Positions 1 through 64,000 of a stretch of 64,000 nt of DNA are shown here, piece after piece. The DNA is from Streptomyces sp. NBC_01431. GTDB taxonomy: Bacteria; Actinomycetota; Actinomycetes; Streptomycetales; Streptomycetaceae. The notes under the pieces were generated by a model. The model ran no database searches. It was not told where the DNA came from and saw only the letters and a program-made list of their open reading frames with translations. The number at the start of each line of letters is the position of its first letter. The first letter of the stretch is position 1. The stretch is taken from positions 2,666,001-2,730,000 of the forward strand of contig NZ_CP109496.1 in NCBI RefSeq assembly GCF_036231355.1. Direction: 5' to 3'. The translations under genes were made by a program, and so were the position numbers.

Positions 1-1
1 G

Positions 2-430
2 CGGATCGCCGAGCAGACGGTGGAGCGGTTCCGGGCGCTGCTGCGGACCAAGATCGTGGTCAGTGCGCACATGGATTTCGGGCCGTACAAGGTCCTGTCC
101 GCCGCGGGCGAGAACATCGTCAACCTCAAGCGGGCCATCGAGGCGGGCGGGTTCACCTGGAAGTTCAACACCGGGCACTCGTTCTACCGGGCGCACTCCG
201 GTCCGCAGGTGCTCAACGACTTCCGGAAGACCAACCTGAATCCGGACGACGTCGAAAAGGCGATCATGAACGACGTCATGACGCACCTGGGTCAGGGCGG
301 CAAGCTGCCCCGGCCCGGAGAGTTCGTGCCCGACCGGCTGACCCGGATCGGTGGCGTGGAGATCGGCTACAAGATCATTCAGGTCTCGGATGACATGCTC
401 GCCATCGGTACCTACTGGCCGGGACCCTGA
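2..430 (+). CDS. C-terminal end of a probable polymorphic toxin (5' end outside window)
   Basis: The reading frame is open from the window edge through to the stop at 428-430, so this is the 3' end of a longer gene. A GTG at 20 has no ribosome-binding site and is unlikely to be the start. The visible 142 residues form a compact, charged, non-repetitive C-terminal domain containing GHSFYRAHSG and ending in GTYWPGP, with His, Arg and Lys residues of the sort used by toxin nucleases. A small gene with a good ribosome-binding site follows 13 bp later, the usual toxin-immunity arrangement. I cannot name the toxin family. The toxin role is inferred from the terminal position of the domain and its neighbour. 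Confidence 0.55.
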   Translation, partial: RIAEQTVERFRALLRTKIVVSAHMDFGPYKVLSAAGENIVNLKRAIEAGGFTWKFNTGHSFYRAHSGPQVLNDFRKTNLNPDDVEKAIMNDVMTHLGQGGKLPRPGEFVPDRLTRIGGVEIGYKIIQVSDDMLAIGTYWPGP

Positions 431-443
431 AAGGAGCTGCCCC

Positions 444-791
444 ATGCCGGACCTCATCGCGCTTGCGCGCGCCGTCGTCCCCGAGAACAAGACGGACGCC
501 GACGCGGCGTTCGGGCTGCCGGAGATCGAGTTCGTGGAGGCGGTCACCTACGCCTCGGCCGACGAGATCGTCGACATGCTCCAAGTGCTCATCCAGGAGG
601 ACTGGATGGGGCTGCCGCCCTGGGCGCGCGGTCTCGCCCACCGGATCGCCTGCCTACAACGCCCCGGCGACGCGGCCCTGTTGCGGGCCGCCGCCCACGA
701 CCGGTCCGCCTTCTACCCGGACGGGGACGGCATCACGGCGTCCCTGCTGAGCGAGGCCGACCGGCTCGACCGCGGCGGGCCGGGCGCCTGA
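444..791 (+). CDS. Probable immunity protein / small hypothetical protein
   Basis: This 115-residue acidic protein has no signal peptide or membrane segment. The start was chosen at ATG 444 because AAGGAG lies at 431-436, 7 nt upstream; an in-frame ATG at 351 would overlap the preceding gene and lacks such a site. The sequence is mostly helical in appearance (LLRAAAHDR, LLSEADRL). A small acidic cytosolic protein directly behind a toxin-like C-terminus is typical of an immunity protein, but no family is recognised. A stem-loop terminator at 802-837 follows the stop, so the pair forms the end of a transcription unit. Confidence 0.55.
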   Translation: MPDLIALARAVVPENKTDADAAFGLPEIEFVEAVTYASADEIVDMLQVLIQEDWMGLPPWARGLAHRIACLQRPGDAALLRAAAHDRSAFYPDGDGITASLLSEADRLDRGGPGA

Positions 792-801
792 CGTGACACG
801 G

Positions 802-837
802 CTGTGGCCCGCATCCCGCCCGGGATGCGGGCCGCAG
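802..837 (+). terminator. Stem-loop terminator after the toxin/immunity pair
   Basis: Sixteen-base arms at 802-817 and 822-837 pair with a single G-U wobble around a GCCC loop. The stem starts 11 bp after the stop of the upstream gene. There is no U tract, as is usual in Streptomyces. Confidence 0.75.
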
Positions 838-963
838 TCGTCTCCGTCTCCGTCCGCGGACCGGGACGCGCTGACGGGCCGGTGCGTTCCATGAAGGGGG
901 CGTGGCAAATTCCACGGACGGACGGGTCAATTCCGCGACAACTCCTGGGGTACGTTCACGGTC

Positions 964-2202
964 ATGCGTCTTCCCATATCGCCGCAGGTCCGGCGCGCAC
1001 TCGTGGCACTCACGGCAACCGCGGTCAGCGCGGGCGCGGCCGTCGGCCCTGCCGCGGCGAGCGGCCACTCAGCGAAGCCGCCGAAGTCGGCCGTGTCGGG
1101 GGCGCCCGGCGGCGAGGCCAAGAAGGAGCCGCCGGCGAGCATGTCGCAGCAGGGCGGCGCCCAGTTGGGCAAGCCGGGCGATCAAGTGGGCCCGGGAGCA
1201 CCGGCGCTGCCGCCCGGCCTCTCCTCGCTGTCGTGGGTGGTGGCGGACGCCGACACCGGCCAGGTCCTCGGGGCGAAGAACGCGCACTGGCCGCTCCCCC
1301 CGGCCAGCACCCTCAAGATGCTCTTCGCGGACACGGTGCTGCCCGTGGTGCCGCACAACGCCAGCCGCAAGGTCAGCGACGAGGACCTCAAGGGGATGGG
1401 CGACGGCAGCAGCGCGGTCGGCATCGTGCCCGGCCAGACCTACCAGGCCCCCGATCTGTGGCGCGGGGTCTTCCTGCGCTCGGGCAACGACGCGGTGCAC
1501 GTGCTTGCGGCGATGAACGGCGGCGTCCCCAAGACGGTCGCCGACATGCAGCAGCGCGCCAAGGACCTGGGCGCCGGGGACACGCACGTACTGAGCCCCG
1601 ACGGCTACGACGCGCCCGGCCAGGTGTCCTCGGCGTACGACCTGACGCTGTTCCTGCGCCAGGGCCTGCGGAACAAGGACTTCAAGGAGTACTGCTCGAC
1701 GGCCTCGGCGGACTTCCCCGGCGGCCCCAACACCAAGGGCAAGCCGTTCGGGATCTCCAACACCAACCGCCTGCTGTCGGGCATCGACGGGGTGGCCAGG
1801 TACCCGGGTCTGATAGGCGGCAAGAACGGCTACACCACGAACGCCGGCAACACCCTGGCCGAGGCGGCCCAACGTGACGGCCACACCATCCTGGTGACGG
1901 TGATGAACCCCCAGGAGAACAAGCACGACAAGGTGTACACCGAGATGCGCCAGCTCCTGGACTGGGGGTTCACGGCGGTCGGCAAGGCGAAGCCGGTCGG
2001 CACCCTGGACCCGGCCTCGCAGCGCCCCACGGGCGCCGTCGACGGCAGCACGGCAACCGGTGCGGGGTCCTCGTCCGACGCCGGCATCGGCGCGCTCGGC
2101 TGGACCGGCATCGGCGCCGCGGTGGTCGTCGCCGGCGGCGCTGGCGTGCTGGTTCTGAGCCGTCGCAAGAAGGCGAAGCACCAGAGCGACCCGGTCATCT
2201 GA
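964..2202 (+). CDS. D-alanyl-D-alanine carboxypeptidase (penicillin-binding protein, peptidase S11)
   Basis: It trims the terminal D-Ala from peptidoglycan stem peptides outside the cell. The 412 residues comprise an N-terminal signal segment (about 1-33), a low-complexity linker to about residue 85, the serine peptidase domain, and a C-terminal transmembrane helix (about 380-402) followed by RRKK, so the enzyme should be membrane-anchored facing outward. Catalytic motifs are STLK (115-118) and SGN (173-175). The third motif reads KNG (287-289) rather than the usual KTG. No Shine-Dalgarno sequence precedes the ATG. TACGTT lies at 951-956, 7 nt before it, suggesting leaderless transcription. 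Confidence 0.9.
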   Translation: MRLPISPQVRRALVALTATAVSAGAAVGPAAASGHSAKPPKSAVSGAPGGEAKKEPPASMSQQGGAQLGKPGDQVGPGAPALPPGLSSLSWVVADADTGQVLGAKNAHWPLPPASTLKMLFADTVLPVVPHNASRKVSDEDLKGMGDGSSAVGIVPGQTYQAPDLWRGVFLRSGNDAVHVLAAMNGGVPKTVADMQQRAKDLGAGDTHVLSPDGYDAPGQVSSAYDLTLFLRQGLRNKDFKEYCSTASADFPGGPNTKGKPFGISNTNRLLSGIDGVARYPGLIGGKNGYTTNAGNTLAEAAQRDGHTILVTVMNPQENKHDKVYTEMRQLLDWGFTAVGKAKPVGTLDPASQRPTGAVDGSTATGAGSSSDAGIGALGWTGIGAAVVVAGGAGVLVLSRRKKAKHQSDPVI

Positions 2203-2284
2203 GGAGCCGCCGCCCCGCCGCCCCGCCGGCCTGGGCAACCGGGCCGACGGGGCGCACCCGGCGGTGACCGGCGGTGGCAGAAAC

Positions 2285-2324
2285 AGCCGTGGCCCGCACC
2301 CCCGTGAGGGTGCGGGCCACGGCT
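2285..2324. terminator. Bidirectional stem-loop terminator
   Basis: A perfect 17-bp inverted repeat (arms 2285-2301 and 2308-2324, 6-nt loop) lies between two convergent genes, the carboxypeptidase and the Ser/Pro-rich secreted protein, so it can serve both. Confidence 0.85.
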
Positions 2325-2364
2325 CAACTGCGGCTCCCGGATGGGTCTATGGGGGGTGGCCGGA

Positions 2365-3693
2365 CTACTCCAGGTTGCCGTTGGTGACGTAGTTGTGCAG
2401 GCCGGGGACGGTCAGGGTGCCGCCGAACTGGCCTGCTTGACGGACCGTCACGTTCGTGAAGAAGGCGAAGGGGACGTTCAGCGGCGGCGGGGTGGCCGGG
2501 CTGAACGTGATCGGGATGAGGCCGAAGAGGTTGCCCTTCAGCTCCTCCGTGTACATCGTCACGGTGCCGTTGCGGATCGTGGAGGTCGAGCCGGAGCGGG
2601 CCTGCACGTGCGTGGTGGTGGGCGAGCCGCCCACCTCGGGCCCGTACACCAGCTGGTGGAGGTCCTTGATGTCCACGGACGAGGCGGTGAACTTGAGGAC
2701 CTTCTTGGTCGTGTTACCCGCCTTGACCTCGACGATGCCCGCGTAGTTCAGACCGCTCAGCGTGAGCATCGAGCTCTTGAGGATCCACGGTTGGCTGGGC
2801 AGCGTCGGCACTCCGCTGTCCTGCTTGGCCGCGGCCAGCGCCTTCGGGTCGGCGGTCGGGCACGGGAAGGGCTGCTTGGCGCCATCGGGGATGGCGGTGT
2901 CCTTCTTCGGGTCCAACCCCTTTGCGGAGTCCGGGAGTTCGCTGACCTTCTGGCCCGCCTGGTCGGCCGCCTGCTTGATGGCTGTCGTGGTCTTGTCGAC
3001 CGTCTTGTCCAACGCGGTGGCGGGCTTCTTGCTCGCGGTGGGCGCGGGCTTGGACGCGTCCGTCGCGGGCTTGGGCGTGGCCGTGCTCGCCGAAGGCTTC
3101 GGCGTCGCGGTCGACGCGCTCGGCGCCGGGCTCGGCGTGTCGTGAACGCCGAACAGACCCTTGAGCGCGTCACCCAGACCCAGCGGGTCCAGCGGGTTCG
3201 TCGTCTTGGCGGGCGTCGGCGTCGCGGCCTCCGCCGGAGCCGGGGCCGTGTCCGCACCCGTGGACGGCGCGCTCGACGGCTGCGTCGGCTTCAGCAGCTT
3301 GTCGACGGAGCCCGCGGCCGAACCCGAGGCCGTCGGCGTCGGCTCCTTCGGCTTCGACGCCTTGTCGTCCGGCGACGCCGCAGACGGGCTCGGCGACGCC
3401 TTGCCCGATGCGCTGCTCGACGGACTCGGCGAGGCCGAGGGGCTGTCGGAGCGCGTCACACACGGGCCGGGGGCGAACGGGATGTTCGACTTGTCGTCCG
3501 CCATCGCGAGCTTGGGCGTGAGGGTCATTCCGACCAGAACGGCCGTGGGCATGGCGGCCAGAGCCATCGCCTTGCCGGCGGGCATGTGCCACTTGGTCAG
3601 CAGTGACTTCCTCGGGGCCGCGTGACGCGGCCCGCTTCTTCCCCGCGGGTCGCCGCCTCCGGTCGAGTCCAGCTGCGTCTCGTCACCCCGCAC
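2365..3693 (-). CDS. Large Ser/Pro/Ala/Lys-rich exported protein of the DUF6230-DUF6114 cassette
   Basis: This 442-residue protein has a basic N-terminus, a hydrophobic segment with an Ala-rich cleavage-like end (LTPKLAMADD), then about 200 residues of Ser/Pro/Thr/Lys low complexity, and a C-terminal folded region of about 150 residues with two Cys-containing stretches before it. The GTG at 3693 was chosen because GGGAGGA lies 7 nt upstream; a further-upstream ATG at 3717 lacks such a site. The start overlaps the end of the DUF6114 gene by 11 bp, so the two are translationally coupled. Such proteins are sometimes labelled 'hydrogenase expression protein HypF', but no HypF domain is visible. 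The role is unknown, probably at the cell surface. Confidence 0.7.
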   Translation of the reverse strand: MRGDETQLDSTGGGDPRGRSGPRHAAPRKSLLTKWHMPAGKAMALAAMPTAVLVGMTLTPKLAMADDKSNIPFAPGPCVTRSDSPSASPSPSSSASGKASPSPSAASPDDKASKPKEPTPTASGSAAGSVDKLLKPTQPSSAPSTGADTAPAPAEAATPTPAKTTNPLDPLGLGDALKGLFGVHDTPSPAPSASTATPKPSASTATPKPATDASKPAPTASKKPATALDKTVDKTTTAIKQAADQAGQKVSELPDSAKGLDPKKDTAIPDGAKQPFPCPTADPKALAAAKQDSGVPTLPSQPWILKSSMLTLSGLNYAGIVEVKAGNTTKKVLKFTASSVDIKDLHQLVYGPEVGGSPTTTHVQARSGSTSTIRNGTVTMYTEELKGNLFGLIPITFSPATPPPLNVPFAFFTNVTVRQAGQFGGTLTVPGLHNYVTNGNLE

Positions 3694-4252
3694 TGTTCCT
3701 CCCGCCGTTGGCGTCAACTGTCGTTTCGTAGGCGGCCGTTGTGGGCTCCTGCGCGCGCGGGCCGGGCGCCGCGTCCCCCTCGGGAGCGGTTCCGTCCGGC
3801 GAACCGTCGACGGCCTGGGCCCGCTGGTCGCGACGCCGGGGCTTGGCAGGCACCCACGCCACGGCGAGCGCGCCGCCGAACATGGAGAGCAGGAAGCCGA
3901 CGACGAAGCCGCCGATATTGGCGATGGGCAGGGAGATCAGCGCCAGCAGGATCGCCGCGATGCCCGCGAACGTCCGCACCACGTGGTGGAACCACATGGT
4001 CAGGCCCAGCGTGACCAGGAGTACGCCGATGATGAGCGAACCCGCGCCGGCCGTGGTCGACATGGCCAGCGTGACGTTGCCCAGGTGCATGTTGGCGTAC
4101 GGGAAGTACATGATGGGCACGCCGCCCGCGATGGTCAGCAGGCCTGCCCAGAAGGGCCGGCGTCCCCGCCAGGCACGGAAGCCAAGCCGCATGCTCCGCA
4201 GGCGGTGCTCGGAGTCGGAGAAGTCGCGGGAACCCGTGGTCTCGGCGCTCAT
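3683..4252 (-). CDS. DUF6114 domain-containing membrane protein
   Basis: This 189-residue integral membrane protein has about four to five hydrophobic helices between residues 30 and 130 (for example FWAGLLTIAGGVPIMYFP and VTLAMSTTAGAGSLIIGVLL), followed by a hydrophilic, Ala/Pro-rich tail. It matches the DUF6114 family as I know it, which in Streptomyces follows DUF6230 genes. The start at ATG 4252 is supported by GGGAG about 10 nt upstream. It is the middle gene of a three-gene operon and may anchor or export its two secreted neighbours, but that role is inference only. Confidence 0.8.
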   Translation of the reverse strand: MSAETTGSRDFSDSEHRLRSMRLGFRAWRGRRPFWAGLLTIAGGVPIMYFPYANMHLGNVTLAMSTTAGAGSLIIGVLLVTLGLTMWFHHVVRTFAGIAAILLALISLPIANIGGFVVGFLLSMFGGALAVAWVPAKPRRRDQRAQAVDGSPDGTAPEGDAAPGPRAQEPTTAAYETTVDANGGRNSAG

Positions 4253-4345
4253 GGAAAACAGCTCCCTGGTACCGCTGTTGCACTCAGAAAAATTTGGGGG
4301 TCCCGGTGGCCGCTCAGCAGGCTCAGCGACCACCGGGGATCAGAC

Positions 4346-5023
4346 CTAGTACTTGTTCCAGGCCGGGCACTCGTTGGCGCCCTTGGACAGGCTCAGGCTG
4401 AGGCCGGGGAGCTTGAACGAGCCCGCGGTGGTCGCCCACGCGTGCTGTTCGATGTTGTCCAGGACCGCACGGTCGGCTCGCTGTGCGAAGCCGTACGGGT
4501 TACCGCCCGGCGTCTTGCCGTCCGCGCCGGGCTGGATGACGACCCGCTCGCCGTTCTTGCCCGTCTTGCCCTCGCCCGCCGCCACACCGATGTCGAGGTT
4601 GGTGAAGGTGGCGTCGGTGGAGAGGTCGGACACGTCGAGATAGAGGTTGCTCGCCTCGATCTTCTGGTCGCCCTGACCGGCCTTGAGCGTCATCGTCACG
4701 TCGCCGAGGCCGAACGGCAGTGGCTGGACGACCGACTGGCACATCTTGCTGATGGTGGCTTCACTGAACCCGGAGACGACGACGGGATGTGCCGCCTTCG
4801 TGCCGTCGAGGTTGTTGCCGGTCGCCACGCTCCCGTACTGCAGGAGGTTCTTACCGTCCAGCTGCTGTGCCGTCACCTTGAAGTCGACACCGGACACGCT
4901 GAACGACGCCGCCAGCGCGCCCTGCGCGAGGCCGACGCCTATCGCGGCCGTGGCGGCCACGCTCGGCACCATGACCAGCGCGAACCGCTTCCATCTGGTC
5001 CCGCCACGTACTTGGGACTCCAT
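4346..5023 (-). CDS. DUF6230 family exported protein
   Basis: This 225-residue protein has an N-terminal signal or anchor segment (about 13-37, ending near GALAASFSVSG) and a beta-rich extracellular domain with Cys residues at positions near 90 and 220. The ATG at 5023 was chosen because GGAGG lies 7-8 nt upstream; upstream in-frame codons have no such site. Members of this family are sometimes called 'cholesterol esterase', but no GxSxG lipase motif is visible, so that name is not used here. It is first in an operon with the DUF6114 gene and the Ser/Pro-rich gene. The upstream gap holds two TTACT/AGTAA palindromes that may regulate the operon. Confidence 0.8.
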   Translation of the reverse strand: MESQVRGGTRWKRFALVMVPSVAATAAIGVGLAQGALAASFSVSGVDFKVTAQQLDGKNLLQYGSVATGNNLDGTKAAHPVVVSGFSEATISKMCQSVVQPLPFGLGDVTMTLKAGQGDQKIEASNLYLDVSDLSTDATFTNLDIGVAAGEGKTGKNGERVVIQPGADGKTPGGNPYGFAQRADRAVLDNIEQHAWATTAGSFKLPGLSLSLSKGANECPAWNKY

Positions 5024-5384
5024 GACTTTCCTCCTTCTCGGACGTACATCTCCGGGACGGACCCTCACGGGCTGCCACGGGATGGGAGAAGTGCTACGTC
5101 CTCGGGAAGGGGAGCGCACGGGAGGTCGATCGGGTACGACTTGCGCACTTCGTCCGACACCGGCGATCACCCCCGAGCGACAACCACTGGCCACGCGTTC
5201 GCGCAACCTACTGGACAGGCCCTGCCGGAGCAGAGACCCCCCTGTCCACGGCCGGTTCCACTGCCACCGGCCGGCCCGGTGGGGACCCAATGGGGCAACA
5301 GCGCCGAGTGGTTGTCGGGCTGGTGCGTTATTGGACCGAGCGTGGCCGATCGTGGTGCATTCGGAGCCGCGACACAAGGGGGGT

Positions 5385-5402
5385 CGTTACTAGCCAGTAA
5401 CG
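5385..5402. promoter_or_regulatory. Palindromic operator candidate upstream of the DUF6230 operon
   Basis: Arms CGTTACT and AGTAACG are perfect inverted repeats separated by AGCC. The core TTACT-N4-AGTAA has the size and symmetry of a TetR-type regulator site. It lies about 360 bp upstream of the DUF6230 start. The binding protein is unknown. Confidence 0.45.
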
Positions 5403-5516
5403 GCCCGATAACCGAAGCGCGACCGGTCGGCATCGGCCGGGCACACAGGGTGCCGCCGAGTGACCGGACAGAAGGTGAAATCGCCGCCGAAAAGCGGACG
5501 TAAGATCCAGCTCAAC

Positions 5517-5529
5517 TTACTGGAAGTAA
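5517..5529. promoter_or_regulatory. Second TTACT/AGTAA palindrome
   Basis: TTACT and AGTAA are separated by three bases, repeating the half-sites of the palindrome at 5385-5402 about 130 bp away. Two copies of the same half-site pair in one gap suggest a regulator with two operators. Confidence 0.4.
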
Positions 5530-5531
5530 CA

Positions 5532-5569
5532 GCGGCCGCGTTTACCAAGTTTTGGCAAAACGCGGCCGC
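5532..5569 (-). terminator. Stem-loop terminator of the thioredoxin-like gene
   Basis: Arms GCGGCCGCGTTT (5532-5543) and AAACGCGGCCGC (5558-5569) are a perfect 12-bp inverted repeat, with a further CCAA/TTGG pairing inside the loop. The stem lies about 100 bp downstream of the stop of the minus-strand gene at 5666. Confidence 0.7.
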
Positions 5570-5665
5570 CTCTTGTCTCTCTGTCGCCAAATCGTCCGTC
5601 GCACACCGTGCATGACACTCGTTCGGTGACAGCTGGGTGAACACCCGAAGGCGTCCGGAGGACCG

Positions 5666-6634
5666 TTAGAAGAGCACCCTCGCCAGCGCCGTTCGCGCCG
5701 CCGTGACGCGCGGATCGTCGCCGCCGATCACCTCGAAGAGTTCGAGGAGGCGGACCCGGGCCGCGTCCCGGTCGTCACCGAACGTGCGCCGCACGGTCTC
5801 GATGAGCCGGCCGAAGGCGTCCTCGACGTGACCGCCGACCAGATCGAGGTCGGCCGCCGTGATCTGCGCCGCCACATCGGCGGGCTTCTCGGCGGCTTCC
5901 TTGCGGACCTTCAGGGGGTCGAGCCCCTGGACGCGCTGGAGCAGTTCGGCCTGCGCCAGACCGAGCTTGGCCTCCGGGTTGCCCGGATCGTCACTCAGTA
6001 CGTTCCGGTACGCCTGGACCGCGCCGGGCAGATCGCCCGAGTCCAGGGCGACCACCGCGGCTTCGAGCAGAGCGTCGTACGGGCCGGCCGGCAGCGGAGC
6101 GTCGGCGGGCGCGGCCGCGGCGTCCTGGTCGACCGCGATGCCGGTCAGGCCGAAGCGCTCCTCGGCGACCTGCACCAACTGGTCGAGGGTCTCGCGGATC
6201 TGCGCCTCAGGGGCCGCGCCCTGGAAGAGCGGCAGCGCCTGACCGGCGACGACCGCGAAGACGGCCGGGATCCCCTGGATCCCGAACTGCTGCATCAGCA
6301 TCTGGTTGGCGTCGACGTCGATCTTCGCAAGGAGGAAGCGGCCGTTGTACTCGACGGCGAGGCGTTCGAGCAGCGGGCCGAGCTGCTTGCAGGGCTCGCA
6401 CCACTCGGCCCAGAAGTCGATGACGACCGGTACCTCGGTGGAGCGCTGGAGGATGTCGCGCTCGAAGGTGGCCTCGTCGGCGTCGAAGACGAGGGCGGAC
6501 GGCGCGACGGCCGGGGTTCCCCCGTGCCGGGCGGACTCGGCTCGCGCCTGCTCCGCCTTGGCCTTGGCCTCGCCGGCCGCCTTCACCGCGGCGAGGTCGA
6601 CGACGCCGCTCATGGACATGTTCCTAGGCTGCAT
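5666..6634 (-). CDS. Thioredoxin-domain / TPR co-chaperone (YbbN/CnoX type)
   Basis: This 322-residue cytosolic protein has an N-terminal hydrophilic extension, a thioredoxin domain (about 45-155) and C-terminal TPR-like helices (about 185-322), the layout of YbbN/CnoX chaperone-like thioredoxins. The redox motif is WCEPC rather than WCGPC; both cysteines are kept. The cis-proline region GIQGIPAVF is intact. The ATG at 6634 was chosen because GGGGGAGG lies just upstream; further in-frame codons run into the regulatory region. It is transcribed alone, with a terminator at 5532-5569. Confidence 0.88.
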   Translation of the reverse strand: MQPRNMSMSGVVDLAAVKAAGEAKAKAEQARAESARHGGTPAVAPSALVFDADEATFERDILQRSTEVPVVIDFWAEWCEPCKQLGPLLERLAVEYNGRFLLAKIDVDANQMLMQQFGIQGIPAVFAVVAGQALPLFQGAAPEAQIRETLDQLVQVAEERFGLTGIAVDQDAAAAPADAPLPAGPYDALLEAAVVALDSGDLPGAVQAYRNVLSDDPGNPEAKLGLAQAELLQRVQGLDPLKVRKEAAEKPADVAAQITAADLDLVGGHVEDAFGRLIETVRRTFGDDRDAARVRLLELFEVIGGDDPRVTAARTALARVLF

Positions 6635-6816
6635 GCGTACATCCTCCCCCTTCCGCGCACGAGTGTGGTGAACCGGTGGCAGGATCCGGGCCCGCCCGGT
6701 GCCTCCCGCCGGATTGCGAGGCACGGACAGGCCGCGGATCTTCGTTCTTGCGACACCCGGGTCCCCACCCCGGCGCCTGTGACACGTGGTTGTCGCGGAA
6801 GGCCGCTCAAGGCTTT

Positions 6817-6833
6817 CGCTACGAGTCGTAGCG
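6817..6833. promoter_or_regulatory. 17-bp perfect palindrome, probable TetR operator
   Basis: CGCTACGA and TCGTAGCG flank a single central G. It lies in the divergent gap between the thioredoxin-like gene and the TetR gene, 90 bp before the TetR start, and is a natural candidate for autoregulation or for control of the thioredoxin-like gene. Confidence 0.55.
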
Positions 6834-6922
6834 TAACTGGTCCGGACCCCCGCGCACACGGTGATCTCGCCCACACGACGGGCCCCCTGGCGCGATTGCT
6901 ACCGGCCGGTATGGTCGCCGTC

Positions 6923-7558
6923 ATGCCTTCTTCAACCAGTGGCGGAACCCCGTCCTGTGCGACTCGTACGGGCCGGCCTCGCAGCGCCGAGGCCGACGCC
7001 GCGATCCTGCTGGCGACCCGGGAGGCGCTGGTGGACCTGGGCTGGTCGAAGTTGACGATGGGGGACGTGGCGACGCGGGCCGGGGTCGCCAAGACGACGC
7101 TGTACCGGCGCTGGGCCGGAAAGAACGAGCTCGTCGTGGACGCGGTCGCGGTCCTCTTCGACGAGCTCGAACTTCCCGATCTGGGCAGCCTGGTGGCCGA
7201 TGTGGAGGGCGTCGTCCTCCAGTTCGCCGCGCTCCTGGAGCGCCCCGAGACGAAGACCGCGCTCATGGCGGTGGTGGCCGAGTCCACCCGGGACGAAGCG
7301 CTGCGCGGGCGGATCAGGTCGGCGATCGTCGACCGCCAGAAGCGGCTGGTTCTGATCGGCCGGGAGCGTGCGCAGGCCCGTGGGGAGCTCCCCTACGAAT
7401 CCGACCCGGAGCTCTCCGCCCGCCACACCGACCTCATCTTCGATGTGGTGGCCGGGGCGGTGGTGCACCGGGCGCTGGTCAGCGCCGAGCCCGTGGACGA
7501 GGAGTGGGCCCGCGACTTCACCCTCCTCGTCTGCTCGGGCCTGGCCGCGACGGCCTGA
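6923..7558 (+). CDS. TetR/AcrR family transcriptional regulator
   Basis: This 211-residue regulator has a helix-turn-helix in residues about 15-65 (TMGDVATRAGVAKTTLYRRW) and a C-terminal ligand or dimer domain resembling TetR_C_11 members. The start was chosen at ATG 6923 because TATGGT at 6910-6915 is a good -10 element 7 nt before it, implying a leaderless transcript; ATG 6911 would overlap that element, and neither start has a Shine-Dalgarno sequence. The palindrome at 6817-6833 may be its operator. The ligand and targets are unknown. Confidence 0.85.
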   Translation: MPSSTSGGTPSCATRTGRPRSAEADAAILLATREALVDLGWSKLTMGDVATRAGVAKTTLYRRWAGKNELVVDAVAVLFDELELPDLGSLVADVEGVVLQFAALLERPETKTALMAVVAESTRDEALRGRIRSAIVDRQKRLVLIGRERAQARGELPYESDPELSARHTDLIFDVVAGAVVHRALVSAEPVDEEWARDFTLLVCSGLAATA

Positions 7559-7617
7559 GCCGCCGGATTCCGCCGCGGCCGGTCCGGACCCGGGCTCCGC
7601 GGGCCTGACCTGGGCTC

Positions 7618-8613
7618 TCAGACCTGGTAGCGGTTCGGGGCGAACAGCGACAGGTTCTCCTCGACCCAGCTCGATGTCCGCTTCAGGCCCTCCTCCAGGG
7701 AGACTTCCGGCTCCCAGCCCGCCCACTCGCGGGCTCGCGTGTTGTCGGACAGCAGCCGCTCCACCTCGCTGCCCGAGGGGCGCAGTCGCGCCGGGTCGAC
7801 CATCACCGAGGCCTCGCGCCCGGAGGCGGCGATGAGGGCCTCGGCGAGATCCCCGATCGCGATCTCGCGTCCGGTCCCCAGGTTCACCACCTGACCCAGC
7901 GCCCGGTCGCATTCGGCCATCGCCACGAAGCCCCGCGCGGTGTCGGTGACGTAGGTGAAGTCGCGCGTCGGGGTGAGCGAGCCGAGCCTGATCTCCCGTA
8001 CGCCCGCGTGCAGTTGGGCCAGGATCGTGGGGATGACGGCGCGGGCGGACTGGCGCGGTCCGTAGGTGTTGAAGGGGCGCACCACCGTCACCGGCAGCTC
8101 GAAGGCGTGCCAGTGCGAGAGCGCCATCATGTCGGCGCCGATCTTGGAAGCGGAGTACGGCGACTGCGGCTGGAGCGGGTGGTCCTCGCTGATCGGGGCG
8201 GTCAGGGCTGTTCCGTACACCTCGCTGGTGGAGGTGTGGACGAGGCGGCGCACGGAGTGGCGGCGGCAGGCCTCGGCGAGGTTCTCGGTGCCGACCACGT
8301 TCGTCTGGACATAGGCGCCCGGGGAGTCGTAGCTGTACGGGATGCCGATGAGGGCGGCGAGGTGGAAGACGGTGTCGCAGCCGGCCACCGCGTCCGAGAC
8401 CCGGCCCGCGTCGCGGACGTCCCCGGCGATCATCTCCACCGACGGGTGGCTCATCAGGTGGGCCAGGTGGCCCTTCTCGGCGTACGGCTTGTAGTGCACG
8501 AACGCCCTGACGTTCGCGCCGAGTTCGAGGAGCTGGTCGACCAGGGTCGAGCCGATGAAGCCCTCGGCTCCGGTGACCAGGACGGTGCGGTTCTTCCAGA
8601 CGGACAGGCTCAT
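7618..8613 (-). CDS. NAD-dependent epimerase/dehydratase, LegB-like (nucleotide-sugar 4,6-dehydratase type)
   Basis: This 331-residue extended short-chain dehydrogenase should act on a nucleotide sugar. Visible motifs are the Rossmann glycine motif TGAEGFIG (14-21), a STSEVYG stretch at about 128-134, and the catalytic YSASK (Tyr153, Lys157). The FVHYKPYAEKG and HLAALIGIPYSY stretches resemble LegB, the UDP-GlcNAc 4,6-dehydratase of legionaminic acid pathways, but no other legionaminic acid gene is present, so the substrate is uncertain. The start at 8613 overlaps the stop of the MurG-like gene by 4 bp (ATGA), so the two are coupled. AAGGAG lies 11 nt upstream. Confidence 0.8.
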   Translation of the reverse strand: MSLSVWKNRTVLVTGAEGFIGSTLVDQLLELGANVRAFVHYKPYAEKGHLAHLMSHPSVEMIAGDVRDAGRVSDAVAGCDTVFHLAALIGIPYSYDSPGAYVQTNVVGTENLAEACRRHSVRRLVHTSTSEVYGTALTAPISEDHPLQPQSPYSASKIGADMMALSHWHAFELPVTVVRPFNTYGPRQSARAVIPTILAQLHAGVREIRLGSLTPTRDFTYVTDTARGFVAMAECDRALGQVVNLGTGREIAIGDLAEALIAASGREASVMVDPARLRPSGSEVERLLSDNTRAREWAGWEPEVSLEEGLKRTSSWVEENLSLFAPNRYQV

Positions 8614-9758
8614 GCTGCGTGGTACTCCTTGGCGTACGAGGTCGGGTGGGCGGCGAGTTCGAGGACCCGGGCGGCCAGCAGGTCCGCGGCACGGGCGTGG
8701 TTGCCGGGGTCGGCGGCACCGCTCATCGAGGCGAGCCGGGCCGGGTCGGCGAGGAGCGGCTCGATGAGGGCGGCCAGGCGGAACGCGGTGGCCTCGGCGT
8801 CCGGCACGAGCAGTCCCGCGCCCGCGTCCGAGAGGACCCGCGCGTTGTGGGTCTGGTGGTCGCCGGGCGCGTGCGGATAGGGCACGAGGACGGCGGGCAC
8901 GCCGGTGACGGCGAGTTCGGCGACGGTTGCGGAGCCTGCCCGGCACACGACCAGGTCGGCGGCGGCGTAGGCGAGGTCCATCCGGTCCAGGTAGGGCACG
9001 GCACGCGCGCCGGGCAGCGCGGACAACTGCCTTTGGGTGTCGGCCAGTTGGGCGGGACCGGTCTTGATGAGGAGGTGGACGTCGAGCCGGTCGCGCCAGT
9101 GTCCGGCAAGGCCGACGGCCGCCGCCGTGAGCCGGGCGGCGCCGAGGCTCCCGCCGTTGACGAGGACGAGGCGCGCCCCGGGCGGCACCCCGAGCGCCCG
9201 CCGGGCCTCGGCGCGCAGGGTCGGCCGGTCGAGCGCGGCGAGCGAGGCGGCGATGGGCATGCCGGTGGTGACGGCGTCCTGACCGCCCGACAGATGGGCG
9301 CGGCTGCGGTCGAAGGCGACCGCGATGTGCGGGGTCAGACGCGCCGCGAACTGGTTGGCGCGCCCCGGCACGGCGTTGGACTCGTGGATCAGGCTGGGCA
9401 GCCCGGCCATCTTGGCGCCGACGATGACCGGCGCGCTCGGGTAGCCGCCCATGCCGACCGCGACCTGGGCGCGCTGCGCCTTGAGGATGGCCCGGCACTG
9501 CGCGCCCGACTTCAGCAGCGCGGCGGGCAGCAGATACCGCCGGGCGCCGAGCGAGGGGTCGAAGGGAATCATGTCGACGGTGTGCAGGTGGTACCCGGCG
9601 CCGGGTATGAGCTCGCCCTCCAGGCCCCGGGTCGTACCGACGAAGGAGATCACCGCGTCGGGGACGGCCCGGCGCAGTGCCTCGGCGAGTGCGAGCCCGG
9701 GGTAGATGTGCCCGCCGGTACCGCCCGCCCCGATCACTACTGACAATGGTGTGCGCAT
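8610..9758 (-). CDS. MurG-like UDP-GlcNAc glycosyltransferase (GT28) paralogue
   Basis: This 382-residue protein has the two-domain GT-B layout of MurG: an N-terminal GGTGGHIYPGLALAEAL motif (about 11-27), GMGGYPSAP, an acceptor-loop HESN, and a C-terminal nucleotide-sugar site ending in a DHQTHNA motif. MurG itself adds GlcNAc to lipid I and normally sits in the division cluster. No mur, fts or dcw gene is nearby, and the partner here is a LegB-like epimerase, so an accessory role on an undecaprenyl-linked or secondary-metabolite sugar is more likely than essential MurG function. No clear ribosome-binding site precedes ATG 9756-9758. Divergent from a response regulator gene across 63 bp. Confidence 0.8.
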   Translation of the reverse strand: MRTPLSVVIGAGGTGGHIYPGLALAEALRRAVPDAVISFVGTTRGLEGELIPGAGYHLHTVDMIPFDPSLGARRYLLPAALLKSGAQCRAILKAQRAQVAVGMGGYPSAPVIVGAKMAGLPSLIHESNAVPGRANQFAARLTPHIAVAFDRSRAHLSGGQDAVTTGMPIAASLAALDRPTLRAEARRALGVPPGARLVLVNGGSLGAARLTAAAVGLAGHWRDRLDVHLLIKTGPAQLADTQRQLSALPGARAVPYLDRMDLAYAAADLVVCRAGSATVAELAVTGVPAVLVPYPHAPGDHQTHNARVLSDAGAGLLVPDAEATAFRLAALIEPLLADPARLASMSGAADPGNHARAADLLAARVLELAAHPTSYAKEYHAA

Positions 9759-9781
9759 GAGACCGAGGTTCACGGGGCGGC

Positions 9782-9799
9782 CTAAGAGGGTTCTAAGAG
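9782..9799. promoter_or_regulatory. Direct repeat, probable OmpR-type response regulator site
   Basis: CTAAGAG occurs at 9782-9788 and again at 9793-9799, spaced 11 bp start to start, as expected for tandem binding of a winged-helix OmpR/PhoB regulator on one DNA face. It sits in the 63-bp divergent gap between the MurG-like gene and the response regulator gene, so it could control both. Confidence 0.5.
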
Positions 9800-9821
9800 C
9801 CGCGTTTGGCAGGCTTTGCCC

Positions 9822-10517
9822 ATGAGCACCACGCGCACGTTCAGAATTCTCGTCGTCGACGACGAGCCGGAGGTACGCGCGGCCGTCGAGGACGGCCTCG
9901 CGGTGGAGGGGTACGAGGTCCGGGGCGCGGTCGACGGGCTCGCGGCGCTCTCCGAGGTGGCCGCCTGGCGGCCGGACGCGATCATCCTGGACGTGATGAT
10001 GCCGGTCCTGGACGGCCTCGGGGTGTGCCGCCAGCTGCGGGCGATGGGCGACCGCACTCCGGTGCTCGTGCTCACTGCGCTCGATTCGGTGAGCGAGCGG
10101 GTGGACGGTCTGGAGGCGGGCGCGGACGACTATCTGGTCAAGCCCTTCGCCCTGGACGAACTCATCGCCCGGGTACGGGCGTTGCTGCGGCGGGCGGCAG
10201 CCGATCCCGCCGAGCCGCAGGAGCTGCGGTACGCCGATCTGGTCCTGGACCCGGTCGCGCACACCGCCCGCCGGGGCGAGCGCCCGATCGACTTCACGCG
10301 CACCGAGTTCGCCCTGCTCGAACTGCTGATGCGCAACCCGGGGCAGGTGCTCCCGCGCGAGCTGATCCACGAGCTGGTGTGGGGGCGCGACTTCGGGCCC
10401 GACTCCAACTCCCTCGCCGTGTACGTGGGTTATCTGCGCCGCAAGCTGGAGACGGCGGGCGAGCCGCGCCTGGTCCACACGGTGCACGGCGTCGGCTACC
10501 GCCTGGACGCCTCGTGA
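9822..10517 (+). CDS. OmpR/MprA-type response regulator
   Basis: This 231-residue protein has a receiver domain (about 7-120) with acidic pocket VDDE, phosphoacceptor Asp in LDVMMP, Thr in LTALD and Lys in VKPF, followed by a winged-helix DNA-binding domain (about 135-231) ending in [14 protein letters not shown] 9822 is preferred over a TTG two codons earlier. It is coupled to the histidine kinase gene by a GTGA overlap. Direct repeats at 9782-9799 are a likely autoregulatory site. Confidence 0.93.
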
Positions 10518-11929
10518 GTTCCCGGCGCCGTCTCGGTGCCCGCTGGCGCCGCCACCGTCCGCTGCGCACCCGACTGGCGGTGGCCGCCGCCGCCGCGGTG
10601 GCGCTGGTCGCGGTCGGGGTCTGCACCGCCGCGTTCTTCGTGCTCCGCTACGAGCTCAACCACCAGCTCGACCTGAATCTGACCCAGTCGGCGACGCTGG
10701 CCATCCAGCAGAACCGGGGCTCGGCCCCGGGCGTGCTGGCCGGGGAGTGCCGCTTCCTGTCCGCCCCCGCCTGCGCGCAGGTCGTCCCCGCCGCCCCGGC
10801 CAAGGACCCCGCCAAGCCCTATCTGCTGCCGGTGAGCCCGCCCGTGCGCGAGGTCGCCGCCGGTGAGCGCAGGCCGTACTCCACCAACATCACGCTGCCC
10901 GACGGCGAGCCCGCGCGGATGCTCACCACCAACTTCCCGGGTGGTGGCAAGGCGCTCCAGGTGGCACTGCGTTCGGACACCGTGCGCGAGGGCGTGCGCC
11001 AGGCGGCGTGGCTGCTCGGCGGGGTGGGGGCGGCCGGGGCGCTGCTGGCCGCCGGGCTCGGCTACTGGGTGTCGCGCACCGGGCTCGCTCCGGTGGCCCG
11101 GCTCACCGCGACGGCCGAGCACATTGCGGCCACCCGGGACCCGAGCCACCGCATCGAGCTGCCGCCGGGCCCGCCCGACAAGGAGGACGAGGTGACGCGG
11201 CTCGCGGCGTCCTTCAACACCATGCTGGGCGAGCTGGAGCAGTCCGTGACGGCCCAGCGCCGCCTGGTCGCCGACGCCTCCCACGAGCTGCGCACGCCAC
11301 TGACCGCCCTGCGCACCAACGCCGAACTGCTCGCCCGCGCCGACCGGTTGACGCAGGCGCAGCGAGACCGGGCATCAGCCGCTCTGGGCCGTCAGATCAG
11401 GGAGGTCTCCGTTCTGGTCAACGACCTGATCGACCTGGCGAGGGACGAGGAGCCGACGCCGCTCCTGGAGGAGGTTCGCCTCGCCCCGCTGCTCGCGCAC
11501 ACCGTGGACACGGCCCGCGCGCACTGGCCCGCGACCCCGTTCCAGCTGGATCTCACCGACGCCTCGGCCACCCTGCCCGGCGTCCCCGCACGGCTCGCCC
11601 GCCTCATCTCCAACCTTCTGGACAACGCGGCCAAGTTCAGCCCGCCCGGCGCCCCCGTCGAAGTCACCCTGTACGCGGGCGAGTTGACAGTTCGGGACCA
11701 CGGGCCCGGTATCGCGGAGGCCGACCTGCCCCATGTCTTCGACCGCTTCTACCGCGCCGAGCAGGCGCGCGCCCTGCCCGGCTCGGGCCTCGGCCTGGCG
11801 ATGGCCCGCCAGATCGCCCGCGCGCACCGAGCGGAGCTGACGGCACATCAGGCAACCGGCGGCGGCGCGCTGTTCCGTCTGACCCTGCCGACCGCGGCGG
11901 CCCCGGGCAGGTCGAGCACAATGCCCTGA
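10514..11929 (+). CDS. Sensor histidine kinase (HAMP, HisKA, HATPase), MprB-like
   Basis: This 471-residue membrane kinase has a basic N-terminus, a first transmembrane helix (about 23-47), an extracytoplasmic sensor loop of about 120 residues, a second helix (about 160-180), HAMP, the H-box [11 protein letters not shown]-box LLDNAAKFS and G-boxes DHGPGIA and GSGLGLAM. The GTG at 10514 overlaps the TGA of the response regulator gene (GTGA), and this start gives the expected basic N-terminus before the membrane helix. The signal sensed is unknown; the divergent MurG-like/LegB-like pair makes an envelope signal plausible. Confidence 0.92.
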
Positions 11930-11954
11930 GCACTCCCGAATCGAAAGCGCGTCC

Positions 11955-12779
11955 ATGTCATCGGTACCCACCTGCATACTCGGCAGCTTCGAAGCACCCC
12001 AGGCCCGGCACGGCCACGACCTCGACGCATACGTCGAGATCGGCTCGCTCACCAAACCGCTGACCGGCACCGCGATGCTCGGCCTCGCAGCCCGGGGAAG
12101 GCTCGAACTGGACGCCGGCGTCGAGGAGTTCCTGCCCGTCCCGCCCGGCACCGGCATCACCCTGCGGCATCTCGCCGAGCACACCTCGGGACTGCCCCGC
12201 CTGCCGCCGCACCTGCGCCGTCTGGACCCGTACGCAGGCTTCGACGCCCAGGCCCTGGACGCCGTGCTGCGGGACCTCGCCTCCCTGGCCACCAGGCCAC
12301 CGGGCCAGGCGGAGGAGTACTCCAACCTCGGTTACGCCATCCTTGGCGCCGCGCTCGCCTCGGCCGCGGGGATGCCGTACGAGGAGCTTCTGAACCGGTA
12401 CGTGCTTGTGCCCCTGGGCATCGCCGAGGTGACCTCAGCGCCGCCCGCGGACCGGCGGCTCACCGCGCGCGGCCTCTTCGGACGCCCGCGCCGGCCCTGG
12501 ACCATGGACGGCGCGATCCTCCCCGCCGGCGGCCTGTGGGCCACCCCGCGCGCGGCCGCCCGGCTGGTGACCGCGCTGCTCGTCGAACGGCGCCTGGGCG
12601 AGCCCGCGCCGTCCTGGCAGACGGCCGGTCCCCTGCTCTGGCACAACGGCGCCACGGGTGATGCCTCCGTCTTCACGGGGGCCATGCCGGACGGCAGGTG
12701 GGTGCTGGTGCACCGGCTGAGCGGGCGGTCGGACGAGACGGACGAGCTGGGCATCGAACTCCTGCGGCAGGCCGGCTGA
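11955..12779 (+). CDS. Serine hydrolase / beta-lactamase family protein (class C type)
   Basis: This 274-residue protein has the serine beta-lactamase-like catalytic motifs SLTK (31-34) and YSN (122-124), with a WHNGATG stretch near residue 230 standing in the place of the third KTG/HxG box. There is no signal peptide, and the SxxK motif is unusually close to the N-terminus, so the N-terminal strand region is shorter than in most relatives. Likely an esterase or peptidase rather than a true beta-lactamase. It begins 26 bp after the histidine kinase, without a clear ribosome-binding site, and may be read through from it. Confidence 0.82.
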   Translation: MSSVPTCILGSFEAPQARHGHDLDAYVEIGSLTKPLTGTAMLGLAARGRLELDAGVEEFLPVPPGTGITLRHLAEHTSGLPRLPPHLRRLDPYAGFDAQALDAVLRDLASLATRPPGQAEEYSNLGYAILGAALASAAGMPYEELLNRYVLVPLGIAEVTSAPPADRRLTARGLFGRPRRPWTMDGAILPAGGLWATPRAAARLVTALLVERRLGEPAPSWQTAGPLLWHNGATGDASVFTGAMPDGRWVLVHRLSGRSDETDELGIELLRQAG

Positions 12780-12794
12780 GCAGCGCGTGCGGGT

Positions 12795-12817
12795 ACCGCG
12801 CCCCAAAGGGGCGCGGT
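12795..12817. terminator. Stem-loop terminator between convergent genes
   Basis: ACCGCGCCCC and GGGGCGCGGT pair perfectly around AAA. It sits between the serine hydrolase gene and the end of the minus-strand mutase gene. Confidence 0.8.
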
Positions 12818-12871
12818 GAACCGCCCGACCAGGGCCCGCAGTCCCATCAAACGCACTGCCCAGCGAAGGGC

Positions 12872-14572
12872 TCAGAAGCCGGGCGGCTCCGTGTAGGTGC
12901 CCCATTCCTCCCGCAGCACGCCGCAGATCTCGCCCAGCGTCGCCTCGGCGCGGACCGCTTCCAGCATCGGGGCGATCATGTTCGAGCCGTCGCGCGCGGC
13001 GGCCAGCATCGCGTCCAGAGCGGTGCGCACCGCCGCGTCGTCACGGCGTGCCTTGCGGCCGGCGAGCGCCCGCACCTGCTCGCGCTCCACCTCGTGGCTG
13101 ACCCGCAGGATCTCCAGGTCGCCCGTGACCGAGCCGTGGTGGCAGTTGACGCCGACGACCCGCTTGTCGCCCTTCTCCAGGGACTGCTGGTAGCGGAAGG
13201 CCGACTCGGCGATCTCGCCGGTGAACCAGCCGTCCTCGATGCCGCGCAGGATGCCCGAGGTGATCGGGCCGATGGGGTGCTGCCCGTCGGGGTGCGCGCG
13301 GGTGCCGCGCTCCTTGATCTGGTCGAAGATCTTCTCGGCGTCGGCCTCGATGCGGTCGGTGAGCTGCTCGATGTACCAGGAGCCGCCGAGCGGGTCGGCC
13401 ACGTTGGCGACGCCCGTCTCCTCCATCAGGACCTGCTGGGTACGCAGGGCGATCTCCGCGGCCTGCTCGGACGGGAGCGCGAGCGTCTCGTCCAGGGCGT
13501 TGGTGTGCAGCGAGTTGGTGCCGCCGAGCACCGCGGCGAGCGCCTCGACCGCGGTCCGTACGACGTTGTTGTACGGCTGCTGCGCGGTCAGCGAGACCCC
13601 GGCGGTCTGGGTGTGGAAGCGCAGCCACTGCGCCTTGTCGGACTCCGCTCCGTACACCTCCTTCATCCAGCGGGCCCAGATGCGGCGCGCGGCGCGGAAC
13701 TTGGCGATCTCCTCGAAGAAGTCGACGTGCGCGTCGAAGAAGAAGGACAGGCCGGGCGCGAACACGTCCACGTCCAGGCCGCGGCTCAGTCCGAGCTCGA
13801 CGTAGCCGAAGCCGTCGGCCAGCGTGTACGCCAGCTCCTGCGCGGCCGTCGCCCCGGCCTCGCGGATGTGGTAGCCGGAGACCGAGAGCGGCTTGTACGC
13901 CGGAATGCCTTCGGCGCAGTGCTCCATCAGGTCGCCTATCAGGCGCAGGTGCGGCTCGGGCTGGAAGAGCCACTCCTTCTGCGCGATGTACTCCTTGAAG
14001 ATGTCGGTCTGGAGCGTGCCGTTGAGGACGCCGGGGTCGACGCCCTGGCGCTCGGCCGCCACCAGGTACATGCAGAAGACGGGCACGGCGGGTCCGCTGA
14101 TCGTCATCGAGGTGGTGACGTCACCGAGCGGGATGTCCTGGAAGAGGACCTCCATGTCGGCGGCCGAGTCGATGGCGACGCCGCAGTGGCCGACCTCGCC
14201 GAGCGCGCGGGGGTCGTCGGAGTCGCGGCCCATGAGGGTGGGCATGTCGAACGCGACGGACAGGCCGCCCCCGCCGTTGGCGAGGATCGTCTTGTACCGC
14301 TCGTTGGTCTGCTCGGCGTTGCCGAACCCGGCGAACTGCCGGATCGTCCAGGTGCGCCCCCGGTAGCCGGTCGGGTACAGGCCGCGGGTGAAGGGGTATT
14401 CGCCGGGCCATCCGATCCGCTCGAACCCGTCGTACGTGTCGCCGGGCCGGGGCCCGTACGCGGGGTCGACGGGGTCCCCGGAGAGCGTGGTGAAGTCCGC
14501 GTCACGCTTGCGGGCCTTGTCGTAACGGGCCTGCCAGCGACGGCGGCCTTCCTCGATCGCGTCAGCGTCCAT
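12872..14572 (-). CDS. icmA: Isobutyryl-CoA mutase large subunit
   Basis: This 566-residue adenosylcobalamin-dependent mutase interconverts isobutyryl-CoA and n-butyryl-CoA, linking valine breakdown with butyryl-CoA supply for polyketides. It has the TIM-barrel substrate domain but lacks the C-terminal cobalamin-binding domain, which is on a separate small subunit not found in this window. The substrate-defining residues are Phe80 (in TIRQF) and Gln198 (in EYIAQ), the pair known for isobutyryl-CoA mutase, whereas methylmalonyl-CoA mutase has Tyr and Arg there. The length equals that of known IcmA. TAAATT lies 6 nt before the ATG, suggesting a leaderless transcript. Confidence 0.93.
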   Translation of the reverse strand: MDADAIEEGRRRWQARYDKARKRDADFTTLSGDPVDPAYGPRPGDTYDGFERIGWPGEYPFTRGLYPTGYRGRTWTIRQFAGFGNAEQTNERYKTILANGGGGLSVAFDMPTLMGRDSDDPRALGEVGHCGVAIDSAADMEVLFQDIPLGDVTTSMTISGPAVPVFCMYLVAAERQGVDPGVLNGTLQTDIFKEYIAQKEWLFQPEPHLRLIGDLMEHCAEGIPAYKPLSVSGYHIREAGATAAQELAYTLADGFGYVELGLSRGLDVDVFAPGLSFFFDAHVDFFEEIAKFRAARRIWARWMKEVYGAESDKAQWLRFHTQTAGVSLTAQQPYNNVVRTAVEALAAVLGGTNSLHTNALDETLALPSEQAAEIALRTQQVLMEETGVANVADPLGGSWYIEQLTDRIEADAEKIFDQIKERGTRAHPDGQHPIGPITSGILRGIEDGWFTGEIAESAFRYQQSLEKGDKRVVGVNCHHGSVTGDLEILRVSHEVEREQVRALAGRKARRDDAAVRTALDAMLAAARDGSNMIAPMLEAVRAEATLGEICGVLREEWGTYTEPPGF

Positions 14573-14614
14573 GGCTCAAATTTACTTGGACGTCCTACTA
14601 AATGTCGATGGCAG

Positions 14615-14641
14615 ACCGCCGCGCATCGCTCGCGCGGCGGT
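14615..14641 (-). terminator. Stem-loop terminator after the DUF3817 gene
   Basis: ACCGCCGCGC (14615-14624) and GCGCGGCGGT (14632-14641) form a perfect 10-bp stem with a 7-nt loop, 18 bp beyond the stop of the minus-strand DUF3817 gene and upstream of icmA. Confidence 0.7.
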
Positions 14642-14658
14642 GGGGTCGGACACAGCCG

Positions 14659-14997
14659 CTAGGCGCGGGCCCCGGCCGGGACGTCCTGGGCGACCTTGGC
14701 CTCCAGCTCCTTGGAGACCTTGCGCTCGACGAAGAAGGCGGCGGTGGGGATGGTGCCGGCGATCAGCACCCACAGCTGCTTGCCGACCGGCCACTTCGCC
14801 TTGGAGCCCAGGTCGAAGGCGAAGACGAGGTAGATCACGTACAGCCAGCCGTGCGCGATGCCCACGACCTTCGTGAAGTCGGCGGCGCCGTTCATGTCGA
14901 GGATGTACTTGGCGATCACGCCCAGGGTCAGCAGGACCAGCAGTACGCCGGTGACGTAGGCCATCACGCGGTACCGGGTCAGCACGCTCTTTTTCAT
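14659..14997 (-). CDS. DUF3817 small integral membrane protein
   Basis: This 112-residue protein has three hydrophobic helices (about 8-30, 45-65, 75-95), the second carrying the GIAHGWLYVIYLVF signature of DUF3817, and a charged C-terminal tail after FFVERKVS. The ATG at 14997 was chosen because TACGCT (15010-15005 on the minus strand) lies 7 nt upstream as a -10 element; there is no Shine-Dalgarno sequence. A paralogue lies at 21015-21359. Function is unknown. Confidence 0.85.
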   Translation of the reverse strand: MKKSVLTRYRVMAYVTGVLLVLLTLGVIAKYILDMNGAADFTKVVGIAHGWLYVIYLVFAFDLGSKAKWPVGKQLWVLIAGTIPTAAFFVERKVSKELEAKVAQDVPAGARA

Positions 14998-15085
14998 GCG
15001 GTCGAGCGTAACGGGACGCATGGGGCGATCTTCGCGCGGGTGCCCCCGGCCGACCGGCCCGGCGGGACGCCCAGGGCGGGCTGAG

Positions 15086-15592
15086 CTACGCCTCGAAGTC
15101 GTGCGCCGCCACCCGCAGGGGTCTCAGCATCGCGAAGATCTCGCCGCACTCCTCCGCGTCGTACGCCCCGAGCCCGAAGTCCATCGCCATCAGGTCGCGC
15201 GTCGCGTCCTCCACCACCTCGCGGCCCTTGTCCGTGATGGACGCGAGCGTGCCGCGGCCGTCGTTCGGATTGGGGCGCTTGTCCACCAGGCCCGACTTCA
15301 CGAGCCGGTCCACCGTGTTCGTGACCGACGTCGGGTGGACCATGAGGCGCTCGCCGATCTTGGACATCGGCAGCTCCCCCTCCTTGGAGAAGGTGAGCAG
15401 GACCAGCGCCTCGTAGCGCGCGAAGGTCAGGCCGTACGGCTTCACCACCGCGTCGACCTCCGCGAGCAGGATCTGGTGCGCGCGCATGATCGAGGTGATC
15501 GCTCCCATCGAGGGCACGGGGCCCCAGCGCTGCTGCCAGAGTTCGTCGGCTCGGGCGATGGGGTCGAAGGGGAGGCTGAGCGGCTTGGGCAC
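15086..15592 (-). CDS. MarR family transcriptional regulator (Sco5413-like)
   Basis: This 168-residue winged-helix regulator has the recognition region LPMSKIGERLMVHPTSVTNT and the beta-wing KRPNPNDGRGTLASIT. The GTG at 15592 is favoured because TAAGGT lies 6 nt upstream, as a -10 element for a leaderless transcript. Its position next to a DUF3817 gene and icmA matches S. coelicolor SCO5413 as I remember it, a widespread actinobacterial MarR protein of known structure but unknown function. The ligand is unknown. Confidence 0.88.
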   Translation of the reverse strand: MPKPLSLPFDPIARADELWQQRWGPVPSMGAITSIMRAHQILLAEVDAVVKPYGLTFARYEALVLLTFSKEGELPMSKIGERLMVHPTSVTNTVDRLVKSGLVDKRPNPNDGRGTLASITDKGREVVEDATRDLMAMDFGLGAYDAEECGEIFAMLRPLRVAAHDFEA

Positions 15593-15759
15593 GCGTCGAC
15601 CTTACCCAGTGGTCACATGCCGGTCAGCCCCGTCTCGAAGTTCGGTATCCGCGAGCGCGCGGCCCCACCGGGCCCGGCATGGCGCTCTCCCACACAGAGT
15701 GACCGTTATGTCACGATTGCCCGGTCCCGTCGAGATTTCTCGCCACCCAGGGGAGCTGG

Positions 15760-16779
15760 ATGTCCCGGTACCGCGCCCTCCTCGCCGCCGCGCTCCTCAC
15801 CGCCGTCGCGGGCTGCTCGTCCGCCTCGTCCGGCTCGACCGGCGAACCCGCCGTGATCCAGGGACACCCCCAGATCGAAGCGGCCCCGCAGGCGGCGCCC
15901 GGATCGCCGTTCTGGGTCGACCCGGAGAGCGACGCGGCCCGCCAGGTCAAGGTCTGGGAGAAGCAGGGCCGCAAGGCCGACGCCCGGGCGCTGCGCCGGA
16001 TCGCCCAGCAGCCGGTCGCCATCTGGCCGGCCGGGAGCGACCCGCAGCCCGCCATCCGCAAGGCCGTCGCCGGCGCCGCCAAGGACGGGCGGACCGCGCT
16101 GTTCGTCGCGTACAACATCCCGCACCGCGACTGCGGCAAGTACTCGGCGGGCGGGGCGGACGGCGTCGAGGGCTACCGCGGCTGGTACGGCATGTTCGCG
16201 GAGGCGATCGGCGACGCGCGGGCCGTCGTCGTCCTGGAGCCGGACGCGGTGGCGCACATGGTCGACGGGTGTACGACGGCCGACCACCACGCCGAGCGCT
16301 ACCAGCTCCTGGCCGAGGCGGTCGAGCATCTCAAGCAGCTGCCGAACACCAAGGTGTACCTCGACGCGGGCAATCCCTCCTGGATCCCCGACCCCAGCAG
16401 CCTCGTCGAGCCCCTCAGGCGGGCCGGCATCGACAAGGCGGACGGGTTCGCGCTGAACGTGTCCAACTTCCAGACCGACACGTCGGTGCGGGCGTACGGC
16501 GTGAAGCTGGCCCAGCGGCTCGACGGCAAGCACTTCGTCATGGACACCAGCCGCAACGGCGAGGGGCCGTTGATGAACGACCACGACCAGGCCTGGTGCA
16601 ATCCGCCGGGGCGGTCACTCGGTGCGCCGCCGTCGGTCACGACCGGGGACGCGCTCATCGACGCGTTCCTGTGGATCAAGCGGCCGGGGGATTCCGACGG
16701 GCCCTGTCGCGGGGGCCCGTCCGCGGGGACGTGGTGGCCGGACTACGCGCTGGGGCTCGCGAGGCACGCGCGGGGTTGA
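15760..16779 (+). CDS. Glycoside hydrolase family 6 lipoprotein (CslZ-like endoglucanase)
   Basis: This 339-residue exported protein has a signal peptide ending in the lipobox AVAGC (Cys19), so it should be a membrane-anchored lipoprotein. The catalytic domain shows both GH6 signatures: YNIPHRDCGKYSAGG, and VVVLEPDAV with the catalytic Asp. GH6 enzymes cut beta-1,4-glucans. It converges on glxA-cslA, and in Streptomyces a GH6 protein (CslZ) is a known partner of that pair, trimming the tip polysaccharide. The start at ATG 15760 has GGGGAG 6 nt upstream. Confidence 0.88.
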   Translation: MSRYRALLAAALLTAVAGCSSASSGSTGEPAVIQGHPQIEAAPQAAPGSPFWVDPESDAARQVKVWEKQGRKADARALRRIAQQPVAIWPAGSDPQPAIRKAVAGAAKDGRTALFVAYNIPHRDCGKYSAGGADGVEGYRGWYGMFAEAIGDARAVVVLEPDAVAHMVDGCTTADHHAERYQLLAEAVEHLKQLPNTKVYLDAGNPSWIPDPSSLVEPLRRAGIDKADGFALNVSNFQTDTSVRAYGVKLAQRLDGKHFVMDTSRNGEGPLMNDHDQAWCNPPGRSLGAPPSVTTGDALIDAFLWIKRPGDSDGPCRGGPSAGTWWPDYALGLARHARG

Positions 16780-16839
16780 CGCCCAGGCCCCGCAGGCCCC
16801 GCCCCCGCTCCTCGATCGCCGATGGGGACTTGTTCCCGG

Positions 16840-18795
16840 TCAGTCGATGCGCAGCCACTTCGCCTCCGAAGGCGTGCCCTCCTGGTCCGTCACGAAGAGC
16901 ATGTACCAGCCGGGCGGGACCAGGGCCCGGTCCTTGGGGACCGTGACCGTCACCGAGTTCCTGTCCTTCGTCAGGCCCAGTTCGATCGAGCGCTGTTCCA
17001 CGTCCGTCGTGTGCGTCACCGCGCTCGGCCGCATCAGCCGGGCCTTCACGATGCGTTCAGGGTGGTCGGACTCGAACGTCGCCCGGCCGTCGCCCGCGGC
17101 CGCCTGGGGGCCGTCCCCGAGTGCCGGGCGCAGGTTCTTGTCCCGGTAGAGGTAGGGCGGGGTGTAGACCTCCATGCGCTGCTCGAACTTGCCGAGCTTG
17201 GTGTTGTCCTTGTCGCCGAAGAGCGAGTCGGAGCCGAAGGTCGCGACCCGCCCGTCGGGCAGCAGCAGCGCCTCGGAGTGGTAGTTGCGGCCGATCGTGG
17301 GGTCCGCCGCCTCGCGGAACGCGTTCGCCTTGGGATCGTAGAACTGCGCCTTGAGGATGTTGGACGCCCCCCGGCCGCGGTAGCCCTCGGATCCGCCACT
17401 GCTGAAGACCGAGTCGTCGGGCATGATCACGCTGTTCAAGTACCGGGTGCCCTGCGGGAGTTCGGGGCCCGACTTGAACGCCGGGCTGTCCTGCTTCAGG
17501 TCCACCACGGCGGTGCGCGGCGTGGACTTGTCGGACTCGCCGACCCCGCCGCCGCCCAGCAGCATGAACCGCTGGTCCTGGGCGGGGGGCAGCAGGAGCG
17601 AGCTGGCCGTCTCCAGCTGGTCGGTGGCGTTCAGACCGCCGATCTTGGTGAAGGTGTTCTTGTCGACGTCCCACAGGCCCGGCTCGCGGCCCTTGTCGGC
17701 GGGCCCGTACCCGGCGTTCGCACCCGAGTAGAAGAGCTTGCCGCTCTTGGTCAGGAACAGCGAGGGATAGGTCGGGAAGTAGCGGAAGGGGCCCTTGGAC
17801 CACTGCTTCGTCTTCGGGTCGTAGACCTCGTTGTCGCCCGCGAGGATGGCGCCCACGTCGTCGAGCCCGGAGACCGCGAGGACCCGGCCGTCCTGGAGCG
17901 TGGTGAGCGTCGGGTACCAGCGCGCCTCCTTCATCGGGGCGACGGGGACGTACTTCTCGGCCTTCGGATCGAATTCGTACGCCGCCCTGATGCCCTGGAA
18001 GTCCTGCTTGTCCAGGGTCAGTTTCTCGGCGAGGCCGTACACGTTCTCGGCGTCGTCGCCCGTGAGGCCCTCGATCTCGTACTGGGCCCGGCCGGTGGCG
18101 ACCGACCGCGAGCCCTCGGCGACCGCCTCCACGAAGACCCGCGCCTCGGCCGCGATGACCTTGGTCTTCCGGGGCTTCACCTGGCCGGTCGCGTAGTACG
18201 AGACCTGGAAGTCACGCTTGGCGCGCGGCACCGTGACGTCGAGCTTGGAGACGTACTCCACGCCCGAGGGGGACCGGAACCTGGTGCCCTTCCTGATCGT
18301 GACGGCCCTGTCCGGGTTCTCGTTCTTCACGCGCATGCCGCCGCCGGCCCGCTTCACCCCGTCGCCGAGCACCTCGTAGCGGGCCGTGCCGCCGGCCACC
18401 AGGAGGTTGCCGTTGGGCAGTTGGGCGTGGCCACCGCAGAAGAAGTCCTCGGGGGTGGGGATCTTCTTGAACGAGTTGTCCTTCGGGTTCCACAGCACGG
18501 TGTCGAAGGTGCCCGCGTCGAAGTGGTCCTGCTTGTTCCCGGAGCCCGCGATGATCAGCACCTTGCCGGTGTGCAGCAGCGCCGCGTGGATGGCGTTGGT
18601 GCGGTACTCCTTGGGGATGTCGACGTCGTTCCAGGCACCGTACTTCGCCATGTACTCGGGCTGTGCGATCTCGTAGGCGTGGTACTGCTCGGTGGCGAAG
18701 GAGAGCGCGGCGGGTGCGTTCAGGCCCGCCAGGAGCACCACCGCGCCGCCGCCGAACAGGTTCTTCTTCATCCGCTTCGAGGGCCGGTAGGCCAT
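16840..18795 (-). CDS. glxA: GlxA radical copper oxidase (galactose oxidase-like)
   Basis: This 651-residue protein has an N-terminal membrane or signal segment (about 12-33), a seven-bladed kelch-type propeller and a C-terminal DUF1929-like domain. Copper-site elements are visible: Cys120 in FFCGGH (the partner for the Tyr-Cys cofactor), the GRNYHSEALLLPDG stretch supplying Tyr and His ligands, and THTTDVEQRS supplying the last His. GlxA oxidises the polysaccharide made by CslA at hyphal tips and is needed for normal morphology. It starts 3 bp after the cslA stop, with GGAGGGA inside the cslA end, so the two form an operon. Confidence 0.92.
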   Translation of the reverse strand: MAYRPSKRMKKNLFGGGAVVLLAGLNAPAALSFATEQYHAYEIAQPEYMAKYGAWNDVDIPKEYRTNAIHAALLHTGKVLIIAGSGNKQDHFDAGTFDTVLWNPKDNSFKKIPTPEDFFCGGHAQLPNGNLLVAGGTARYEVLGDGVKRAGGGMRVKNENPDRAVTIRKGTRFRSPSGVEYVSKLDVTVPRAKRDFQVSYYATGQVKPRKTKVIAAEARVFVEAVAEGSRSVATGRAQYEIEGLTGDDAENVYGLAEKLTLDKQDFQGIRAAYEFDPKAEKYVPVAPMKEARWYPTLTTLQDGRVLAVSGLDDVGAILAGDNEVYDPKTKQWSKGPFRYFPTYPSLFLTKSGKLFYSGANAGYGPADKGREPGLWDVDKNTFTKIGGLNATDQLETASSLLLPPAQDQRFMLLGGGGVGESDKSTPRTAVVDLKQDSPAFKSGPELPQGTRYLNSVIMPDDSVFSSGGSEGYRGRGASNILKAQFYDPKANAFREAADPTIGRNYHSEALLLPDGRVATFGSDSLFGDKDNTKLGKFEQRMEVYTPPYLYRDKNLRPALGDGPQAAAGDGRATFESDHPERIVKARLMRPSAVTHTTDVEQRSIELGLTKDRNSVTVTVPKDRALVPPGWYMLFVTDQEGTPSEAKWLRID

Positions 18796-18798
18796 GGC

Positions 18799-20613
18799 TC
18801 AGTTCCCTCCGGTCGGCGTGGCGATGGCGGGCTCCGCATCACTCGCGGGGCTCGCCGGGACGGCCTTGCCGGCGGTGCGGGCCGCCGCGCGCTCGCGCAG
18901 TGACGTCCAGGACCAGATCGCGGCCGGCGCGAGCGCGATGCACAGCGCGAGGACGGCCCAGGTGCGCATGGCGGCGTGGGTGTGGTGGTAGCGGACGGAG
19001 GCGATCAGCGAGGCGGTCAGGACGGCCGCCCAGAACAGGTGGATGCGGAAGGTCCACAGCCGGTCGGGGCTGGCCTCGCCGCCCTTGGGAGTGACGACGA
19101 ACCGGCCGGGGGTGCGCAGCACCGCCGAGCCGAGCGACTTGAGGTAGATGGGCGCCGAGAGCGCCGACATGCCCATCCCGGCGAGCCCGCCCGAGCCCTC
19201 GGGTTCGTGCGGCGAGACGTTGTGCCGCCGGTTCCACAGGTACAGGCCGATCTGGAGGGCGGCCGCGTCGCTGTAGAGCATCAGCCAGACCGAGGCGGTG
19301 ACCTCGGTGCCGGACGCTCCGAACCAGAGGAACAGGACACAACTGACAACGCCGAGCAGCCAGTTGATGGCCGTCATGGGGTAGTAGACGAGCATCAGGG
19401 TGTACGAGAGCAGCCGGCCGGCCGGCATGGTGAAGGGCGCCTTCCAGTACTGCTTGACCAGCGTCTCGTAGGTACCGCGCGACCAGCGCATCTGCTGGGT
19501 GAAGAAGTCGGTCCAGGAAGCCGGGCCCTCGCCGACGGCCAGCACGTCCGGGGTGTACACGGAGCGCCAGTGGTGGCCCGTCCTCGGGTTCTTGTGCCGG
19601 TGCAGTTCGAAGCCGGTGGCCATGTCCTCGGTGATCGAGTCGTACAGGCCGCCAATCTGCCGCAGCGCCGCGATCCGCACCACGTTGTTGGTGCCGACGA
19701 ACATGGGCGCCTGGTAGCGGTTGCCGGCCCGCTGGATCAGCGCGTGGAAGAGGAACTGCTGGGATTCGGCGGCCTTGGTCACCGGCGAGGTGTAGTTCCC
19801 GTACACCTGCGGCCCGACGACGAAGGCGACGTCGGGGTCGCGGAAGTAACCCATCATCCGCTCAAGGAAGTTGGGCAGCGGGGCGTGGTCGGTGTCGACG
19901 GAGGCGAAGAAGTCGTAGCGCCCGCCGTGCATCGCGATCCAGGCGTTGTAGTTGCCGTGCTTGGTGCGGGCCTTGTGGGCGCCCTTCTCGCGGTTCCAGT
20001 CGGGGACGCCCTTGCGGGTGAAGTGACGTACGCCGAGTTCCGCGCAGAGCTGCCTGGCCTGCTCGTCGTCGCCCTCGTCCAGGAGCCAGACGTCCAGGGG
20101 GCCGGTGTGGGTGAGCCGGACGGCCGCCTCCAGGGTGGCCCGCACCATGGATATGGGTTCCTTGCCGGGCACGTACGTGGTGAGGAAGGCGACCCGGGTG
20201 CCGTGTTCGGGGGTGACCGGGACGGGGTCGCGGGCGACCATCGTGGCGTGGGCGACCGAGGCGACGTTGGTGACCATGAACAGTTCGATCAGACCGATCG
20301 AGACGAGCATCGTGATGTCGAGGTTCACCAGCCAGCGGTCGCCGCCCTCGCGCTCGACCCAGTGGGTGGGCCAGACGAGGTAGACGAGCAGCAGGCCGGT
20401 GAGTATGGGCGCGAGCGTCATCAGGAGGATGGCGCGTATGCGGTGCGGCTCCTGGGAGAGCAGGCTCCGGTACTGCACCCGGTACGGCGAGCCGCCCGGC
20501 TCGGTGAGCGGTCCGGCTAGCCGGCTGTGGGTGTCGTAGTCGTAGCCCTCCGGGCGCACGGTGCCCTCCAGCTGTTCGTCGAGCAGGGGTTTCGAACGAG
20601 TCGATATCCCCAC
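18799..20613 (-). CDS. cslA: Cellulose synthase-like glycosyltransferase CslA (GT2)
   Basis: This 604-residue membrane protein makes a beta-glucan-like polymer at hyphal tips. It has two N-terminal transmembrane helices (about 65-120), a cytosolic GT2 domain with DEGDD, the DxD in SVDTDHA, TED, and the processive QQMRW motif, and further helices at about 395-430, 440-460, 535-550 and 560-580. The GTG at 20613 is the only start that keeps the conserved N-terminus; no strong ribosome-binding site is seen. cslA leads the cslA-glxA operon, and its product is known to interact with polar DivIVA. Confidence 0.92.
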   Translation of the reverse strand: MGISTRSKPLLDEQLEGTVRPEGYDYDTHSRLAGPLTEPGGSPYRVQYRSLLSQEPHRIRAILLMTLAPILTGLLLVYLVWPTHWVEREGGDRWLVNLDITMLVSIGLIELFMVTNVASVAHATMVARDPVPVTPEHGTRVAFLTTYVPGKEPISMVRATLEAAVRLTHTGPLDVWLLDEGDDEQARQLCAELGVRHFTRKGVPDWNREKGAHKARTKHGNYNAWIAMHGGRYDFFASVDTDHAPLPNFLERMMGYFRDPDVAFVVGPQVYGNYTSPVTKAAESQQFLFHALIQRAGNRYQAPMFVGTNNVVRIAALRQIGGLYDSITEDMATGFELHRHKNPRTGHHWRSVYTPDVLAVGEGPASWTDFFTQQMRWSRGTYETLVKQYWKAPFTMPAGRLLSYTLMLVYYPMTAINWLLGVVSCVLFLWFGASGTEVTASVWLMLYSDAAALQIGLYLWNRRHNVSPHEPEGSGGLAGMGMSALSAPIYLKSLGSAVLRTPGRFVVTPKGGEASPDRLWTFRIHLFWAAVLTASLIASVRYHHTHAAMRTWAVLALCIALAPAAIWSWTSLRERAAARTAGKAVPASPASDAEPAIATPTGGN

Positions 20614-20680
20614 AAAAGTGGAGATTTACCGGCGTGTCGACTGGAGTGCGCCGAGTGAGCGGTTCTCGATCGGGACGACA

Positions 20681-20709
20681 GAGCCCCCGGCCGCGGCGGC
20701 CGGGGGCTC
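20681..20709 (-). terminator. Stem-loop terminator
   Basis: GAGCCCCCGGCCG (20681-20693) and CGGCCGGGGGCTC (20697-20709) form a perfect 13-bp stem with a 3-nt loop. It lies just beyond the stop of the minus-strand thiamine-binding gene and insulates the cslA promoter. Confidence 0.85.
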
Positions 20710-20724
20710 TCTCGACGGGGCTTG

Positions 20725-21018
20725 TTACGCGGACAGGTGGCGCTCCACCGTCTCGACCTTGGAGGTGAGACCGTCCGTGACGCCGGGCCTGATGTCCGCC
20801 TTCAGGACGAGCGAGACCCGGTTCGAGCGGGCCTCGACGGCGGCCACGGCGCGCTTGACGACGTCCATCACTTGGTCCCACTCGCCCTCGATGGAGGTGA
20901 ACATGGCGTCCGTACGGTTGGGCAGGCCGGACTCGCGCACCACGCGCACCGCGTCGGCGACGTACTCCCCCACGTCCTCGCCGACGCCGAGCGGGCTGAC
21001 CGAGAAGGCGACGATCAT
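20725..21018 (-). CDS. MTH1187/YkoF-type thiamine-binding protein
   Basis: This 97-residue protein matches the MTH1187 fold: a small alpha/beta ferredoxin-like domain with the N-terminal VAFSVSPLG strand and the [19 protein letters not shown] region. The family binds thiamine or related compounds in the cytosol. The start overlaps the stop of the upstream DUF3817 gene by 4 bp, so they are co-translated. It ends in TAA, followed by a strong terminator. Confidence 0.8.
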
Positions 21019-21359
21019 GCGTTGACCACGCCTTCCTTACGGGCCCGGGTGGCGATCACCGCGTCGTCCAGCTCGCGCCGGACCTTGCGCTCGGCGAAGA
21101 AGCCGCCGAAGGGCAGCACGGCGAGCACGAAGTACACGGCGGCGGTCTTCTTCGTCCACTTCGTACGGTTCCAGGCGTCCAGCCAGAAGAGCACGTACAG
21201 CGTGAAAAGGATGCCGTGGACCATGCCCATCACCATGACCCCGTCGAACGAGGTGGTGCGCTTGAGCACGGAGCAGACCAGCAGGATCGGGAACGAGATG
21301 GCCTCGGGGAGCGAGACCAGTCGGAGTCGATGCAGGGCGGAGGCTGTCTTGATGTCCAC
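21015..21359 (-). CDS. DUF3817 small integral membrane protein (second copy)
   Basis: This 114-residue protein has three membrane helices, the family signature [15 protein letters not shown] in the second, and an ending like [11 protein letters not shown] that matches the copy at 14659-14997. The GTG at 21359 was chosen because GAAGGTG lies about 10 nt upstream; earlier in-frame codons belong to non-coding sequence. It is operonic with the thiamine-binding gene. Function is unknown. Confidence 0.83.
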
Positions 21360-21488
21360 GTGTGGGGCACCTTCGCTGGGAGGGAGCGGGGCAGTGATCG
21401 TTTGTGAACGGATGCACAAACGTTCCCCATTCTGACATCGCGCCGTTGCCCCTGTCGGGGCGGGTCCCCGGCCCGCTAACGTCGGGCC

Positions 21489-22127
21489 GTGGCAATGTTC
21501 CGACTCCAGGGCAGCAAAGTGCTCGCCGTCGACATGACCGGCGACGCCGTCAAAGCGAAGAACGGCTCGATGGTCGCCTACGACGGCCAGATGGCGTTCA
21601 AGAAGATGTCCGGCGGCGGTGAGGGTCTGCGCGGCATGGTGACCCGCCGGCTGACCGGCGAGCAGATGGCCGTGATGGAGGTGAAGGGGCACGGCACGTG
21701 CTACTTCGCCGACCGCGCGAGCGAGATCAACCTCGTGAACCTCAACGGGGACAAGCTCTTCGTCGAGGCGAGCAATCTGCTCGCCACCGACGCGGGACTG
21801 CGTACCGGCACCACGTTCACCGGCCTGCGCGGCGCGAGCCAGGGCAACGGCCTGTTCACCACGACGATCGAGGGCCACGGCCAGGCCGCGATCATGTCGG
21901 ACGGGCCCGCCGTGGTGCTCCGGGTCACCGCCCAGTACCCGCTGTCCGTGGACCCGGGGGCGTACATCGCGCACCAGGGCAACCTCCAGCAGCGCTTCCA
22001 GTCCGGGGTGACCTTCCGCACCTTCCTCGGCGAGGGATCGGGCGAGGCCTTCCAGATCCGGTTCGAGGGCGAGGGCCTGGTGTACGTGCAGCCGAGCGAG
22101 CGCAACACGATCGGAGGGGACGTCTGA
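21489..22127 (+). CDS. AIM24 family protein (copy 1 of 3)
   Basis: This 212-residue, beta-strand-rich cytosolic protein resembles the AIM24/TIGR00266 family, with the recurring Gly-rich stretches LFTTTIEGHGQAAIM and GSGEAFQIRFEGEG. GTG 21489 is favoured because TAACGT at 21477-21482 lies 6 nt upstream (leaderless type); an ATG two codons on is the alternative. It is followed by two further AIM24 genes in an overlapping operon. Bacterial AIM24 proteins have no established function. Confidence 0.83.
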   Translation: MAMFRLQGSKVLAVDMTGDAVKAKNGSMVAYDGQMAFKKMSGGGEGLRGMVTRRLTGEQMAVMEVKGHGTCYFADRASEINLVNLNGDKLFVEASNLLATDAGLRTGTTFTGLRGASQGNGLFTTTIEGHGQAAIMSDGPAVVLRVTAQYPLSVDPGAYIAHQGNLQQRFQSGVTFRTFLGEGSGEAFQIRFEGEGLVYVQPSERNTIGGDV

Positions 22128-22777
22128 TGCCCTTCCGCGAGATCAACTCGAAGATGGTCGAGGCGACGGTGAGCCCCGGCCAGAAGATGTTCAGCCAGCG
22201 CGGCGCGATGCTCGCGTACAAGGGCGAGGTGTCCTTCACCCCCAACATCCAGGGCGGCCAGGGCGGCTTCATGTCGATGATCGGCCGCCGGGTGGCCAAC
22301 GAGGCGACCCCGCTGATGACGGTGGAAGGGAGCGGCACCGTGATGTTCGGCCACGGCGGCCACCACATCCAGGTCATCAACCTCCAGGGCGACACCCTGT
22401 ACGTGGAGGCCGACCGCCTGCTCGCCTTCGACGGCACCCTCCAGCAGGGCACGATGTTCATGGGCTCGCAGGGCGGGGTCATGGGCATGGTGCGGGGCCA
22501 GGTCACCGGCCAGGGCCTGTTCACCACAACTCTCAAGGGGCACGGGGCGGTTGCCGTGATGGCGCACGGCGGTGTGATCGAGCTGCCGATCAGCCCGCAG
22601 CGCCCGGTGCACGTGGACCCGCAGGCCTACGTCGCCCACCACGGCGACGTCCGCAACAAGCTCTCGACCGCGCTGGGCTGGCGCGACATGGTGGGCCGGG
22701 GCTCCGGCGAGGCCTTCCAGCTGGAGTTGTCCGGCCAAGGCGCGGTGTACGTCCAGGCCTCGGAGGAAAAGCTGTGA
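22127..22777 (+). CDS. AIM24 family protein (copy 2 of 3)
   Basis: This 216-residue beta-rich protein is similar in layout to its upstream neighbour, with LFTTTLKGHGAVAVM and GSGEAFQLELSGQG stretches at matching positions. The ATG overlaps the TGA of copy 1 by one base (TGATG), and AGGGGA lies just upstream. The two copies share clear similarity, consistent with tandem duplication. Confidence 0.83.
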   Translation: MPFREINSKMVEATVSPGQKMFSQRGAMLAYKGEVSFTPNIQGGQGGFMSMIGRRVANEATPLMTVEGSGTVMFGHGGHHIQVINLQGDTLYVEADRLLAFDGTLQQGTMFMGSQGGVMGMVRGQVTGQGLFTTTLKGHGAVAVMAHGGVIELPISPQRPVHVDPQAYVAHHGDVRNKLSTALGWRDMVGRGSGEAFQLELSGQGAVYVQASEEKL

Positions 22778-23550
22778 GCGCGCCCGTGATCTTCGATCCG
22801 TACTCGCTGCCGGCGGACGACAACGTCAACAAGTACACCTTCTGCGTGGAGCTCAAATCGAGCCAGTGGTTCCTGCAGAAGGGCAAGATGATCGCCTACT
22901 ACGGGCACATCGAGTTCAACGGCATCGGCCACGGCCGGCTCGACCGGCTGCTGCGGACCAGCTTCCACTCGCCGCTGCACGCGAGCGACTGGGTGGTGGC
23001 GGACGGCAGCGGCAAGATGCTGCTCGCGGACCGCGCCTTCGATGTGAACAGTTACGACCTGGACGACGGCAATCTGACGATCCGGTCCGGCAACCTGCTC
23101 GCCTACCAGCCCTCGCTCGCACTGAAGCAGTCGATCGTGCCGGGCTTCTTGACCTTGATCGGCACCGGGAAGTTCGTGGCCGCCTCCAACGGTCCCGTCG
23201 TCTTCATGGAGCCCCCGATCAGGGTGGACCCGCAGGCGCTGGTCGGCTGGGCGGACTGCCCTTCACCCTGCCACCATTACGACCACGGCTACATGACGGG
23301 CGTCCTGGGCGGAATCCGGTCACTCACCGGGCTCGGGGGAACCTCGGGCGAGGAGCACCAGTTCGAGTTCGTGGGGGCCGGAACGGTGCTGCTCCAGTCG
23401 ACCGAGGTCCTCATGCCGGAGCAGTCGACCGGGCGGGTGGACGCCGAGCCGGGCGTGCCGGGCGGCGGCCAGGGCGGGCACGGGCAGCAGAGCGCGGCAC
23501 CGCGTCTTCCCGGCCAGCTCGGGGACCTGCAACGTCGCTTCGGCCTGTGA
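22774..23550 (+). CDS. AIM24 family protein (copy 3 of 3, divergent)
   Basis: This 258-residue protein has a core like copies 1 and 2 (GKMIAYYGHIEFNG, GEEHQFEFVGAGTV) but is more divergent, with an insert containing Cys and His residues (CPSPCHHYDHG, about 165-175) that could bind a metal, and a Gly/Gln-rich C-terminal tail. The GTG at 22774 overlaps copy 2 by 4 bp. A terminator at 23590-23613 closes the operon. Confidence 0.8.
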   Translation: MSAPVIFDPYSLPADDNVNKYTFCVELKSSQWFLQKGKMIAYYGHIEFNGIGHGRLDRLLRTSFHSPLHASDWVVADGSGKMLLADRAFDVNSYDLDDGNLTIRSGNLLAYQPSLALKQSIVPGFLTLIGTGKFVAASNGPVVFMEPPIRVDPQALVGWADCPSPCHHYDHGYMTGVLGGIRSLTGLGGTSGEEHQFEFVGAGTVLLQSTEVLMPEQSTGRVDAEPGVPGGGQGGHGQQSAAPRLPGQLGDLQRRFGL

Positions 23551-23589
23551 GCGGTAGTCTGCGGAGTGTGACGTCGAACGTCTGAGCCC

Positions 23590-23613
23590 GTGCGGGCCCG
23601 GCGGGGCCCGCAC
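23590..23613 (+). terminator. Stem-loop terminator of the AIM24 operon
   Basis: GTGCGGGCCC (23590-23599) and GGGCCCGCAC (23604-23613) pair perfectly around a 4-nt loop, 40 bp after the stop of the third AIM24 gene. Confidence 0.8.
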
Positions 23614-23696
23614 ACCGTGTCGCGACACCGCCTCGCGTGCCAGGCGTCACACCTGACACTTGGTTCAGAATTCAACTTCTTAGGTAGAATCCACAT

Positions 23697-24173
23697 ATGG
23701 AGACCGAGACGGCCACGAACTGGCTGAGCGATGACGAGCAGTGCGCCTGGCGCACCTATCTGGACGTCAACAGGATGCTGACGTACCAGATGGAGAAGGA
23801 TCTGCAGCCGTTCGGCCTGACCAACAACGACTACGAGATCCTGGTGAACCTCTCGGAGTCGGCCGACAAACGGATGCGGATGAGCGACCTGGCGGCCGCC
23901 ACCCTGCAGTCCAAGAGCCGGCTCTCGCACCAGATCACCCGCATGGAGAACGCGGGTCTGGTCCGGCGCGAGAACTGCGAGTCGGACCGGCGCGGGCTCT
24001 TCGCGGTCCTCACCGACCACGGTACGGAGACCATGGAGAAGGTCGCCCCCCACCACGTGGCCTCCGTGCGCCGTCACTTCATCGATCTGCTGTCGGGCGA
24101 GGCTCTCGCGGATCTACGCGAGTCACTGGTCCCGGTCGCGGAGCACCTGCGCGGACACCGCGGGAAGCTCTGA
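23697..24173 (+). CDS. absC: MarR family regulator, probable AbsC orthologue
   Basis: This 158-residue winged-helix protein has the recognition region MRMSDLAAATLQSKSRLSHQ and the wing ENCESDRRGLFAVLT. Its sequence start (METETAT) and its place near meaB, scy and filP agree with AbsC (SCO5405 as I recall), a zinc-containing MarR regulator that affects antibiotic and zincophore genes in S. coelicolor. TAGAAT at 23685-23690 lies 6 nt before the ATG, pointing to a leaderless transcript, and the surrounding sequence is AT-rich for this genome. Orthology is inferred from recall and was not tested. Confidence 0.82.
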   Translation: METETATNWLSDDEQCAWRTYLDVNRMLTYQMEKDLQPFGLTNNDYEILVNLSESADKRMRMSDLAAATLQSKSRLSHQITRMENAGLVRRENCESDRRGLFAVLTDHGTETMEKVAPHHVASVRRHFIDLLSGEALADLRESLVPVAEHLRGHRGKL

Positions 24174-24591
24174 CGGCCGACGCGCGGCCGAGCGCCGGCG
24201 CCCCGGCCAGTACGAAGCAGAGGGCGAGCGGCAGGTGGCCGAGGAGCAGTCCGACGGCCGCCGAGGAGCCCGAACTCCCGGCGTTCACCCCGGTGTTGAT
24301 CCAGGCCCCGGCCCGGGTACGGGCGCCGGGCGCGGCCGGCTCAGCGGCGTAGAGGCAGGCCGTGGTGAGCGCTGGGGCCACGAAGAGGCCCGCGAGGCCG
24401 AGGGCTGTCGCCCTGGCGAGCGGGCCCGGCGCGCAACCGGCGAGGGCGAGCGCGCCCCCGAGCCCCGCCGCGAACGGGCCGAGCCGGGCGCGGGCCGAAC
24501 GGCGCCGGGACACCGCCCCGTTGACGAGACCGCCGACCGCGCTGCCCATCGAAAGCGCGGCGAGCAGCCAGGGCGCGACCGAGCCCCGCCC
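24174..24591 (-). pseudogene. Remnant of an MFS transporter (C-terminal half)
   Basis: The minus strand encodes a stretch with the pattern of the last membrane helices of a major facilitator permease: LAALSMGSAVGGLVNGA, AGLFVAPALTTACLY, AGAWINTGVNAGSSGSSAAV and LPLALCFVLAGAPAL. No start codon, N-terminal half or ribosome-binding site is present. The frame runs upstream into unrelated sequence and downstream into the absC coding region. It is best read as a decayed gene left between absC and meaB. The match is by eye only. Confidence 0.6.
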
Positions 24592-24635
24592 AAGCCCGTC
24601 CGCGCAGCCGCACCCGCCCGGCCCGGGGCCGAGGG

Positions 24636-25595
24636 TCAGGCCTGTTCGGTCAGGCCTGCCACCAGGTCGTCCGCCGCCGCGTACGGGTCCAGGGCGCCGT
24701 CCACGATGCGGGCCGCCAGCGCGTCCAGGCGGCGGTCGCCGTGCAGCGAGCCGATGCGTTCGCGCAGGGCGGTCACCGCGATCGTCTCGACCTCGTGGGC
24801 CGCGCGGGCCCGGCGGCGCTCGGCGAGGACGCCGTGTTCGGCCATCCACGCGTGGTGCTTCTCCAGCGCCTCCACGACCTCGTCGATGCCCTCGCCCCGC
24901 GCGGCCACCGTCTTGACGATGGGCGGGCGCCACTCGCCGGGGCCGCGGGACTCGCCCAGGCCCAGCATGTGGTTGAGCTCGCGGGCCGTGGCGTCCGCAC
25001 CGTCGCGGTCCGCCTTGTTGACGACGTACACGTCACCGATTTCGAGGATGCCCGCCTTGGCCGCCTGAATGCCGTCGCCCATGCCGGGGGCGAGCAGCAC
25101 GACGGACGTGTCGGCCTGCGAGGCGATCTCGACCTCGGACTGGCCGACGCCCACCGTCTCGACCAGGATCACCTCGCAGCCCGCCGCGTCCAGGACCCGG
25201 ATCGCCTGGGGTGCAGCCCAGGCCAGGCCCCCCAGGTGGCCCCGGGTCGCCATCGAGCGGATGTAGACGCCGGGGTCGGAGGCGTGCTCCGACATCCGGA
25301 CCCGGTCGCCGAGCAGCGCGCCGCCCGAGAACGGCGAGGACGGGTCGACGGCCAGGACGCCGACCCGCTTCCCGGCCCGCCGGTAGGCGGTGACAAGGGC
25401 CGAGGCGGATGTCGACTTGCCGACACCCGGCGAGCCCGTGAGTCCCACGACGTACGCGCCGCCCGCCAGCGGAGCCAGCGCCGCCATGACCTCGCGCAGT
25501 TGCGGGGACGCCCCCTCGACCAGCGAGATCAGCCGGGCGACGGCCCTGGGCCGGCCTTCCCGGGCCTGGGCCACCAGTTCGGGGACGTCCACCAT
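24636..25595 (-). CDS. meaB: Methylmalonyl-CoA mutase-associated GTPase MeaB
   Basis: This 319-residue G3E-family GTPase protects and reloads B12-dependent acyl-CoA mutases. It has the P-loop GSPGVGKS (about 60-67), a DPSSPFSGGALLGDR switch region, ETVGVGQSE and the NKAD base-recognition motif. ATG 25595 was chosen because GGAG lies 8 nt upstream and it begins the conserved VPELV N-terminus. The thiolase gene upstream runs in the same direction 58 bp away, so co-transcription is possible. The likely client is the mutase encoded by icmA at 12872 or a methylmalonyl-CoA mutase elsewhere. Confidence 0.92.
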   Translation of the reverse strand: MVDVPELVAQAREGRPRAVARLISLVEGASPQLREVMAALAPLAGGAYVVGLTGSPGVGKSTSASALVTAYRRAGKRVGVLAVDPSSPFSGGALLGDRVRMSEHASDPGVYIRSMATRGHLGGLAWAAPQAIRVLDAAGCEVILVETVGVGQSEVEIASQADTSVVLLAPGMGDGIQAAKAGILEIGDVYVVNKADRDGADATARELNHMLGLGESRGPGEWRPPIVKTVAARGEGIDEVVEALEKHHAWMAEHGVLAERRRARAAHEVETIAVTALRERIGSLHGDRRLDALAARIVDGALDPYAAADDLVAGLTEQA

Positions 25596-25653
25596 TGCCG
25601 CTCCGTTCAGTCGCGTACGCACCGCAGGGATCAGGGTGTTGCTTGCCCGGGAA

Positions 25654-26856
25654 CTACTTGCCGGGGACGCGCACGATCAGCGCGTCACCCTGGCCGCCGC
25701 CGCCGCACAGGGCGGCCGCGCCGACGCCGCCGCCGCGGCGCTTCAGTTCGAGGGCGAGGTGCAGTACGACGCGGGCGCCGGACATGCCGATCGGGTGGCC
25801 GAGCGCGATGGCGCCGCCGTTCACATTCACCTTTTCAGGGGACACCCCGAGGTCCTTCATTGACTGGAAGGCGACCGCCGCGAAGGCCTCGTTGATCTCG
25901 ATCAGGTCGAGGTCCTCGACCGTGATGCCCTCCTTGCCGACCGCGTGCCGGATCGCGTTGGACGGCTGCGACTGGAGCGAGTTGTCGGGGCCCGCCACGT
26001 TGCCGTGGGCGCCGATCTCGGCGATCCACTCAAGGCCCAGCTCCTCGGCCTTGGCCTTGGACATGACGACGACCGCGGCCGCGCCGTCCGAGATCTGCGA
26101 GGAGGTGCCGGCGGTGATCGTGCCGTCCTTGGCGAAGGCGGGGCGCAGCTTGCCCAGGGACTCGACGGTCGTGTCGGCGCGGATGCCCTCGTCCTTGGCG
26201 AACAGGACCGGGTCGCCCTTGCGCTGCGGGATCTCGACCGGGGTGATCTCGGCCTCGAAGATGCCATTCTTCTGGGCGGCCGCGGCCCGCTGGTGCGAGG
26301 CCGCCGCGATCTCGTCCTGCTCGGGACGGGCGATACCCAGGCGCGAGTTGTGCTTTTCGGTCGACTCTCCCATCGGGATGTTCTCGAAGGAGTCGGTCAG
26401 ACCGTCGTACGCCATGGCGTCGAGCATCTCGATCGCGCCGTACTTGAAGCCCTCGCGGGACTTCGGCAGCAGGTGCGGCGCGTTGGTCATGGACTCCTGG
26501 CCACCGGCGACCACGATGTCGAACTCGCCCGCTCGGATCAGCTGGTCGGCCAGCGCGATCGCGTCCAGGCCCGACAGGCACACCTTGTTGATGGTGAGCG
26601 CGGGGACGTTCATGGGGATGCCGGCCTTGACGGCGGCCTGGCGGGCGGGGATCTGGCCGGCCCCGGCCTGGAGCACCTGGCCCATGATCACGTACTGCAC
26701 CTGGTCGCCGCCGATGCCGGCCCGGTCCAGAGCCGCCTTGATGGCGAAGCCGCCGAGATCGGCGCCGGAGAAGGACTTGAGGGAGCCGAGCAGACGGCCC
26801 ATGGGCGTACGGGCGCCCGCGACGATCACTGAGGTGGTACCGGTCGTTCCAGACAT
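25654..26856 (-). CDS. Acetyl-CoA C-acetyltransferase (thiolase)
   Basis: This 400-residue thiolase condenses or cleaves acetoacetyl-CoA. The nucleophilic Cys is in [11 protein letters not shown] (about residue 93); the C-terminal motifs [19 protein letters not shown] (His) and ALCGGGGQG (Cys) are intact. The length is normal for the biosynthetic type. AGGGG lies 11 nt before the ATG. The gene is divergent from the methylmalonyl-CoA epimerase gene, with a palindrome-like TACT/GGTA element at 26908-26919 in between. Confidence 0.93.
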
Positions 26857-26907
26857 GAGGCACGGCCCCTAGGGAGGTGAGGTGTGAACGAGGGTTTACT
26901 TCGAATG

Positions 26908-26919
26908 TACTGAGCGGTA
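26908..26919. promoter_or_regulatory. Palindrome-like element in the thiolase/epimerase gap
   Basis: TACT and GGTA flank GAGC in the divergent gap. The half-sites resemble those of the TACT-N4-AGTA palindrome at 5385-5402, differing at one position, so a common acyl-CoA or fatty-acid-type regulator is conceivable. Short and degenerate, so weak evidence. Confidence 0.25.
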
Positions 26920-26995
26920 CTGCCCACGTCACCGGGCAGCCGGTGTGATCGCGCGCACGTTGCGTAACCGGCCCTGTGGGCGCTGCACTGGACCC

Positions 26996-27436
26996 ATGCT
27001 GACGCGAATCGACCACATCGGGATCGCCTGTTTCGACCTCGACCGGACCGTCGAGTTCTACCGTGCGACGTACGGCTTCGAGGTGTTCCACACCGAGGTC
27101 AATGAAGAACAGGGCGTGCGCGAGGCCATGCTCAAGATCAACGAGACCTCCGACGGCGGGGCCTCCTACCTCCAGCTCCTGGAGCCGACCCGCGAGGACT
27201 CCGCGGTCGGCAAGTGGCTCGCCAAGAACGGCGAGGGCGTGCACCACATCGCCTTCGGCACCGGCGACGTCACGGCCGACTCCGAGGCCATCCGGGACAA
27301 GGGCGTCCGGGTCCTGTACGACCAGCCGCGGACGGGTTCGATGGGCTCGCAGATCACCTTCCTGCACCCCAAGGACTGCCACGGCGTGCTCACCGAACTC
27401 GTCACTTCCGCACCGGAGGGCAGCGCCGGCCACTGA
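26996..27436 (+). CDS. mce: Methylmalonyl-CoA epimerase
   Basis: This 146-residue vicinal-oxygen-chelate protein interconverts (2R)- and (2S)-methylmalonyl-CoA. The metal ligands expected for the family are present: His7 in IDHIG, Gln60, His84 in VHHIAF and Glu134 in LTEL. ATG 26996 places the first ligand correctly; a possible -10 (TGCACT) lies 6 nt upstream. It is divergent from the thiolase gene and links propionyl-CoA/succinyl-CoA metabolism with the mutase and MeaB genes in the region. Confidence 0.93.
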   Translation: MLTRIDHIGIACFDLDRTVEFYRATYGFEVFHTEVNEEQGVREAMLKINETSDGGASYLQLLEPTREDSAVGKWLAKNGEGVHHIAFGTGDVTADSEAIRDKGVRVLYDQPRTGSMGSQITFLHPKDCHGVLTELVTSAPEGSAGH

Positions 27437-27635
27437 GTCCGCACAGATGGAGGCCGGACCTCCGGATACTTGGCCCGGTACAGTGGGCGGTTCCGGGCCG
27501 GGGTCGGGTCGGGGCCTGGGACCCACGCCCCTGTTTTGATCTGACACCATTCACCGGGGGCCCCGTCCGTCGTGTGCGGTCGGACGGTGCTCGTACGGGC
27601 AGTGTTCGCGACCAGGGGACGGATGGGACCGCGCA

Positions 27636-30600
27636 GTGCGGGGCTACGAACGCCAGGAGACCCAGAGCCACCGGCCTGACGACCACCTCTCGCGGTTCGA
27701 GGCCGAGATGGACCGGCTGAAGACCGAGCGGGAGAAGGCCGTTCAGCACGCCGAGGATCTCGGTTACCAGGTCGAAGTGCTGCGCGCCAAGCTCCACGAG
27801 GCGCGCCGCAATCTCGCGACCCGTCCCGCCTACGACACGGCGAACGTCGGCTACCAGGCCGAACAGTTGCTCCGCAACGCCCAGATGCAGGCCGAGCAGT
27901 TGCGCACCGACGCCGAGCGCGAGCTGCGTGACGCCCGCGCCCAGACCCAGCGCATCCTCCAGGAGCACGCCGAGCACCAGGCGCGCCTCCAGGCCGAGCT
28001 GCACGCCGAGGCCGTCAGCCGCCGCCAGCGCCTCGATCAGGAGCTGGCCGAGCGGCGGGCCACCGTCGAGTCGCACGTCAACGAGAACGTGGCGTGGGCC
28101 GAGCAGCTGCGGGCCCGCACCGAGGCGCAGGCCCGCCGGCTCATGGAGGAGTCCCGCGCCGAGGCCGAGCAGTCGCTCGCGGCGGCCCGCGCGGAGGCCA
28201 CCCGTATCGCCGAGGAGGCCCGCCAACGGCTCGGCGCCGAGGCCGAGTCGGCCCGCGCCGAGGCGGAGGCCACGCTGCTGCGCGCCCGCAAGGACGCCGA
28301 GCGGCTCCTCAACGCGGCCTCCACACAGGCCCAGGAGGCCACCTCCCACGCCGAGCAGCTGCGTACGACCACCACCGCCGAGGCCGACCAGGCGCGCCAG
28401 CACGCCGCCGAGTTGAGCCGGGCCGCCGAGCAGCGGATGCAGGAGGCGGAGGCCGCGCTGCGCGAGGCGCGCGCCGAGGCCGAGCGGGCGGTCACCGAGG
28501 CCAAGGAGGCCGCGGCCAAGCAGCTCGCGACCGCCGAGTCCGCCAACGAGCAGCGCACCAGGACCGCGAAGACCGAGATCGCGCGGCTGGTCGCGGAGGC
28601 CACCAAGGAGTCCGAGGCCCTCAAGTCCGAGGCCGAGCAGGCACTTGAGGACGCGAAGGCGGAGGCCGAGCGGCTGCGCACGGAGGCTGCCGAGTCGGCG
28701 CGCACCAGTGCCGCCGAGGACACCGCGGCCCAGCTCGCCAAGGCCGCGCGCACCGCCGAAGAGGTTCTGACCAAGGCGTCCGAGAACGCCCGGGAGACCA
28801 CCCGCAAGGCCTCCGAGGAGGCCGAGCGGATCCGCCACGAGGCGGAGGCCGAGGCGCAGCGGCTGCGCGGCGAGGCCGCCGAGCAGGCCGACCAGCTCAA
28901 GGGCGCGGCCAAGGACGACACCAAGGAGTACCGGGCCAAGACGGTCGAGCTCCAGGAGGAGGCCCGCCGGCTGCGCGGCGAGGCCGAGCAGTTGCGTGCC
29001 GAGGCGGTCGCCGAGGGCGAGCGGATCAGGGGCGAGGCGCGGCGCGAGGCCGTCCAGCAGATCGAGGAGGCGGCGAAGACCGCCGAGGAGCTGCTCGCCA
29101 AGGCGAAGGCCGACGCGGACGAGGTGCGCACCGCCGCGGGCAACGAGTCCGAGCGCGTACGCAACGAAGCGGTGGAGCGGGCCAACACGCTGCGCAGGCA
29201 GGCCGAGGAGACCCTGGAGCGCACCCGCGCCGAGGCCGAGCGGATGCGCACCGAGGCCGAGGAGCAGGCCGAGCGGACCACAACGGACGCCGAGCGGGCG
29301 GCAGTTGAGCTGCGCGAGGAGACCGAGCGGGCGATAGCGGCCCGCCAGGCCGAGGCCGCCGAGGAACTGACCCGCCTGCACACCGAGGCCGAGCAGCGCC
29401 ACGCCTCCGCCGAGCAGGCCCTCACCGAGGCCCGCGCCGAGGGCGAGCGGATCCGGCGCGAGGCCGCCGAGGAGACCGAGCGGATCCGCACCGAGGCCGC
29501 CGAACGCATCCGTACGCTCCAGGCGCAGGCCGAGCAGGAGGCGGAACGTCTTCGCACCGAGGCCGCCGCCGATGCGTCGGCTGCCCGTTCCGAGGCGGAG
29601 AGCGCGGCGGCCAGGCTGCGCGGCGAGGCGTCCGCGGAGGCCGAGCGGCTCAAGTCCGAGGCGCAGGAGACGGCCGACCGGATGCGCGCGGAGGCCGCGG
29701 CCGCCGCCGAGCGGGTCGGCACGGAGGCCGCAGAGGCGCTGGCCGCCGCCCAGGAGGAGGCCGTCCGGCGTCGCCGCGAGGCCGAGGAGACCCTCGACTC
29801 GGCGCGCGCCGAGGCGGATTCGGAGCGCTCCCAGGCCCGCGAGCAGAGCGAGGAGCTGCTGGCTTCGGCCCGCAGGCGGGTCGAGGAGGCGCAGGCCGAG
29901 GCGCAGCGGCTCGGCGAGGAGGCCGACCGGCGCGCCACCGAGCTGGTGTCGGCGGCCGAGCAGACTGCCAAGGACGTACGGGATTCGGTGTCCGGGCTCC
30001 GCGAGGAGGCCGAGCAGGAGATCGCGGGGCTGCGCAGCGCGGCCGAGCACGCGGCGGAGCGCACCACGACCGAGGCGCAGGAGGAGGCGGACCGGGTCCG
30101 CGCCGAGGCGCACGCGGAGCGCGAGCGCGCCGCCGAGGACGCGGCCGGCATCCGCACCCGCGTCCAGGAGGAGTCCGAGGCCGCCAAGGCGCTGGCCGAG
30201 CGGACCGTCGCGGACGCCATGGCCGAGGCGGAGAAGGCCCGTTCGGACGCCTCCGAGTACGCGCAGCGGATGCGTACCGAGGCTTCCGACGCGCTGGCCT
30301 CCTCCGAGCAGGACGCGGCCCGCACCCGGGCCGAGGCGCGCGAGGACGCCAACCGGATCCGTTCGGACGCCGCGAGCCAGGCCGACCGCCTGGTCACCGA
30401 GGCGACCGCGGAGGCCGAGCGGCTCGCGGCGGAGTCCACCGCCGAGGCCGAGCGGCTTACCACCGAGGCCCGGCAGGTACGCGTCGAGGGGCAGGCCGAG
30501 GCCGACGCGCTGCGCGCCGAGGCGCGCGAGGAGGCCGAGCGGGTCACCTCCGCGGCGCTCGCGGAGGCCGAGCAGGTGACGACGGCCGCGCGCGAGCACG

Positions 30601-31826
30601 CCGAGCGCGTCACCTCCAAGGCCGACGCGGACGCCGAGCGCACCACCAACGAGGCCAACGCCTATGCCGAGTTGGTCACCACCGAGGCACGCGCGGACGC
30701 GGGTTCGACGCTGGGCGCGGCCACTGCCGAGGCCGAGCAGATCCTCGCCGACGCCCGCGCCGAGTCCGACCGGATCCTCGACGAGGCGCGCCAGGCCGCC
30801 GACAAGCGCCGGGCGGACGCGGCGGTCCAGGCCGACCAGCTCATCGGGGAGGCGAGCGGCGAGGCCGAGCGGCTGCGCGCCGAGGCCGCCGACACGGTGG
30901 GCTCCGCCCAGCAGGCCGCCGAGCGCATCCGCGCGGAGGCGGAGAAGATGCGGGCCCGCACGGAGGAGGCCGCCGAGACGACGCGGACCGAGGCCCGCGC
31001 GGAGGCGGACCGGCTGCTCGACGAGGCCCGCACCGCGGCGGCCAAGCGGCGCGCGGACGCCGCCGAGCAGGCCGACCAGCTCATCAACAAGGCGCAGGAG
31101 GAGGCGCTGCGCGCCGCCACCGAGGCCGAGGAGCAGGCCGACACGATGGTCGGCGCGGCCCGCAAGGAGGCCGAGCGGATCGTCGCCGAGTCGACCGTCG
31201 AGGGCAACTCCCTGGTGGAGAAGGCCCGTACGGACGCCGATGAGCTGCTGGCCGGCGCTCGCGCGGACGCCACCGCCATAAGGGAGCGGACCGAGGAGGT
31301 GCGCTCGCGCACCGAGGCGGAGATCGAGGAACTGCACGAGCGGGCCCGGCGCGAGAGCGCGGAGCAGATGAAGACGGCGGGCGAGCGCGTCGACAAGCTG
31401 GTGGCGGCCGCCACCGAGCAGGCCGCCGAGGCGCAGGCGAAGGCCAAGGAGCTGCTGTCGGACGCCAACTCGGAGGCCGGCAAGGTCCGTATCGCCGCGG
31501 TGAAGAAGGCGGAGGCGCTGCTCAAGGAGGCCGAGACCAAGAAGGCCGAGCTGATCCGCGAGGCGACGAAGCTGCGCGACGACGCGGCGGACGAGGCGCG
31601 CCGCACGGTGGAGGAGGGCAAGCGCGAACTGGACGTCCTGGTACGGCGGCGCAAGGACATCAATGCCGAGATCTCGCGCGTCCAGGACGTACTTGAGGCG
31701 CTGGAGTCGTTCGAGACTCCGGCTTCGGGCACCAAGGCCGCGCCCACCGGCGGTCCTTCGGCGGGGGTCAAGGCAGGTGCGGCGGCTGGGTCAACCCGTT
31801 CGAGTGGCAAGTCCTCGGAGAGCTAG
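27636..31826 (+). CDS. scy: Polar-growth coiled-coil protein Scy
   Basis: This 1,396-residue protein is almost wholly coiled coil. A conserved N-terminal region (about 1-60, DHLSRFEAEMDRLKTE) is followed by more than 1,200 residues of Ala/Glu/Arg-rich repeats such as AEAERLRTEA with mixed heptad and hendecad spacing, ending in a Ser/Gly-rich tail. Scy scaffolds the tip-organising complex with DivIVA and FilP and sets the sites of hyphal branching. The GTG at 27636 is chosen by GGGA 7 nt upstream and by the conserved start. filP follows 114 bp later in the same direction. Confidence 0.93.
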   Translation: MRGYERQETQSHRPDDHLSRFEAEMDRLKTEREKAVQHAEDLGYQVEVLRAKLHEARRNLATRPAYDTANVGYQAEQLLRNAQMQAEQLRTDAERELRDARAQTQRILQEHAEHQARLQAELHAEAVSRRQRLDQELAERRATVESHVNENVAWAEQLRARTEAQARRLMEESRAEAEQSLAAARAEATRIAEEARQRLGAEAESARAEAEATLLRARKDAERLLNAASTQAQEATSHAEQLRTTTTAEADQARQHAAELSRAAEQRMQEAEAALREARAEAERAVTEAKEAAAKQLATAESANEQRTRTAKTEIARLVAEATKESEALKSEAEQALEDAKAEAERLRTEAAESARTSAAEDTAAQLAKAARTAEEVLTKASENARETTRKASEEAERIRHEAEAEAQRLRGEAAEQADQLKGAAKDDTKEYRAKTVELQEEARRLRGEAEQLRAEAVAEGERIRGEARREAVQQIEEAAKTAEELLAKAKADADEVRTAAGNESERVRNEAVERANTLRRQAEETLERTRAEAERMRTEAEEQAERTTTDAERAAVELREETERAIAARQAEAAEELTRLHTEAEQRHASAEQALTEARAEGERIRREAAEETERIRTEAAERIRTLQAQAEQEAERLRTEAAADASAARSEAESAAARLRGEASAEAERLKSEAQETADRMRAEAAAAAERVGTEAAEALAAAQEEAVRRRREAEETLDSARAEADSERSQAREQSEELLASARRRVEEAQAEAQRLGEEADRRATELVSAAEQTAKDVRDSVSGLREEAEQEIAGLRSAAEHAAERTTTEAQEEADRVRAEAHAERERAAEDAAGIRTRVQEESEAAKALAERTVADAMAEAEKARSDASEYAQRMRTEASDALASSEQDAARTRAEAREDANRIRSDAASQADRLVTEATAEAERLAAESTAEAERLTTEARQVRVEGQAEADALRAEAREEAERVTSAALAEAEQVTTAAREHAERVTSKADADAERTTNEANAYAELVTTEARADAGSTLGAATAEAEQILADARAESDRILDEARQAADKRRADAAVQADQLIGEASGEAERLRAEAADTVGSAQQAAERIRAEAEKMRARTEEAAETTRTEARAEADRLLDEARTAAAKRRADAAEQADQLINKAQEEALRAATEAEEQADTMVGAARKEAERIVAESTVEGNSLVEKARTDADELLAGARADATAIRERTEEVRSRTEAEIEELHERARRESAEQMKTAGERVDKLVAAATEQAAEAQAKAKELLSDANSEAGKVRIAAVKKAEALLKEAETKKAELIREATKLRDDAADEARRTVEEGKRELDVLVRRRKDINAEISRVQDVLEALESFETPASGTKAAPTGGPSAGVKAGAAAGSTRSSGKSSES

Positions 31827-31940
31827 CCACTCAAAAGGCTGGTCATTCTCCAGATCAAACGGGCATCCGCTCGATGACACGCCGCTTGGGCCCCTAGGAT
31901 TCCCCCTATCACCTCACCGGTCTCATTCGACAGGAACCCC

Positions 31941-32879
31941 ATGAGCGACACATCCTCCCCCTTCGGCTTCGAGCTCGTGCGGCGTGGTTACGACCGCGGT
32001 CAGGTGGACGACCGCATTACCAAGCTCGTCGCCGACCGTGACAGCGCTCTGGCACGGATCACTTCTCTGGAAAAGCGCATCGAGGAGCTCCACCTCGAAA
32101 CGCAGAACGCCCAGGCCCAGGTGAACGACGCGGAGCCGTCGTACGCGGGTCTGGGTGCGCGGGTCGAAAAGATCCTGCGGCTCGCCGAGGAAGAGGCCAA
32201 GGACCTGCGCGAGGAGGCCCGCCGGGCCGCCGAGCAGCACCGCGAACTCGCCGAGTCCGCCGCCCAGCAGGTGCGCAACGACGCGGAATCGTTTGCCTCC
32301 GAGCGCAAGGCGAAGGCCGAGGACGAGGGCGTCAGGATCGTCGAGAAGGCGAAGGGTGACGCCTCTCAGCTCCGTTCCGAGGCGCAGAAGGACGCGCAGT
32401 CCAAGCGCGAGGAGGCGGACGCGCTCTTCGAGGAGACCCGCGCCAAGGCCGCTCAGGCCGCCGCGGACTTCGAGACGAACCTCGCCAAGCGCCGCGAGCA
32501 GTCGGAGCGCGACCTGGCGTCGCGTCAGGCCAAGGCCGAGAAGCGCCTCGCGGAGATCGAGCACCGCGCGGAGCAGCTCCGCCTGGAGGCCGAGAAGCTG
32601 CGTACGGACGCGGAGCGCCGGGCGCGCCAGACGGTGGAGACGGCGCAGCGCCAGGCCGAGGACATCGTCGCGGACGCCAACGCCAAGGCGGACCGGATCC
32701 GTTCGGAATCCGAGCGGGAGCTCGCGGCCCTCACCAACCGCCGCGACTCGATCAACGCGCAGCTGACGAACGTCCGCGAGATGCTGGCGACGCTGACCGG
32801 TGCGGCCGTGGCCGCCGCCGGCTCGCCCGTCGACGACGAGCCCGTCTCGCGCGGCGTTCCGGCGCAGCAGACCCGCTAG
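31941..32879 (+). CDS. filP: Intermediate filament-like protein FilP
   Basis: This 312-residue coiled-coil protein starts with a DivIVA-like N-terminal module (FELVRRGYDRGQVDDRI, about 11-27), continues as a long Glu/Ala/Lys/Arg coiled coil to about residue 285, and ends in a short flexible tail. FilP forms filaments and networks near hyphal tips and works with DivIVA and Scy in mechanical support of growth. AGGAA lies 5 nt before the ATG. It follows scy directly, as in other Streptomyces. A terminator at 32918-32955 follows. Confidence 0.94.
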   Translation: MSDTSSPFGFELVRRGYDRGQVDDRITKLVADRDSALARITSLEKRIEELHLETQNAQAQVNDAEPSYAGLGARVEKILRLAEEEAKDLREEARRAAEQHRELAESAAQQVRNDAESFASERKAKAEDEGVRIVEKAKGDASQLRSEAQKDAQSKREEADALFEETRAKAAQAAADFETNLAKRREQSERDLASRQAKAEKRLAEIEHRAEQLRLEAEKLRTDAERRARQTVETAQRQAEDIVADANAKADRIRSESERELAALTNRRDSINAQLTNVREMLATLTGAAVAAAGSPVDDEPVSRGVPAQQTR

Positions 32880-32917
32880 TCGCCCGCGCCCTTCCCCCGT
32901 GGGCCGCGGTCATTGTT

Positions 32918-32955
32918 ACGAAGCCTCCCGCCATTCCAGTGGCGGGGGGCTTCGT
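32918..32955 (+). terminator. Stem-loop terminator after filP
   Basis: Sixteen-base arms at 32918-32933 and 32940-32955 pair with one G-U wobble around TTCCAG, 38 bp past the filP stop and just ahead of the next promoter (TAGCGT at 32963-32968). Confidence 0.85.
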
Positions 32956-32974
32956 GCGCATCTAGCGTGGCCGC

Positions 32975-33970
32975 ATGATCGAGCTAGCGGAGCTCACCAA
33001 GCGCTATGGCAGCAAGGTGGCGGTCGACCACCTGTCCTTCCAGGTCAGGCCAGGGGTGGTGACGGGCTTCCTCGGACCGAACGGGGCCGGGAAGTCGACG
33101 ACCATGCGGATGCTCCTCGATCTCGACAACCCGACCAGTGGCACCGTGCTCATCGACGGCAAGCACTACCGCGAACTCGCCGAGCCGCTGAAGTACATCG
33201 GGGCGTTGCTCGACGCCAAGGCGATGCACGGCGGCCGGACCGCGTACAACAACCTGCTGTGCCTGGCGCAGTCCAACCGGATCCCGGCCTCGCGGGTCGC
33301 GGAGGTCCTGGACACGGTGGGTCTGACGGCGGTGGCGAAGAAGAAGACGAAGGGTTTCTCGCTGGGTATGGGCCAGCGGCTGGGAATCGCCTCGGCGTTG
33401 CTCGGCGATCCGGAGATCCTGATGTTCGACGAACCCGTCAATGGTCTGGACCCCGAGGGAATTCACTGGATCCGCAATCTGATGAAGCAGCTCGCAGCCG
33501 AAGGGCGAACGATCTTCGTTTCGTCTCACCTGATGAGCGAAATGGCGCTCACGGCGGATCACTTGATCGTTATTGGCCAGGGGCGACTGCTCGCCGATAC
33601 ATCGATGGCGGATTTCATCAGGGAGAACTCGCGGAGTTTCGTGCGGCTGCGCTCGCCGCAGTGGGAGCGCCTCCTCGACGTACTGGACCAGGCCGGCATC
33701 CCCTTCCTCCAGACCGGCGACGGCGCCATCGAAATCGACAACGGCAAGATCGAGACACTGGGTGAACTCGCCGCCCGCAACCAGCTCGTGCTGCACGAAC
33801 TCTCCGCCCAGCAGGCCTCCCTGGAAGAGGCGTTCATGCAGATGACAGCGGGTTCGGTGGAGTACCACGCACACGGCGCCACCACCTCCGGCGCCCCGCC
33901 CGTCGCGCCCGACTGGGGTGCCCGGCCGACACCGAACTGGGGCGAGCCCGCCCAGGACAAGGAGGCCTGA
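32975..33970 (+). CDS. ABC transporter ATP-binding protein (tandem unit 1)
   Basis: This 331-residue ATPase has Walker A GPNGAGKST, the signature region SLGMGQRLG, Walker B ILMFDEPVNGLDP and the switch His in SSHLMSE. It has a C-terminal extension of about 100 residues ending in a Pro-rich tail. The permease gene starts 4 bp after its stop. Of the drug/antibiotic-exporter type, substrate unknown. TAGCGT lies 6 nt before the ATG (leaderless). Codons in roughly 33430-33620 are markedly richer in A/T at third positions than the matching stretch of the paralogue at 34922. Confidence 0.9.
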   Translation: MIELAELTKRYGSKVAVDHLSFQVRPGVVTGFLGPNGAGKSTTMRMLLDLDNPTSGTVLIDGKHYRELAEPLKYIGALLDAKAMHGGRTAYNNLLCLAQSNRIPASRVAEVLDTVGLTAVAKKKTKGFSLGMGQRLGIASALLGDPEILMFDEPVNGLDPEGIHWIRNLMKQLAAEGRTIFVSSHLMSEMALTADHLIVIGQGRLLADTSMADFIRENSRSFVRLRSPQWERLLDVLDQAGIPFLQTGDGAIEIDNGKIETLGELAARNQLVLHELSAQQASLEEAFMQMTAGSVEYHAHGATTSGAPPVAPDWGARPTPNWGEPAQDKEA

Positions 33971-33973
33971 GCG

Positions 33974-34753
33974 ATGGCATCGCCAGCCGCGGTCCTGAAG
34001 TCCGAGTGGACCAAGATCCGTACGGTCTCCTCCACCACCTGGACGCTGGCCTGCGCCCTGATCGTGACGGTCGCGATCGGCGCGGCGCTCTGCGCGCTGA
34101 TGAAGTCGCAGTTCGACGACCTCCAACCGGCGGAGAAGCTCACCTTCGACCCGACCTTCATCAGCTTCTCGGGGATGATCCTCGGCCAGCTGGCGATGGT
34201 CGTCTTCGGTGTGCTCGTGGTCGGCACCGAGTACAGCTCGGGCATGATCCGTTCCTCGCTCGCCGCGGTACCGCAGCGCGCCACCTTCCTCTTCTCGAAG
34301 GTGACCGTCGCCACCGTGCTGGCGCTGGTGGTGGGCATGGTGACCAGCTTCGTGGCGTTCTTCCTCGGCCAGGCGCTGCTCGGCCCGCACCGCACCACCA
34401 TCGGCGAGCCCAACGTGCTGCGCGCGGTCTTCGGCGCCGGTCTCTACATGGCGCTGATCGCGCTGTTCTCCATGGGTGTCGCCACGATGCTGCGCAGCTC
34501 GATGCTGTCGCTCGGCATCCTGATGCCGTTCTTCTTCCTGATCTCGCAGATCCTGTCGGCCGTGCCGGGCGCCAAGAACGTGGCCCGCTACTTCCCGGAC
34601 CGGGCCGGTTCGCAGATCATGCAGGTGCTCCCGGACGCCATGAACAGCGATCGGGCGCCGTACGGGCCCTGGGGCGGCCTGGGCATCATGGTGCTGTGGG
34701 TGATCGCGGCGCTGGCGGGCGGCTATCTCGTACTGAAGAAGCGGGACGCCTGA
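33974..34753 (+). CDS. ABC-2 type permease (tandem unit 1)
   Basis: This 259-residue integral membrane protein has six hydrophobic helices and the conserved start SEWTKIRTVSSTTWTL shared with the second permease. It pairs with the ATPase encoded 4 bp upstream, so the unit forms a half-size exporter. The YSSGMIRSSLAAVP loop is the usual ABC-2 cytosolic segment. The substrate is unknown. Confidence 0.88.
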   Translation: MASPAAVLKSEWTKIRTVSSTTWTLACALIVTVAIGAALCALMKSQFDDLQPAEKLTFDPTFISFSGMILGQLAMVVFGVLVVGTEYSSGMIRSSLAAVPQRATFLFSKVTVATVLALVVGMVTSFVAFFLGQALLGPHRTTIGEPNVLRAVFGAGLYMALIALFSMGVATMLRSSMLSLGILMPFFFLISQILSAVPGAKNVARYFPDRAGSQIMQVLPDAMNSDRAPYGPWGGLGIMVLWVIAALAGGYLVLKKRDA

Positions 34754-34921
34754 GCTTCCCGCGACGCAGGAGCCCCGCTACGCCCGGCGACCGAAGCGGA
34801 GCGGGCTCTTTGACTTAGCTGGAACCGTCAAGGCCTGGATAAGCTCCTCACTCATACGGGGGCATGCCGACCACACGCCGGACACCGCCCCGACGACCCG
34901 AACCGTCGATGGGGCTGGAGA

Positions 34922-36058
34922 ATGATCGAGGCAGTCGGCCTGACCAAGCGCTACGGCGCCAAGACGGCCGTGCACAACCTTTCCTTCCAGGTGCGGCCTG
35001 GCGCCGTCACCGGCTTTCTGGGGCCCAACGGCTCCGGCAAGTCGACGACGATGCGCATGATCCTCGGCCTGGACCAGCCGACCGCCGGCCACGTCACGAT
35101 CGGCGGCCACCCCTTCCGCAGCCTGCCGAACGCGCCGCGCCAGGTCGGCGCGCTGCTCGACGCCAAGGCCGTGCACGGCGGCCGCAGCGCCCGCAACCAC
35201 CTGCTCTCGCTCGCCCAGCTCTCCGGCATCCCGGCCCGCCGGGTGGACGAGGTGCTCGGCGTGGTCGGTCTCCAGGAGGTCGCCGGGCGCCGTTCCAACG
35301 GGTTCTCGCTCGGCATGGGCCAGCGCCTGGGCATCGCCGCCGCGCTGCTCGGCGACCCCCAGGTGCTGCTCTTCGACGAGCCGGTCAACGGCCTGGACCC
35401 CGAGGGCATCCTGTGGGTCCGCAATCTGATGAAGCAGCTCGCCGCCGAGGGCCGGACCGTCTTCGTGTCCTCGCACCTGATGAGCGAGATGGCGCTGACC
35501 GCCGACCACCTCATCGTGATCGGCCGCGGCCAGCTGCTCGCGGACATGCGGATCACCGACTTCATCTCGCACAACTCCGCGGACTTCGCGCGGGTGCGGA
35601 CCCCGCAGACGGATCCCGCCCAGCGCGAGAAGCTGACGGCCGCGCTCACCGAGGCGGGCGGCCAGGTGCTGCCCGAGCCGGACGGCGCGTTGCGCGTCAC
35701 GGGCCTCGCGCTGCCCCGCATCAGCGACGTGGCGCACGCCGCGGACGTACGGCTGTGGGAGCTGTCCCCGCACCAGGCCTCGCTGGAGGAGGCGTACATG
35801 CGGATGACGCAGGGCGCGGTGGACTACCGTTCGACGGCCGACGAGAAGGCGGGCCTGATGCCGCCCGTCGCGCCCGGGTACGCGCCGCCGCCGGTGATCC
35901 CGGAGGTGCCGCAGCAAGGCTGGTACGCGCCGCCGCCGCCCGGCCAGAACCCGTACGCGGCCGCGCCGCAGCCGGCCGCCGCTCCCCCGGCTCCGCAGGC
36001 GCCTGTGCAGGCCCCGGCCGCTCCCGCCGCCCCGACCAAGCCCGAGGACGCCCGATGA
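34922..36058 (+). CDS. ABC transporter ATP-binding protein (tandem unit 2)
   Basis: This 378-residue ATPase is a close relative of the one at 32975-33970: Walker A GPNGSGKST, SLGMGQRLG, Walker B LLFDEPVNGLDP and SSHLMSE are at the same positions. The C-terminal tail is longer and rich in Pro, Ala and Tyr (PPPPGQNPY). GGAG lies just before the ATG. The stop overlaps the permease start by 4 bp (ATGA). It looks like a duplicated copy of unit 1 that has since diverged. Confidence 0.9.
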   Translation: MIEAVGLTKRYGAKTAVHNLSFQVRPGAVTGFLGPNGSGKSTTMRMILGLDQPTAGHVTIGGHPFRSLPNAPRQVGALLDAKAVHGGRSARNHLLSLAQLSGIPARRVDEVLGVVGLQEVAGRRSNGFSLGMGQRLGIAAALLGDPQVLLFDEPVNGLDPEGILWVRNLMKQLAAEGRTVFVSSHLMSEMALTADHLIVIGRGQLLADMRITDFISHNSADFARVRTPQTDPAQREKLTAALTEAGGQVLPEPDGALRVTGLALPRISDVAHAADVRLWELSPHQASLEEAYMRMTQGAVDYRSTADEKAGLMPPVAPGYAPPPVIPEVPQQGWYAPPPPGQNPYAAAPQPAAAPPAPQAPVQAPAAPAAPTKPEDAR

Positions 36059-36903
36059 CCACCCCCTACCAGCAGCCGCAGCCGTACCAGCAGGCGCCGG
36101 GCGCGTCCCTCGGTTACACCTCGCCGATCGCCGTTCGGCGCGCCACCTTCGGTGATGCGCTCGCCTCCGAGTGGACCAAAATCCGGTCGGTTCGTTCCAC
36201 TATGTGGACGCTGGGCGTGCTTGTGGTGCTGATCGTCGGCCTCGGGCTGCTCGCCGCCTACGTCGCGGAGGCCAACAACGCGCACATGGGAGACAGCACG
36301 GTCCTCGTGCTCGGCTTCTACGGAGTGCTGCTCGGCCTGATCTGCGTGATCACGCTCGGCGTGCTGACCATCGCGTCCGAGTACGGCACCGGCATGATCC
36401 GTACGACCCTGACGGCCTGCCCGAGCCGCGGGCGGATCCTCGCCGCCAAGTCGGTGGTCTTCTTCCTGCTCGCGTTCGTCATCGTGACCATCACGACGGC
36501 CCTGGTCGCGGTGGTGCAGAACGCCGTGGTGACCGACGCCGCGCGGCCGACGGGCGGCGAGTGGCTGCGGGCCACCGTCGGGGTCGGCCTCTACGTCGCG
36601 ATGATCGGGCTGCTCGCGCTGGCGGTGGGCGCGCTGATCCGGCACTCCGCGGGCTCGATCACGATCATGATCGGCGTGGTGCTGCTGCCGCTGGTGCTCG
36701 CCCTGTTCATGTTCTCCGACGCGCTGAGCGGCGTACGGCAGTTCCTCATGGAGTACTCGATCCCCAGTCAGCTGAGTGCCTTCTACGGGGTCTCGGTGTC
36801 GAATTCCGGGCCGAGCGGCTGGGAGCCGCTGTGGATCATCACCGGGATCACCGCGCTCGCGCTGGGCGGCGCGTTCCTCTCGCTCAACTCGCGGGACGTG
36901 TAA
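36055..36903 (+). CDS. ABC-2 type permease (tandem unit 2)
   Basis: This 282-residue membrane protein has a Pro/Gln/Tyr-rich cytosolic N-terminus (PYQQPQPYQQ) of about 35 residues, followed by SEWTKIRSVRSTMWTL and six membrane helices as in the unit 1 permease. It is coupled to its ATPase by a 4-bp overlap. The Gln/Pro-rich N-terminus, absent in unit 1, matches the Pro-rich tail of its own ATPase in composition. The substrate is unknown. Confidence 0.88.
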   Translation: MTTPYQQPQPYQQAPGASLGYTSPIAVRRATFGDALASEWTKIRSVRSTMWTLGVLVVLIVGLGLLAAYVAEANNAHMGDSTVLVLGFYGVLLGLICVITLGVLTIASEYGTGMIRTTLTACPSRGRILAAKSVVFFLLAFVIVTITTALVAVVQNAVVTDAARPTGGEWLRATVGVGLYVAMIGLLALAVGALIRHSAGSITIMIGVVLLPLVLALFMFSDALSGVRQFLMEYSIPSQLSAFYGVSVSNSGPSGWEPLWIITGITALALGGAFLSLNSRDV

Positions 36904-36909
36904 GGGAGT

Positions 36910-37242
36910 TCAGTACTTCGGCGCGTTCCTGGACCGCTGCACCCGCGTGGTGCGGCGGTCCTTCGCGTTCCAGCAGGCCTTGTGCCAGTGGCGGCGCTCG
37001 TCGACGCCCGCGTACTCGGGCCAGGCGACCAGGTGCGGGGCCCCGGACGGGATCTCCTGATCGCAGCCGGGGCACCGGTACCGCTTGCCGGCGGCACTGG
37101 CCCCCGCCACATGCCGGACCGACCACTGCTCGCCCTGCCACGTCTCGGTGCCCTGGAGACCGAAGCGGTCGCCCTCCGGCCGGCTCTCGGACGACGTGGT
37201 CGGCTTCTCGCCGCCCTTGGGGCGGTTGCGGCGCGGGGACAC
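36910..37242 (-). CDS. Small zinc-motif protein (often labelled ATP/GTP-binding)
   Basis: This 110-residue basic protein has a probable zinc site formed by YRCPGCDQ (about 55-62) and HWHKACW (about 85-91). The N-terminus is basic and disordered (SPRRNRPKGGEK). GTG 37242 was chosen because GAGGTG lies 6 nt upstream. It converges on the ABC permease gene with only 6 bp between the stops. No P-loop is visible, so the usual 'ATP/GTP-binding' label is not supported here. The role is unknown. Confidence 0.75.
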   Translation of the reverse strand: MSPRRNRPKGGEKPTTSSESRPEGDRFGLQGTETWQGEQWSVRHVAGASAAGKRYRCPGCDQEIPSGAPHLVAWPEYAGVDERRHWHKACWNAKDRRTTRVQRSRNAPKY

Positions 37243-37394
37243 GTGAACACCTCACGGGGCGGGTCGGACGTTTCTCCCAGCCTAGGGCCACGCCGCCCGG
37301 GTACCCGCCCTGGGGAGGAAGTCGCAGAGTCACTCGTTCGAGGGGCTCTAAGCGGACAATCGCAAGAAGTCGGCGTGGGGCCGTGCCTTTGGCA

Positions 37395-37420
37395 CTTGTC
37401 AGACGTTAATGCCAGACAAG
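37395..37420. promoter_or_regulatory. Inverted repeat upstream of the LLM oxidoreductase gene
   Basis: CTTGTC and GACAAG form 6-bp arms 14 bp apart, lying 40-65 bp before the ATG. Possible regulator site; arms are short. Confidence 0.3.
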
Positions 37421-37458
37421 AGGGGGAGACCGCGTCGGCCGCAAGGAGGCAGAAGGCG

Positions 37459-38496
37459 ATGCGCGTGGGAGCTTTTGTACTGGCAGCACAGTTCCCGGGC
37501 CAGGGGCCGGGAGAGACACTTCACCGGGCCGTCCGGTCCGCCGAGGTCGCCGAGGAATCGGGTCTCGACTCGGTGTGGCTGGCCGAACACCACTTCGTAC
37601 CGTACGGGGTGTGCCCCTCGGCGGTGACGCTTGCCGCGCTGCTCCTCGGGCGCACCCGGCGGATCAGGGTCGGCACCGCGGTCAGCGTGCTGCCGACCGC
37701 GCACCCGGTGGCGCTCGGCGAACAGGCGGCGCTGCTGCACCTCACCTCCGGCGGGCGGTTCTCGCTGGGCGTCGGGCGCGGTGGCCCCTGGGTCGACCTG
37801 GAGGTCTTCGGCTCCGGCCTGAGGGCGTACGAGGAGGGCTTCCCGGAGTCGCTCGACCTGCTGCTCCGCTGGCTGCGCGAACCCCGTGTCTCCGGTCTGG
37901 GGGAACGGTTCACCTTCCGGGAGGTACCGGTCGTGCCGCGGCCCGACGAGATCCTGGACGGCGGAGCGGACAACGCGAGTCCCGAGGTGATCGTGGCGTG
38001 CACCTCGCCGAAGAGCGTGAAACTGGCCGCCGCGCGCGGCCTGCCGATGCTGCTCGGGATGCACTGCGGCGACGAGGAGAAGGCCGAGATGGTCGCCCTG
38101 TGGCGCGGGGAGGCACGCGCGGCGGGTCACGCTCCGGAGGTGGTGGCGGGGGCGGGCCATGTGTCGGCGGGGGTCGCCCAGATCGCGGACCGCCGCATCG
38201 AGGCCGCCGAGACGCTGCTGAAGTCGATGCCGGGCTGGCTGAAGCAGGGGCTTGAGGCCCATGTGACGGTCGACGGCCGGCACCGCGCGATGCGCGACCC
38301 GGTGACGTACACCGAACTGCTCTGCCGCCTGCATCCGGTCGGCACCGTCCGCACGGCCGCGGACCGCCTCGCCGCCACCTCCGAGCGCACGGGCATCACC
38401 CGCTTCGCCCTGCTCGTCGAGGGCTCGGGCGATCTGGCGGCCACGGAGGAGAATGTCCGGAGGCTGGGGGCGGAGGTGCTGCCGCTGCTCGGCTAG
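37459..38496 (+). CDS. LLM-class flavin-dependent oxidoreductase (luciferase-like)
   Basis: This 345-residue protein matches the bacterial luciferase-like monooxygenase barrel: WLAEHHFVPYG (about 40-50), LGRTRRIRVGTAV and SGGRFSLGVGRGG are typical flavin/F420-binding stretches. The substrate is unknown. AAGGAGG lies 9 nt upstream of ATG 37459, which defines the start. Cytosolic, single-gene unit; the palindrome at 37395-37420 may regulate it. Confidence 0.9.
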   Translation: MRVGAFVLAAQFPGQGPGETLHRAVRSAEVAEESGLDSVWLAEHHFVPYGVCPSAVTLAALLLGRTRRIRVGTAVSVLPTAHPVALGEQAALLHLTSGGRFSLGVGRGGPWVDLEVFGSGLRAYEEGFPESLDLLLRWLREPRVSGLGERFTFREVPVVPRPDEILDGGADNASPEVIVACTSPKSVKLAAARGLPMLLGMHCGDEEKAEMVALWRGEARAAGHAPEVVAGAGHVSAGVAQIADRRIEAAETLLKSMPGWLKQGLEAHVTVDGRHRAMRDPVTYTELLCRLHPVGTVRTAADRLAATSERTGITRFALLVEGSGDLAATEENVRRLGAEVLPLLG

Positions 38497-38582
38497 CCGA
38501 GCGGATCCGGCGGGGGCCGCCCCAACTGGCCACCGCCCCGCGTCAGTTGCACCTCCCGCGACGCGGAGCGGCAGCGAAGACG

Positions 38583-38975
38583 TCAGCAGTCCCGAAGTTC
38601 CGGGGACTGATTGAGAAGCTGACCCCTGATCGAGGTGAAGCGGGCGAGCCGCTCATCGGAGGAGGGGTCCAGCGGGAACACCGCGACACGGTGGCAGTTC
38701 TGGAACGCCAGGCGGACACCGAAGTGCCGCTGGAGCGCACCGCGAATGGCGTCACTCGCGAGGGCACGCAGCAGTTGGCCGCGCGCCTGCTCGTCCGGCG
38801 GTGGCGTCTGGTTGTCGGCGAACTCTCCGCCGTCGACCTTCAGCTGGGCCACCAGGGAGCTGATCATCTCCCACGCGTAGGGCAGGGAGCTCCGGACGCA
38901 GTCGACGAAGGCGGCTTCGTCGACCTCGCCTCGCTCGGCCTGTTCGAGTAGGGCCGGTGAGACGTCGAGCGACAT
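38583..38975 (-). CDS. SCO5389 family protein
   Basis: This 130-residue, mostly helical soluble protein starts MSLDVSPALLEQAERG and contains FVDCVRSSLPYAWEMISSL. It matches the small actinobacterial SCO5389 family as I know it. ATG 38975 is supported by GAGGAGA 6 nt upstream; longer in-frame starts lack such a site. The two Cys are not in a recognised metal motif. Function is unknown. It is divergent from nucS. Confidence 0.8.
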   Translation of the reverse strand: MSLDVSPALLEQAERGEVDEAAFVDCVRSSLPYAWEMISSLVAQLKVDGGEFADNQTPPPDEQARGQLLRALASDAIRGALQRHFGVRLAFQNCHRVAVFPLDPSSDERLARFTSIRGQLLNQSPELRDC

Positions 38976-39203
38976 GGTTTCTCCTCTCGCGACCCCGGGG
39001 AGCGGGGCCTTACGGGCAGGGAAAGGGACGATGACGGCCGCTCCTTGCGACAACACAGCGTGCACGGCCGACAACCTCCCGCTTCCACGGTAGGCGCGAT
39101 GTCCGGCCCGTGGCAGCTACTTGGCGCATAACCGGCCAATAACGAACAGTGCACTACAGGGCGAATCGCGTTCGGCGGGGGGCTTCGAGTAGCGTTGCCC
39201 ACC

Positions 39204-39875
39204 ATGCGTCTCGTCATCGCCCGCTGCTCCGTCGACTATGCGGGCCGCCTCACCGCCCACCTCCCCTCCGCCCCCCGTCTGATCCTGGTGAAGGCGGACG
39301 GCAGCGTCTCCATTCATGCGGACGACCGGGCGTACAAGCCCCTCAACTGGATGTCTCCGCCCTGCACGCTGAAAGAGGGATCGGGGGACGACGCGGGCGT
39401 CTGGACCGTCATCAACAAAGCGGGCGAGAAGCTCATCATCACGATGGAGGAGATCCTCCACGACTCGTCGCACGAACTCGGCGTCGACCCCGGCCTGATC
39501 AAGGACGGCGTGGAAGCGCACCTCCAGGAGCTGCTCGCCGACCGCATCGACACCCTCGGCGAGGGTTACACCCTGATTCGCCGCGAGTACCCGACGGCGA
39601 TCGGTCCGGTGGACATCCTGTGCCGCGACGGTGACGGCAAGACCGTCGCGATCGAGATCAAGCGACGCGGTGAGATCGACGGCGTCGAGCAGCTGACCCG
39701 CTATCTGGAGCTGCTCAACCGCGACCCGCACCTCGCCCCGGTCCAGGGCGTCTTCGCGGCCCAGGAGATCAAGCCCCAGGCCCGCGTGCTCGCCACCGAC
39801 CGCGGCATCGGCTGCGTGGTGCTCGACTACAACGCCCTGCGCGGCATCGAGGACGACAAGCTCCGCCTGTTCTGA
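39204..39875 (+). CDS. nucS: Mismatch endonuclease NucS/EndoMS
   Basis: This 223-residue nuclease cuts both strands at mismatches and gives actinobacteria mismatch correction without MutS/MutL. The N-terminal DNA-binding and dimer domain is followed by a RecB-like nuclease domain with the catalytic set Asp137 (GPVDIL), Glu151 and Lys153 (IEIKRRG). The C-terminal DDKLRLF resembles a sliding-clamp interaction tail. ATG 39204 is preferred over a TTG at 39195 because TAGCGT (39190-39195) forms a -10 element 8 nt before it. A perfect terminator follows. Confidence 0.94.
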
Positions 39876-39900
39876 GTCCGTTCGACACTTCGGTACGTAC

Positions 39901-39936
39901 GAGAAGGGGCCCGCAGAGTGCTGCGGGCCCCTTCTC
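39901..39936. terminator. Stem-loop terminator after nucS
   Basis: A perfect 16-bp stem (39901-39916 with 39921-39936) with the loop AGTG lies 25 bp past the nucS stop, between convergent genes. Confidence 0.88.
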
Positions 39937-39953
39937 GTGTCTTGCGGGTCTTA

Positions 39954-40018
39954 CGTGGCGTACGCGTCTCGCGTGGCGTACGCGTCTCGCGTGGGGTACG
40001 CGTCTCGCGTGGCTTACG
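39954..40018. repeat. Tandem 18-bp repeat, about 3.6 copies
   Basis: The unit CGTGGCGTACGCGTCTCG occurs at 39954-39971 and 39972-39989 identically, at 39990-40007 with one change, and partly at 40008-40018. It sits between the nucS terminator and the stop of the membrane NTPase gene, outside both coding regions. Confidence 0.9.
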
Positions 40019-40040
40019 CGGGAGCGTCGGCGGCCGTCGG

Positions 40041-42593
40041 TTACGACGGCGTCGAGGCGCTGGTGGTGGGACCGGTGGACGTCCTCGTCGGCGGGGAGCT
40101 GGCCGGGGTGGTGGACGCCGGGGGTTTGGAGGGCGGCGGGCTCGGAGGCGGCGCCTTGGTGGAGGGCGGCGGACTGCTGCCTCCGGGACTCGGCGGCGAG
40201 GCGCTGACCGACGCCGAGGGGGAGGGCGACTTGCTCGGCGGCGGGGAGGAGCTCTTGGACGGCGACGGAGACGACTTCGTCGGCGGGGTGGACGGCTTGG
40301 TCGAGCCCGACTTGCCCGGCGTGGACGGGCTGGCCGGCCCCGTGGAGGGATGGCCACTCGGGCTGTCGCTGGTGCCCGGCGACGGCTGGCCGGACGTGCC
40401 GGGCCTGGGTGTGGTTCCCGGCTTGCTCGGGCCGGCGGAGCCGCCCTTGTGCCCGGGGCTCGCGGTGCTGCCCGGGTCGTTCGGGTCGGCGTTCAGGCCG
40501 CCGCCGCTGTCGCCCTCGTCGGCCGACTGCTGCTGCTTCACCTTGCCGCCCTGACCGTCGTCGTTGTTGTGGGACGTAGCGCCCAGCGTGACGACGGTGC
40601 CGAGCACCGCGGCGAGCAGTGCGCCGGCCCCGGCCGCGACGAGGTTGCGCCGGGTACCGCCGAGCAGCGAGCGCCGCGCCTTGGGCATGGCGCCGCCGAC
40701 CGGGGTCGCCCGCCGCGTGATCAACGTGGGGCCGGGATCCGGGAGTTGAGCCGTCACGGCAACTGCCGCAACCCCCGCGGGCGGCGACTGGGACTCCTCG
40801 TGGCGGGCCGCGGGCACCTCGTCCCCGGCGGGGGTGCGGCCGCCCGGCAGCAGCCCGCCGGAGCGATCCTCGACCAGGGCCAGGGCCCGGCGTCCGGCGA
40901 CCGTGCCGCGCTTGTCGGCGAGCGCGCCGCGCAGCGCGATGGACGCCTCCAGCTCGGCGCGAGCCCGGTCCAGGCTGCCGCCGCACAGTGCGAGCACGCC
41001 CAACTCGTGGTGGAAGTACGCCTCTTCGGCGACCTCGCCGGTCAGCCGGGCCGCCTCGGAGCCGATCCGCAGCGCCCGCTCCCAGGCCGTCCAGTGCAGT
41101 CCGGCCGCGAAGGCGGGTGCCGACCTGCGGGCCAGCTTGACCACGGTCGCCGGGTGCTCGGACGCGGCGCCGGGAACGAGCGCGCTCATCGCGGCGAGCA
41201 CCGCGTCCGCCTCGGCGGCGGCCCGCTCGGGGGCGACCGAGGGGTGCCCGGTCCACCAGGCGTAGTGCTGGGCGGCGGTGTACGCCCGCTCGACGGTGTC
41301 GGCGGTGTATCCGGCGCCCTCCAGCTGGGTGAGGACGCCCGCGGCCAGCCGGTATCGGGCACCGACCGGGGACAGGAGCCCGCTGTCGAGGAGTTCACCG
41401 AGGGCGGCGTCAGCGTGGGTGTCGCCGACCAGGGCGGGCAGGTGGGCCTGGTTCGGCACCTCGCCGCCGAGCGCCACGGCGAACCGCAGCGTGGCACGGG
41501 CGGCCTCGCTCAGCCGGGAGGCGAGCAGTGCGGCCGGGGCCGCGCCCTCGCCGAGCGTGGGCAGCGGTATCTCCCGTCCCTCGCCCGAGAACACCGAGGC
41601 CTCGGCGGCCCCTTCCAGCGGAAAGCCGTACGCGTCAAGGGAGTTGGGCTCGCCGCGCAGCTGGTCGCGCTGGCGCAGCAGCGCCCCGGCCTGGACGAAG
41701 CGCAGCGGCAGGCCCTCGGACTCGAACCAGAGGTCGCCCGCCCAGTTGGCCTCCTCGTCGGTCAGCGCCCGGTCGACCGCCAGCTCCAGGAGTTCGAGCG
41801 AGGCGCTGCGTCCGAGGCCGGACAGGAAGACCTCTTCGACGTGCGATTCGGAGTGCGGGGCCTGCACGTCGGGGGTGGTGGCGAGGAGGTAGGCGCACTC
41901 GGGGGTGGCCCTGAGGAGCTCTTCGAGGGTGGCCCCGCCGAATTCGAGGTCGTCCAGAACGACGATGGCGCCGATCTGGCGGACCCGTTCGTGCAGCGTG
42001 GTCCGGTCGAGCCGGTGCAGGGAGGTGCGGAACACCGTGGCGTAGAGCTCGTGCAGGAGCTCGGACGGGCTGCGCCGGTGGCCACACAGGCGTACGACCC
42101 CATCGGGGGCGAGCTCCGCGCAGTCCGCGGCGACGGCGTCGAGCAGGGCGCTGCGTCCGGAGCCCGCGGGTCCGGTGAGCCGCACGGAGCGGCCGCGGCC
42201 CAGGAGTCGGACGAGCCGGGCGCGTTCGTCGCGCCGCTCGAGCAGCGCGGGCGCGGTGGCCAGGTGACCGGCCGGGAGCGGCGGCCGGCCGGCGCGCTCG
42301 GTCTCGGCGCGCTCGGCGGCGGTGAGCCGCGCGGGCCGACCCGGTATGTCGCCCGGCGGGCAGTTCTCGATCTCGCTGCCGTCCACCGGATTGACGGTCA
42401 GCAGGAAGTCGCCGGAGACGAGCTGGACGGTGCGGGCCAGTGCGGCCGAGCGCCCGGGGAACTCGGCTGTGGCGGGTTCTCTGTCGCGCGGCGGACGCTG
42501 CGGCCCGGCACCCGGTTCCGCGTGTGCGCCCGCACTGCCGACGGTGTCGTCGGCATGGCTGAACTCTTCCGGTCCCCGGTTCATCGGGTCCAT
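40041..42593 (-). CDS. Membrane-anchored NTPase with Ser/Pro-rich extracellular tail
   Basis: This 850-residue protein has a disordered N-terminus, an AAA/STAND-like NTPase domain with Walker A GPAGSGRS (about 142-149) and Walker B IVVLDD (about 212), helical repeats to about residue 540, a basic segment before a single transmembrane helix (about 645-668, AAGAGALLAAVLGTVVTLGA), and a Ser/Pro/Thr/Lys-rich tail of about 180 residues predicted to lie outside the cell. ATG 42593 has GGGGGG about 7 nt upstream. It matches SCO5387 in position as I recall. A role in signalling to the cell wall is only a guess. Confidence 0.8.
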   Translation of the reverse strand: MDPMNRGPEEFSHADDTVGSAGAHAEPGAGPQRPPRDREPATAEFPGRSAALARTVQLVSGDFLLTVNPVDGSEIENCPPGDIPGRPARLTAAERAETERAGRPPLPAGHLATAPALLERRDERARLVRLLGRGRSVRLTGPAGSGRSALLDAVAADCAELAPDGVVRLCGHRRSPSELLHELYATVFRTSLHRLDRTTLHERVRQIGAIVVLDDLEFGGATLEELLRATPECAYLLATTPDVQAPHSESHVEEVFLSGLGRSASLELLELAVDRALTDEEANWAGDLWFESEGLPLRFVQAGALLRQRDQLRGEPNSLDAYGFPLEGAAEASVFSGEGREIPLPTLGEGAAPAALLASRLSEAARATLRFAVALGGEVPNQAHLPALVGDTHADAALGELLDSGLLSPVGARYRLAAGVLTQLEGAGYTADTVERAYTAAQHYAWWTGHPSVAPERAAAEADAVLAAMSALVPGAASEHPATVVKLARRSAPAFAAGLHWTAWERALRIGSEAARLTGEVAEEAYFHHELGVLALCGGSLDRARAELEASIALRGALADKRGTVAGRRALALVEDRSGGLLPGGRTPAGDEVPAARHEESQSPPAGVAAVAVTAQLPDPGPTLITRRATPVGGAMPKARRSLLGGTRRNLVAAGAGALLAAVLGTVVTLGATSHNNDDGQGGKVKQQQSADEGDSGGGLNADPNDPGSTASPGHKGGSAGPSKPGTTPRPGTSGQPSPGTSDSPSGHPSTGPASPSTPGKSGSTKPSTPPTKSSPSPSKSSSPPPSKSPSPSASVSASPPSPGGSSPPPSTKAPPPSPPPSKPPASTTPASSPPTRTSTGPTTSASTPS

Positions 42594-42847
42594 GGTGAAA
42601 GCCCCCCAGATGCGTGGTGCGTAAGGATTGGCCCCGCCCGGCCCTTACGCACTTCGCTCTTCGCTGTCGCTTCTGGTCCGGTGCCCGCCGTGTGGGTTCG
42701 TCGATCGGCGGGAAGCCGAACCCTAGACCTCCGCACAGTATCTACGAACAGGCGGGGTGCCGCCCCGCCCAAGACGTCACAGTCTCGTGAGAATTGGGCG
42801 CGGAGTCCGTTTCCTTCCCGCGCCGCCGCCCGCCGACACCCGCGGGG

Positions 42848-43171
42848 CTACACCCGCGGGAGCGCGTCCGCGACGATGCCGCCCTCGATCGCCAGGATCC
42901 GGTGCAGCCGCGTGGCGACCAGGAGGCGCTGCATCTGGGGCGGCACGCCGCGCAGCACCAGGCGTCGTCCGCACCGCCCGGCCCGGCGGTGGGCCCCCAT
43001 GATCACGCCGAGTCCGGTGGCGTCCCACGAGTCCAGTTCGGTGAGGTCGAGGACGAGGTCGCCGACCCCGTCATCGACCGCCGAGTGCAGGGCCGTACGG
43101 GCGTCCGCGGCGCTGCGGACGTCGAGGCGGCCCCCGACGACCAGCTCGACGTGGTCGCCCCTGATGTGCAT
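42848..43171 (-). CDS. STAS domain protein (anti-sigma factor antagonist type)
   Basis: This 107-residue single-domain STAS protein has the segment LDLTELDSWDATGLGVIMGA, which aligns with the phosphorylation loop of SpoIIAA/RsbV proteins. The residue normally Ser is Thr52. Such proteins release sigma factors from kinase-type anti-sigma factors; no anti-sigma gene is adjacent. GGGAG lies upstream of the ATG. It lies 254 bp upstream of the membrane NTPase gene, in the same direction. Confidence 0.87.
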   Translation of the reverse strand: MHIRGDHVELVVGGRLDVRSAADARTALHSAVDDGVGDLVLDLTELDSWDATGLGVIMGAHRRAGRCGRRLVLRGVPPQMQRLLVATRLHRILAIEGGIVADALPRV

Positions 43172-43318
43172 ATGCGCTCCCGGGAGTGCTTCTCGTTTCT
43201 GGCTTTACGACAACCGACTCATCAACTGACTGCCCCACGGCCACAGAAGTTGCCGCCCGTGAGCGAACCGATACCCAATTCACCCCTTGGGGTGAACGCC
43301 CGGAAAAGCGGGCGGCTT

Positions 43319-44167
43319 TCAGTGCTTGTAGAAGCCCTGCCCGCTCTTGCGGCCGATGTCACCCGCGTCCACCATCCGGCGCATCAGCTCCGGCGGGGCG
43401 AACTTCTCGTCCTGGGACTCCGTGTAGATGTTGCTGGTGGCGTGCAGCAGGATGTCGACACCGGTGAGGTCTGCGGTGGCGAGCGGCCCCATCGCGTGGC
43501 CGAAGCCCAGCTTGCAGGCGAGGTCGATGTCCTCGGCGCTGGCCACGCCCGACTCGTAGAGCTTGGCCGCCTCGACCACGAGCGCCGAGATGAGGCGGGT
43601 GGTGACGAAGCCGGCCACGTCGCGGTTGACGACGATGCAGGTCTTGCCGACCGACTCGGCGAACTCCCGTGCCGCGGCGAGGGTTTCGTCGCTGGTCTTG
43701 TAGCCGCGGACCAGCTCGCACAGCTGCATCATCGGCACCGGCGAGAAGAAGTGGACGCCGACGACCCGCTCGGGGTGCTCGGTGGCCGCTGCGATCTTGG
43801 TGATGGGGATGGCGGAGGTGTTGGAGGCGAGCACGGTGTCCGCGCGCACGATCTTGTCGAGCGTGCGGAAGATCTCGTGCTTGACCTCCAGCTTCTCGAA
43901 GACGGCCTCGACGACGATGTCGGCGTCCGCGGCGGCGTCCAGATCGGTGGTCGTCGTGATGCGGGCGAGCGCGGCCTCGGCGTCCTCGGCGGCCAGCTTG
44001 CCCTTGCTCACGAACCTGTCGTACGAGGCTTTGATGCCGTCGGTGCCCCGGCTGAGAGCTTCGTCGGTGACGTCGCGGAGCACCACGTCCCAGCCCGCCT
44101 GAGCGGAGACCTGCGCGATACCGGACCCCATGAGTCCGGCTCCGATGACGGCGAGCTTCCTGGCCAC
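43319..44167 (-). CDS. 3-hydroxybutyryl-CoA dehydrogenase
   Basis: This 282-residue NAD(P)-dependent enzyme interconverts 3-hydroxyacyl- and 3-oxoacyl-CoA. It has the Rossmann motif GAGLMGSGIA near the start, the SNTSAIPIT stretch, catalytic His in VGVHFFSPVP, and the C-terminal dimer domain. The GTG at 44167 is chosen because GGAGGG lies 8 nt upstream; an upstream in-frame start would add only ten residues without a site. The length is exactly that of typical family members. It may act with the thiolase at 25654 in acetoacetyl-CoA/butyryl-CoA metabolism. Confidence 0.92.
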   Translation of the reverse strand: MARKLAVIGAGLMGSGIAQVSAQAGWDVVLRDVTDEALSRGTDGIKASYDRFVSKGKLAAEDAEAALARITTTTDLDAAADADIVVEAVFEKLEVKHEIFRTLDKIVRADTVLASNTSAIPITKIAAATEHPERVVGVHFFSPVPMMQLCELVRGYKTSDETLAAAREFAESVGKTCIVVNRDVAGFVTTRLISALVVEAAKLYESGVASAEDIDLACKLGFGHAMGPLATADLTGVDILLHATSNIYTESQDEKFAPPELMRRMVDAGDIGRKSGQGFYKH

Positions 44168-44302
44168 GACACTTCCCTCCAACAGGTTTCCACCCAAGCC
44201 TTCTTGGCGGAGGCTATCGGCCGGGCGGCCTTCTGGGAGCCCTTAGAGATGCGCGTCACGTCTCAGATGACGGACATCACACCGGACGGCGTGAGGTGGG
44301 TC

Positions 44303-44944
44303 TCAGCGTGCGCCCCGTGCGGCGTAGTTGAGCACCTTGTCCCCCAGCAGCCCCTCCATCTCGTCGATCAGGACGAGCACCTCACGGGAGACCGCCTTCG
44401 GGTCGCGGCCGGCCATCATCTCGCGGCTGATGACGGCCATGACCGTCTGATGGACCCAGTTGATCTGACCCGCGACCAGGGAGGGCAGCGCCTCCTCGGG
44501 GCGGGCGCCGACCTCCTCGCGCAGGGCCGTGTCCAGGTTTTCCAGGACCTCCTGGCCCAGCGCCCACAGCCTTGCCTTGAGCGTGGGGGACTCGTTGATG
44601 ACGGCCATGAACCGGCTGTACCCGTCCATCAGCCCCACCCGCGGCGAGACCGCCTCGACCTCGGCGCGCAGCTCGCGCAGGACCGCCTCGGCGGCCGACT
44701 CCCCCGCGTCGCGGCCCCGCACCCAGCGCGCGAGCCGGTCCACCACACCCTTGGCGCGGTCCAGGAAGAGGTCCTCCTTCGCCGGGAAGTAGTTGTAGAC
44801 CGTGTTGACCGACACGTCCGCCGCCTCGGCGATCTCGGCGATGGTCACCGCCTCGAACCCGCGCTCCATGAAGAGCCCGGTGGCCAGGTCCGAGATCCGC
44901 TGCCTGGTCTCGCGCTTCTTCCGCTCCCTGAGCCCTTCTGCCAT
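44303..44944 (-). CDS. TetR family regulator of the adjacent ABC exporter
   Basis: This 213-residue regulator has the N-terminal helix-turn-helix VTIAEIAEAADVSVNTVYNY (about 33-52) and a helical ligand domain. It is divergent from an ABC exporter operon, and the 82-bp gap holds a 31-bp palindrome (44975-45005) that should be its operator. The layout suggests repression of exporter and regulator until a substrate drug binds. Confidence 0.9.
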   Translation of the reverse strand: MAEGLRERKKRETRQRISDLATGLFMERGFEAVTIAEIAEAADVSVNTVYNYFPAKEDLFLDRAKGVVDRLARWVRGRDAGESAAEAVLRELRAEVEAVSPRVGLMDGYSRFMAVINESPTLKARLWALGQEVLENLDTALREEVGARPEEALPSLVAGQINWVHQTVMAVISREMMAGRDPKAVSREVLVLIDEMEGLLGDKVLNYAARGAR

Positions 44945-44974
44945 GCCGCCAGCCTAGGCGACCGCCTGCATCCC

Positions 44975-45005
44975 CTTAAATTTTGGGTCCATTGCAAAAT
45001 TTAAG
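44975..45005. promoter_or_regulatory. AT-rich palindromic operator between TetR gene and ABC exporter
   Basis: Eleven-base arms CTTAAATTTTG (44975-44985) and CAAAATTTAAG (44995-45005) are a perfect inverted repeat with a 9-bp spacer. This AT-rich block is exceptional in the surrounding high-GC DNA. It lies in the divergent gap and probably covers both promoters. Confidence 0.75.
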
Positions 45006-45026
45006 AGACTCTGTTTTTCTGGGGTC

Positions 45027-45809
45027 ATGGCAATCATCAGTACCGCCGGGCTCGCCCGGACCTTCCAGAGCAAGGGCGGCCCCGTCGAAGCCGTGCGCGG
45101 CATCGACCTGACGGTGCGGCCCGGTGAGATCCTCGGCTTCCTCGGCCCCAACGGGGCGGGGAAGACCACCACCCTGCGGATGCTCACCACCCTGCTCCCG
45201 CCGACCGGCGGCGCCGCGACCGTGGCCGGCTGCGATCTGCTGCGCGACCCCGCCGGGGTCCGCCGGGCCTGCGGCTACGTGGCCCAGTCCGGCGGCGTCG
45301 ACCCGCACATCTCCGTACGCGAAGAGCTGGTCACCCAGGGCCGTCTCTACCGGCTCAGCAAACCCCAAGCCGGCCTGCGCGCCGAGGAGTTGGCGGCCGA
45401 CCTGGGGTTGAGCGAGCTGCTCGAACGCAGGACGGCGACGCTCTCCGGCGGCCAGCGGCGCCGACTCGACATCGCGCTGGGCCTCACCCACCGGCCCAAG
45501 GTGCTCTTCCTGGACGAGCCGACCACCGGCCTGGACCCCGGCAGCCGGGCCGATCTGTGGGACCTGGTGCGGCGCATCCGCGCGGACCACGGCACCACCG
45601 TCTTCCTCACCACCCACTACCTGGACGAGGCCGACGCCCTCGCCGACCGCCTGGTCGTCGTCGACAAGGGCGTGATCGTCGCCGAGGGCACCCCGGCCGA
45701 CCTCAAGACCCGGTACGCGGGCGACCCCGGCGCCTCGCTCCAGGACGCCTTCCTCGCCATCACCGGGCGCCGCGCCGCGCCGCAGGAATCCACCCCCGTA
45801 GCCGTCTAG
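45027..45809 (+). CDS. ABC transporter ATP-binding protein (DrrA-type)
   Basis: This 260-residue ATPase has Walker A GPNGAGKTT, signature LSGGQRRRLD, Walker B LFLDEPTTGLDP and THYLDEAD, characteristic of the daunorubicin-exporter DrrA class. It should energise export by the permease encoded 8 bp downstream. The TetR gene and operator upstream suggest induction by the exported compound. The substrate is not known. Confidence 0.92.
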   Translation: MAIISTAGLARTFQSKGGPVEAVRGIDLTVRPGEILGFLGPNGAGKTTTLRMLTTLLPPTGGAATVAGCDLLRDPAGVRRACGYVAQSGGVDPHISVREELVTQGRLYRLSKPQAGLRAEELAADLGLSELLERRTATLSGGQRRRLDIALGLTHRPKVLFLDEPTTGLDPGSRADLWDLVRRIRADHGTTVFLTTHYLDEADALADRLVVVDKGVIVAEGTPADLKTRYAGDPGASLQDAFLAITGRRAAPQESTPVAV

Positions 45810-45817
45810 GACCCCCC

Positions 45818-46579
45818 ATGACCGCCTCCCCGCTCCTGTCCGACACCGCGCTGATCTTCGGCCGGTACGCCCGCGCGACCCTGCGCTCGAAGTTCCAGAT
45901 CCTCTTCGGCGTCCTGATGCCCCTGCTCTACCTGGTCTTCTTCGGCCCGCTCCTGACCGGCATGCCACTGTCCCCGCACGGCAGTTCCTGGCAGGTCCTG
46001 GTGCCCGGCCTATTGCTCCAACTCGCCCTGTTCGGAGCCTCGTTCACCGGATTCTCGATCATCATCGAGAACGGCTGGGGCGTCGTGGAGCGCATGCGCG
46101 TCACCCCCGTCTCGCGGCTGGCCCTGCTGCTCGGCAGGATCCTGCGGGATGCCGCGCTGTTCGTCTTCCAGGCAGTACTGCTCGTGATCGCCGCGCTGGT
46201 GATGGGTCTGCGCGCGCCGCTGGCCGGCATCCTCATCGGCTTCGCCTTCGTGGCGCTGCTCACGGTGTCCCTCGCGTCGCTCTCGTACGCCCTGGCCATG
46301 AAGGTGACCACGCCGCAGGGGTTCGGTCCGGCGATCAACGCGATCGCGATGCCGTCGATGCTGCTGTCCGGACTGATGCTGCCCATGACGCTCGCGCCCG
46401 GCTGGCTGAACGCGCTGTCGCACGTGATGCCGCTGCGCTATCTGGTGGACGCGGTGCGCGCGGCCTATCTCGGCTCGTACGCCGGCGCCACCATGCTGTA
46501 CGGGGCCGCGGTGGCCCTCGGTTTCGCGGCACTCGCCGTGACGGTGGGCACACGCGTCTTCCGGACGGCCGGGGCGTAA
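45818..46579 (+). CDS. ABC-2 type permease (DrrB-type)
   Basis: This 253-residue membrane protein has six helices, a cytosolic N-terminus (FGRYARATLRSKFQ) and the ENGWGVVERMRVTPVSR loop typical of DrrB-like permeases. ATG 45818 follows the ATPase stop by 8 bp. It forms the exporter with the upstream ATPase. The stop at 46579 is 13 bp from the cobalamin adenosyltransferase gene. Confidence 0.9.
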   Translation: MTASPLLSDTALIFGRYARATLRSKFQILFGVLMPLLYLVFFGPLLTGMPLSPHGSSWQVLVPGLLLQLALFGASFTGFSIIIENGWGVVERMRVTPVSRLALLLGRILRDAALFVFQAVLLVIAALVMGLRAPLAGILIGFAFVALLTVSLASLSYALAMKVTTPQGFGPAINAIAMPSMLLSGLMLPMTLAPGWLNALSHVMPLRYLVDAVRAAYLGSYAGATMLYGAAVALGFAALAVTVGTRVFRTAGA

Positions 46580-46592
46580 CTACTCTGGCCGC

Positions 46593-47165
46593 ATGGTCAA
46601 TCTGACGCGCATCTACACCCGAACCGGCGACCAGGGCACGACGGCCCTCGGCGACATGAGCCGGACCGCCAAGACCGATCTGCGGATCTCGGCGTACGCC
46701 GACGCCAATGAGGCCAATGCCGTCATCGGTACGGCCATCGCGCTCGGGCAGCTGCCCGAGGAGGTCGTGAAGGTGCTCGTCCGGGTCCAGAACGACCTGT
46801 TCGACGTGGGTGCGGACCTCGCCACGCCGGTCGCCGAGAACCCGGAGTACCCGCCGCTGCGGGTGGAGCAGTCCTACGTCGACAAGCTGGAGGCGGACTG
46901 CGACCGCTTCCTTGAGGACCTGGACAAGCTCCGCAGCTTCATCCTGCCGGGCGGCACCCCGGGCGCGGCCCTGCTGCACCAGGCGTGCACGGTGGTGCGC
47001 CGCGCGGAGCGTTCGACGTGGGCGGCTCTTGAGGCGCACGGCGACGTCATGAACGCGCTGACGGCGACGTATCTGAACCGCCTCTCCGACCTCCTGTTCA
47101 TCCTGGCCCGCACGGCCAACAAGGAGGTCGGAGACGTGCTGTGGGTGCCGGGGGGCGAGAGGTAG
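46593..47165 (+). CDS. Cob(I)alamin adenosyltransferase (PduO type)
   Basis: This 190-residue helical-bundle enzyme makes adenosylcobalamin from cob(I)alamin and ATP. Visible motifs are the N-terminal ATP-binding stretch YTRTGDQGTTAL (about 8-19) and the RRAERSTW segment near residue 138. TACTCT at 46581-46586 is 6 nt before the ATG, pointing to a leaderless transcript of its own despite the short gap to the permease gene. It supplies the cofactor used by the isobutyryl-CoA mutase encoded in the window. Confidence 0.93.
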   Translation: MVNLTRIYTRTGDQGTTALGDMSRTAKTDLRISAYADANEANAVIGTAIALGQLPEEVVKVLVRVQNDLFDVGADLATPVAENPEYPPLRVEQSYVDKLEADCDRFLEDLDKLRSFILPGGTPGAALLHQACTVVRRAERSTWAALEAHGDVMNALTATYLNRLSDLLFILARTANKEVGDVLWVPGGER

Positions 47166-47204
47166 GGCTCGGGGGGTGGTGCGTGCGGGGCGTGGTTCCC
47201 CGGG

Positions 47205-47300
47205 GCCCTTTGCGCGGTTCCCCGCGCCCCTGACCCCCCTGTCGACCGCGGACCGTGCTCGCTTCTCGCGCCGTTCCCCGCGCCCCTGACAGGGCAGGGG
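47205..47300. repeat. Dispersed intergenic repeat elements (two adjacent copies)
   Basis: GCGCGGTTCCCCGCGCCCCT (about 47210-47230), a short hairpin-forming module, is repeated in slightly changed form at 47269-47288 behind a shared module GCGGACCGTGC (47248-47258). The same two modules occur together at 54897-54935. Non-coding; of the type of dispersed repeat common between genes in Streptomyces. Confidence 0.65.
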
Positions 47301-47331
47301 CCGTGTAGGGGGCGTGTAGGGGGCGGGCGGG

Positions 47332-47523
47332 TTACTGGTCCGACTTTGCGTCCGCGTCGGCCGCGGCCGCCGCCGACTCCGCGTCGCTCACCTTCTTCTC
47401 CATCTGCTGCTCGCTGCCCGACGACGACGTCCCGGACTGCGGGTGCGGGTGGCCGCAGCCCGTGACGAGCACGCCCGCCAGGGCCACGGCCGCCACACCG
47501 GGCAGCACCCGGCGGACCCGCAT
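47332..47523 (-). CDS. Small lipoprotein
   Basis: This 63-residue protein has a signal peptide ending in the lipobox LVTGC (Cys at about residue 23) followed by a Ser/Gly/Ala/Lys-rich, probably disordered or helical tail. The ATG overlaps the stop of the upstream secreted-protein gene by one base (TGATG). It is an outer-face membrane lipoprotein of unknown role. Confidence 0.72.
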   Translation of the reverse strand: MRVRRVLPGVAAVALAGVLVTGCGHPHPQSGTSSSGSEQQMEKKVSDAESAAAAADADAKSDQ

Positions 47524-47939
47524 CACTTCTTCCCGTTGTTGTTGGCCGTGCACCAGGTGGCCACGTCCTTGAGGTCCTTCTGGCGCTGCTGAAGGGTCGT
47601 CACCAGGCTCTTGCGGTACGAGAGTTTGTGGTCGAGGTAGGTGGCGATGGCGGTGTGGCCCTCCTTCTTGGCGTTGTCCACGCGCTGCTGGAGCCGGGCC
47701 ACCGAACCCAGCGTGGTCGCGCCCCCGTCCAGCCGGTTCAGGGCGCGCTCGATGCGCGCCTCGGTCTTGGGCTCGCGCTTGCAGATGCCCTTGGCGCCGT
47801 CGGTCGTGGGCGCGGACGCGGCGGTCTTCGAGGGCGTGGAGTCCGCGAAGGCGCTGGGCGCGGTGACGGTCAGCACGGCCGCCGCGGCGAGCGCGGCCGC
47901 GGCGACCCTGCGGCCGCGGTTCGAGATCGGGTGGTTCAT
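47523..47939 (-). CDS. Secreted helical protein with two cysteines
   Basis: This 138-residue protein has a clear signal peptide (about 1-33, ending PSAFADS) and a mature helical region of about 100 residues rich in Lys/Arg/Leu/Gln (RLQQRVDNAKKEG, TTLQQRQKDLKD) with one Cys near each end (GICKRE and TWCTAN) that could form a disulphide holding a helical hairpin. GGGAGG lies 6-7 nt before ATG 47939. It is downstream of a two-component system and just ahead of a small lipoprotein gene. No family is recognised. Confidence 0.75.
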   Translation of the reverse strand: MNHPISNRGRRVAAAALAAAAVLTVTAPSAFADSTPSKTAASAPTTDGAKGICKREPKTEARIERALNRLDGGATTLGSVARLQQRVDNAKKEGHTAIATYLDHKLSYRKSLVTTLQQRQKDLKDVATWCTANNNGKK

Positions 47940-47983
47940 GGCTACTGCCTCCCGGAAGTGTGGGCTGGTGTACGCCCCGGAGG

Positions 47984-49447
47984 CTAGGAAGGCTCTTTGT
48001 GGGAACTCTGTGATCGCTCGGCGGTGACCGTCAACCAGTCCCGTCGCGAGGGCAGTTCGCCCTCCCGGGCCGGGTCCTGGCCCGGCAGCCGCACCGTGCA
48101 CCGGGTGCCCCGGCCGCCCGGCGCCTCGCCGAGTTCGACGCTCCCCCCGTGCAGCGCCGCCTGCTGGGCCACCAGGGTCAGGCCGAGCCCAGAGCCCGTG
48201 CTGGCGGGACCGCGGTGGAAGCGGCGGAACACCTCCTGGCGGTCGGCGGGCGCGATGCCGGGGCCCCGGTCGTCGACGGTGATCAGCACCTGTCCGCCGC
48301 CCGCGCCGACGGCCACCGCGATCTCGGCCCGGCCCGCCTCGTCCCTGCCGTGGGCCAGCGCGTTGCCGAGGAGGTTGTCGAGCAGGATCCGCACGCCGGG
48401 CTCCCAGCCGTACACCGGCGCGGGCTCCGCGTGCAGCGTGATCGCGGCGTCCGGGGCGCGCCGACGGGCCTCGGCGACGGCGGCGTCGGCGACCTCCGCC
48501 ACGTCGAGCACCCGGAACGCGTCGGCCTCCACGAGGTCGCCGCGCCCCAGTTCACGCAGCGCGACCAGCATGCCGAGCAGACGCGAGTGCTCGCGACGCA
48601 GGTCCTCCACGACCTCGGCCCGGTCGCCCTCGGGCAGGTCGGGGTGGGCCAGGACGTCGAGGTTGGTGCCCATGCTCATCAGCGGGTTGCGCAGTTCGTG
48701 CGAGGCGGCCGCGGAGAAGGACCGGGCAGTGTCCAGCGCCTGCGCGGTGCGGGCGGCCTGTTCGTCGTAGCGGGCGAGCACCGTCTGCAAGGTGGCGGCC
48801 AGGTCGTCCACCTCGGCGACGCGGGTCCGCCGGTGTTCGAGGCGCACCGCCGTCGTCCGGGGGTCGAGCCCGGCCGCCGCGCGGCGCAGCCGGCGCAGTG
48901 GGCGGGTCGCGCTGCTCGCGATGGCCCAGGCGAGCAGCGCGGACAGCGGGGCGGCGAGCAGCGCGGTGGTGACGATGCGGTTGCGGACCAGGGTGAGCTG
49001 GGCGCGGCTCGCGGCGTCCGGCGAGAACACCCACAGCGTGCCGGAGACCTGCGCCCCCTCGACCGGCAGTGCGTACGCCCGCCAGCTGCGGCCCGCGCCG
49101 CGGACGGTCACCGGCTGCTTGCCGGGGGCGGGCAGCGCTACCGAGGCGTCGGGCTGCGGGCCGCCGCTGAACGTGCCGTCGGGGCCGATGAGCCGTACGC
49201 CGACGTCGAGCGCGGAGTTGAAGAGCCTGCGCTGGCGGTTCTCCTCGGCGGTCGGCTGGTTGTTGGCGGCGGCCCTCAGCAGGGTGCGGGCGTCCTGGGC
49301 GATCGCGGCGGCCCGGGTCCGCAGGTGGCTGTCCTCCTCGCGGTGCAGATCGCGGGTGACCAGGGCGAGCAGCAGCCAGCCGCAGGCGATCACGAGCAGC
49401 GGCACGGTGACGCCGACGGCCAGGGCGATCCGGGTGGAGAGCTTCAC
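47984..49447 (-). CDS. Sensor histidine kinase (OmpR-type partner)
   Basis: This 487-residue membrane kinase has two transmembrane helices (about 8-30 and 155-178) flanking an extracytoplasmic sensor loop, HAMP, H-box AAASHELRNPL, N-box LLDNLLGNALAHG, and G-boxes DDRGPGIA and GSGLGLTL. The GTG at 49447 overlaps the response regulator stop (GTGA). A pair of small exported proteins lies directly downstream and may be under its control. The signal is unknown. Confidence 0.92.
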   Translation of the reverse strand: MKLSTRIALAVGVTVPLLVIACGWLLLALVTRDLHREEDSHLRTRAAAIAQDARTLLRAAANNQPTAEENRQRRLFNSALDVGVRLIGPDGTFSGGPQPDASVALPAPGKQPVTVRGAGRSWRAYALPVEGAQVSGTLWVFSPDAASRAQLTLVRNRIVTTALLAAPLSALLAWAIASSATRPLRRLRRAAAGLDPRTTAVRLEHRRTRVAEVDDLAATLQTVLARYDEQAARTAQALDTARSFSAAASHELRNPLMSMGTNLDVLAHPDLPEGDRAEVVEDLRREHSRLLGMLVALRELGRGDLVEADAFRVLDVAEVADAAVAEARRRAPDAAITLHAEPAPVYGWEPGVRILLDNLLGNALAHGRDEAGRAEIAVAVGAGGGQVLITVDDRGPGIAPADRQEVFRRFHRGPASTGSGLGLTLVAQQAALHGGSVELGEAPGGRGTRCTVRLPGQDPAREGELPSRRDWLTVTAERSQSSHKEPS

Positions 49448-50139
49448 GGCCGCTCCCGCAGGACGAAGCCGACACCGCGCACGGTGTGGACGAGCCGGGG
49501 CGCCCCGCCGGCCTCCAGTTTGCGGCGCAGATAGCTGACGAAGGTGTCCACGGCGTCGGTGCGCACGTCGAAGTCGTACCCCCAGACCCGTTCGAGCAGT
49601 TGGTCGCGGGTCAGCACGAGGCCGGCGTTGCGGGCGAGGACTTCGAGGAGTTCGTACTCGCGGCGGGTCAGGTCCAGCGGGCGGCCCTCGCGCTCGGCGG
49701 TGCGGGCCGCCGGGTCGATGACGAGGCCGCAGGCGCGGACCACGTCGTGCTCGGTCGGCGGGCGCCGGCGCAGCAGGGCGTGCAGCCGCAGGACCAGCTC
49801 CTGGAGGGCGAAGGGCTTGACGAGGTAGTCGTCGCCGCCCGCCTGGAGCCCGGCGATCCGGTCGGCGGTCTCGTCGAGCGCCGACAGCATCAGGACGGGC
49901 AGGTCGTGTCCGGCCGCCCGCAGCGCCGTGCACACCTCGATGCCGCTCATGCCGGGCATGGACACATCCAGGACGAGCACATCGGGCGGGCTCAGTTCGA
50001 TCGCGGCGAGCGCGGCCCGCCCGCTGTCGGCGGTGCGGACCCGGAAGCCGCTGAGCCTGAGGCCCCGGTCGAGCGACCGGCGCACCGCGTCGTCGTCATC
50101 GACGACCAGGACGTCTCCGGGACGGCTCGGCCCGCTCAT
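49444..50139 (-). CDS. OmpR-type response regulator
   Basis: This 231-residue regulator has a receiver domain (VDDDD acidic pocket, phosphoacceptor in LDVSMP, VKPF) and a winged-helix DNA-binding domain ending HTVRGVGFVLR. ATG 50139 has GGGAG 7 nt upstream. It is coupled to the kinase gene by a 4-bp overlap. Confidence 0.93.
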   Translation of the reverse strand: MSGPSRPGDVLVVDDDDAVRRSLDRGLRLSGFRVRTADSGRAALAAIELSPPDVLVLDVSMPGMSGIEVCTALRAAGHDLPVLMLSALDETADRIAGLQAGGDDYLVKPFALQELVLRLHALLRRRPPTEHDVVRACGLVIDPAARTAEREGRPLDLTRREYELLEVLARNAGLVLTRDQLLERVWGYDFDVRTDAVDTFVSYLRRKLEAGGAPRLVHTVRGVGFVLRERP

Positions 50140-50162
50140 CCGCCACTCCCTCGCTCGTACCG

Positions 50163-50795
50163 CTACCGCCTGGTCAGCGTACGGTCCTTGGCTGTGTCCG
50201 CCCCGGAGCGGTCGGAGGCCGGTTTCAGGAGCCGGTCGAGCAGCGAGGGCCGGGAGCTGTGCGGTGCCGCCTTCTTCGGGAACAGCGTGTAGCTCAGCGC
50301 GATGATCACGTTGATCCCGATCACCCACACCATCCTCTGCTGCCACATCCGCAACGAGTCGGTGCCGCCGTCTCCGCCGACGTACCAGATCGCGGCCTGG
50401 AGCAGGCCGATCGCGAGCAGCGCGGCGACGGTGAAGCGGCCCGCCGTCCTCCATTCGTACGCGGTCCTGGCGCTGCCGCCCGCGGGCGCCTTGGCGGGCC
50501 GCGGGCCGCCCGCGAAGCGGTAGGCGACCCAGGCGTCGGCGCGGGTCACCAGGTAGGGGCCCATCCCCGCCGAGAAGCCGATGTAGACGGCGGCCAGGCC
50601 GTGCTTCCAGTCCGGCTGGGCGCCGTTCTTCAGGTCGAGGGCACTGACCACCAGCAGCACCACCTCCAGGAGCGGCTCGCACAGGAGCACCGCCACGCTC
50701 GTCCTTCGCATCTTCGCGAGGTAGCGCAGCGCGAGACCCACGGCCAGCAGGACCCAGAAGCCGACTTCGCAGGCGATGACCAGCGTGACGATCAC
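50163..50795 (-). CDS. Integral membrane protein of unknown function
   Basis: This 210-residue protein has about five transmembrane helices (starting at residues 2, 33, 63, 125 and 157) and a basic, hydrophilic C-terminal tail. The GTG at 50795 was chosen because AAGGAG lies 7 nt upstream; longer frames extend into non-coding sequence. It lies 23 bp upstream of the response regulator gene in the same direction, so it may be the first gene of that unit. I do not recognise the family. Confidence 0.72.
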   Translation of the reverse strand: MIVTLVIACEVGFWVLLAVGLALRYLAKMRRTSVAVLLCEPLLEVVLLVVSALDLKNGAQPDWKHGLAAVYIGFSAGMGPYLVTRADAWVAYRFAGGPRPAKAPAGGSARTAYEWRTAGRFTVAALLAIGLLQAAIWYVGGDGGTDSLRMWQQRMVWVIGINVIIALSYTLFPKKAAPHSSRPSLLDRLLKPASDRSGADTAKDRTLTRR

Positions 50796-50944
50796 GTTGT
50801 CTCCTTCCGTCTTCCTCCAGACTCGCCCGCGTCCGCCGCCCGTTCGTCGTCGCCGGTGACGAAAGGCGACTGCATCCTTCGATGTAGCGGCGCATCGGCC
50901 CATGCGTTGAGGCCACGGCTGCGGCGGCCGTGTTGGATGGGGGC

Positions 50945-52138
50945 GTGACCTGGTTCTCCCGCCCCCACCGCGACGACGCCCTCATAGCCTGCGCCGGACT
51001 GCTCGGCGGGCTCGTCCTGTGGGCCGTGGGACTGCACACCCAGGGCGGCCGTCCGCTGTCCGGCGCCTGGGTGCTCGTGCCGCTGCTCCTGATGGCGGGC
51101 CTCGAACTGCTGCGCCGCACCGCCCCGCAGACCGCGCTGGTCGCGGGTACCTGCGTGCTGATCGCGGACCAGTGCACGCTGGGCAGCCTGGCCACGGTCG
51201 TGATGTTCACCGACATCGTGTACGCGGCTGTCCTGTACGGCTCCCCCGCCGCCGCCCGCCGCATCCCGGTCACCACCGGGCTGATCACGGTCGGCGCGAC
51301 GATCGGGTTCTACGCCTGGTTCCACACGCCGGACGCGCTGGTCATCGGCGTGATGACCGGTGTGATCTCCTTCGCGCCCGCCACCACCGGGGCCCTGGTG
51401 CGCAATCACCGGGAGGCCGCCGAGAGTGCGTGGCTGCGTGCCGAGCAGACCGCGCTGCTCGCCGAGCTGGACCGCGGCCAGGCCGTGCTCGCCGAGCGCG
51501 CCCGGATGGCCCGCGAACTGCACGACATGGTGGCCAACCACCTCTCGGCGATCGCCATCCACTCCACGGCCGCGCTCTCCCTGGACGACCCGGCGACCAC
51601 GAAGCAGGCCCTGTCGGTCATCCGTGAGAACAGCGTGGACGGGCTCGCCGAGATGCGCCGGCTCATCGGGCTGCTGCGCGACACCAGCGGGCGCGAGGAG
51701 CCAGCCGCCGCGCCCACCCTCGCGGGCCTGGAAGCACTGCTCGCCCAGGCCCGCGCCAACGGGGCCGCCAGCGGGCTCGGCTTCACTCTCGACGACCGGC
51801 GTCCGGACGGCACCCCGCTGCCCGCGCCGGTGGAGCTGGCGGCGTACCGGATCGTGCAGGAGTCCCTCACCAACGCGCTCAAGCACGCGGCACCGGGCAC
51901 GGTCGAGGTCGCCGTCACGCGCGCCGACGAATTGCTCACCGTGTGCGTCACCAGCCCGTACGACCAGCGGCCGGGCCCGCGCGCACCGGGGTCCGGCGCC
52001 GGCCTGGTCGGGATGCGCGAGCGGGTCGAACTGCTCGACGGGACCTTCGCCGCGGGCCCCGGGACGGCGCCGGACGACACCAGGATCTGGCTGGTTCGGG
52101 CCCAACTGCCCGCCGAGGAAAGGAAGTTGCTCCCATGA
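50945..52138 (+). CDS. NarL-type sensor histidine kinase of the chitinase locus (ChiS-like)
   Basis: This 397-residue kinase has four to five N-terminal membrane helices (to about residue 155), the HisKA_3 H-box ARELHDMVANHLSAI and an HATPase domain with NALKHA and GSGAGLVGMRERV. GTG 50945 is preferred over a GTG at 50930 because GGATGGGGG precedes it. The stop overlaps the response regulator start by 4 bp. Position just upstream of a chitinase gene matches the chiS-chiR arrangement described in other Streptomyces, which controls chitinase expression. Confidence 0.85.
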   Translation: MTWFSRPHRDDALIACAGLLGGLVLWAVGLHTQGGRPLSGAWVLVPLLLMAGLELLRRTAPQTALVAGTCVLIADQCTLGSLATVVMFTDIVYAAVLYGSPAAARRIPVTTGLITVGATIGFYAWFHTPDALVIGVMTGVISFAPATTGALVRNHREAAESAWLRAEQTALLAELDRGQAVLAERARMARELHDMVANHLSAIAIHSTAALSLDDPATTKQALSVIRENSVDGLAEMRRLIGLLRDTSGREEPAAAPTLAGLEALLAQARANGAASGLGFTLDDRRPDGTPLPAPVELAAYRIVQESLTNALKHAAPGTVEVAVTRADELLTVCVTSPYDQRPGPRAPGSGAGLVGMRERVELLDGTFAAGPGTAPDDTRIWLVRAQLPAEERKLLP

Positions 52139-52779
52139 CGATCCGGGTTCTGGTCGCGGAGGACCAGTCGGCGGTACGGGCGGGCCTGGTCCTGATCCTC
52201 TCCAGTGCCCCGGACATCGAGGTGGCCGGGGAAGCGGCGGACGGCGAGCGGGCGGTGGCGCTGGCTCGCGAACTGCGGCCCGACCTGGTGGTGATGGACG
52301 TCCAGATGCCGAAGCTGGACGGGGTCTCGGCGACCGAGATCGTGGTCGGCGAGGGCCTCGCCGACGTGCTGGTCCTGACCACGTTCGACCTGGACGAGTA
52401 CGTGTTCGGGGCGCTGCGCGCGGGCGCGGCGGGGTTTCTGCTCAAGAACACGGAGGCGAGGGACCTGATCGAGGCGGTGCGCACGGTGGCGCGCGGCGAG
52501 GGCCTGATCGCCCCGGCCGTCACCCGGCGCCTGATCGCGGAGTTCGCCGCGGTGCCGCGGCGCGCCGTCCGGCAGCGCCCGGCGGCGCTCGACACCCTGA
52601 CCCGGCGCGAGGGCGAGGTGCTCTCGTCCCTGGGCCGCGGCCTGTCGAACGCGGAGATCGCGGTACGCCTCGACATGGCGGAGGCCACCGTGAAGACCCA
52701 CGTCAGCAGGCTGCTGGGAAAGCTGGAGCTGCGCAGCCGGGTCCAAGCGGCCGTACTGGCTCAGGAGTTGGGGATCTGA
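52135..52779 (+). CDS. NarL/LuxR-type response regulator of the chitinase locus (ChiR-like)
   Basis: This 214-residue protein has a receiver domain (phosphoacceptor in VMDVQMP, LTTFD, LLKN) and a C-terminal LuxR-type helix-turn-helix (LTRREGEVL to ATVKTHVSRLL). It is coupled to the kinase gene by an ATGA overlap. The chitinase promoter with its repeats begins 16 bp after the stop, which supports a role in chitinase control by context. Confidence 0.9.
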   Translation: MTIRVLVAEDQSAVRAGLVLILSSAPDIEVAGEAADGERAVALARELRPDLVVMDVQMPKLDGVSATEIVVGEGLADVLVLTTFDLDEYVFGALRAGAAGFLLKNTEARDLIEAVRTVARGEGLIAPAVTRRLIAEFAAVPRRAVRQRPAALDTLTRREGEVLSSLGRGLSNAEIAVRLDMAEATVKTHVSRLLGKLELRSRVQAAVLAQELGI

Positions 52780-52795
52780 GGAGGCTTTCCGTCGC

Positions 52796-52837
52796 AGGTC
52801 TGGACCTCTTGACGGTTGGTCCAGACCTTTCTACGCT
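52796..52837 (+). promoter_or_regulatory. Chitinase promoter with paired DasR/chi-type repeats
   Basis: A -35 element TTGACG (52809-52814) and -10 TACGCT (52832-52837) are 17 bp apart. TGGTCCAGACCT (52817-52828) lies in the spacer and a related AGGTCTGGACCT at 52796-52807 lies 21 bp upstream, two helical turns away. These fit the 12-bp direct repeats of Streptomyces chitinase promoters and the DasR site (TGGTC-N2-GACCA) by eye. Confidence 0.78.
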
Positions 52838-52945
52838 CACCGCACACTGCTGTGGTGGGCATGCCATCCCTGGCGCTCCAAGGCACGCCCACCCGGACGG
52901 AGCAGGGTTCCACCCCCACCACCGTCGCACCATTCGGGAGCAGCC

Positions 52946-54793
<1,848 letters not shown>

Positions 54794-54804
54794 CCAGGCT
54801 CCTG

Positions 54805-54829
54805 GAAGGCGGGCCCGTCCCCCGCCTTC
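54805..54829 (+). terminator. Stem-loop terminator of the chitinase gene
   Basis: GAAGGCGGG (54805-54813) and CCCGCCTTC (54821-54829) pair perfectly around a 7-nt loop, 12 bp past the stop. Confidence 0.75.
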
Positions 54830-54884
54830 TGGGGGCTCTGACCCCGAACCCCCGCTCCTCAAACGCCGGAGGAGCTGCATCTGC

Positions 54885-54940
54885 CGTCGATCGACTGCGG
54901 ACCGTGCGTGGTTGCTCGCGCGGTTCCCCGCGCCCCCAAC
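54885..54940. repeat. Dispersed intergenic repeat element (third copy)
   Basis: GCGGACCGTGC (54897-54907) and the hairpin module GCGCGGTTCCCCGCGCCCC (54918-54936) recur here in the same order as at 47248-47288. Non-coding, between the chitinase and DUF2550 genes. Confidence 0.65.
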
Positions 54941-54967
54941 TGCATCGGTGCCGTCCGGCGCCGGATG

Positions 54968-55414
54968 CTAGGCCACGTTCACCCGTTGGCCCGGCGGCGC
55001 CGCCTCCAGCCACGCCAGGAAACCCGTCAGCGCGTCCTCGCTCATCGCCAGCTCAAGCCGCGTACCCCGATGCGTACAGCCGAGGATGATCGCGTCCGAG
55101 AGAAGGGCGAGTTCCTCCTCGCCCTCGGGCAGCCGGCGCGACACGACGTCAATGGCCGAACGCTCCAGAACGCGGCGCGGTCTCAACGCGTAGGAGAAGA
55201 CGCGGAACCACTCGATCCGGTCGCCGTTGTAGCGGGCCACCCCGTACACCCAGCCCTTGCCGCTGGTGTCCGGCGTCTCCGGAAGGTTCCAGCGCAGACT
55301 GCAGTCGAACGTTCCCCCGGAGCGCTGGATCAGCCGCCGGCGCAGACCGAAGACGAAGAGTCCCACCAGTACCAGCGCGACGACCAGGCCACACACAAGC
55401 AGAGCGAGAGTCAT
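54968..55414 (-). CDS. DUF2550 domain-containing protein
   Basis: This 148-residue protein has one N-terminal transmembrane helix (about 3-24) and a cytosolic domain with the DUF2550 pattern (FDCSLRWNLPE, GWVYGVARYNGDRIEWFRVF). GAGGAGG lies upstream of ATG 55414. It follows the atp operon in the same direction beyond a terminator, as in other actinobacteria. Function is unknown. Confidence 0.87.
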   Translation of the reverse strand: MTLALLVCGLVVALVLVGLFVFGLRRRLIQRSGGTFDCSLRWNLPETPDTSGKGWVYGVARYNGDRIEWFRVFSYALRPRRVLERSAIDVVSRRLPEGEEELALLSDAIILGCTHRGTRLELAMSEDALTGFLAWLEAAPPGQRVNVA

Positions 55415-55472
55415 CTACACCGACCTCCTCGCTCAACCAGTAATCCAGCAACGGAAAAATCTGCCTGCATCG

Positions 55473-55522
55473 CCTCAGCCGCGACCGGCTCCGGTAAATT
55501 CCGGACCGTGCCGCGGCTGAGG
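55473..55522 (-). terminator. Terminator of the atp operon
   Basis: CCTCAGCCGCG (55473-55483) and CGCGGCTGAGG (55512-55522) are perfect 11-bp arms around a 28-nt loop that holds its own TCCGG/CCGGA stem. It lies 20-70 bp after the atpC stop. Confidence 0.8.
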
Positions 55523-55540
55523 GAAAACGTCGGCGGGGTG

Positions 55541-55915
55541 CTAGCGCACCGCCACCGCGCGCAGCCGTACATCGGCGCGCCGCTCGGCGGCGGCGTCCGA
55601 CTCCGACTTCGCACTCTCCAGCGCACGCTCGGCACGCTGGACGTCGATCTCGTCCGCCAGCTCGGCGATCTCCGCGAGCAGCGACAGCTTGTTGTCGGCG
55701 AAGGAGACGAATCCACCGTGCACCGCCGCGACGACGGTGCTGCCCTCGCTCGTACGGATCGTCACCGGGCCCGACTCCAGCACACCAAGGAGCGGCTGGT
55801 GACCGGGCATGACGCCGATGTCGCCGGACGTGGTGCGCGCGACGACCAGGGTGGCCTCGCCGGACCACACGCTGCGGTCCGCGGCGACGAGCTCGACGTG
55901 CAGCTCAGTAGCCAT
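55541..55915 (-). CDS. atpC: F1F0 ATP synthase epsilon subunit
   Basis: This 124-residue regulatory subunit of the rotor stalk has an N-terminal beta-sandwich ([12 protein letters not shown] to VLESGPVTI) and a C-terminal helical hairpin ([19 protein letters not shown]). AGGAGCC lies upstream of ATG 55915. It is the last gene of the operon, set apart from atpD by 163 bp containing three hairpins. Confidence 0.95.
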
Positions 55916-55934
55916 GGTTGGCTCCTCGGGTCAC

Positions 55935-56072
55935 CACCCGGCGGTTCGGCCGGGTGTTGGGACAATTCTAGTCAGTTCTCAGTGGGCGATACGGAGAGGG
56001 GCAGGACGCACCCGCCCCTCTCCGCCAAACACACAGGCCTCGCGACTCCCGGGAGCTGGGCCCCAGGAGTCG
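55935..56072 (-). other. Three hairpins between atpD and atpC
   Basis: Within the 163-bp gap are stems at 56043-56049/56066-56072 (7 bp), 55992-56002/56014-56024 (11 bp, CGGAGAGGGGC with its complement) and 55935-55942/55949-55956 (8 bp). The middle stem is terminator-strength. Transcription of atpC from the main promoter must pass all three. Confidence 0.6.
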
Positions 56073-56078
56073 GACGAG

Positions 56079-58438
<2,360 letters not shown>

Positions 58439-58461
58439 GAGTCAGGTCCCTTCCGTCGTCG

Positions 58462-60054
58462 TCACTTGCTGGTGCTGACCGGGGCGTCGTCGCCGAGAAG
58501 CTTGCCGTCCGAGGTCTCGAACTGCCGCTTGAAGCCGGCGATGGCGTCGGCCACGGACTGAAGGGTGTCGTCCGACATCTTCGCGCCCTCGGCGATCGAG
58601 GTGAGGAGCTCCTTGCGCTCGCGGCGCAGGTACTCCAGCAGCTCGGCCTCGAAGCGGCGGATGTCCTCGACCGGGACGTCGTCCATCTTGCCGGTGGTGC
58701 CGGCCCAGATGGAGACGACCTGCTCCTCGACCGGGAAGGGCGAGTACTGCGGCTGCTTCAGCAGCTCGACCATGCGCTTGCCGCGCTCAAGGGAGGCCTT
58801 GGAAGCGGCGTCCAGGTCGGAACCGAAGGCGGCGAACGCCTCCAGCTCGCGGTACTGGGCGAGGTCGACACGCAGTCGGCCGGAGACCTGGCGCATCGCC
58901 TTGTGCTGCGCGGAACCACCGACTCGGGAGACGGAGATACCGACGTTCAGCGCGGGGCGCTGACCGGCGTTGAACAGGTCCGACTCCAGGAAGCACTGGC
59001 CGTCGGTGATGGAGATGACGTTGGTCGGGATGAACGCCGACACGTCGTTCGCCTTGGTCTCGACGATCGGCAGACCGGTCATCGAGCCGGCGCCCATCTC
59101 GTCCGACAGCTTCGCGCAGCGCTCGAGCAGACGCGAGTGCAGGTAGAAGACGTCGCCCGGGTAGGCCTCGCGGCCCGGCGGACGGCGCAGCAGCAGCGAC
59201 ACGGCGCGGTAGGCGTCGGCCTGCTTCGACAGGTCGTCGAAGATGATGAGGACGTGCTTGCCGTCGTACATCCAGTGCTGGCCGATGGCCGAACCGGTGT
59301 ACGGGGCAAGGTACTTGAAGCCGGCCGGGTCGGACGCGGGAGCGGCGACGATCGTCGTGTACTCCAGCGCGCCGGCCTCTTCCAGGGCGCCACGCACGGA
59401 GGCGATGGTCGAGCCCTTCTGGCCGATGGCGACGTAGATGCAGCGGACCTGCTTCTTCGGGTCGCCCGAGCGCCAGTTGTCGCGCTGGTTGATGATCGTG
59501 TCGACGGCCAGAGCGGTCTTGCCGGTCTGGCGGTCGCCGATGATCAGCTGACGCTGGCCACGGCCGATCGGCACCATCGCGTCGACGGCCTTGTAACCGG
59601 TGGCCATCGGCTCGTGCACCGACTTACGGACCATTACGCCGGGAGCCTGCAGCTCCAGGGCGCGGCGGCCGTCGGTCTCGATCTCGCCGAGGCCGTCGAT
59701 CGGGTTGCCGAGCGGGTCGACGACGCGGCCGAGGTAACCCTCGCCGACGCCGACCGAGAGCACCTCACCGGTGCGCTGCACCGGCTGGCCCTCTTCGATG
59801 CCGCTGAACTCGCCGAGGACGATCGCACCGATCTCGCGCTCCTCGAGGTTGAGGGCAAGACCGAGCGTTCCGTCTTCGAAACGCAGCAGCTCGTTCGCCA
59901 TGGCCGAGGGAAGACCCTCGACCTTCGCGATGCCGTCACCGGCAACGCTGACCGTACCGACCTCCTCGCGCGAGGCCGCGTCCGGCTGGTACGACTGGAC
60001 AAAGGTCTCCAGCGCGTCCCGGATCTCCTCCGGCCGGATCGTGAGCTCCGCCAT
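58462..60054 (-). CDS. atpA: F1F0 ATP synthase alpha subunit
   Basis: This 530-residue non-catalytic nucleotide-binding subunit has the P-loop GDRQTGKTA, the family signature near the C-terminal third ([17 protein letters not shown]) and a normal length. It is preceded by atpH with 139 bp between, and followed by atpG. Confidence 0.97.
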
Positions 60055-60193
60055 CTGGGTTCCCTGCTCTCCTTGTTGGGCCCGAAGTTTCTAAGGGGGT
60101 CTGGGGGCCGACCCCCAGGAATCTTCTGCAATTTCTGCACGGCCCAACCGGGCCGCTGGTGTTGCTAATTCAGTTGCTGTGCCGACCGTGAGG

Positions 60194-61009
60194 TCAGCGC
60201 GCCAGCCGCCGGTTCGCCTCTTCGAGGCGCTCCGCGATGGTGCCTTCGATGACCTCGTCGCCGACTCGCACCGAGATCCCGCCGAGGACCTCGGGGTCCA
60301 CGTCGAGGTTCAGGTGCATCTGGCGGCCGTAGATCTTCGCCAGAGCCGCGCCGAGGCGCTGCTTCTGGACGTCGGTCAGCGGTACCGCCGAGGTGACGAC
60401 GGCGACCATCCGGTCCCGGCGTGCCGCGGCGAGCTTGGACAGGGACTCAAGGCCCGCTTCCAGGCTACGTCCACGCGGCCGGGTCACCAGACGACCGACG
60501 AGCCGCTCGGTGACCGGGTTCGCCTTGCCGCCAAGCAGGCCGCGCACCAGCTCGCCCTTGGCCGAGACCGTGGCGGTCCGGCTGGTGAGCGCGGCGCGCA
60601 GCTCGGTGCTGGAGACGACGATGCGGCCGAACCGGAAGAGTTCGTCCTCGACGTCGTCCAGCGCGCCCGACTGCTGCGCGGCGGTGAGGTCGGCGGTGCT
60701 CGCCAGCTCCTCCAGCGAGTCCACCAGGTCACGGGACTGCGACCAGCGGGAGCGGACCATGCCGCCCACCAGGTCGACGGTCTCGCCGCCCACCTGGCCG
60801 CCGAGCAGGCGCCCGGCCAGCTCGGCCCTGGCCTCGCCGGCCTGCGCCGGGTCGGTCAGGACCCGACGCAGCGAGACCTCTCGGTCGAGCAGCGCGGTGA
60901 CCGCGGCCAGCTCGTCGCCGAGCTTCGCCGCGTCGACGGACGTGTTGTCCATCAGTGCGTCGAGACGCTCGCGTGCGGTGGCCAGTGCCTCGCGGCTCGC
61001 GCCGTTCAT
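60194..61009 (-). CDS. atpH: F1F0 ATP synthase delta subunit (long actinobacterial form)
   Basis: This 271-residue stator subunit is about 90 residues longer than the E. coli protein because of an N-terminal extension, as is usual in actinobacteria. The C-terminal OSCP-like part shows VTSAVPLTDVQKQRLG and DPEVLGGISVRVGDEVIEGT. It links F1 to the b-subunit stalk. The start overlaps the atpF stop by 4 bp. Confidence 0.95.
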   Translation of the reverse strand: MNGASREALATARERLDALMDNTSVDAAKLGDELAAVTALLDREVSLRRVLTDPAQAGEARAELAGRLLGGQVGGETVDLVGGMVRSRWSQSRDLVDSLEELASTADLTAAQQSGALDDVEDELFRFGRIVVSSTELRAALTSRTATVSAKGELVRGLLGGKANPVTERLVGRLVTRPRGRSLEAGLESLSKLAAARRDRMVAVVTSAVPLTDVQKQRLGAALAKIYGRQMHLNLDVDPEVLGGISVRVGDEVIEGTIAERLEEANRRLAR

Positions 61010-61554
61010 CGGACAGCCTCGGCCTTCTCCTCGAGCTCGCCGAGGAAACGGTCGATGGTGCGGCTCTGGCGGGCGTGGTCCTCCAGGGACTCGCCGACCA
61101 GCTTGCCGGCCAGGTCGGTCGCCAGCTTGCCCACGTCCTGACGGAGCGAGTGCGCGGCGGCCTTGCGGTCGGCCTCGATCTGGGCGTGGCCGGCAGCGAT
61201 GATCTCCTCACGCTGCCGCTGGCCTTCCGCCCTCATCTCCTGGATGAGCGCGGTGCCCTGCTCGGTCGCCTCCTGGCGCAGGCGGGCAGCCTCGTGGCGA
61301 GCCTCGGCGAGCTGCGCCTTGTACTGCTCAAGGACGCTCTGGGCCTCGGTCTGAGCGGCCTCGGCCTTCTCCATCCCGCCTTCGATGGCCTCGCGACGCT
61401 CGTCCAGAACCTTGTTGATGTTCGGGAGGAGCTTCTTGGCGAGGAAGCCGAAGACGATGACGAAGGCGATGAGGCCGATGACGAGCTCAGGCCACGGCGG
61501 AATGAGGGGGTTTTCCTTGCCCTCGGCCGCCAGCTGAACCATGGTGAGGTTCAC
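61006..61554 (-). CDS. atpF: F1F0 ATP synthase b subunit
   Basis: This 182-residue stator subunit has one membrane helix (about 22-44, LVIGLIAFVIVFGFLAKKLL) and a long Glu/Ala/Arg-rich coiled-coil arm reaching up to F1. Normal length. It lies between atpE and atpH and overlaps atpH by 4 bp. Confidence 0.96.
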   Translation of the reverse strand: MNLTMVQLAAEGKENPLIPPWPELVIGLIAFVIVFGFLAKKLLPNINKVLDERREAIEGGMEKAEAAQTEAQSVLEQYKAQLAEARHEAARLRQEATEQGTALIQEMRAEGQRQREEIIAAGHAQIEADRKAAAHSLRQDVGKLATDLAGKLVGESLEDHARQSRTIDRFLGELEEKAEAVR

Positions 61555-61593
61555 ATCAGTGCCTTTCGTCGGTCGGTCTGGTCGTGGTTCGTC

Positions 61594-62728
<1,135 letters not shown>

Positions 62729-62953
62729 CGCGGGCTCCTTCAGCGTGGCGCATAGGTACGGCAACCTCGATGTGTCGGCGCGGCGCGCAGCCGCGGTTCG
62801 GCACTGGACTGGTGTTACGGATGATGGGGCGGCGGTCGGGCATCATGCCTCGCGATTGAGCAGGCGTCAGCTCAGATGCCCGCGCCCGCAGTGCCGCAGT
62901 TGGCACCGGACGATAGCAGGGTCCTGAACTCGCATTTATTCCGGCCCTACCTT

Positions 62954-63391
62954 TCACGACGACGGCCCCGTCTTTTCGGGCTTGTTGCCCTCGGAGGAGT
63001 CCGGTTCGACGTAAAGGATCTTCGCTTTCATGTGCGCACGCGCCTGCGAGCCGATCCAGACCAGGGTCAGCGCGACGAGCGTGGCGGCGAAGCACTTCGG
63101 GTTGAACAGTGTCGTGTTCTTGAAGACCGCGACGAAGATGAAGAGCAGGAGCAACTGCGCGGTGTACAGCATCAGTCCCATGGCCTGGAACAGATGCGGA
63201 AGCGATTTGGCAGTGCGCTCCAGGACGACGAGTCCGATGCCCATGAAGAGGATCACGACCAGCGTCGCGACGATGGCACCCACCGCTCCCTTGCCGCCCG
63301 CGACCACACCGCTGATCACGGCGGCAACAGCGCCCGCGGCAGCGGTGGGTAGGGCGGTCTGGAGAAGAGTGCGTGCGTCGTTGGACGGCAT
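62954..63391 (-). CDS. atpI: ATP synthase protein I
   Basis: This 145-residue membrane protein has four helices (about 15-35, 38-60, 75-95, 100-120) and a charged C-terminal tail. AtpI aids c-ring assembly or ion supply in other bacteria and leads the atp operon. ATG 63391 has GGAG 8 nt upstream; an in-frame start further up (63490) has none. A 225-bp gap without an obvious gene separates it from atpB. Confidence 0.87.
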   Translation of the reverse strand: MPSNDARTLLQTALPTAAAGAVAAVISGVVAGGKGAVGAIVATLVVILFMGIGLVVLERTAKSLPHLFQAMGLMLYTAQLLLLFIFVAVFKNTTLFNPKCFAATLVALTLVWIGSQARAHMKAKILYVEPDSSEGNKPEKTGPSS

Positions 63392-63655
63392 GGCGGCAGC
63401 TCCGCTTGCTGGTGGGGGCAAAGTGGTGTCGTCATGGACGAGCGTAAGTCCCGGGCCGAGTTGATCCCTCAGGCCAACGGACCGTCGCACTACGGTCCTT
63501 CGGCTCTGGCGCCGGGTCTCGTGAACCGTATCACAAACTATTTGATGAGGTCTTTACCATGGAAGTGTGATGGGCAGCACACTTGAGAGTGAAGCTGCGC
63601 GTTTGTGCGCAACGGGCGGCGAGATGTCTGGTATTGGCGTCGACGAGGCAAATCG

Positions 63656-64000
63656 TCAGCGCGCTGCCCCGGTCTTCCGTCGGTCGGGAAAACGCGAACG
63701 AGGGCCGATCGCGGTCGCTCCGTTGACGCCGGAGACTCCGGCCACGACGGGAGCGCGCTCTCCGCGCACCTCGTCCTCCTCGGCCGGAGCCAGCGAGTGC
63801 ACCGTCTCCGGCTCGATCCGCGAGCGCCGGTAACGCGGCGGCACGAACCGCTCGGCCCACTGCGGGGCACGCGGCGTGAAGCGCGGCAGCAGCAGGAGGA
63901 CGAGCCCGACCGCGCTCAGCGCGACGATCATCAGCACGATCCACATCGACGCCGAGTGCACCGAGTAGGCGACCGCGCCGAAGGCGATCAGCGCCGACCA
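63656..64000 (-). CDS. 3' end of a MraY/WecA-type sugar-phosphate transferase gene (partial)
   Basis: The minus-strand frame is open from the window edge to the TGA at 63656-63658. The visible 114 residues end a polytopic membrane protein: a hydrophobic helix (LIAFGAVAYS), a second one (MWIVLMIVALSAVGLVLLLLP) and a cytosolic basic/Glu-rich tail. By position just upstream of atpI, it matches the undecaprenyl-phosphate GlcNAc-1-phosphate transferase (WecA/TagO-like, SCO5365 as I recall). The catalytic part lies outside the window, so identity rests on context. Confidence 0.6.
   Translation of the reverse strand, partial: WSALIAFGAVAYSVHSASMWIVLMIVALSAVGLVLLLLPRFTPRAPQWAERFVPPRYRRSRIEPETVHSLAPAEEDEVRGERAPVVAGVSGVNGATAIGPRSRFPDRRKTGAAR

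Follow-up and report, generated by a model that had tools for sequence, protein, structure and literature searches.

MurG-like glycosyltransferases have already been published from Streptomyces in the form of MglA (PMC8092295), a paralogue that in the Streptomycetaceae is encoded outside the dcw cluster, contains both GT28 domains, and occurs in addition to a canonical murG. In Kitasatospora viridifaciens, MglA takes the place of MurG, reportedly with normal lipid II as its product; the reported figures are 31.2% identity to canonical MurG and occurrence in 38% of genomes, and MurG-like proteins are said there to fall into "many different groups" (PMC8092295). Other murG-like genes are reported behind vanHAX/vanO operons, where an extra murG lies next to a cell-wall resistance locus under two-component control (PMC8698665). 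Among the nucleotide-sugar dehydratases, the LegB of legionaminic acid synthesis (TIGR04180) is an NAD-dependent 4,6-dehydratase, and the enzyme of C. jejuni is reported to use GDP-GlcNAc (PMC7439481). With respect to envelope sensing, the kinase CutS is reported to sense disulfides and has two sensor cysteines, a Cys-to-Ser change of which activates it; CutR has the operator TAWATAAA, and CutRS is reported in all Streptomyces tested (PMC12802291).

The locus described here lies in a 64-kb window (the whole stretch of DNA that was analysed) of an 8.98-Mb genome and comprises two divergent gene pairs. On the minus strand, the first gene (8610–9758) encodes a 382-residue MurG-like GT28 glycosyltransferase, here MurG2, and the second (7618–8613) a 331-residue LegB-type dehydratase of the extended-SDR family. 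On the plus strand, a 231-residue OmpR/PhoB-type response regulator (RR; 9822–10517) with Response_reg and Trans_reg_C domains is followed by a sensor histidine kinase (HK; 10514–11929) with HAMP, HisKA, and HATPase_c domains. An earlier note on this DNA had reported a 4-bp overlap of the MurG-like and LegB-like genes and a 63-bp divergent gap carrying CTAAGAG twice with 11-bp spacing, and both observations are borne out. The overlap is the ATGA at 8610–8613, which is kept in 84 of the 95 distinct loci examined for it. The gap extends from 9759 to 9821, up to the ATG start of RR at 9822 on the plus strand, and contains CTAAGAGGGTTCTAAGAG at 9782–9799, that is, two copies 11 bp apart with 0 mismatches. 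A second conserved element, the heptamer TTTGGCA (9805–9811, plus strand), lies next to the RR start; along the MurG2 strand it reads TGCCAAA and forms part of the consensus drawn from 80 named loci (the best 80 of 143).

The family labels of the earlier note stand as close matches, yet both proteins score below the curated cut-offs. MurG2 matches the murG equivalog model TIGR01133 with 246.9 bits (cut-off 250.25), contains both GT28 domains, and has MurGs as its best PDB matches (3s2u, 7d1i, and 1f0k; E = 1e-46 for P. aeruginosa 3s2u). LegB matches Pfam GDP_Man_Dehyd and reaches 429.9 bits over nearly the full length of TIGR04180 (cut-off 475). The earlier note had also turned on MurG2 not being the sole MurG of its genome, and the genome does encode another MurG, a canonical one that shares 41% identity with MurG2, at G000:C1:5982176-5983252, flanked by ftsW-like and ftsQ/ftsZ-like genes in a dcw-type cluster.

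Several other features of the window were recorded. An AmpH/beta-lactamase-like serine hydrolase gene lies at 11955–12779 (plus strand), 25 bp behind HK; it clustered with no gene of the other 20-kb neighbourhoods. A match to the che1 sRNA (Rfam RF02935; 95.3 bits, gathering threshold 54.1) lies at 5161–5248 on the minus strand between two minus-strand genes. Genes at 15760–20613 resemble the cslZ/glxA/cslA polysaccharide cluster of Streptomyces. ARAGORN calls a tRNA-SeC at 17898–17988 (plus strand) inside an opposite-strand 651-residue ORF (16840–18795); as Rfam at the gathering threshold gives no tRNA at this position, the call is probably false.

Linkage of the two minus-strand genes is conserved, as the earlier note had suggested looking for. 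MurG2 (at least 71% identity) occurs in 25 of 101 genomes of the genus, the present one included, or about a quarter of the Streptomyces sampled, with the copy in one genome (G056) reported in two pieces. A matching LegB (at least 81%) is found in the same 25 genomes and is adjacent to MurG2 every time, whereas all other LegBs of the 101 genomes are at most 55% identical. RR adjoins the pair in all 25, and each of these genomes also encodes a canonical MurG. Together with 80 loci from a scan of named Streptomyces genomes (the best 80 of 143), 24 loci of the genus sample gave a set of 104, with 96 distinct MurG2 sequences and eight loci held twice; the divergent order kinase–regulator–MurG2–LegB is complete in 100 of the 104. 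Carriers of the module include S. noursei (L138) and S. natalensis (L103). Of the four exceptions, L086 and L149 are short loci (3,172 and 7,579 bases) in which the kinase was not found, L108 (Streptomyces sp. ERV7, 6001–7884) lacks legB and has a broken murG2 3′ end with intact two-component genes, and L144 (3017–6015) has an MFS gene and others inserted between RR and MurG2.

The surroundings of the four genes vary. In 20-kb neighbourhoods, a thioredoxin/TetR pair on one side and a methylmalonyl-CoA mutase gene on the other flank the majority of loci, six are located beside ileS/lspA-like genes (names read from the sequences) near the dcw cluster, and four have flanks common to no other locus; by marker genes, the 96 distinct loci divide into 67 of the thioredoxin/TetR–mutase type, 6 of the ileS/lspA type, and 23 of neither, some of them on short contigs. 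Since the flanks differ between loci, the four genes sit together at no fewer than six, that is, at least six, chromosomal sites, and no gene beyond the four is common to these sites in the 20-kb neighbourhoods. As read from these comparisons, HK, RR, MurG2, and LegB are one mobile four-gene module, of which no published description was found among open-licence papers. The mean distance between genomes is about threefold larger for MurG2 (0.222) than for canonical MurG (0.072). Over 24 genomes, the distances obtained for the module genes are correlated with one another and about equally with those of canonical MurG (Mantel r 0.55–0.79), so that this comparison does not separate vertical descent from joint transfer.

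The repeat in the divergent gap is conserved to a similar extent. On the MurG2 strand, CTCTTAG-N4-CTCTTAG is present in all 80 named loci (the best 80 of 143) with no more than 3 mismatches over its 14 defined positions: 0 mismatches in 7, 1 in 53, 2 in 14, and 3 in 6, and both TCTTA cores are invariant in 80/80. Within this single 64-kb window, about one match at this stringency is expected by chance; it is the comparative data, 80/80 against 6 matches among the 1,961,882 remaining positions in these loci, that settle the reality of the repeat. RR itself (E ≤ 1e-78) is found in 35 of the 101 genomes, namely the 25 that carry the module and 10 others that lack it. In 6 of the 10 loci that have RR without the MurG2–LegB pair, the repeat lies directly upstream of RR (it is absent there from L192, L194, L200, and L201), and in the split module of L144 one copy of the repeat precedes RR and another precedes MurG2. 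The repeat therefore tracks RR and is kept at both promoters. The combination of a receiver and a Trans_reg_C domain with a direct repeat spaced at 11 bp is that of OmpR/PhoB-type regulation, and the element CTAAGAG-N4-CTAAGAG at 9782–9799, to which no strand is assigned, is a well-supported predicted binding site (operator) of the adjacent RR. Conservation in 80/80 loci, rarity in the control, and association with RR thus make local control of murG2–legB by the adjacent two-component system a well-supported prediction. A scan of the genome itself for the operator pattern returned one exact site, the one in this gap, and three sites with two mismatches; a wider regulon was considered and set aside, as the number of sites does not exceed that of the reversed control (4 forward + 3 reverse), and no further targets are claimed.

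The kinase carries two cysteines, Cys79 and Cys87, in its sensor region that are present in all 95 aligned rows; 94 of the 95 also have a third, Cys37, close to the first hydrophobic segment. Cys79 and Cys87 were placed in an extracytoplasmic sensor by reading the hydrophobic segments on either side. The two invariant cysteines are a likeness to CutS, and by analogy we hypothesize that the module HK may sense disulfide or redox state. Identity with CutRS is ruled out by operator and distribution: CutR binds TAWATAAA, in contrast to the CTAAGAG repeat of the module, and the module RR is found in 35 of 101 genomes rather than in all Streptomyces tested (PMC12802291). The module two-component system is another system.

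In terms of active-site residues, we compared 97 MurG2 rows with 30 canonical Streptomyces MurGs and 5 outgroup dcw MurGs from other actinobacteria, at 16 selected positions (E. coli numbering) where the E. coli enzyme agrees with every one of the 30 canonical rows. MurG2 keeps 13 of the 16: Thr15, His18, Tyr105, His124, Glu125, Asn127, Asn134, Ser191, Arg260, Thr265, Glu268, Gln288, and Asn291. The remaining three, which all 30 canonical and all 5 outgroup MurGs keep, are replaced: Arg163 by Ala, Val, Ser, or Thr in 97/97 rows, Asn198 by Thr in 97/97, and Ala263 by Ser in 95/97. The acceptor loop retains its His, Glu, and Asn, the glycine-rich loops are kept, and the residues of the uracil site are like the canonical ones. 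Dozens of fixed differences from canonical MurG are spread over both domains, including HESN for HEAN. MurG2 and the canonical dcw MurG accordingly have in common the glycine loops and His18, Glu125, Ser191, Glu268, Gln288, and Asn291, and they differ in location, in linkage, and in the three replaced residues of the active-site region. In a docking study that uses PDB numbering (one higher), the residues significant for UDP-GlcNAc binding are reported to include Arg164, Glu269, Gln288, and Gln289 (PMC10966019).

MurG2 was compared with MglA through a group of P0004-like proteins that are about 31% (30.4–33.7%) identical to canonical MurG and occur in 96 of 249 genomes of the family. The agreement with the published 31.2% and 38% led us to treat this group as the putative MglA group. 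MurG2 is 25.8–31.9% identical to 13 members of this group, which stands at about 31% identity to canonical MurG as against 41% for MurG2. All 13 keep Arg163, Asn198, and Ala263 and have Thr for Asn127 and Ala for Ser191. Membership of MurG2 in the MglA group, itself a putative assignment, is ruled out by these identities and fixed residues. The words "epimerase," "dehydratase," and "two-component" do not occur in the text of PMC8092295; given the "many different groups" mentioned there, MurG2 may be among the proteins counted in that work without comment. Normal lipid II is the reported product of MglA even though its putative group departs at Asn127 and Ser191, so that replacements at such positions are in themselves no proof of a new donor or substrate. 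The murG-like genes behind vanHAX/vanO are likewise found beside two-component control (PMC8698665), whereas here the partner is a dehydratase and no vanHAX partner travels along.

For LegB, the motifs TSTSEVYG and YSASK are invariant in 96/96 rows and correspond to the extended-SDR fingerprint [ST]SE...YxxxK; TSE/YxxxK is reported as a GMD-type fingerprint (PMC8987622). Among solved structures, Pal (6bwl, E = 2e-46) comes closest; its motif differs in that alignment, so that it is no functional guide for LegB. With the LegB of legionaminic acid synthesis, the module LegB has in common the fingerprint and a near-full-model match, whereas the genes of that pathway are not common to the sites of the module. 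No LegC above cut-off is encoded in the host genome and its one NeuB-domain gene lies far from the module; a legionaminic acid pathway was rejected, there being neither a LegC above cut-off nor a further gene common to the sites. The host genome also encodes a second LegB (52%; L068 6479–12839, G000:C1 about 1052480–1058840) in a polysaccharide-type cluster with a glycosyltransferase, a nucleotidyltransferase, an SDR protein, and secreted proteins, and LegBs of similar distance are found in other Streptomyces genomes.

The origin of the pair was sought in a phylum sample of 396 genomes; beyond the genus, the closest MurGs there belong to the dcw clusters of deep lineages. In one of these, the uncultured actinobacterium G145, the dcw cluster reads ftsW–murG–nucleotidyltransferase (CBS)–legB–murC–murB–ftsQ–ftsZ (7128–10253 of locus L156, G145:C639; names read from the sequences). 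The MurG of G145 adjoins MurG2 in the MurG tree (support 95/96), and the module LegB groups with those of G145 and G416 in the LegB tree (support 97/96). G145 has a single MurG match, which keeps the Arg, Asn, and Ala at positions 163, 198, and 263 and has Gly at the position of Asn127; a legB neighbour therefore does not require a change in MurG. Within the order of G145, LegB (E ≤ 1e-60) was found in only 1 of 16 genomes. Adjacency of legB as a rule of the donor order was rejected on this count, and the arrangement in G145 accordingly rests on one fragmented assembly of 640 contigs, in which contamination or misbinning of the contig is possible. The simplest account, drawn from long branches and this one fragmented assembly, would be that a murG–legB neighbourhood was captured from a G145-like lineage, lost the nucleotidyltransferase, and was joined to a Streptomyces two-component system, with MurG2 changing beside the resident MurG. 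If the assembly is right, the presence of legB and of a CBS-domain nucleotidyltransferase gene between murG and murC would suggest an unusual peptidoglycan sugar in G145.

The earlier note had proposed that the pair may build a modified sugar on a lipid carrier under control of the adjacent two-component system. The control is supported by the conserved repeat and the predicted site, whereas the sugar on a lipid carrier is something we infer, with the backing of a dedicated dehydratase, three replacements in the active-site region of MurG2, and a concordant origin near a dcw cluster with legB. What is added to that proposal is the mobile four-gene unit, the cysteine pair of HK, the altered active site of MurG2, and the dcw origin. 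Our preferred reading, held tentatively and a little short of an even chance, is that the four genes would form an inducible envelope module in which MurG2 transfers a LegB-derived sugar to lipid I, giving an altered lipid II. HK would read a condition outside the cytoplasm, which may be the disulfide state of the two cysteines that are invariant in its sensor; phosphorylated RR would bind the 11-bp direct repeat and activate the promoters on either side, that of its own gene as well as that of murG2–legB; LegB would convert a nucleotide-linked GlcNAc to a 4-keto-6-deoxy derivative; and MurG2, with its altered donor region, would place this sugar on lipid I, either unchanged or once an unlinked enzyme has reduced it. 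The product would be a variant of lipid II with a different residue at the GlcNAc position. Of the parts, alternative glycosylation of lipid I by the module is likely from these comparisons, and use of the LegB sugar by MurG2 is our best guess, at somewhat under even odds; the signal, the lipid I acceptor, and the LegB product as donor are all elements that we infer. A 4-ketosugar usually needs a reductase or an aminotransferase, and no further gene is common to the sites of the module, so that the lack of a linked enzyme of either kind counts against the preferred reading. The reported use of GDP-GlcNAc by C. jejuni LegB (PMC7439481), set against the normal uracil site of MurG2, counts against it as well.

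The main rival, which we regard as a doubtful but real contender, is that MurG2 is a stress-induced spare lipid II synthase that uses ordinary UDP-GlcNAc, much as MglA does, with LegB serving another glycan and being merely co-regulated. Most catalytic residues of MurG2 are kept, its score falls just below the MurG equivalog cut-off, its uracil site is unchanged, and MglA, whose likely group also departs at conserved positions, replaces MurG (PMC8092295), all of which is consistent with a spare synthase. The ties to the dehydratase speak against it: legB is translationally coupled by position to murG2 (ATGA in 84/95), this LegB is never apart from MurG2 in 101 genomes, and in L108 legB is lost and murG2 broken. 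The residues that MurG2 has lost, Arg163, Asn198, and Ala263, are moreover the ones that the putative MglA group keeps (13/13).

If the acceptor of MurG2 has changed instead, the pair could make a lipid-linked sugar outside peptidoglycan, with LegB supplying the sugar and MurG2 starting another surface glycan or a small glycolipid. We consider this quite unlikely. The dozens of fixed differences in both domains of MurG2, HESN for HEAN among them, and the location of the host LegB paralogue (52%) in a polysaccharide-type cluster point in its direction; the acceptor-loop His, Glu, and Asn and the glycine-rich loops are nevertheless kept, the nearest relatives of MurG2 are dcw MurGs, and, with no gene beyond the four common to the sites, no dedicated polymerase or flippase travels along. 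That unrelated genes have come to lie beside a two-component system by chance is scarcely credible and is refuted by the linkage (co-occurrence in 25/25 genomes and complete order in 100/104 loci, the named ones being the best 80 of 143), by the several chromosomal sites, and by the conserved predicted operator.

It is conceivable, though rather unlikely as a complete account, that envelope or disulfide stress switches on a second lipid II pathway in many Streptomyces, in which a 4-keto-6-deoxy (or reduced 6-deoxy) GlcNAc replaces GlcNAc on lipid I. Since C4 of the GlcNAc residue is the site at which the glycan strand is extended, the modified unit would, if this is true, cap or re-shape peptidoglycan strands, and it could alter recognition by antibiotics that bind lipid II. 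Streptomyces make many lipid II-directed antibiotics, so that such a switch could bear on self-protection. As the enzymes appear to come from a lineage whose dcw cluster includes the dehydratase, that lineage may, on the same supposition, also have a 6-deoxy sugar in its peptidoglycan. The GlcNAc of peptidoglycan is commonly regarded as invariable at the level of lipid II; with an altered MurG and a dehydratase of its own, under regulation, a swap of this sugar in some actinobacteria becomes directly testable. The module also provides a defined promoter, a predicted operator, and a candidate signal with which to ask, following on from the reported work on MglA (PMC8092295), under what circumstances cells require a second lipid II synthase.
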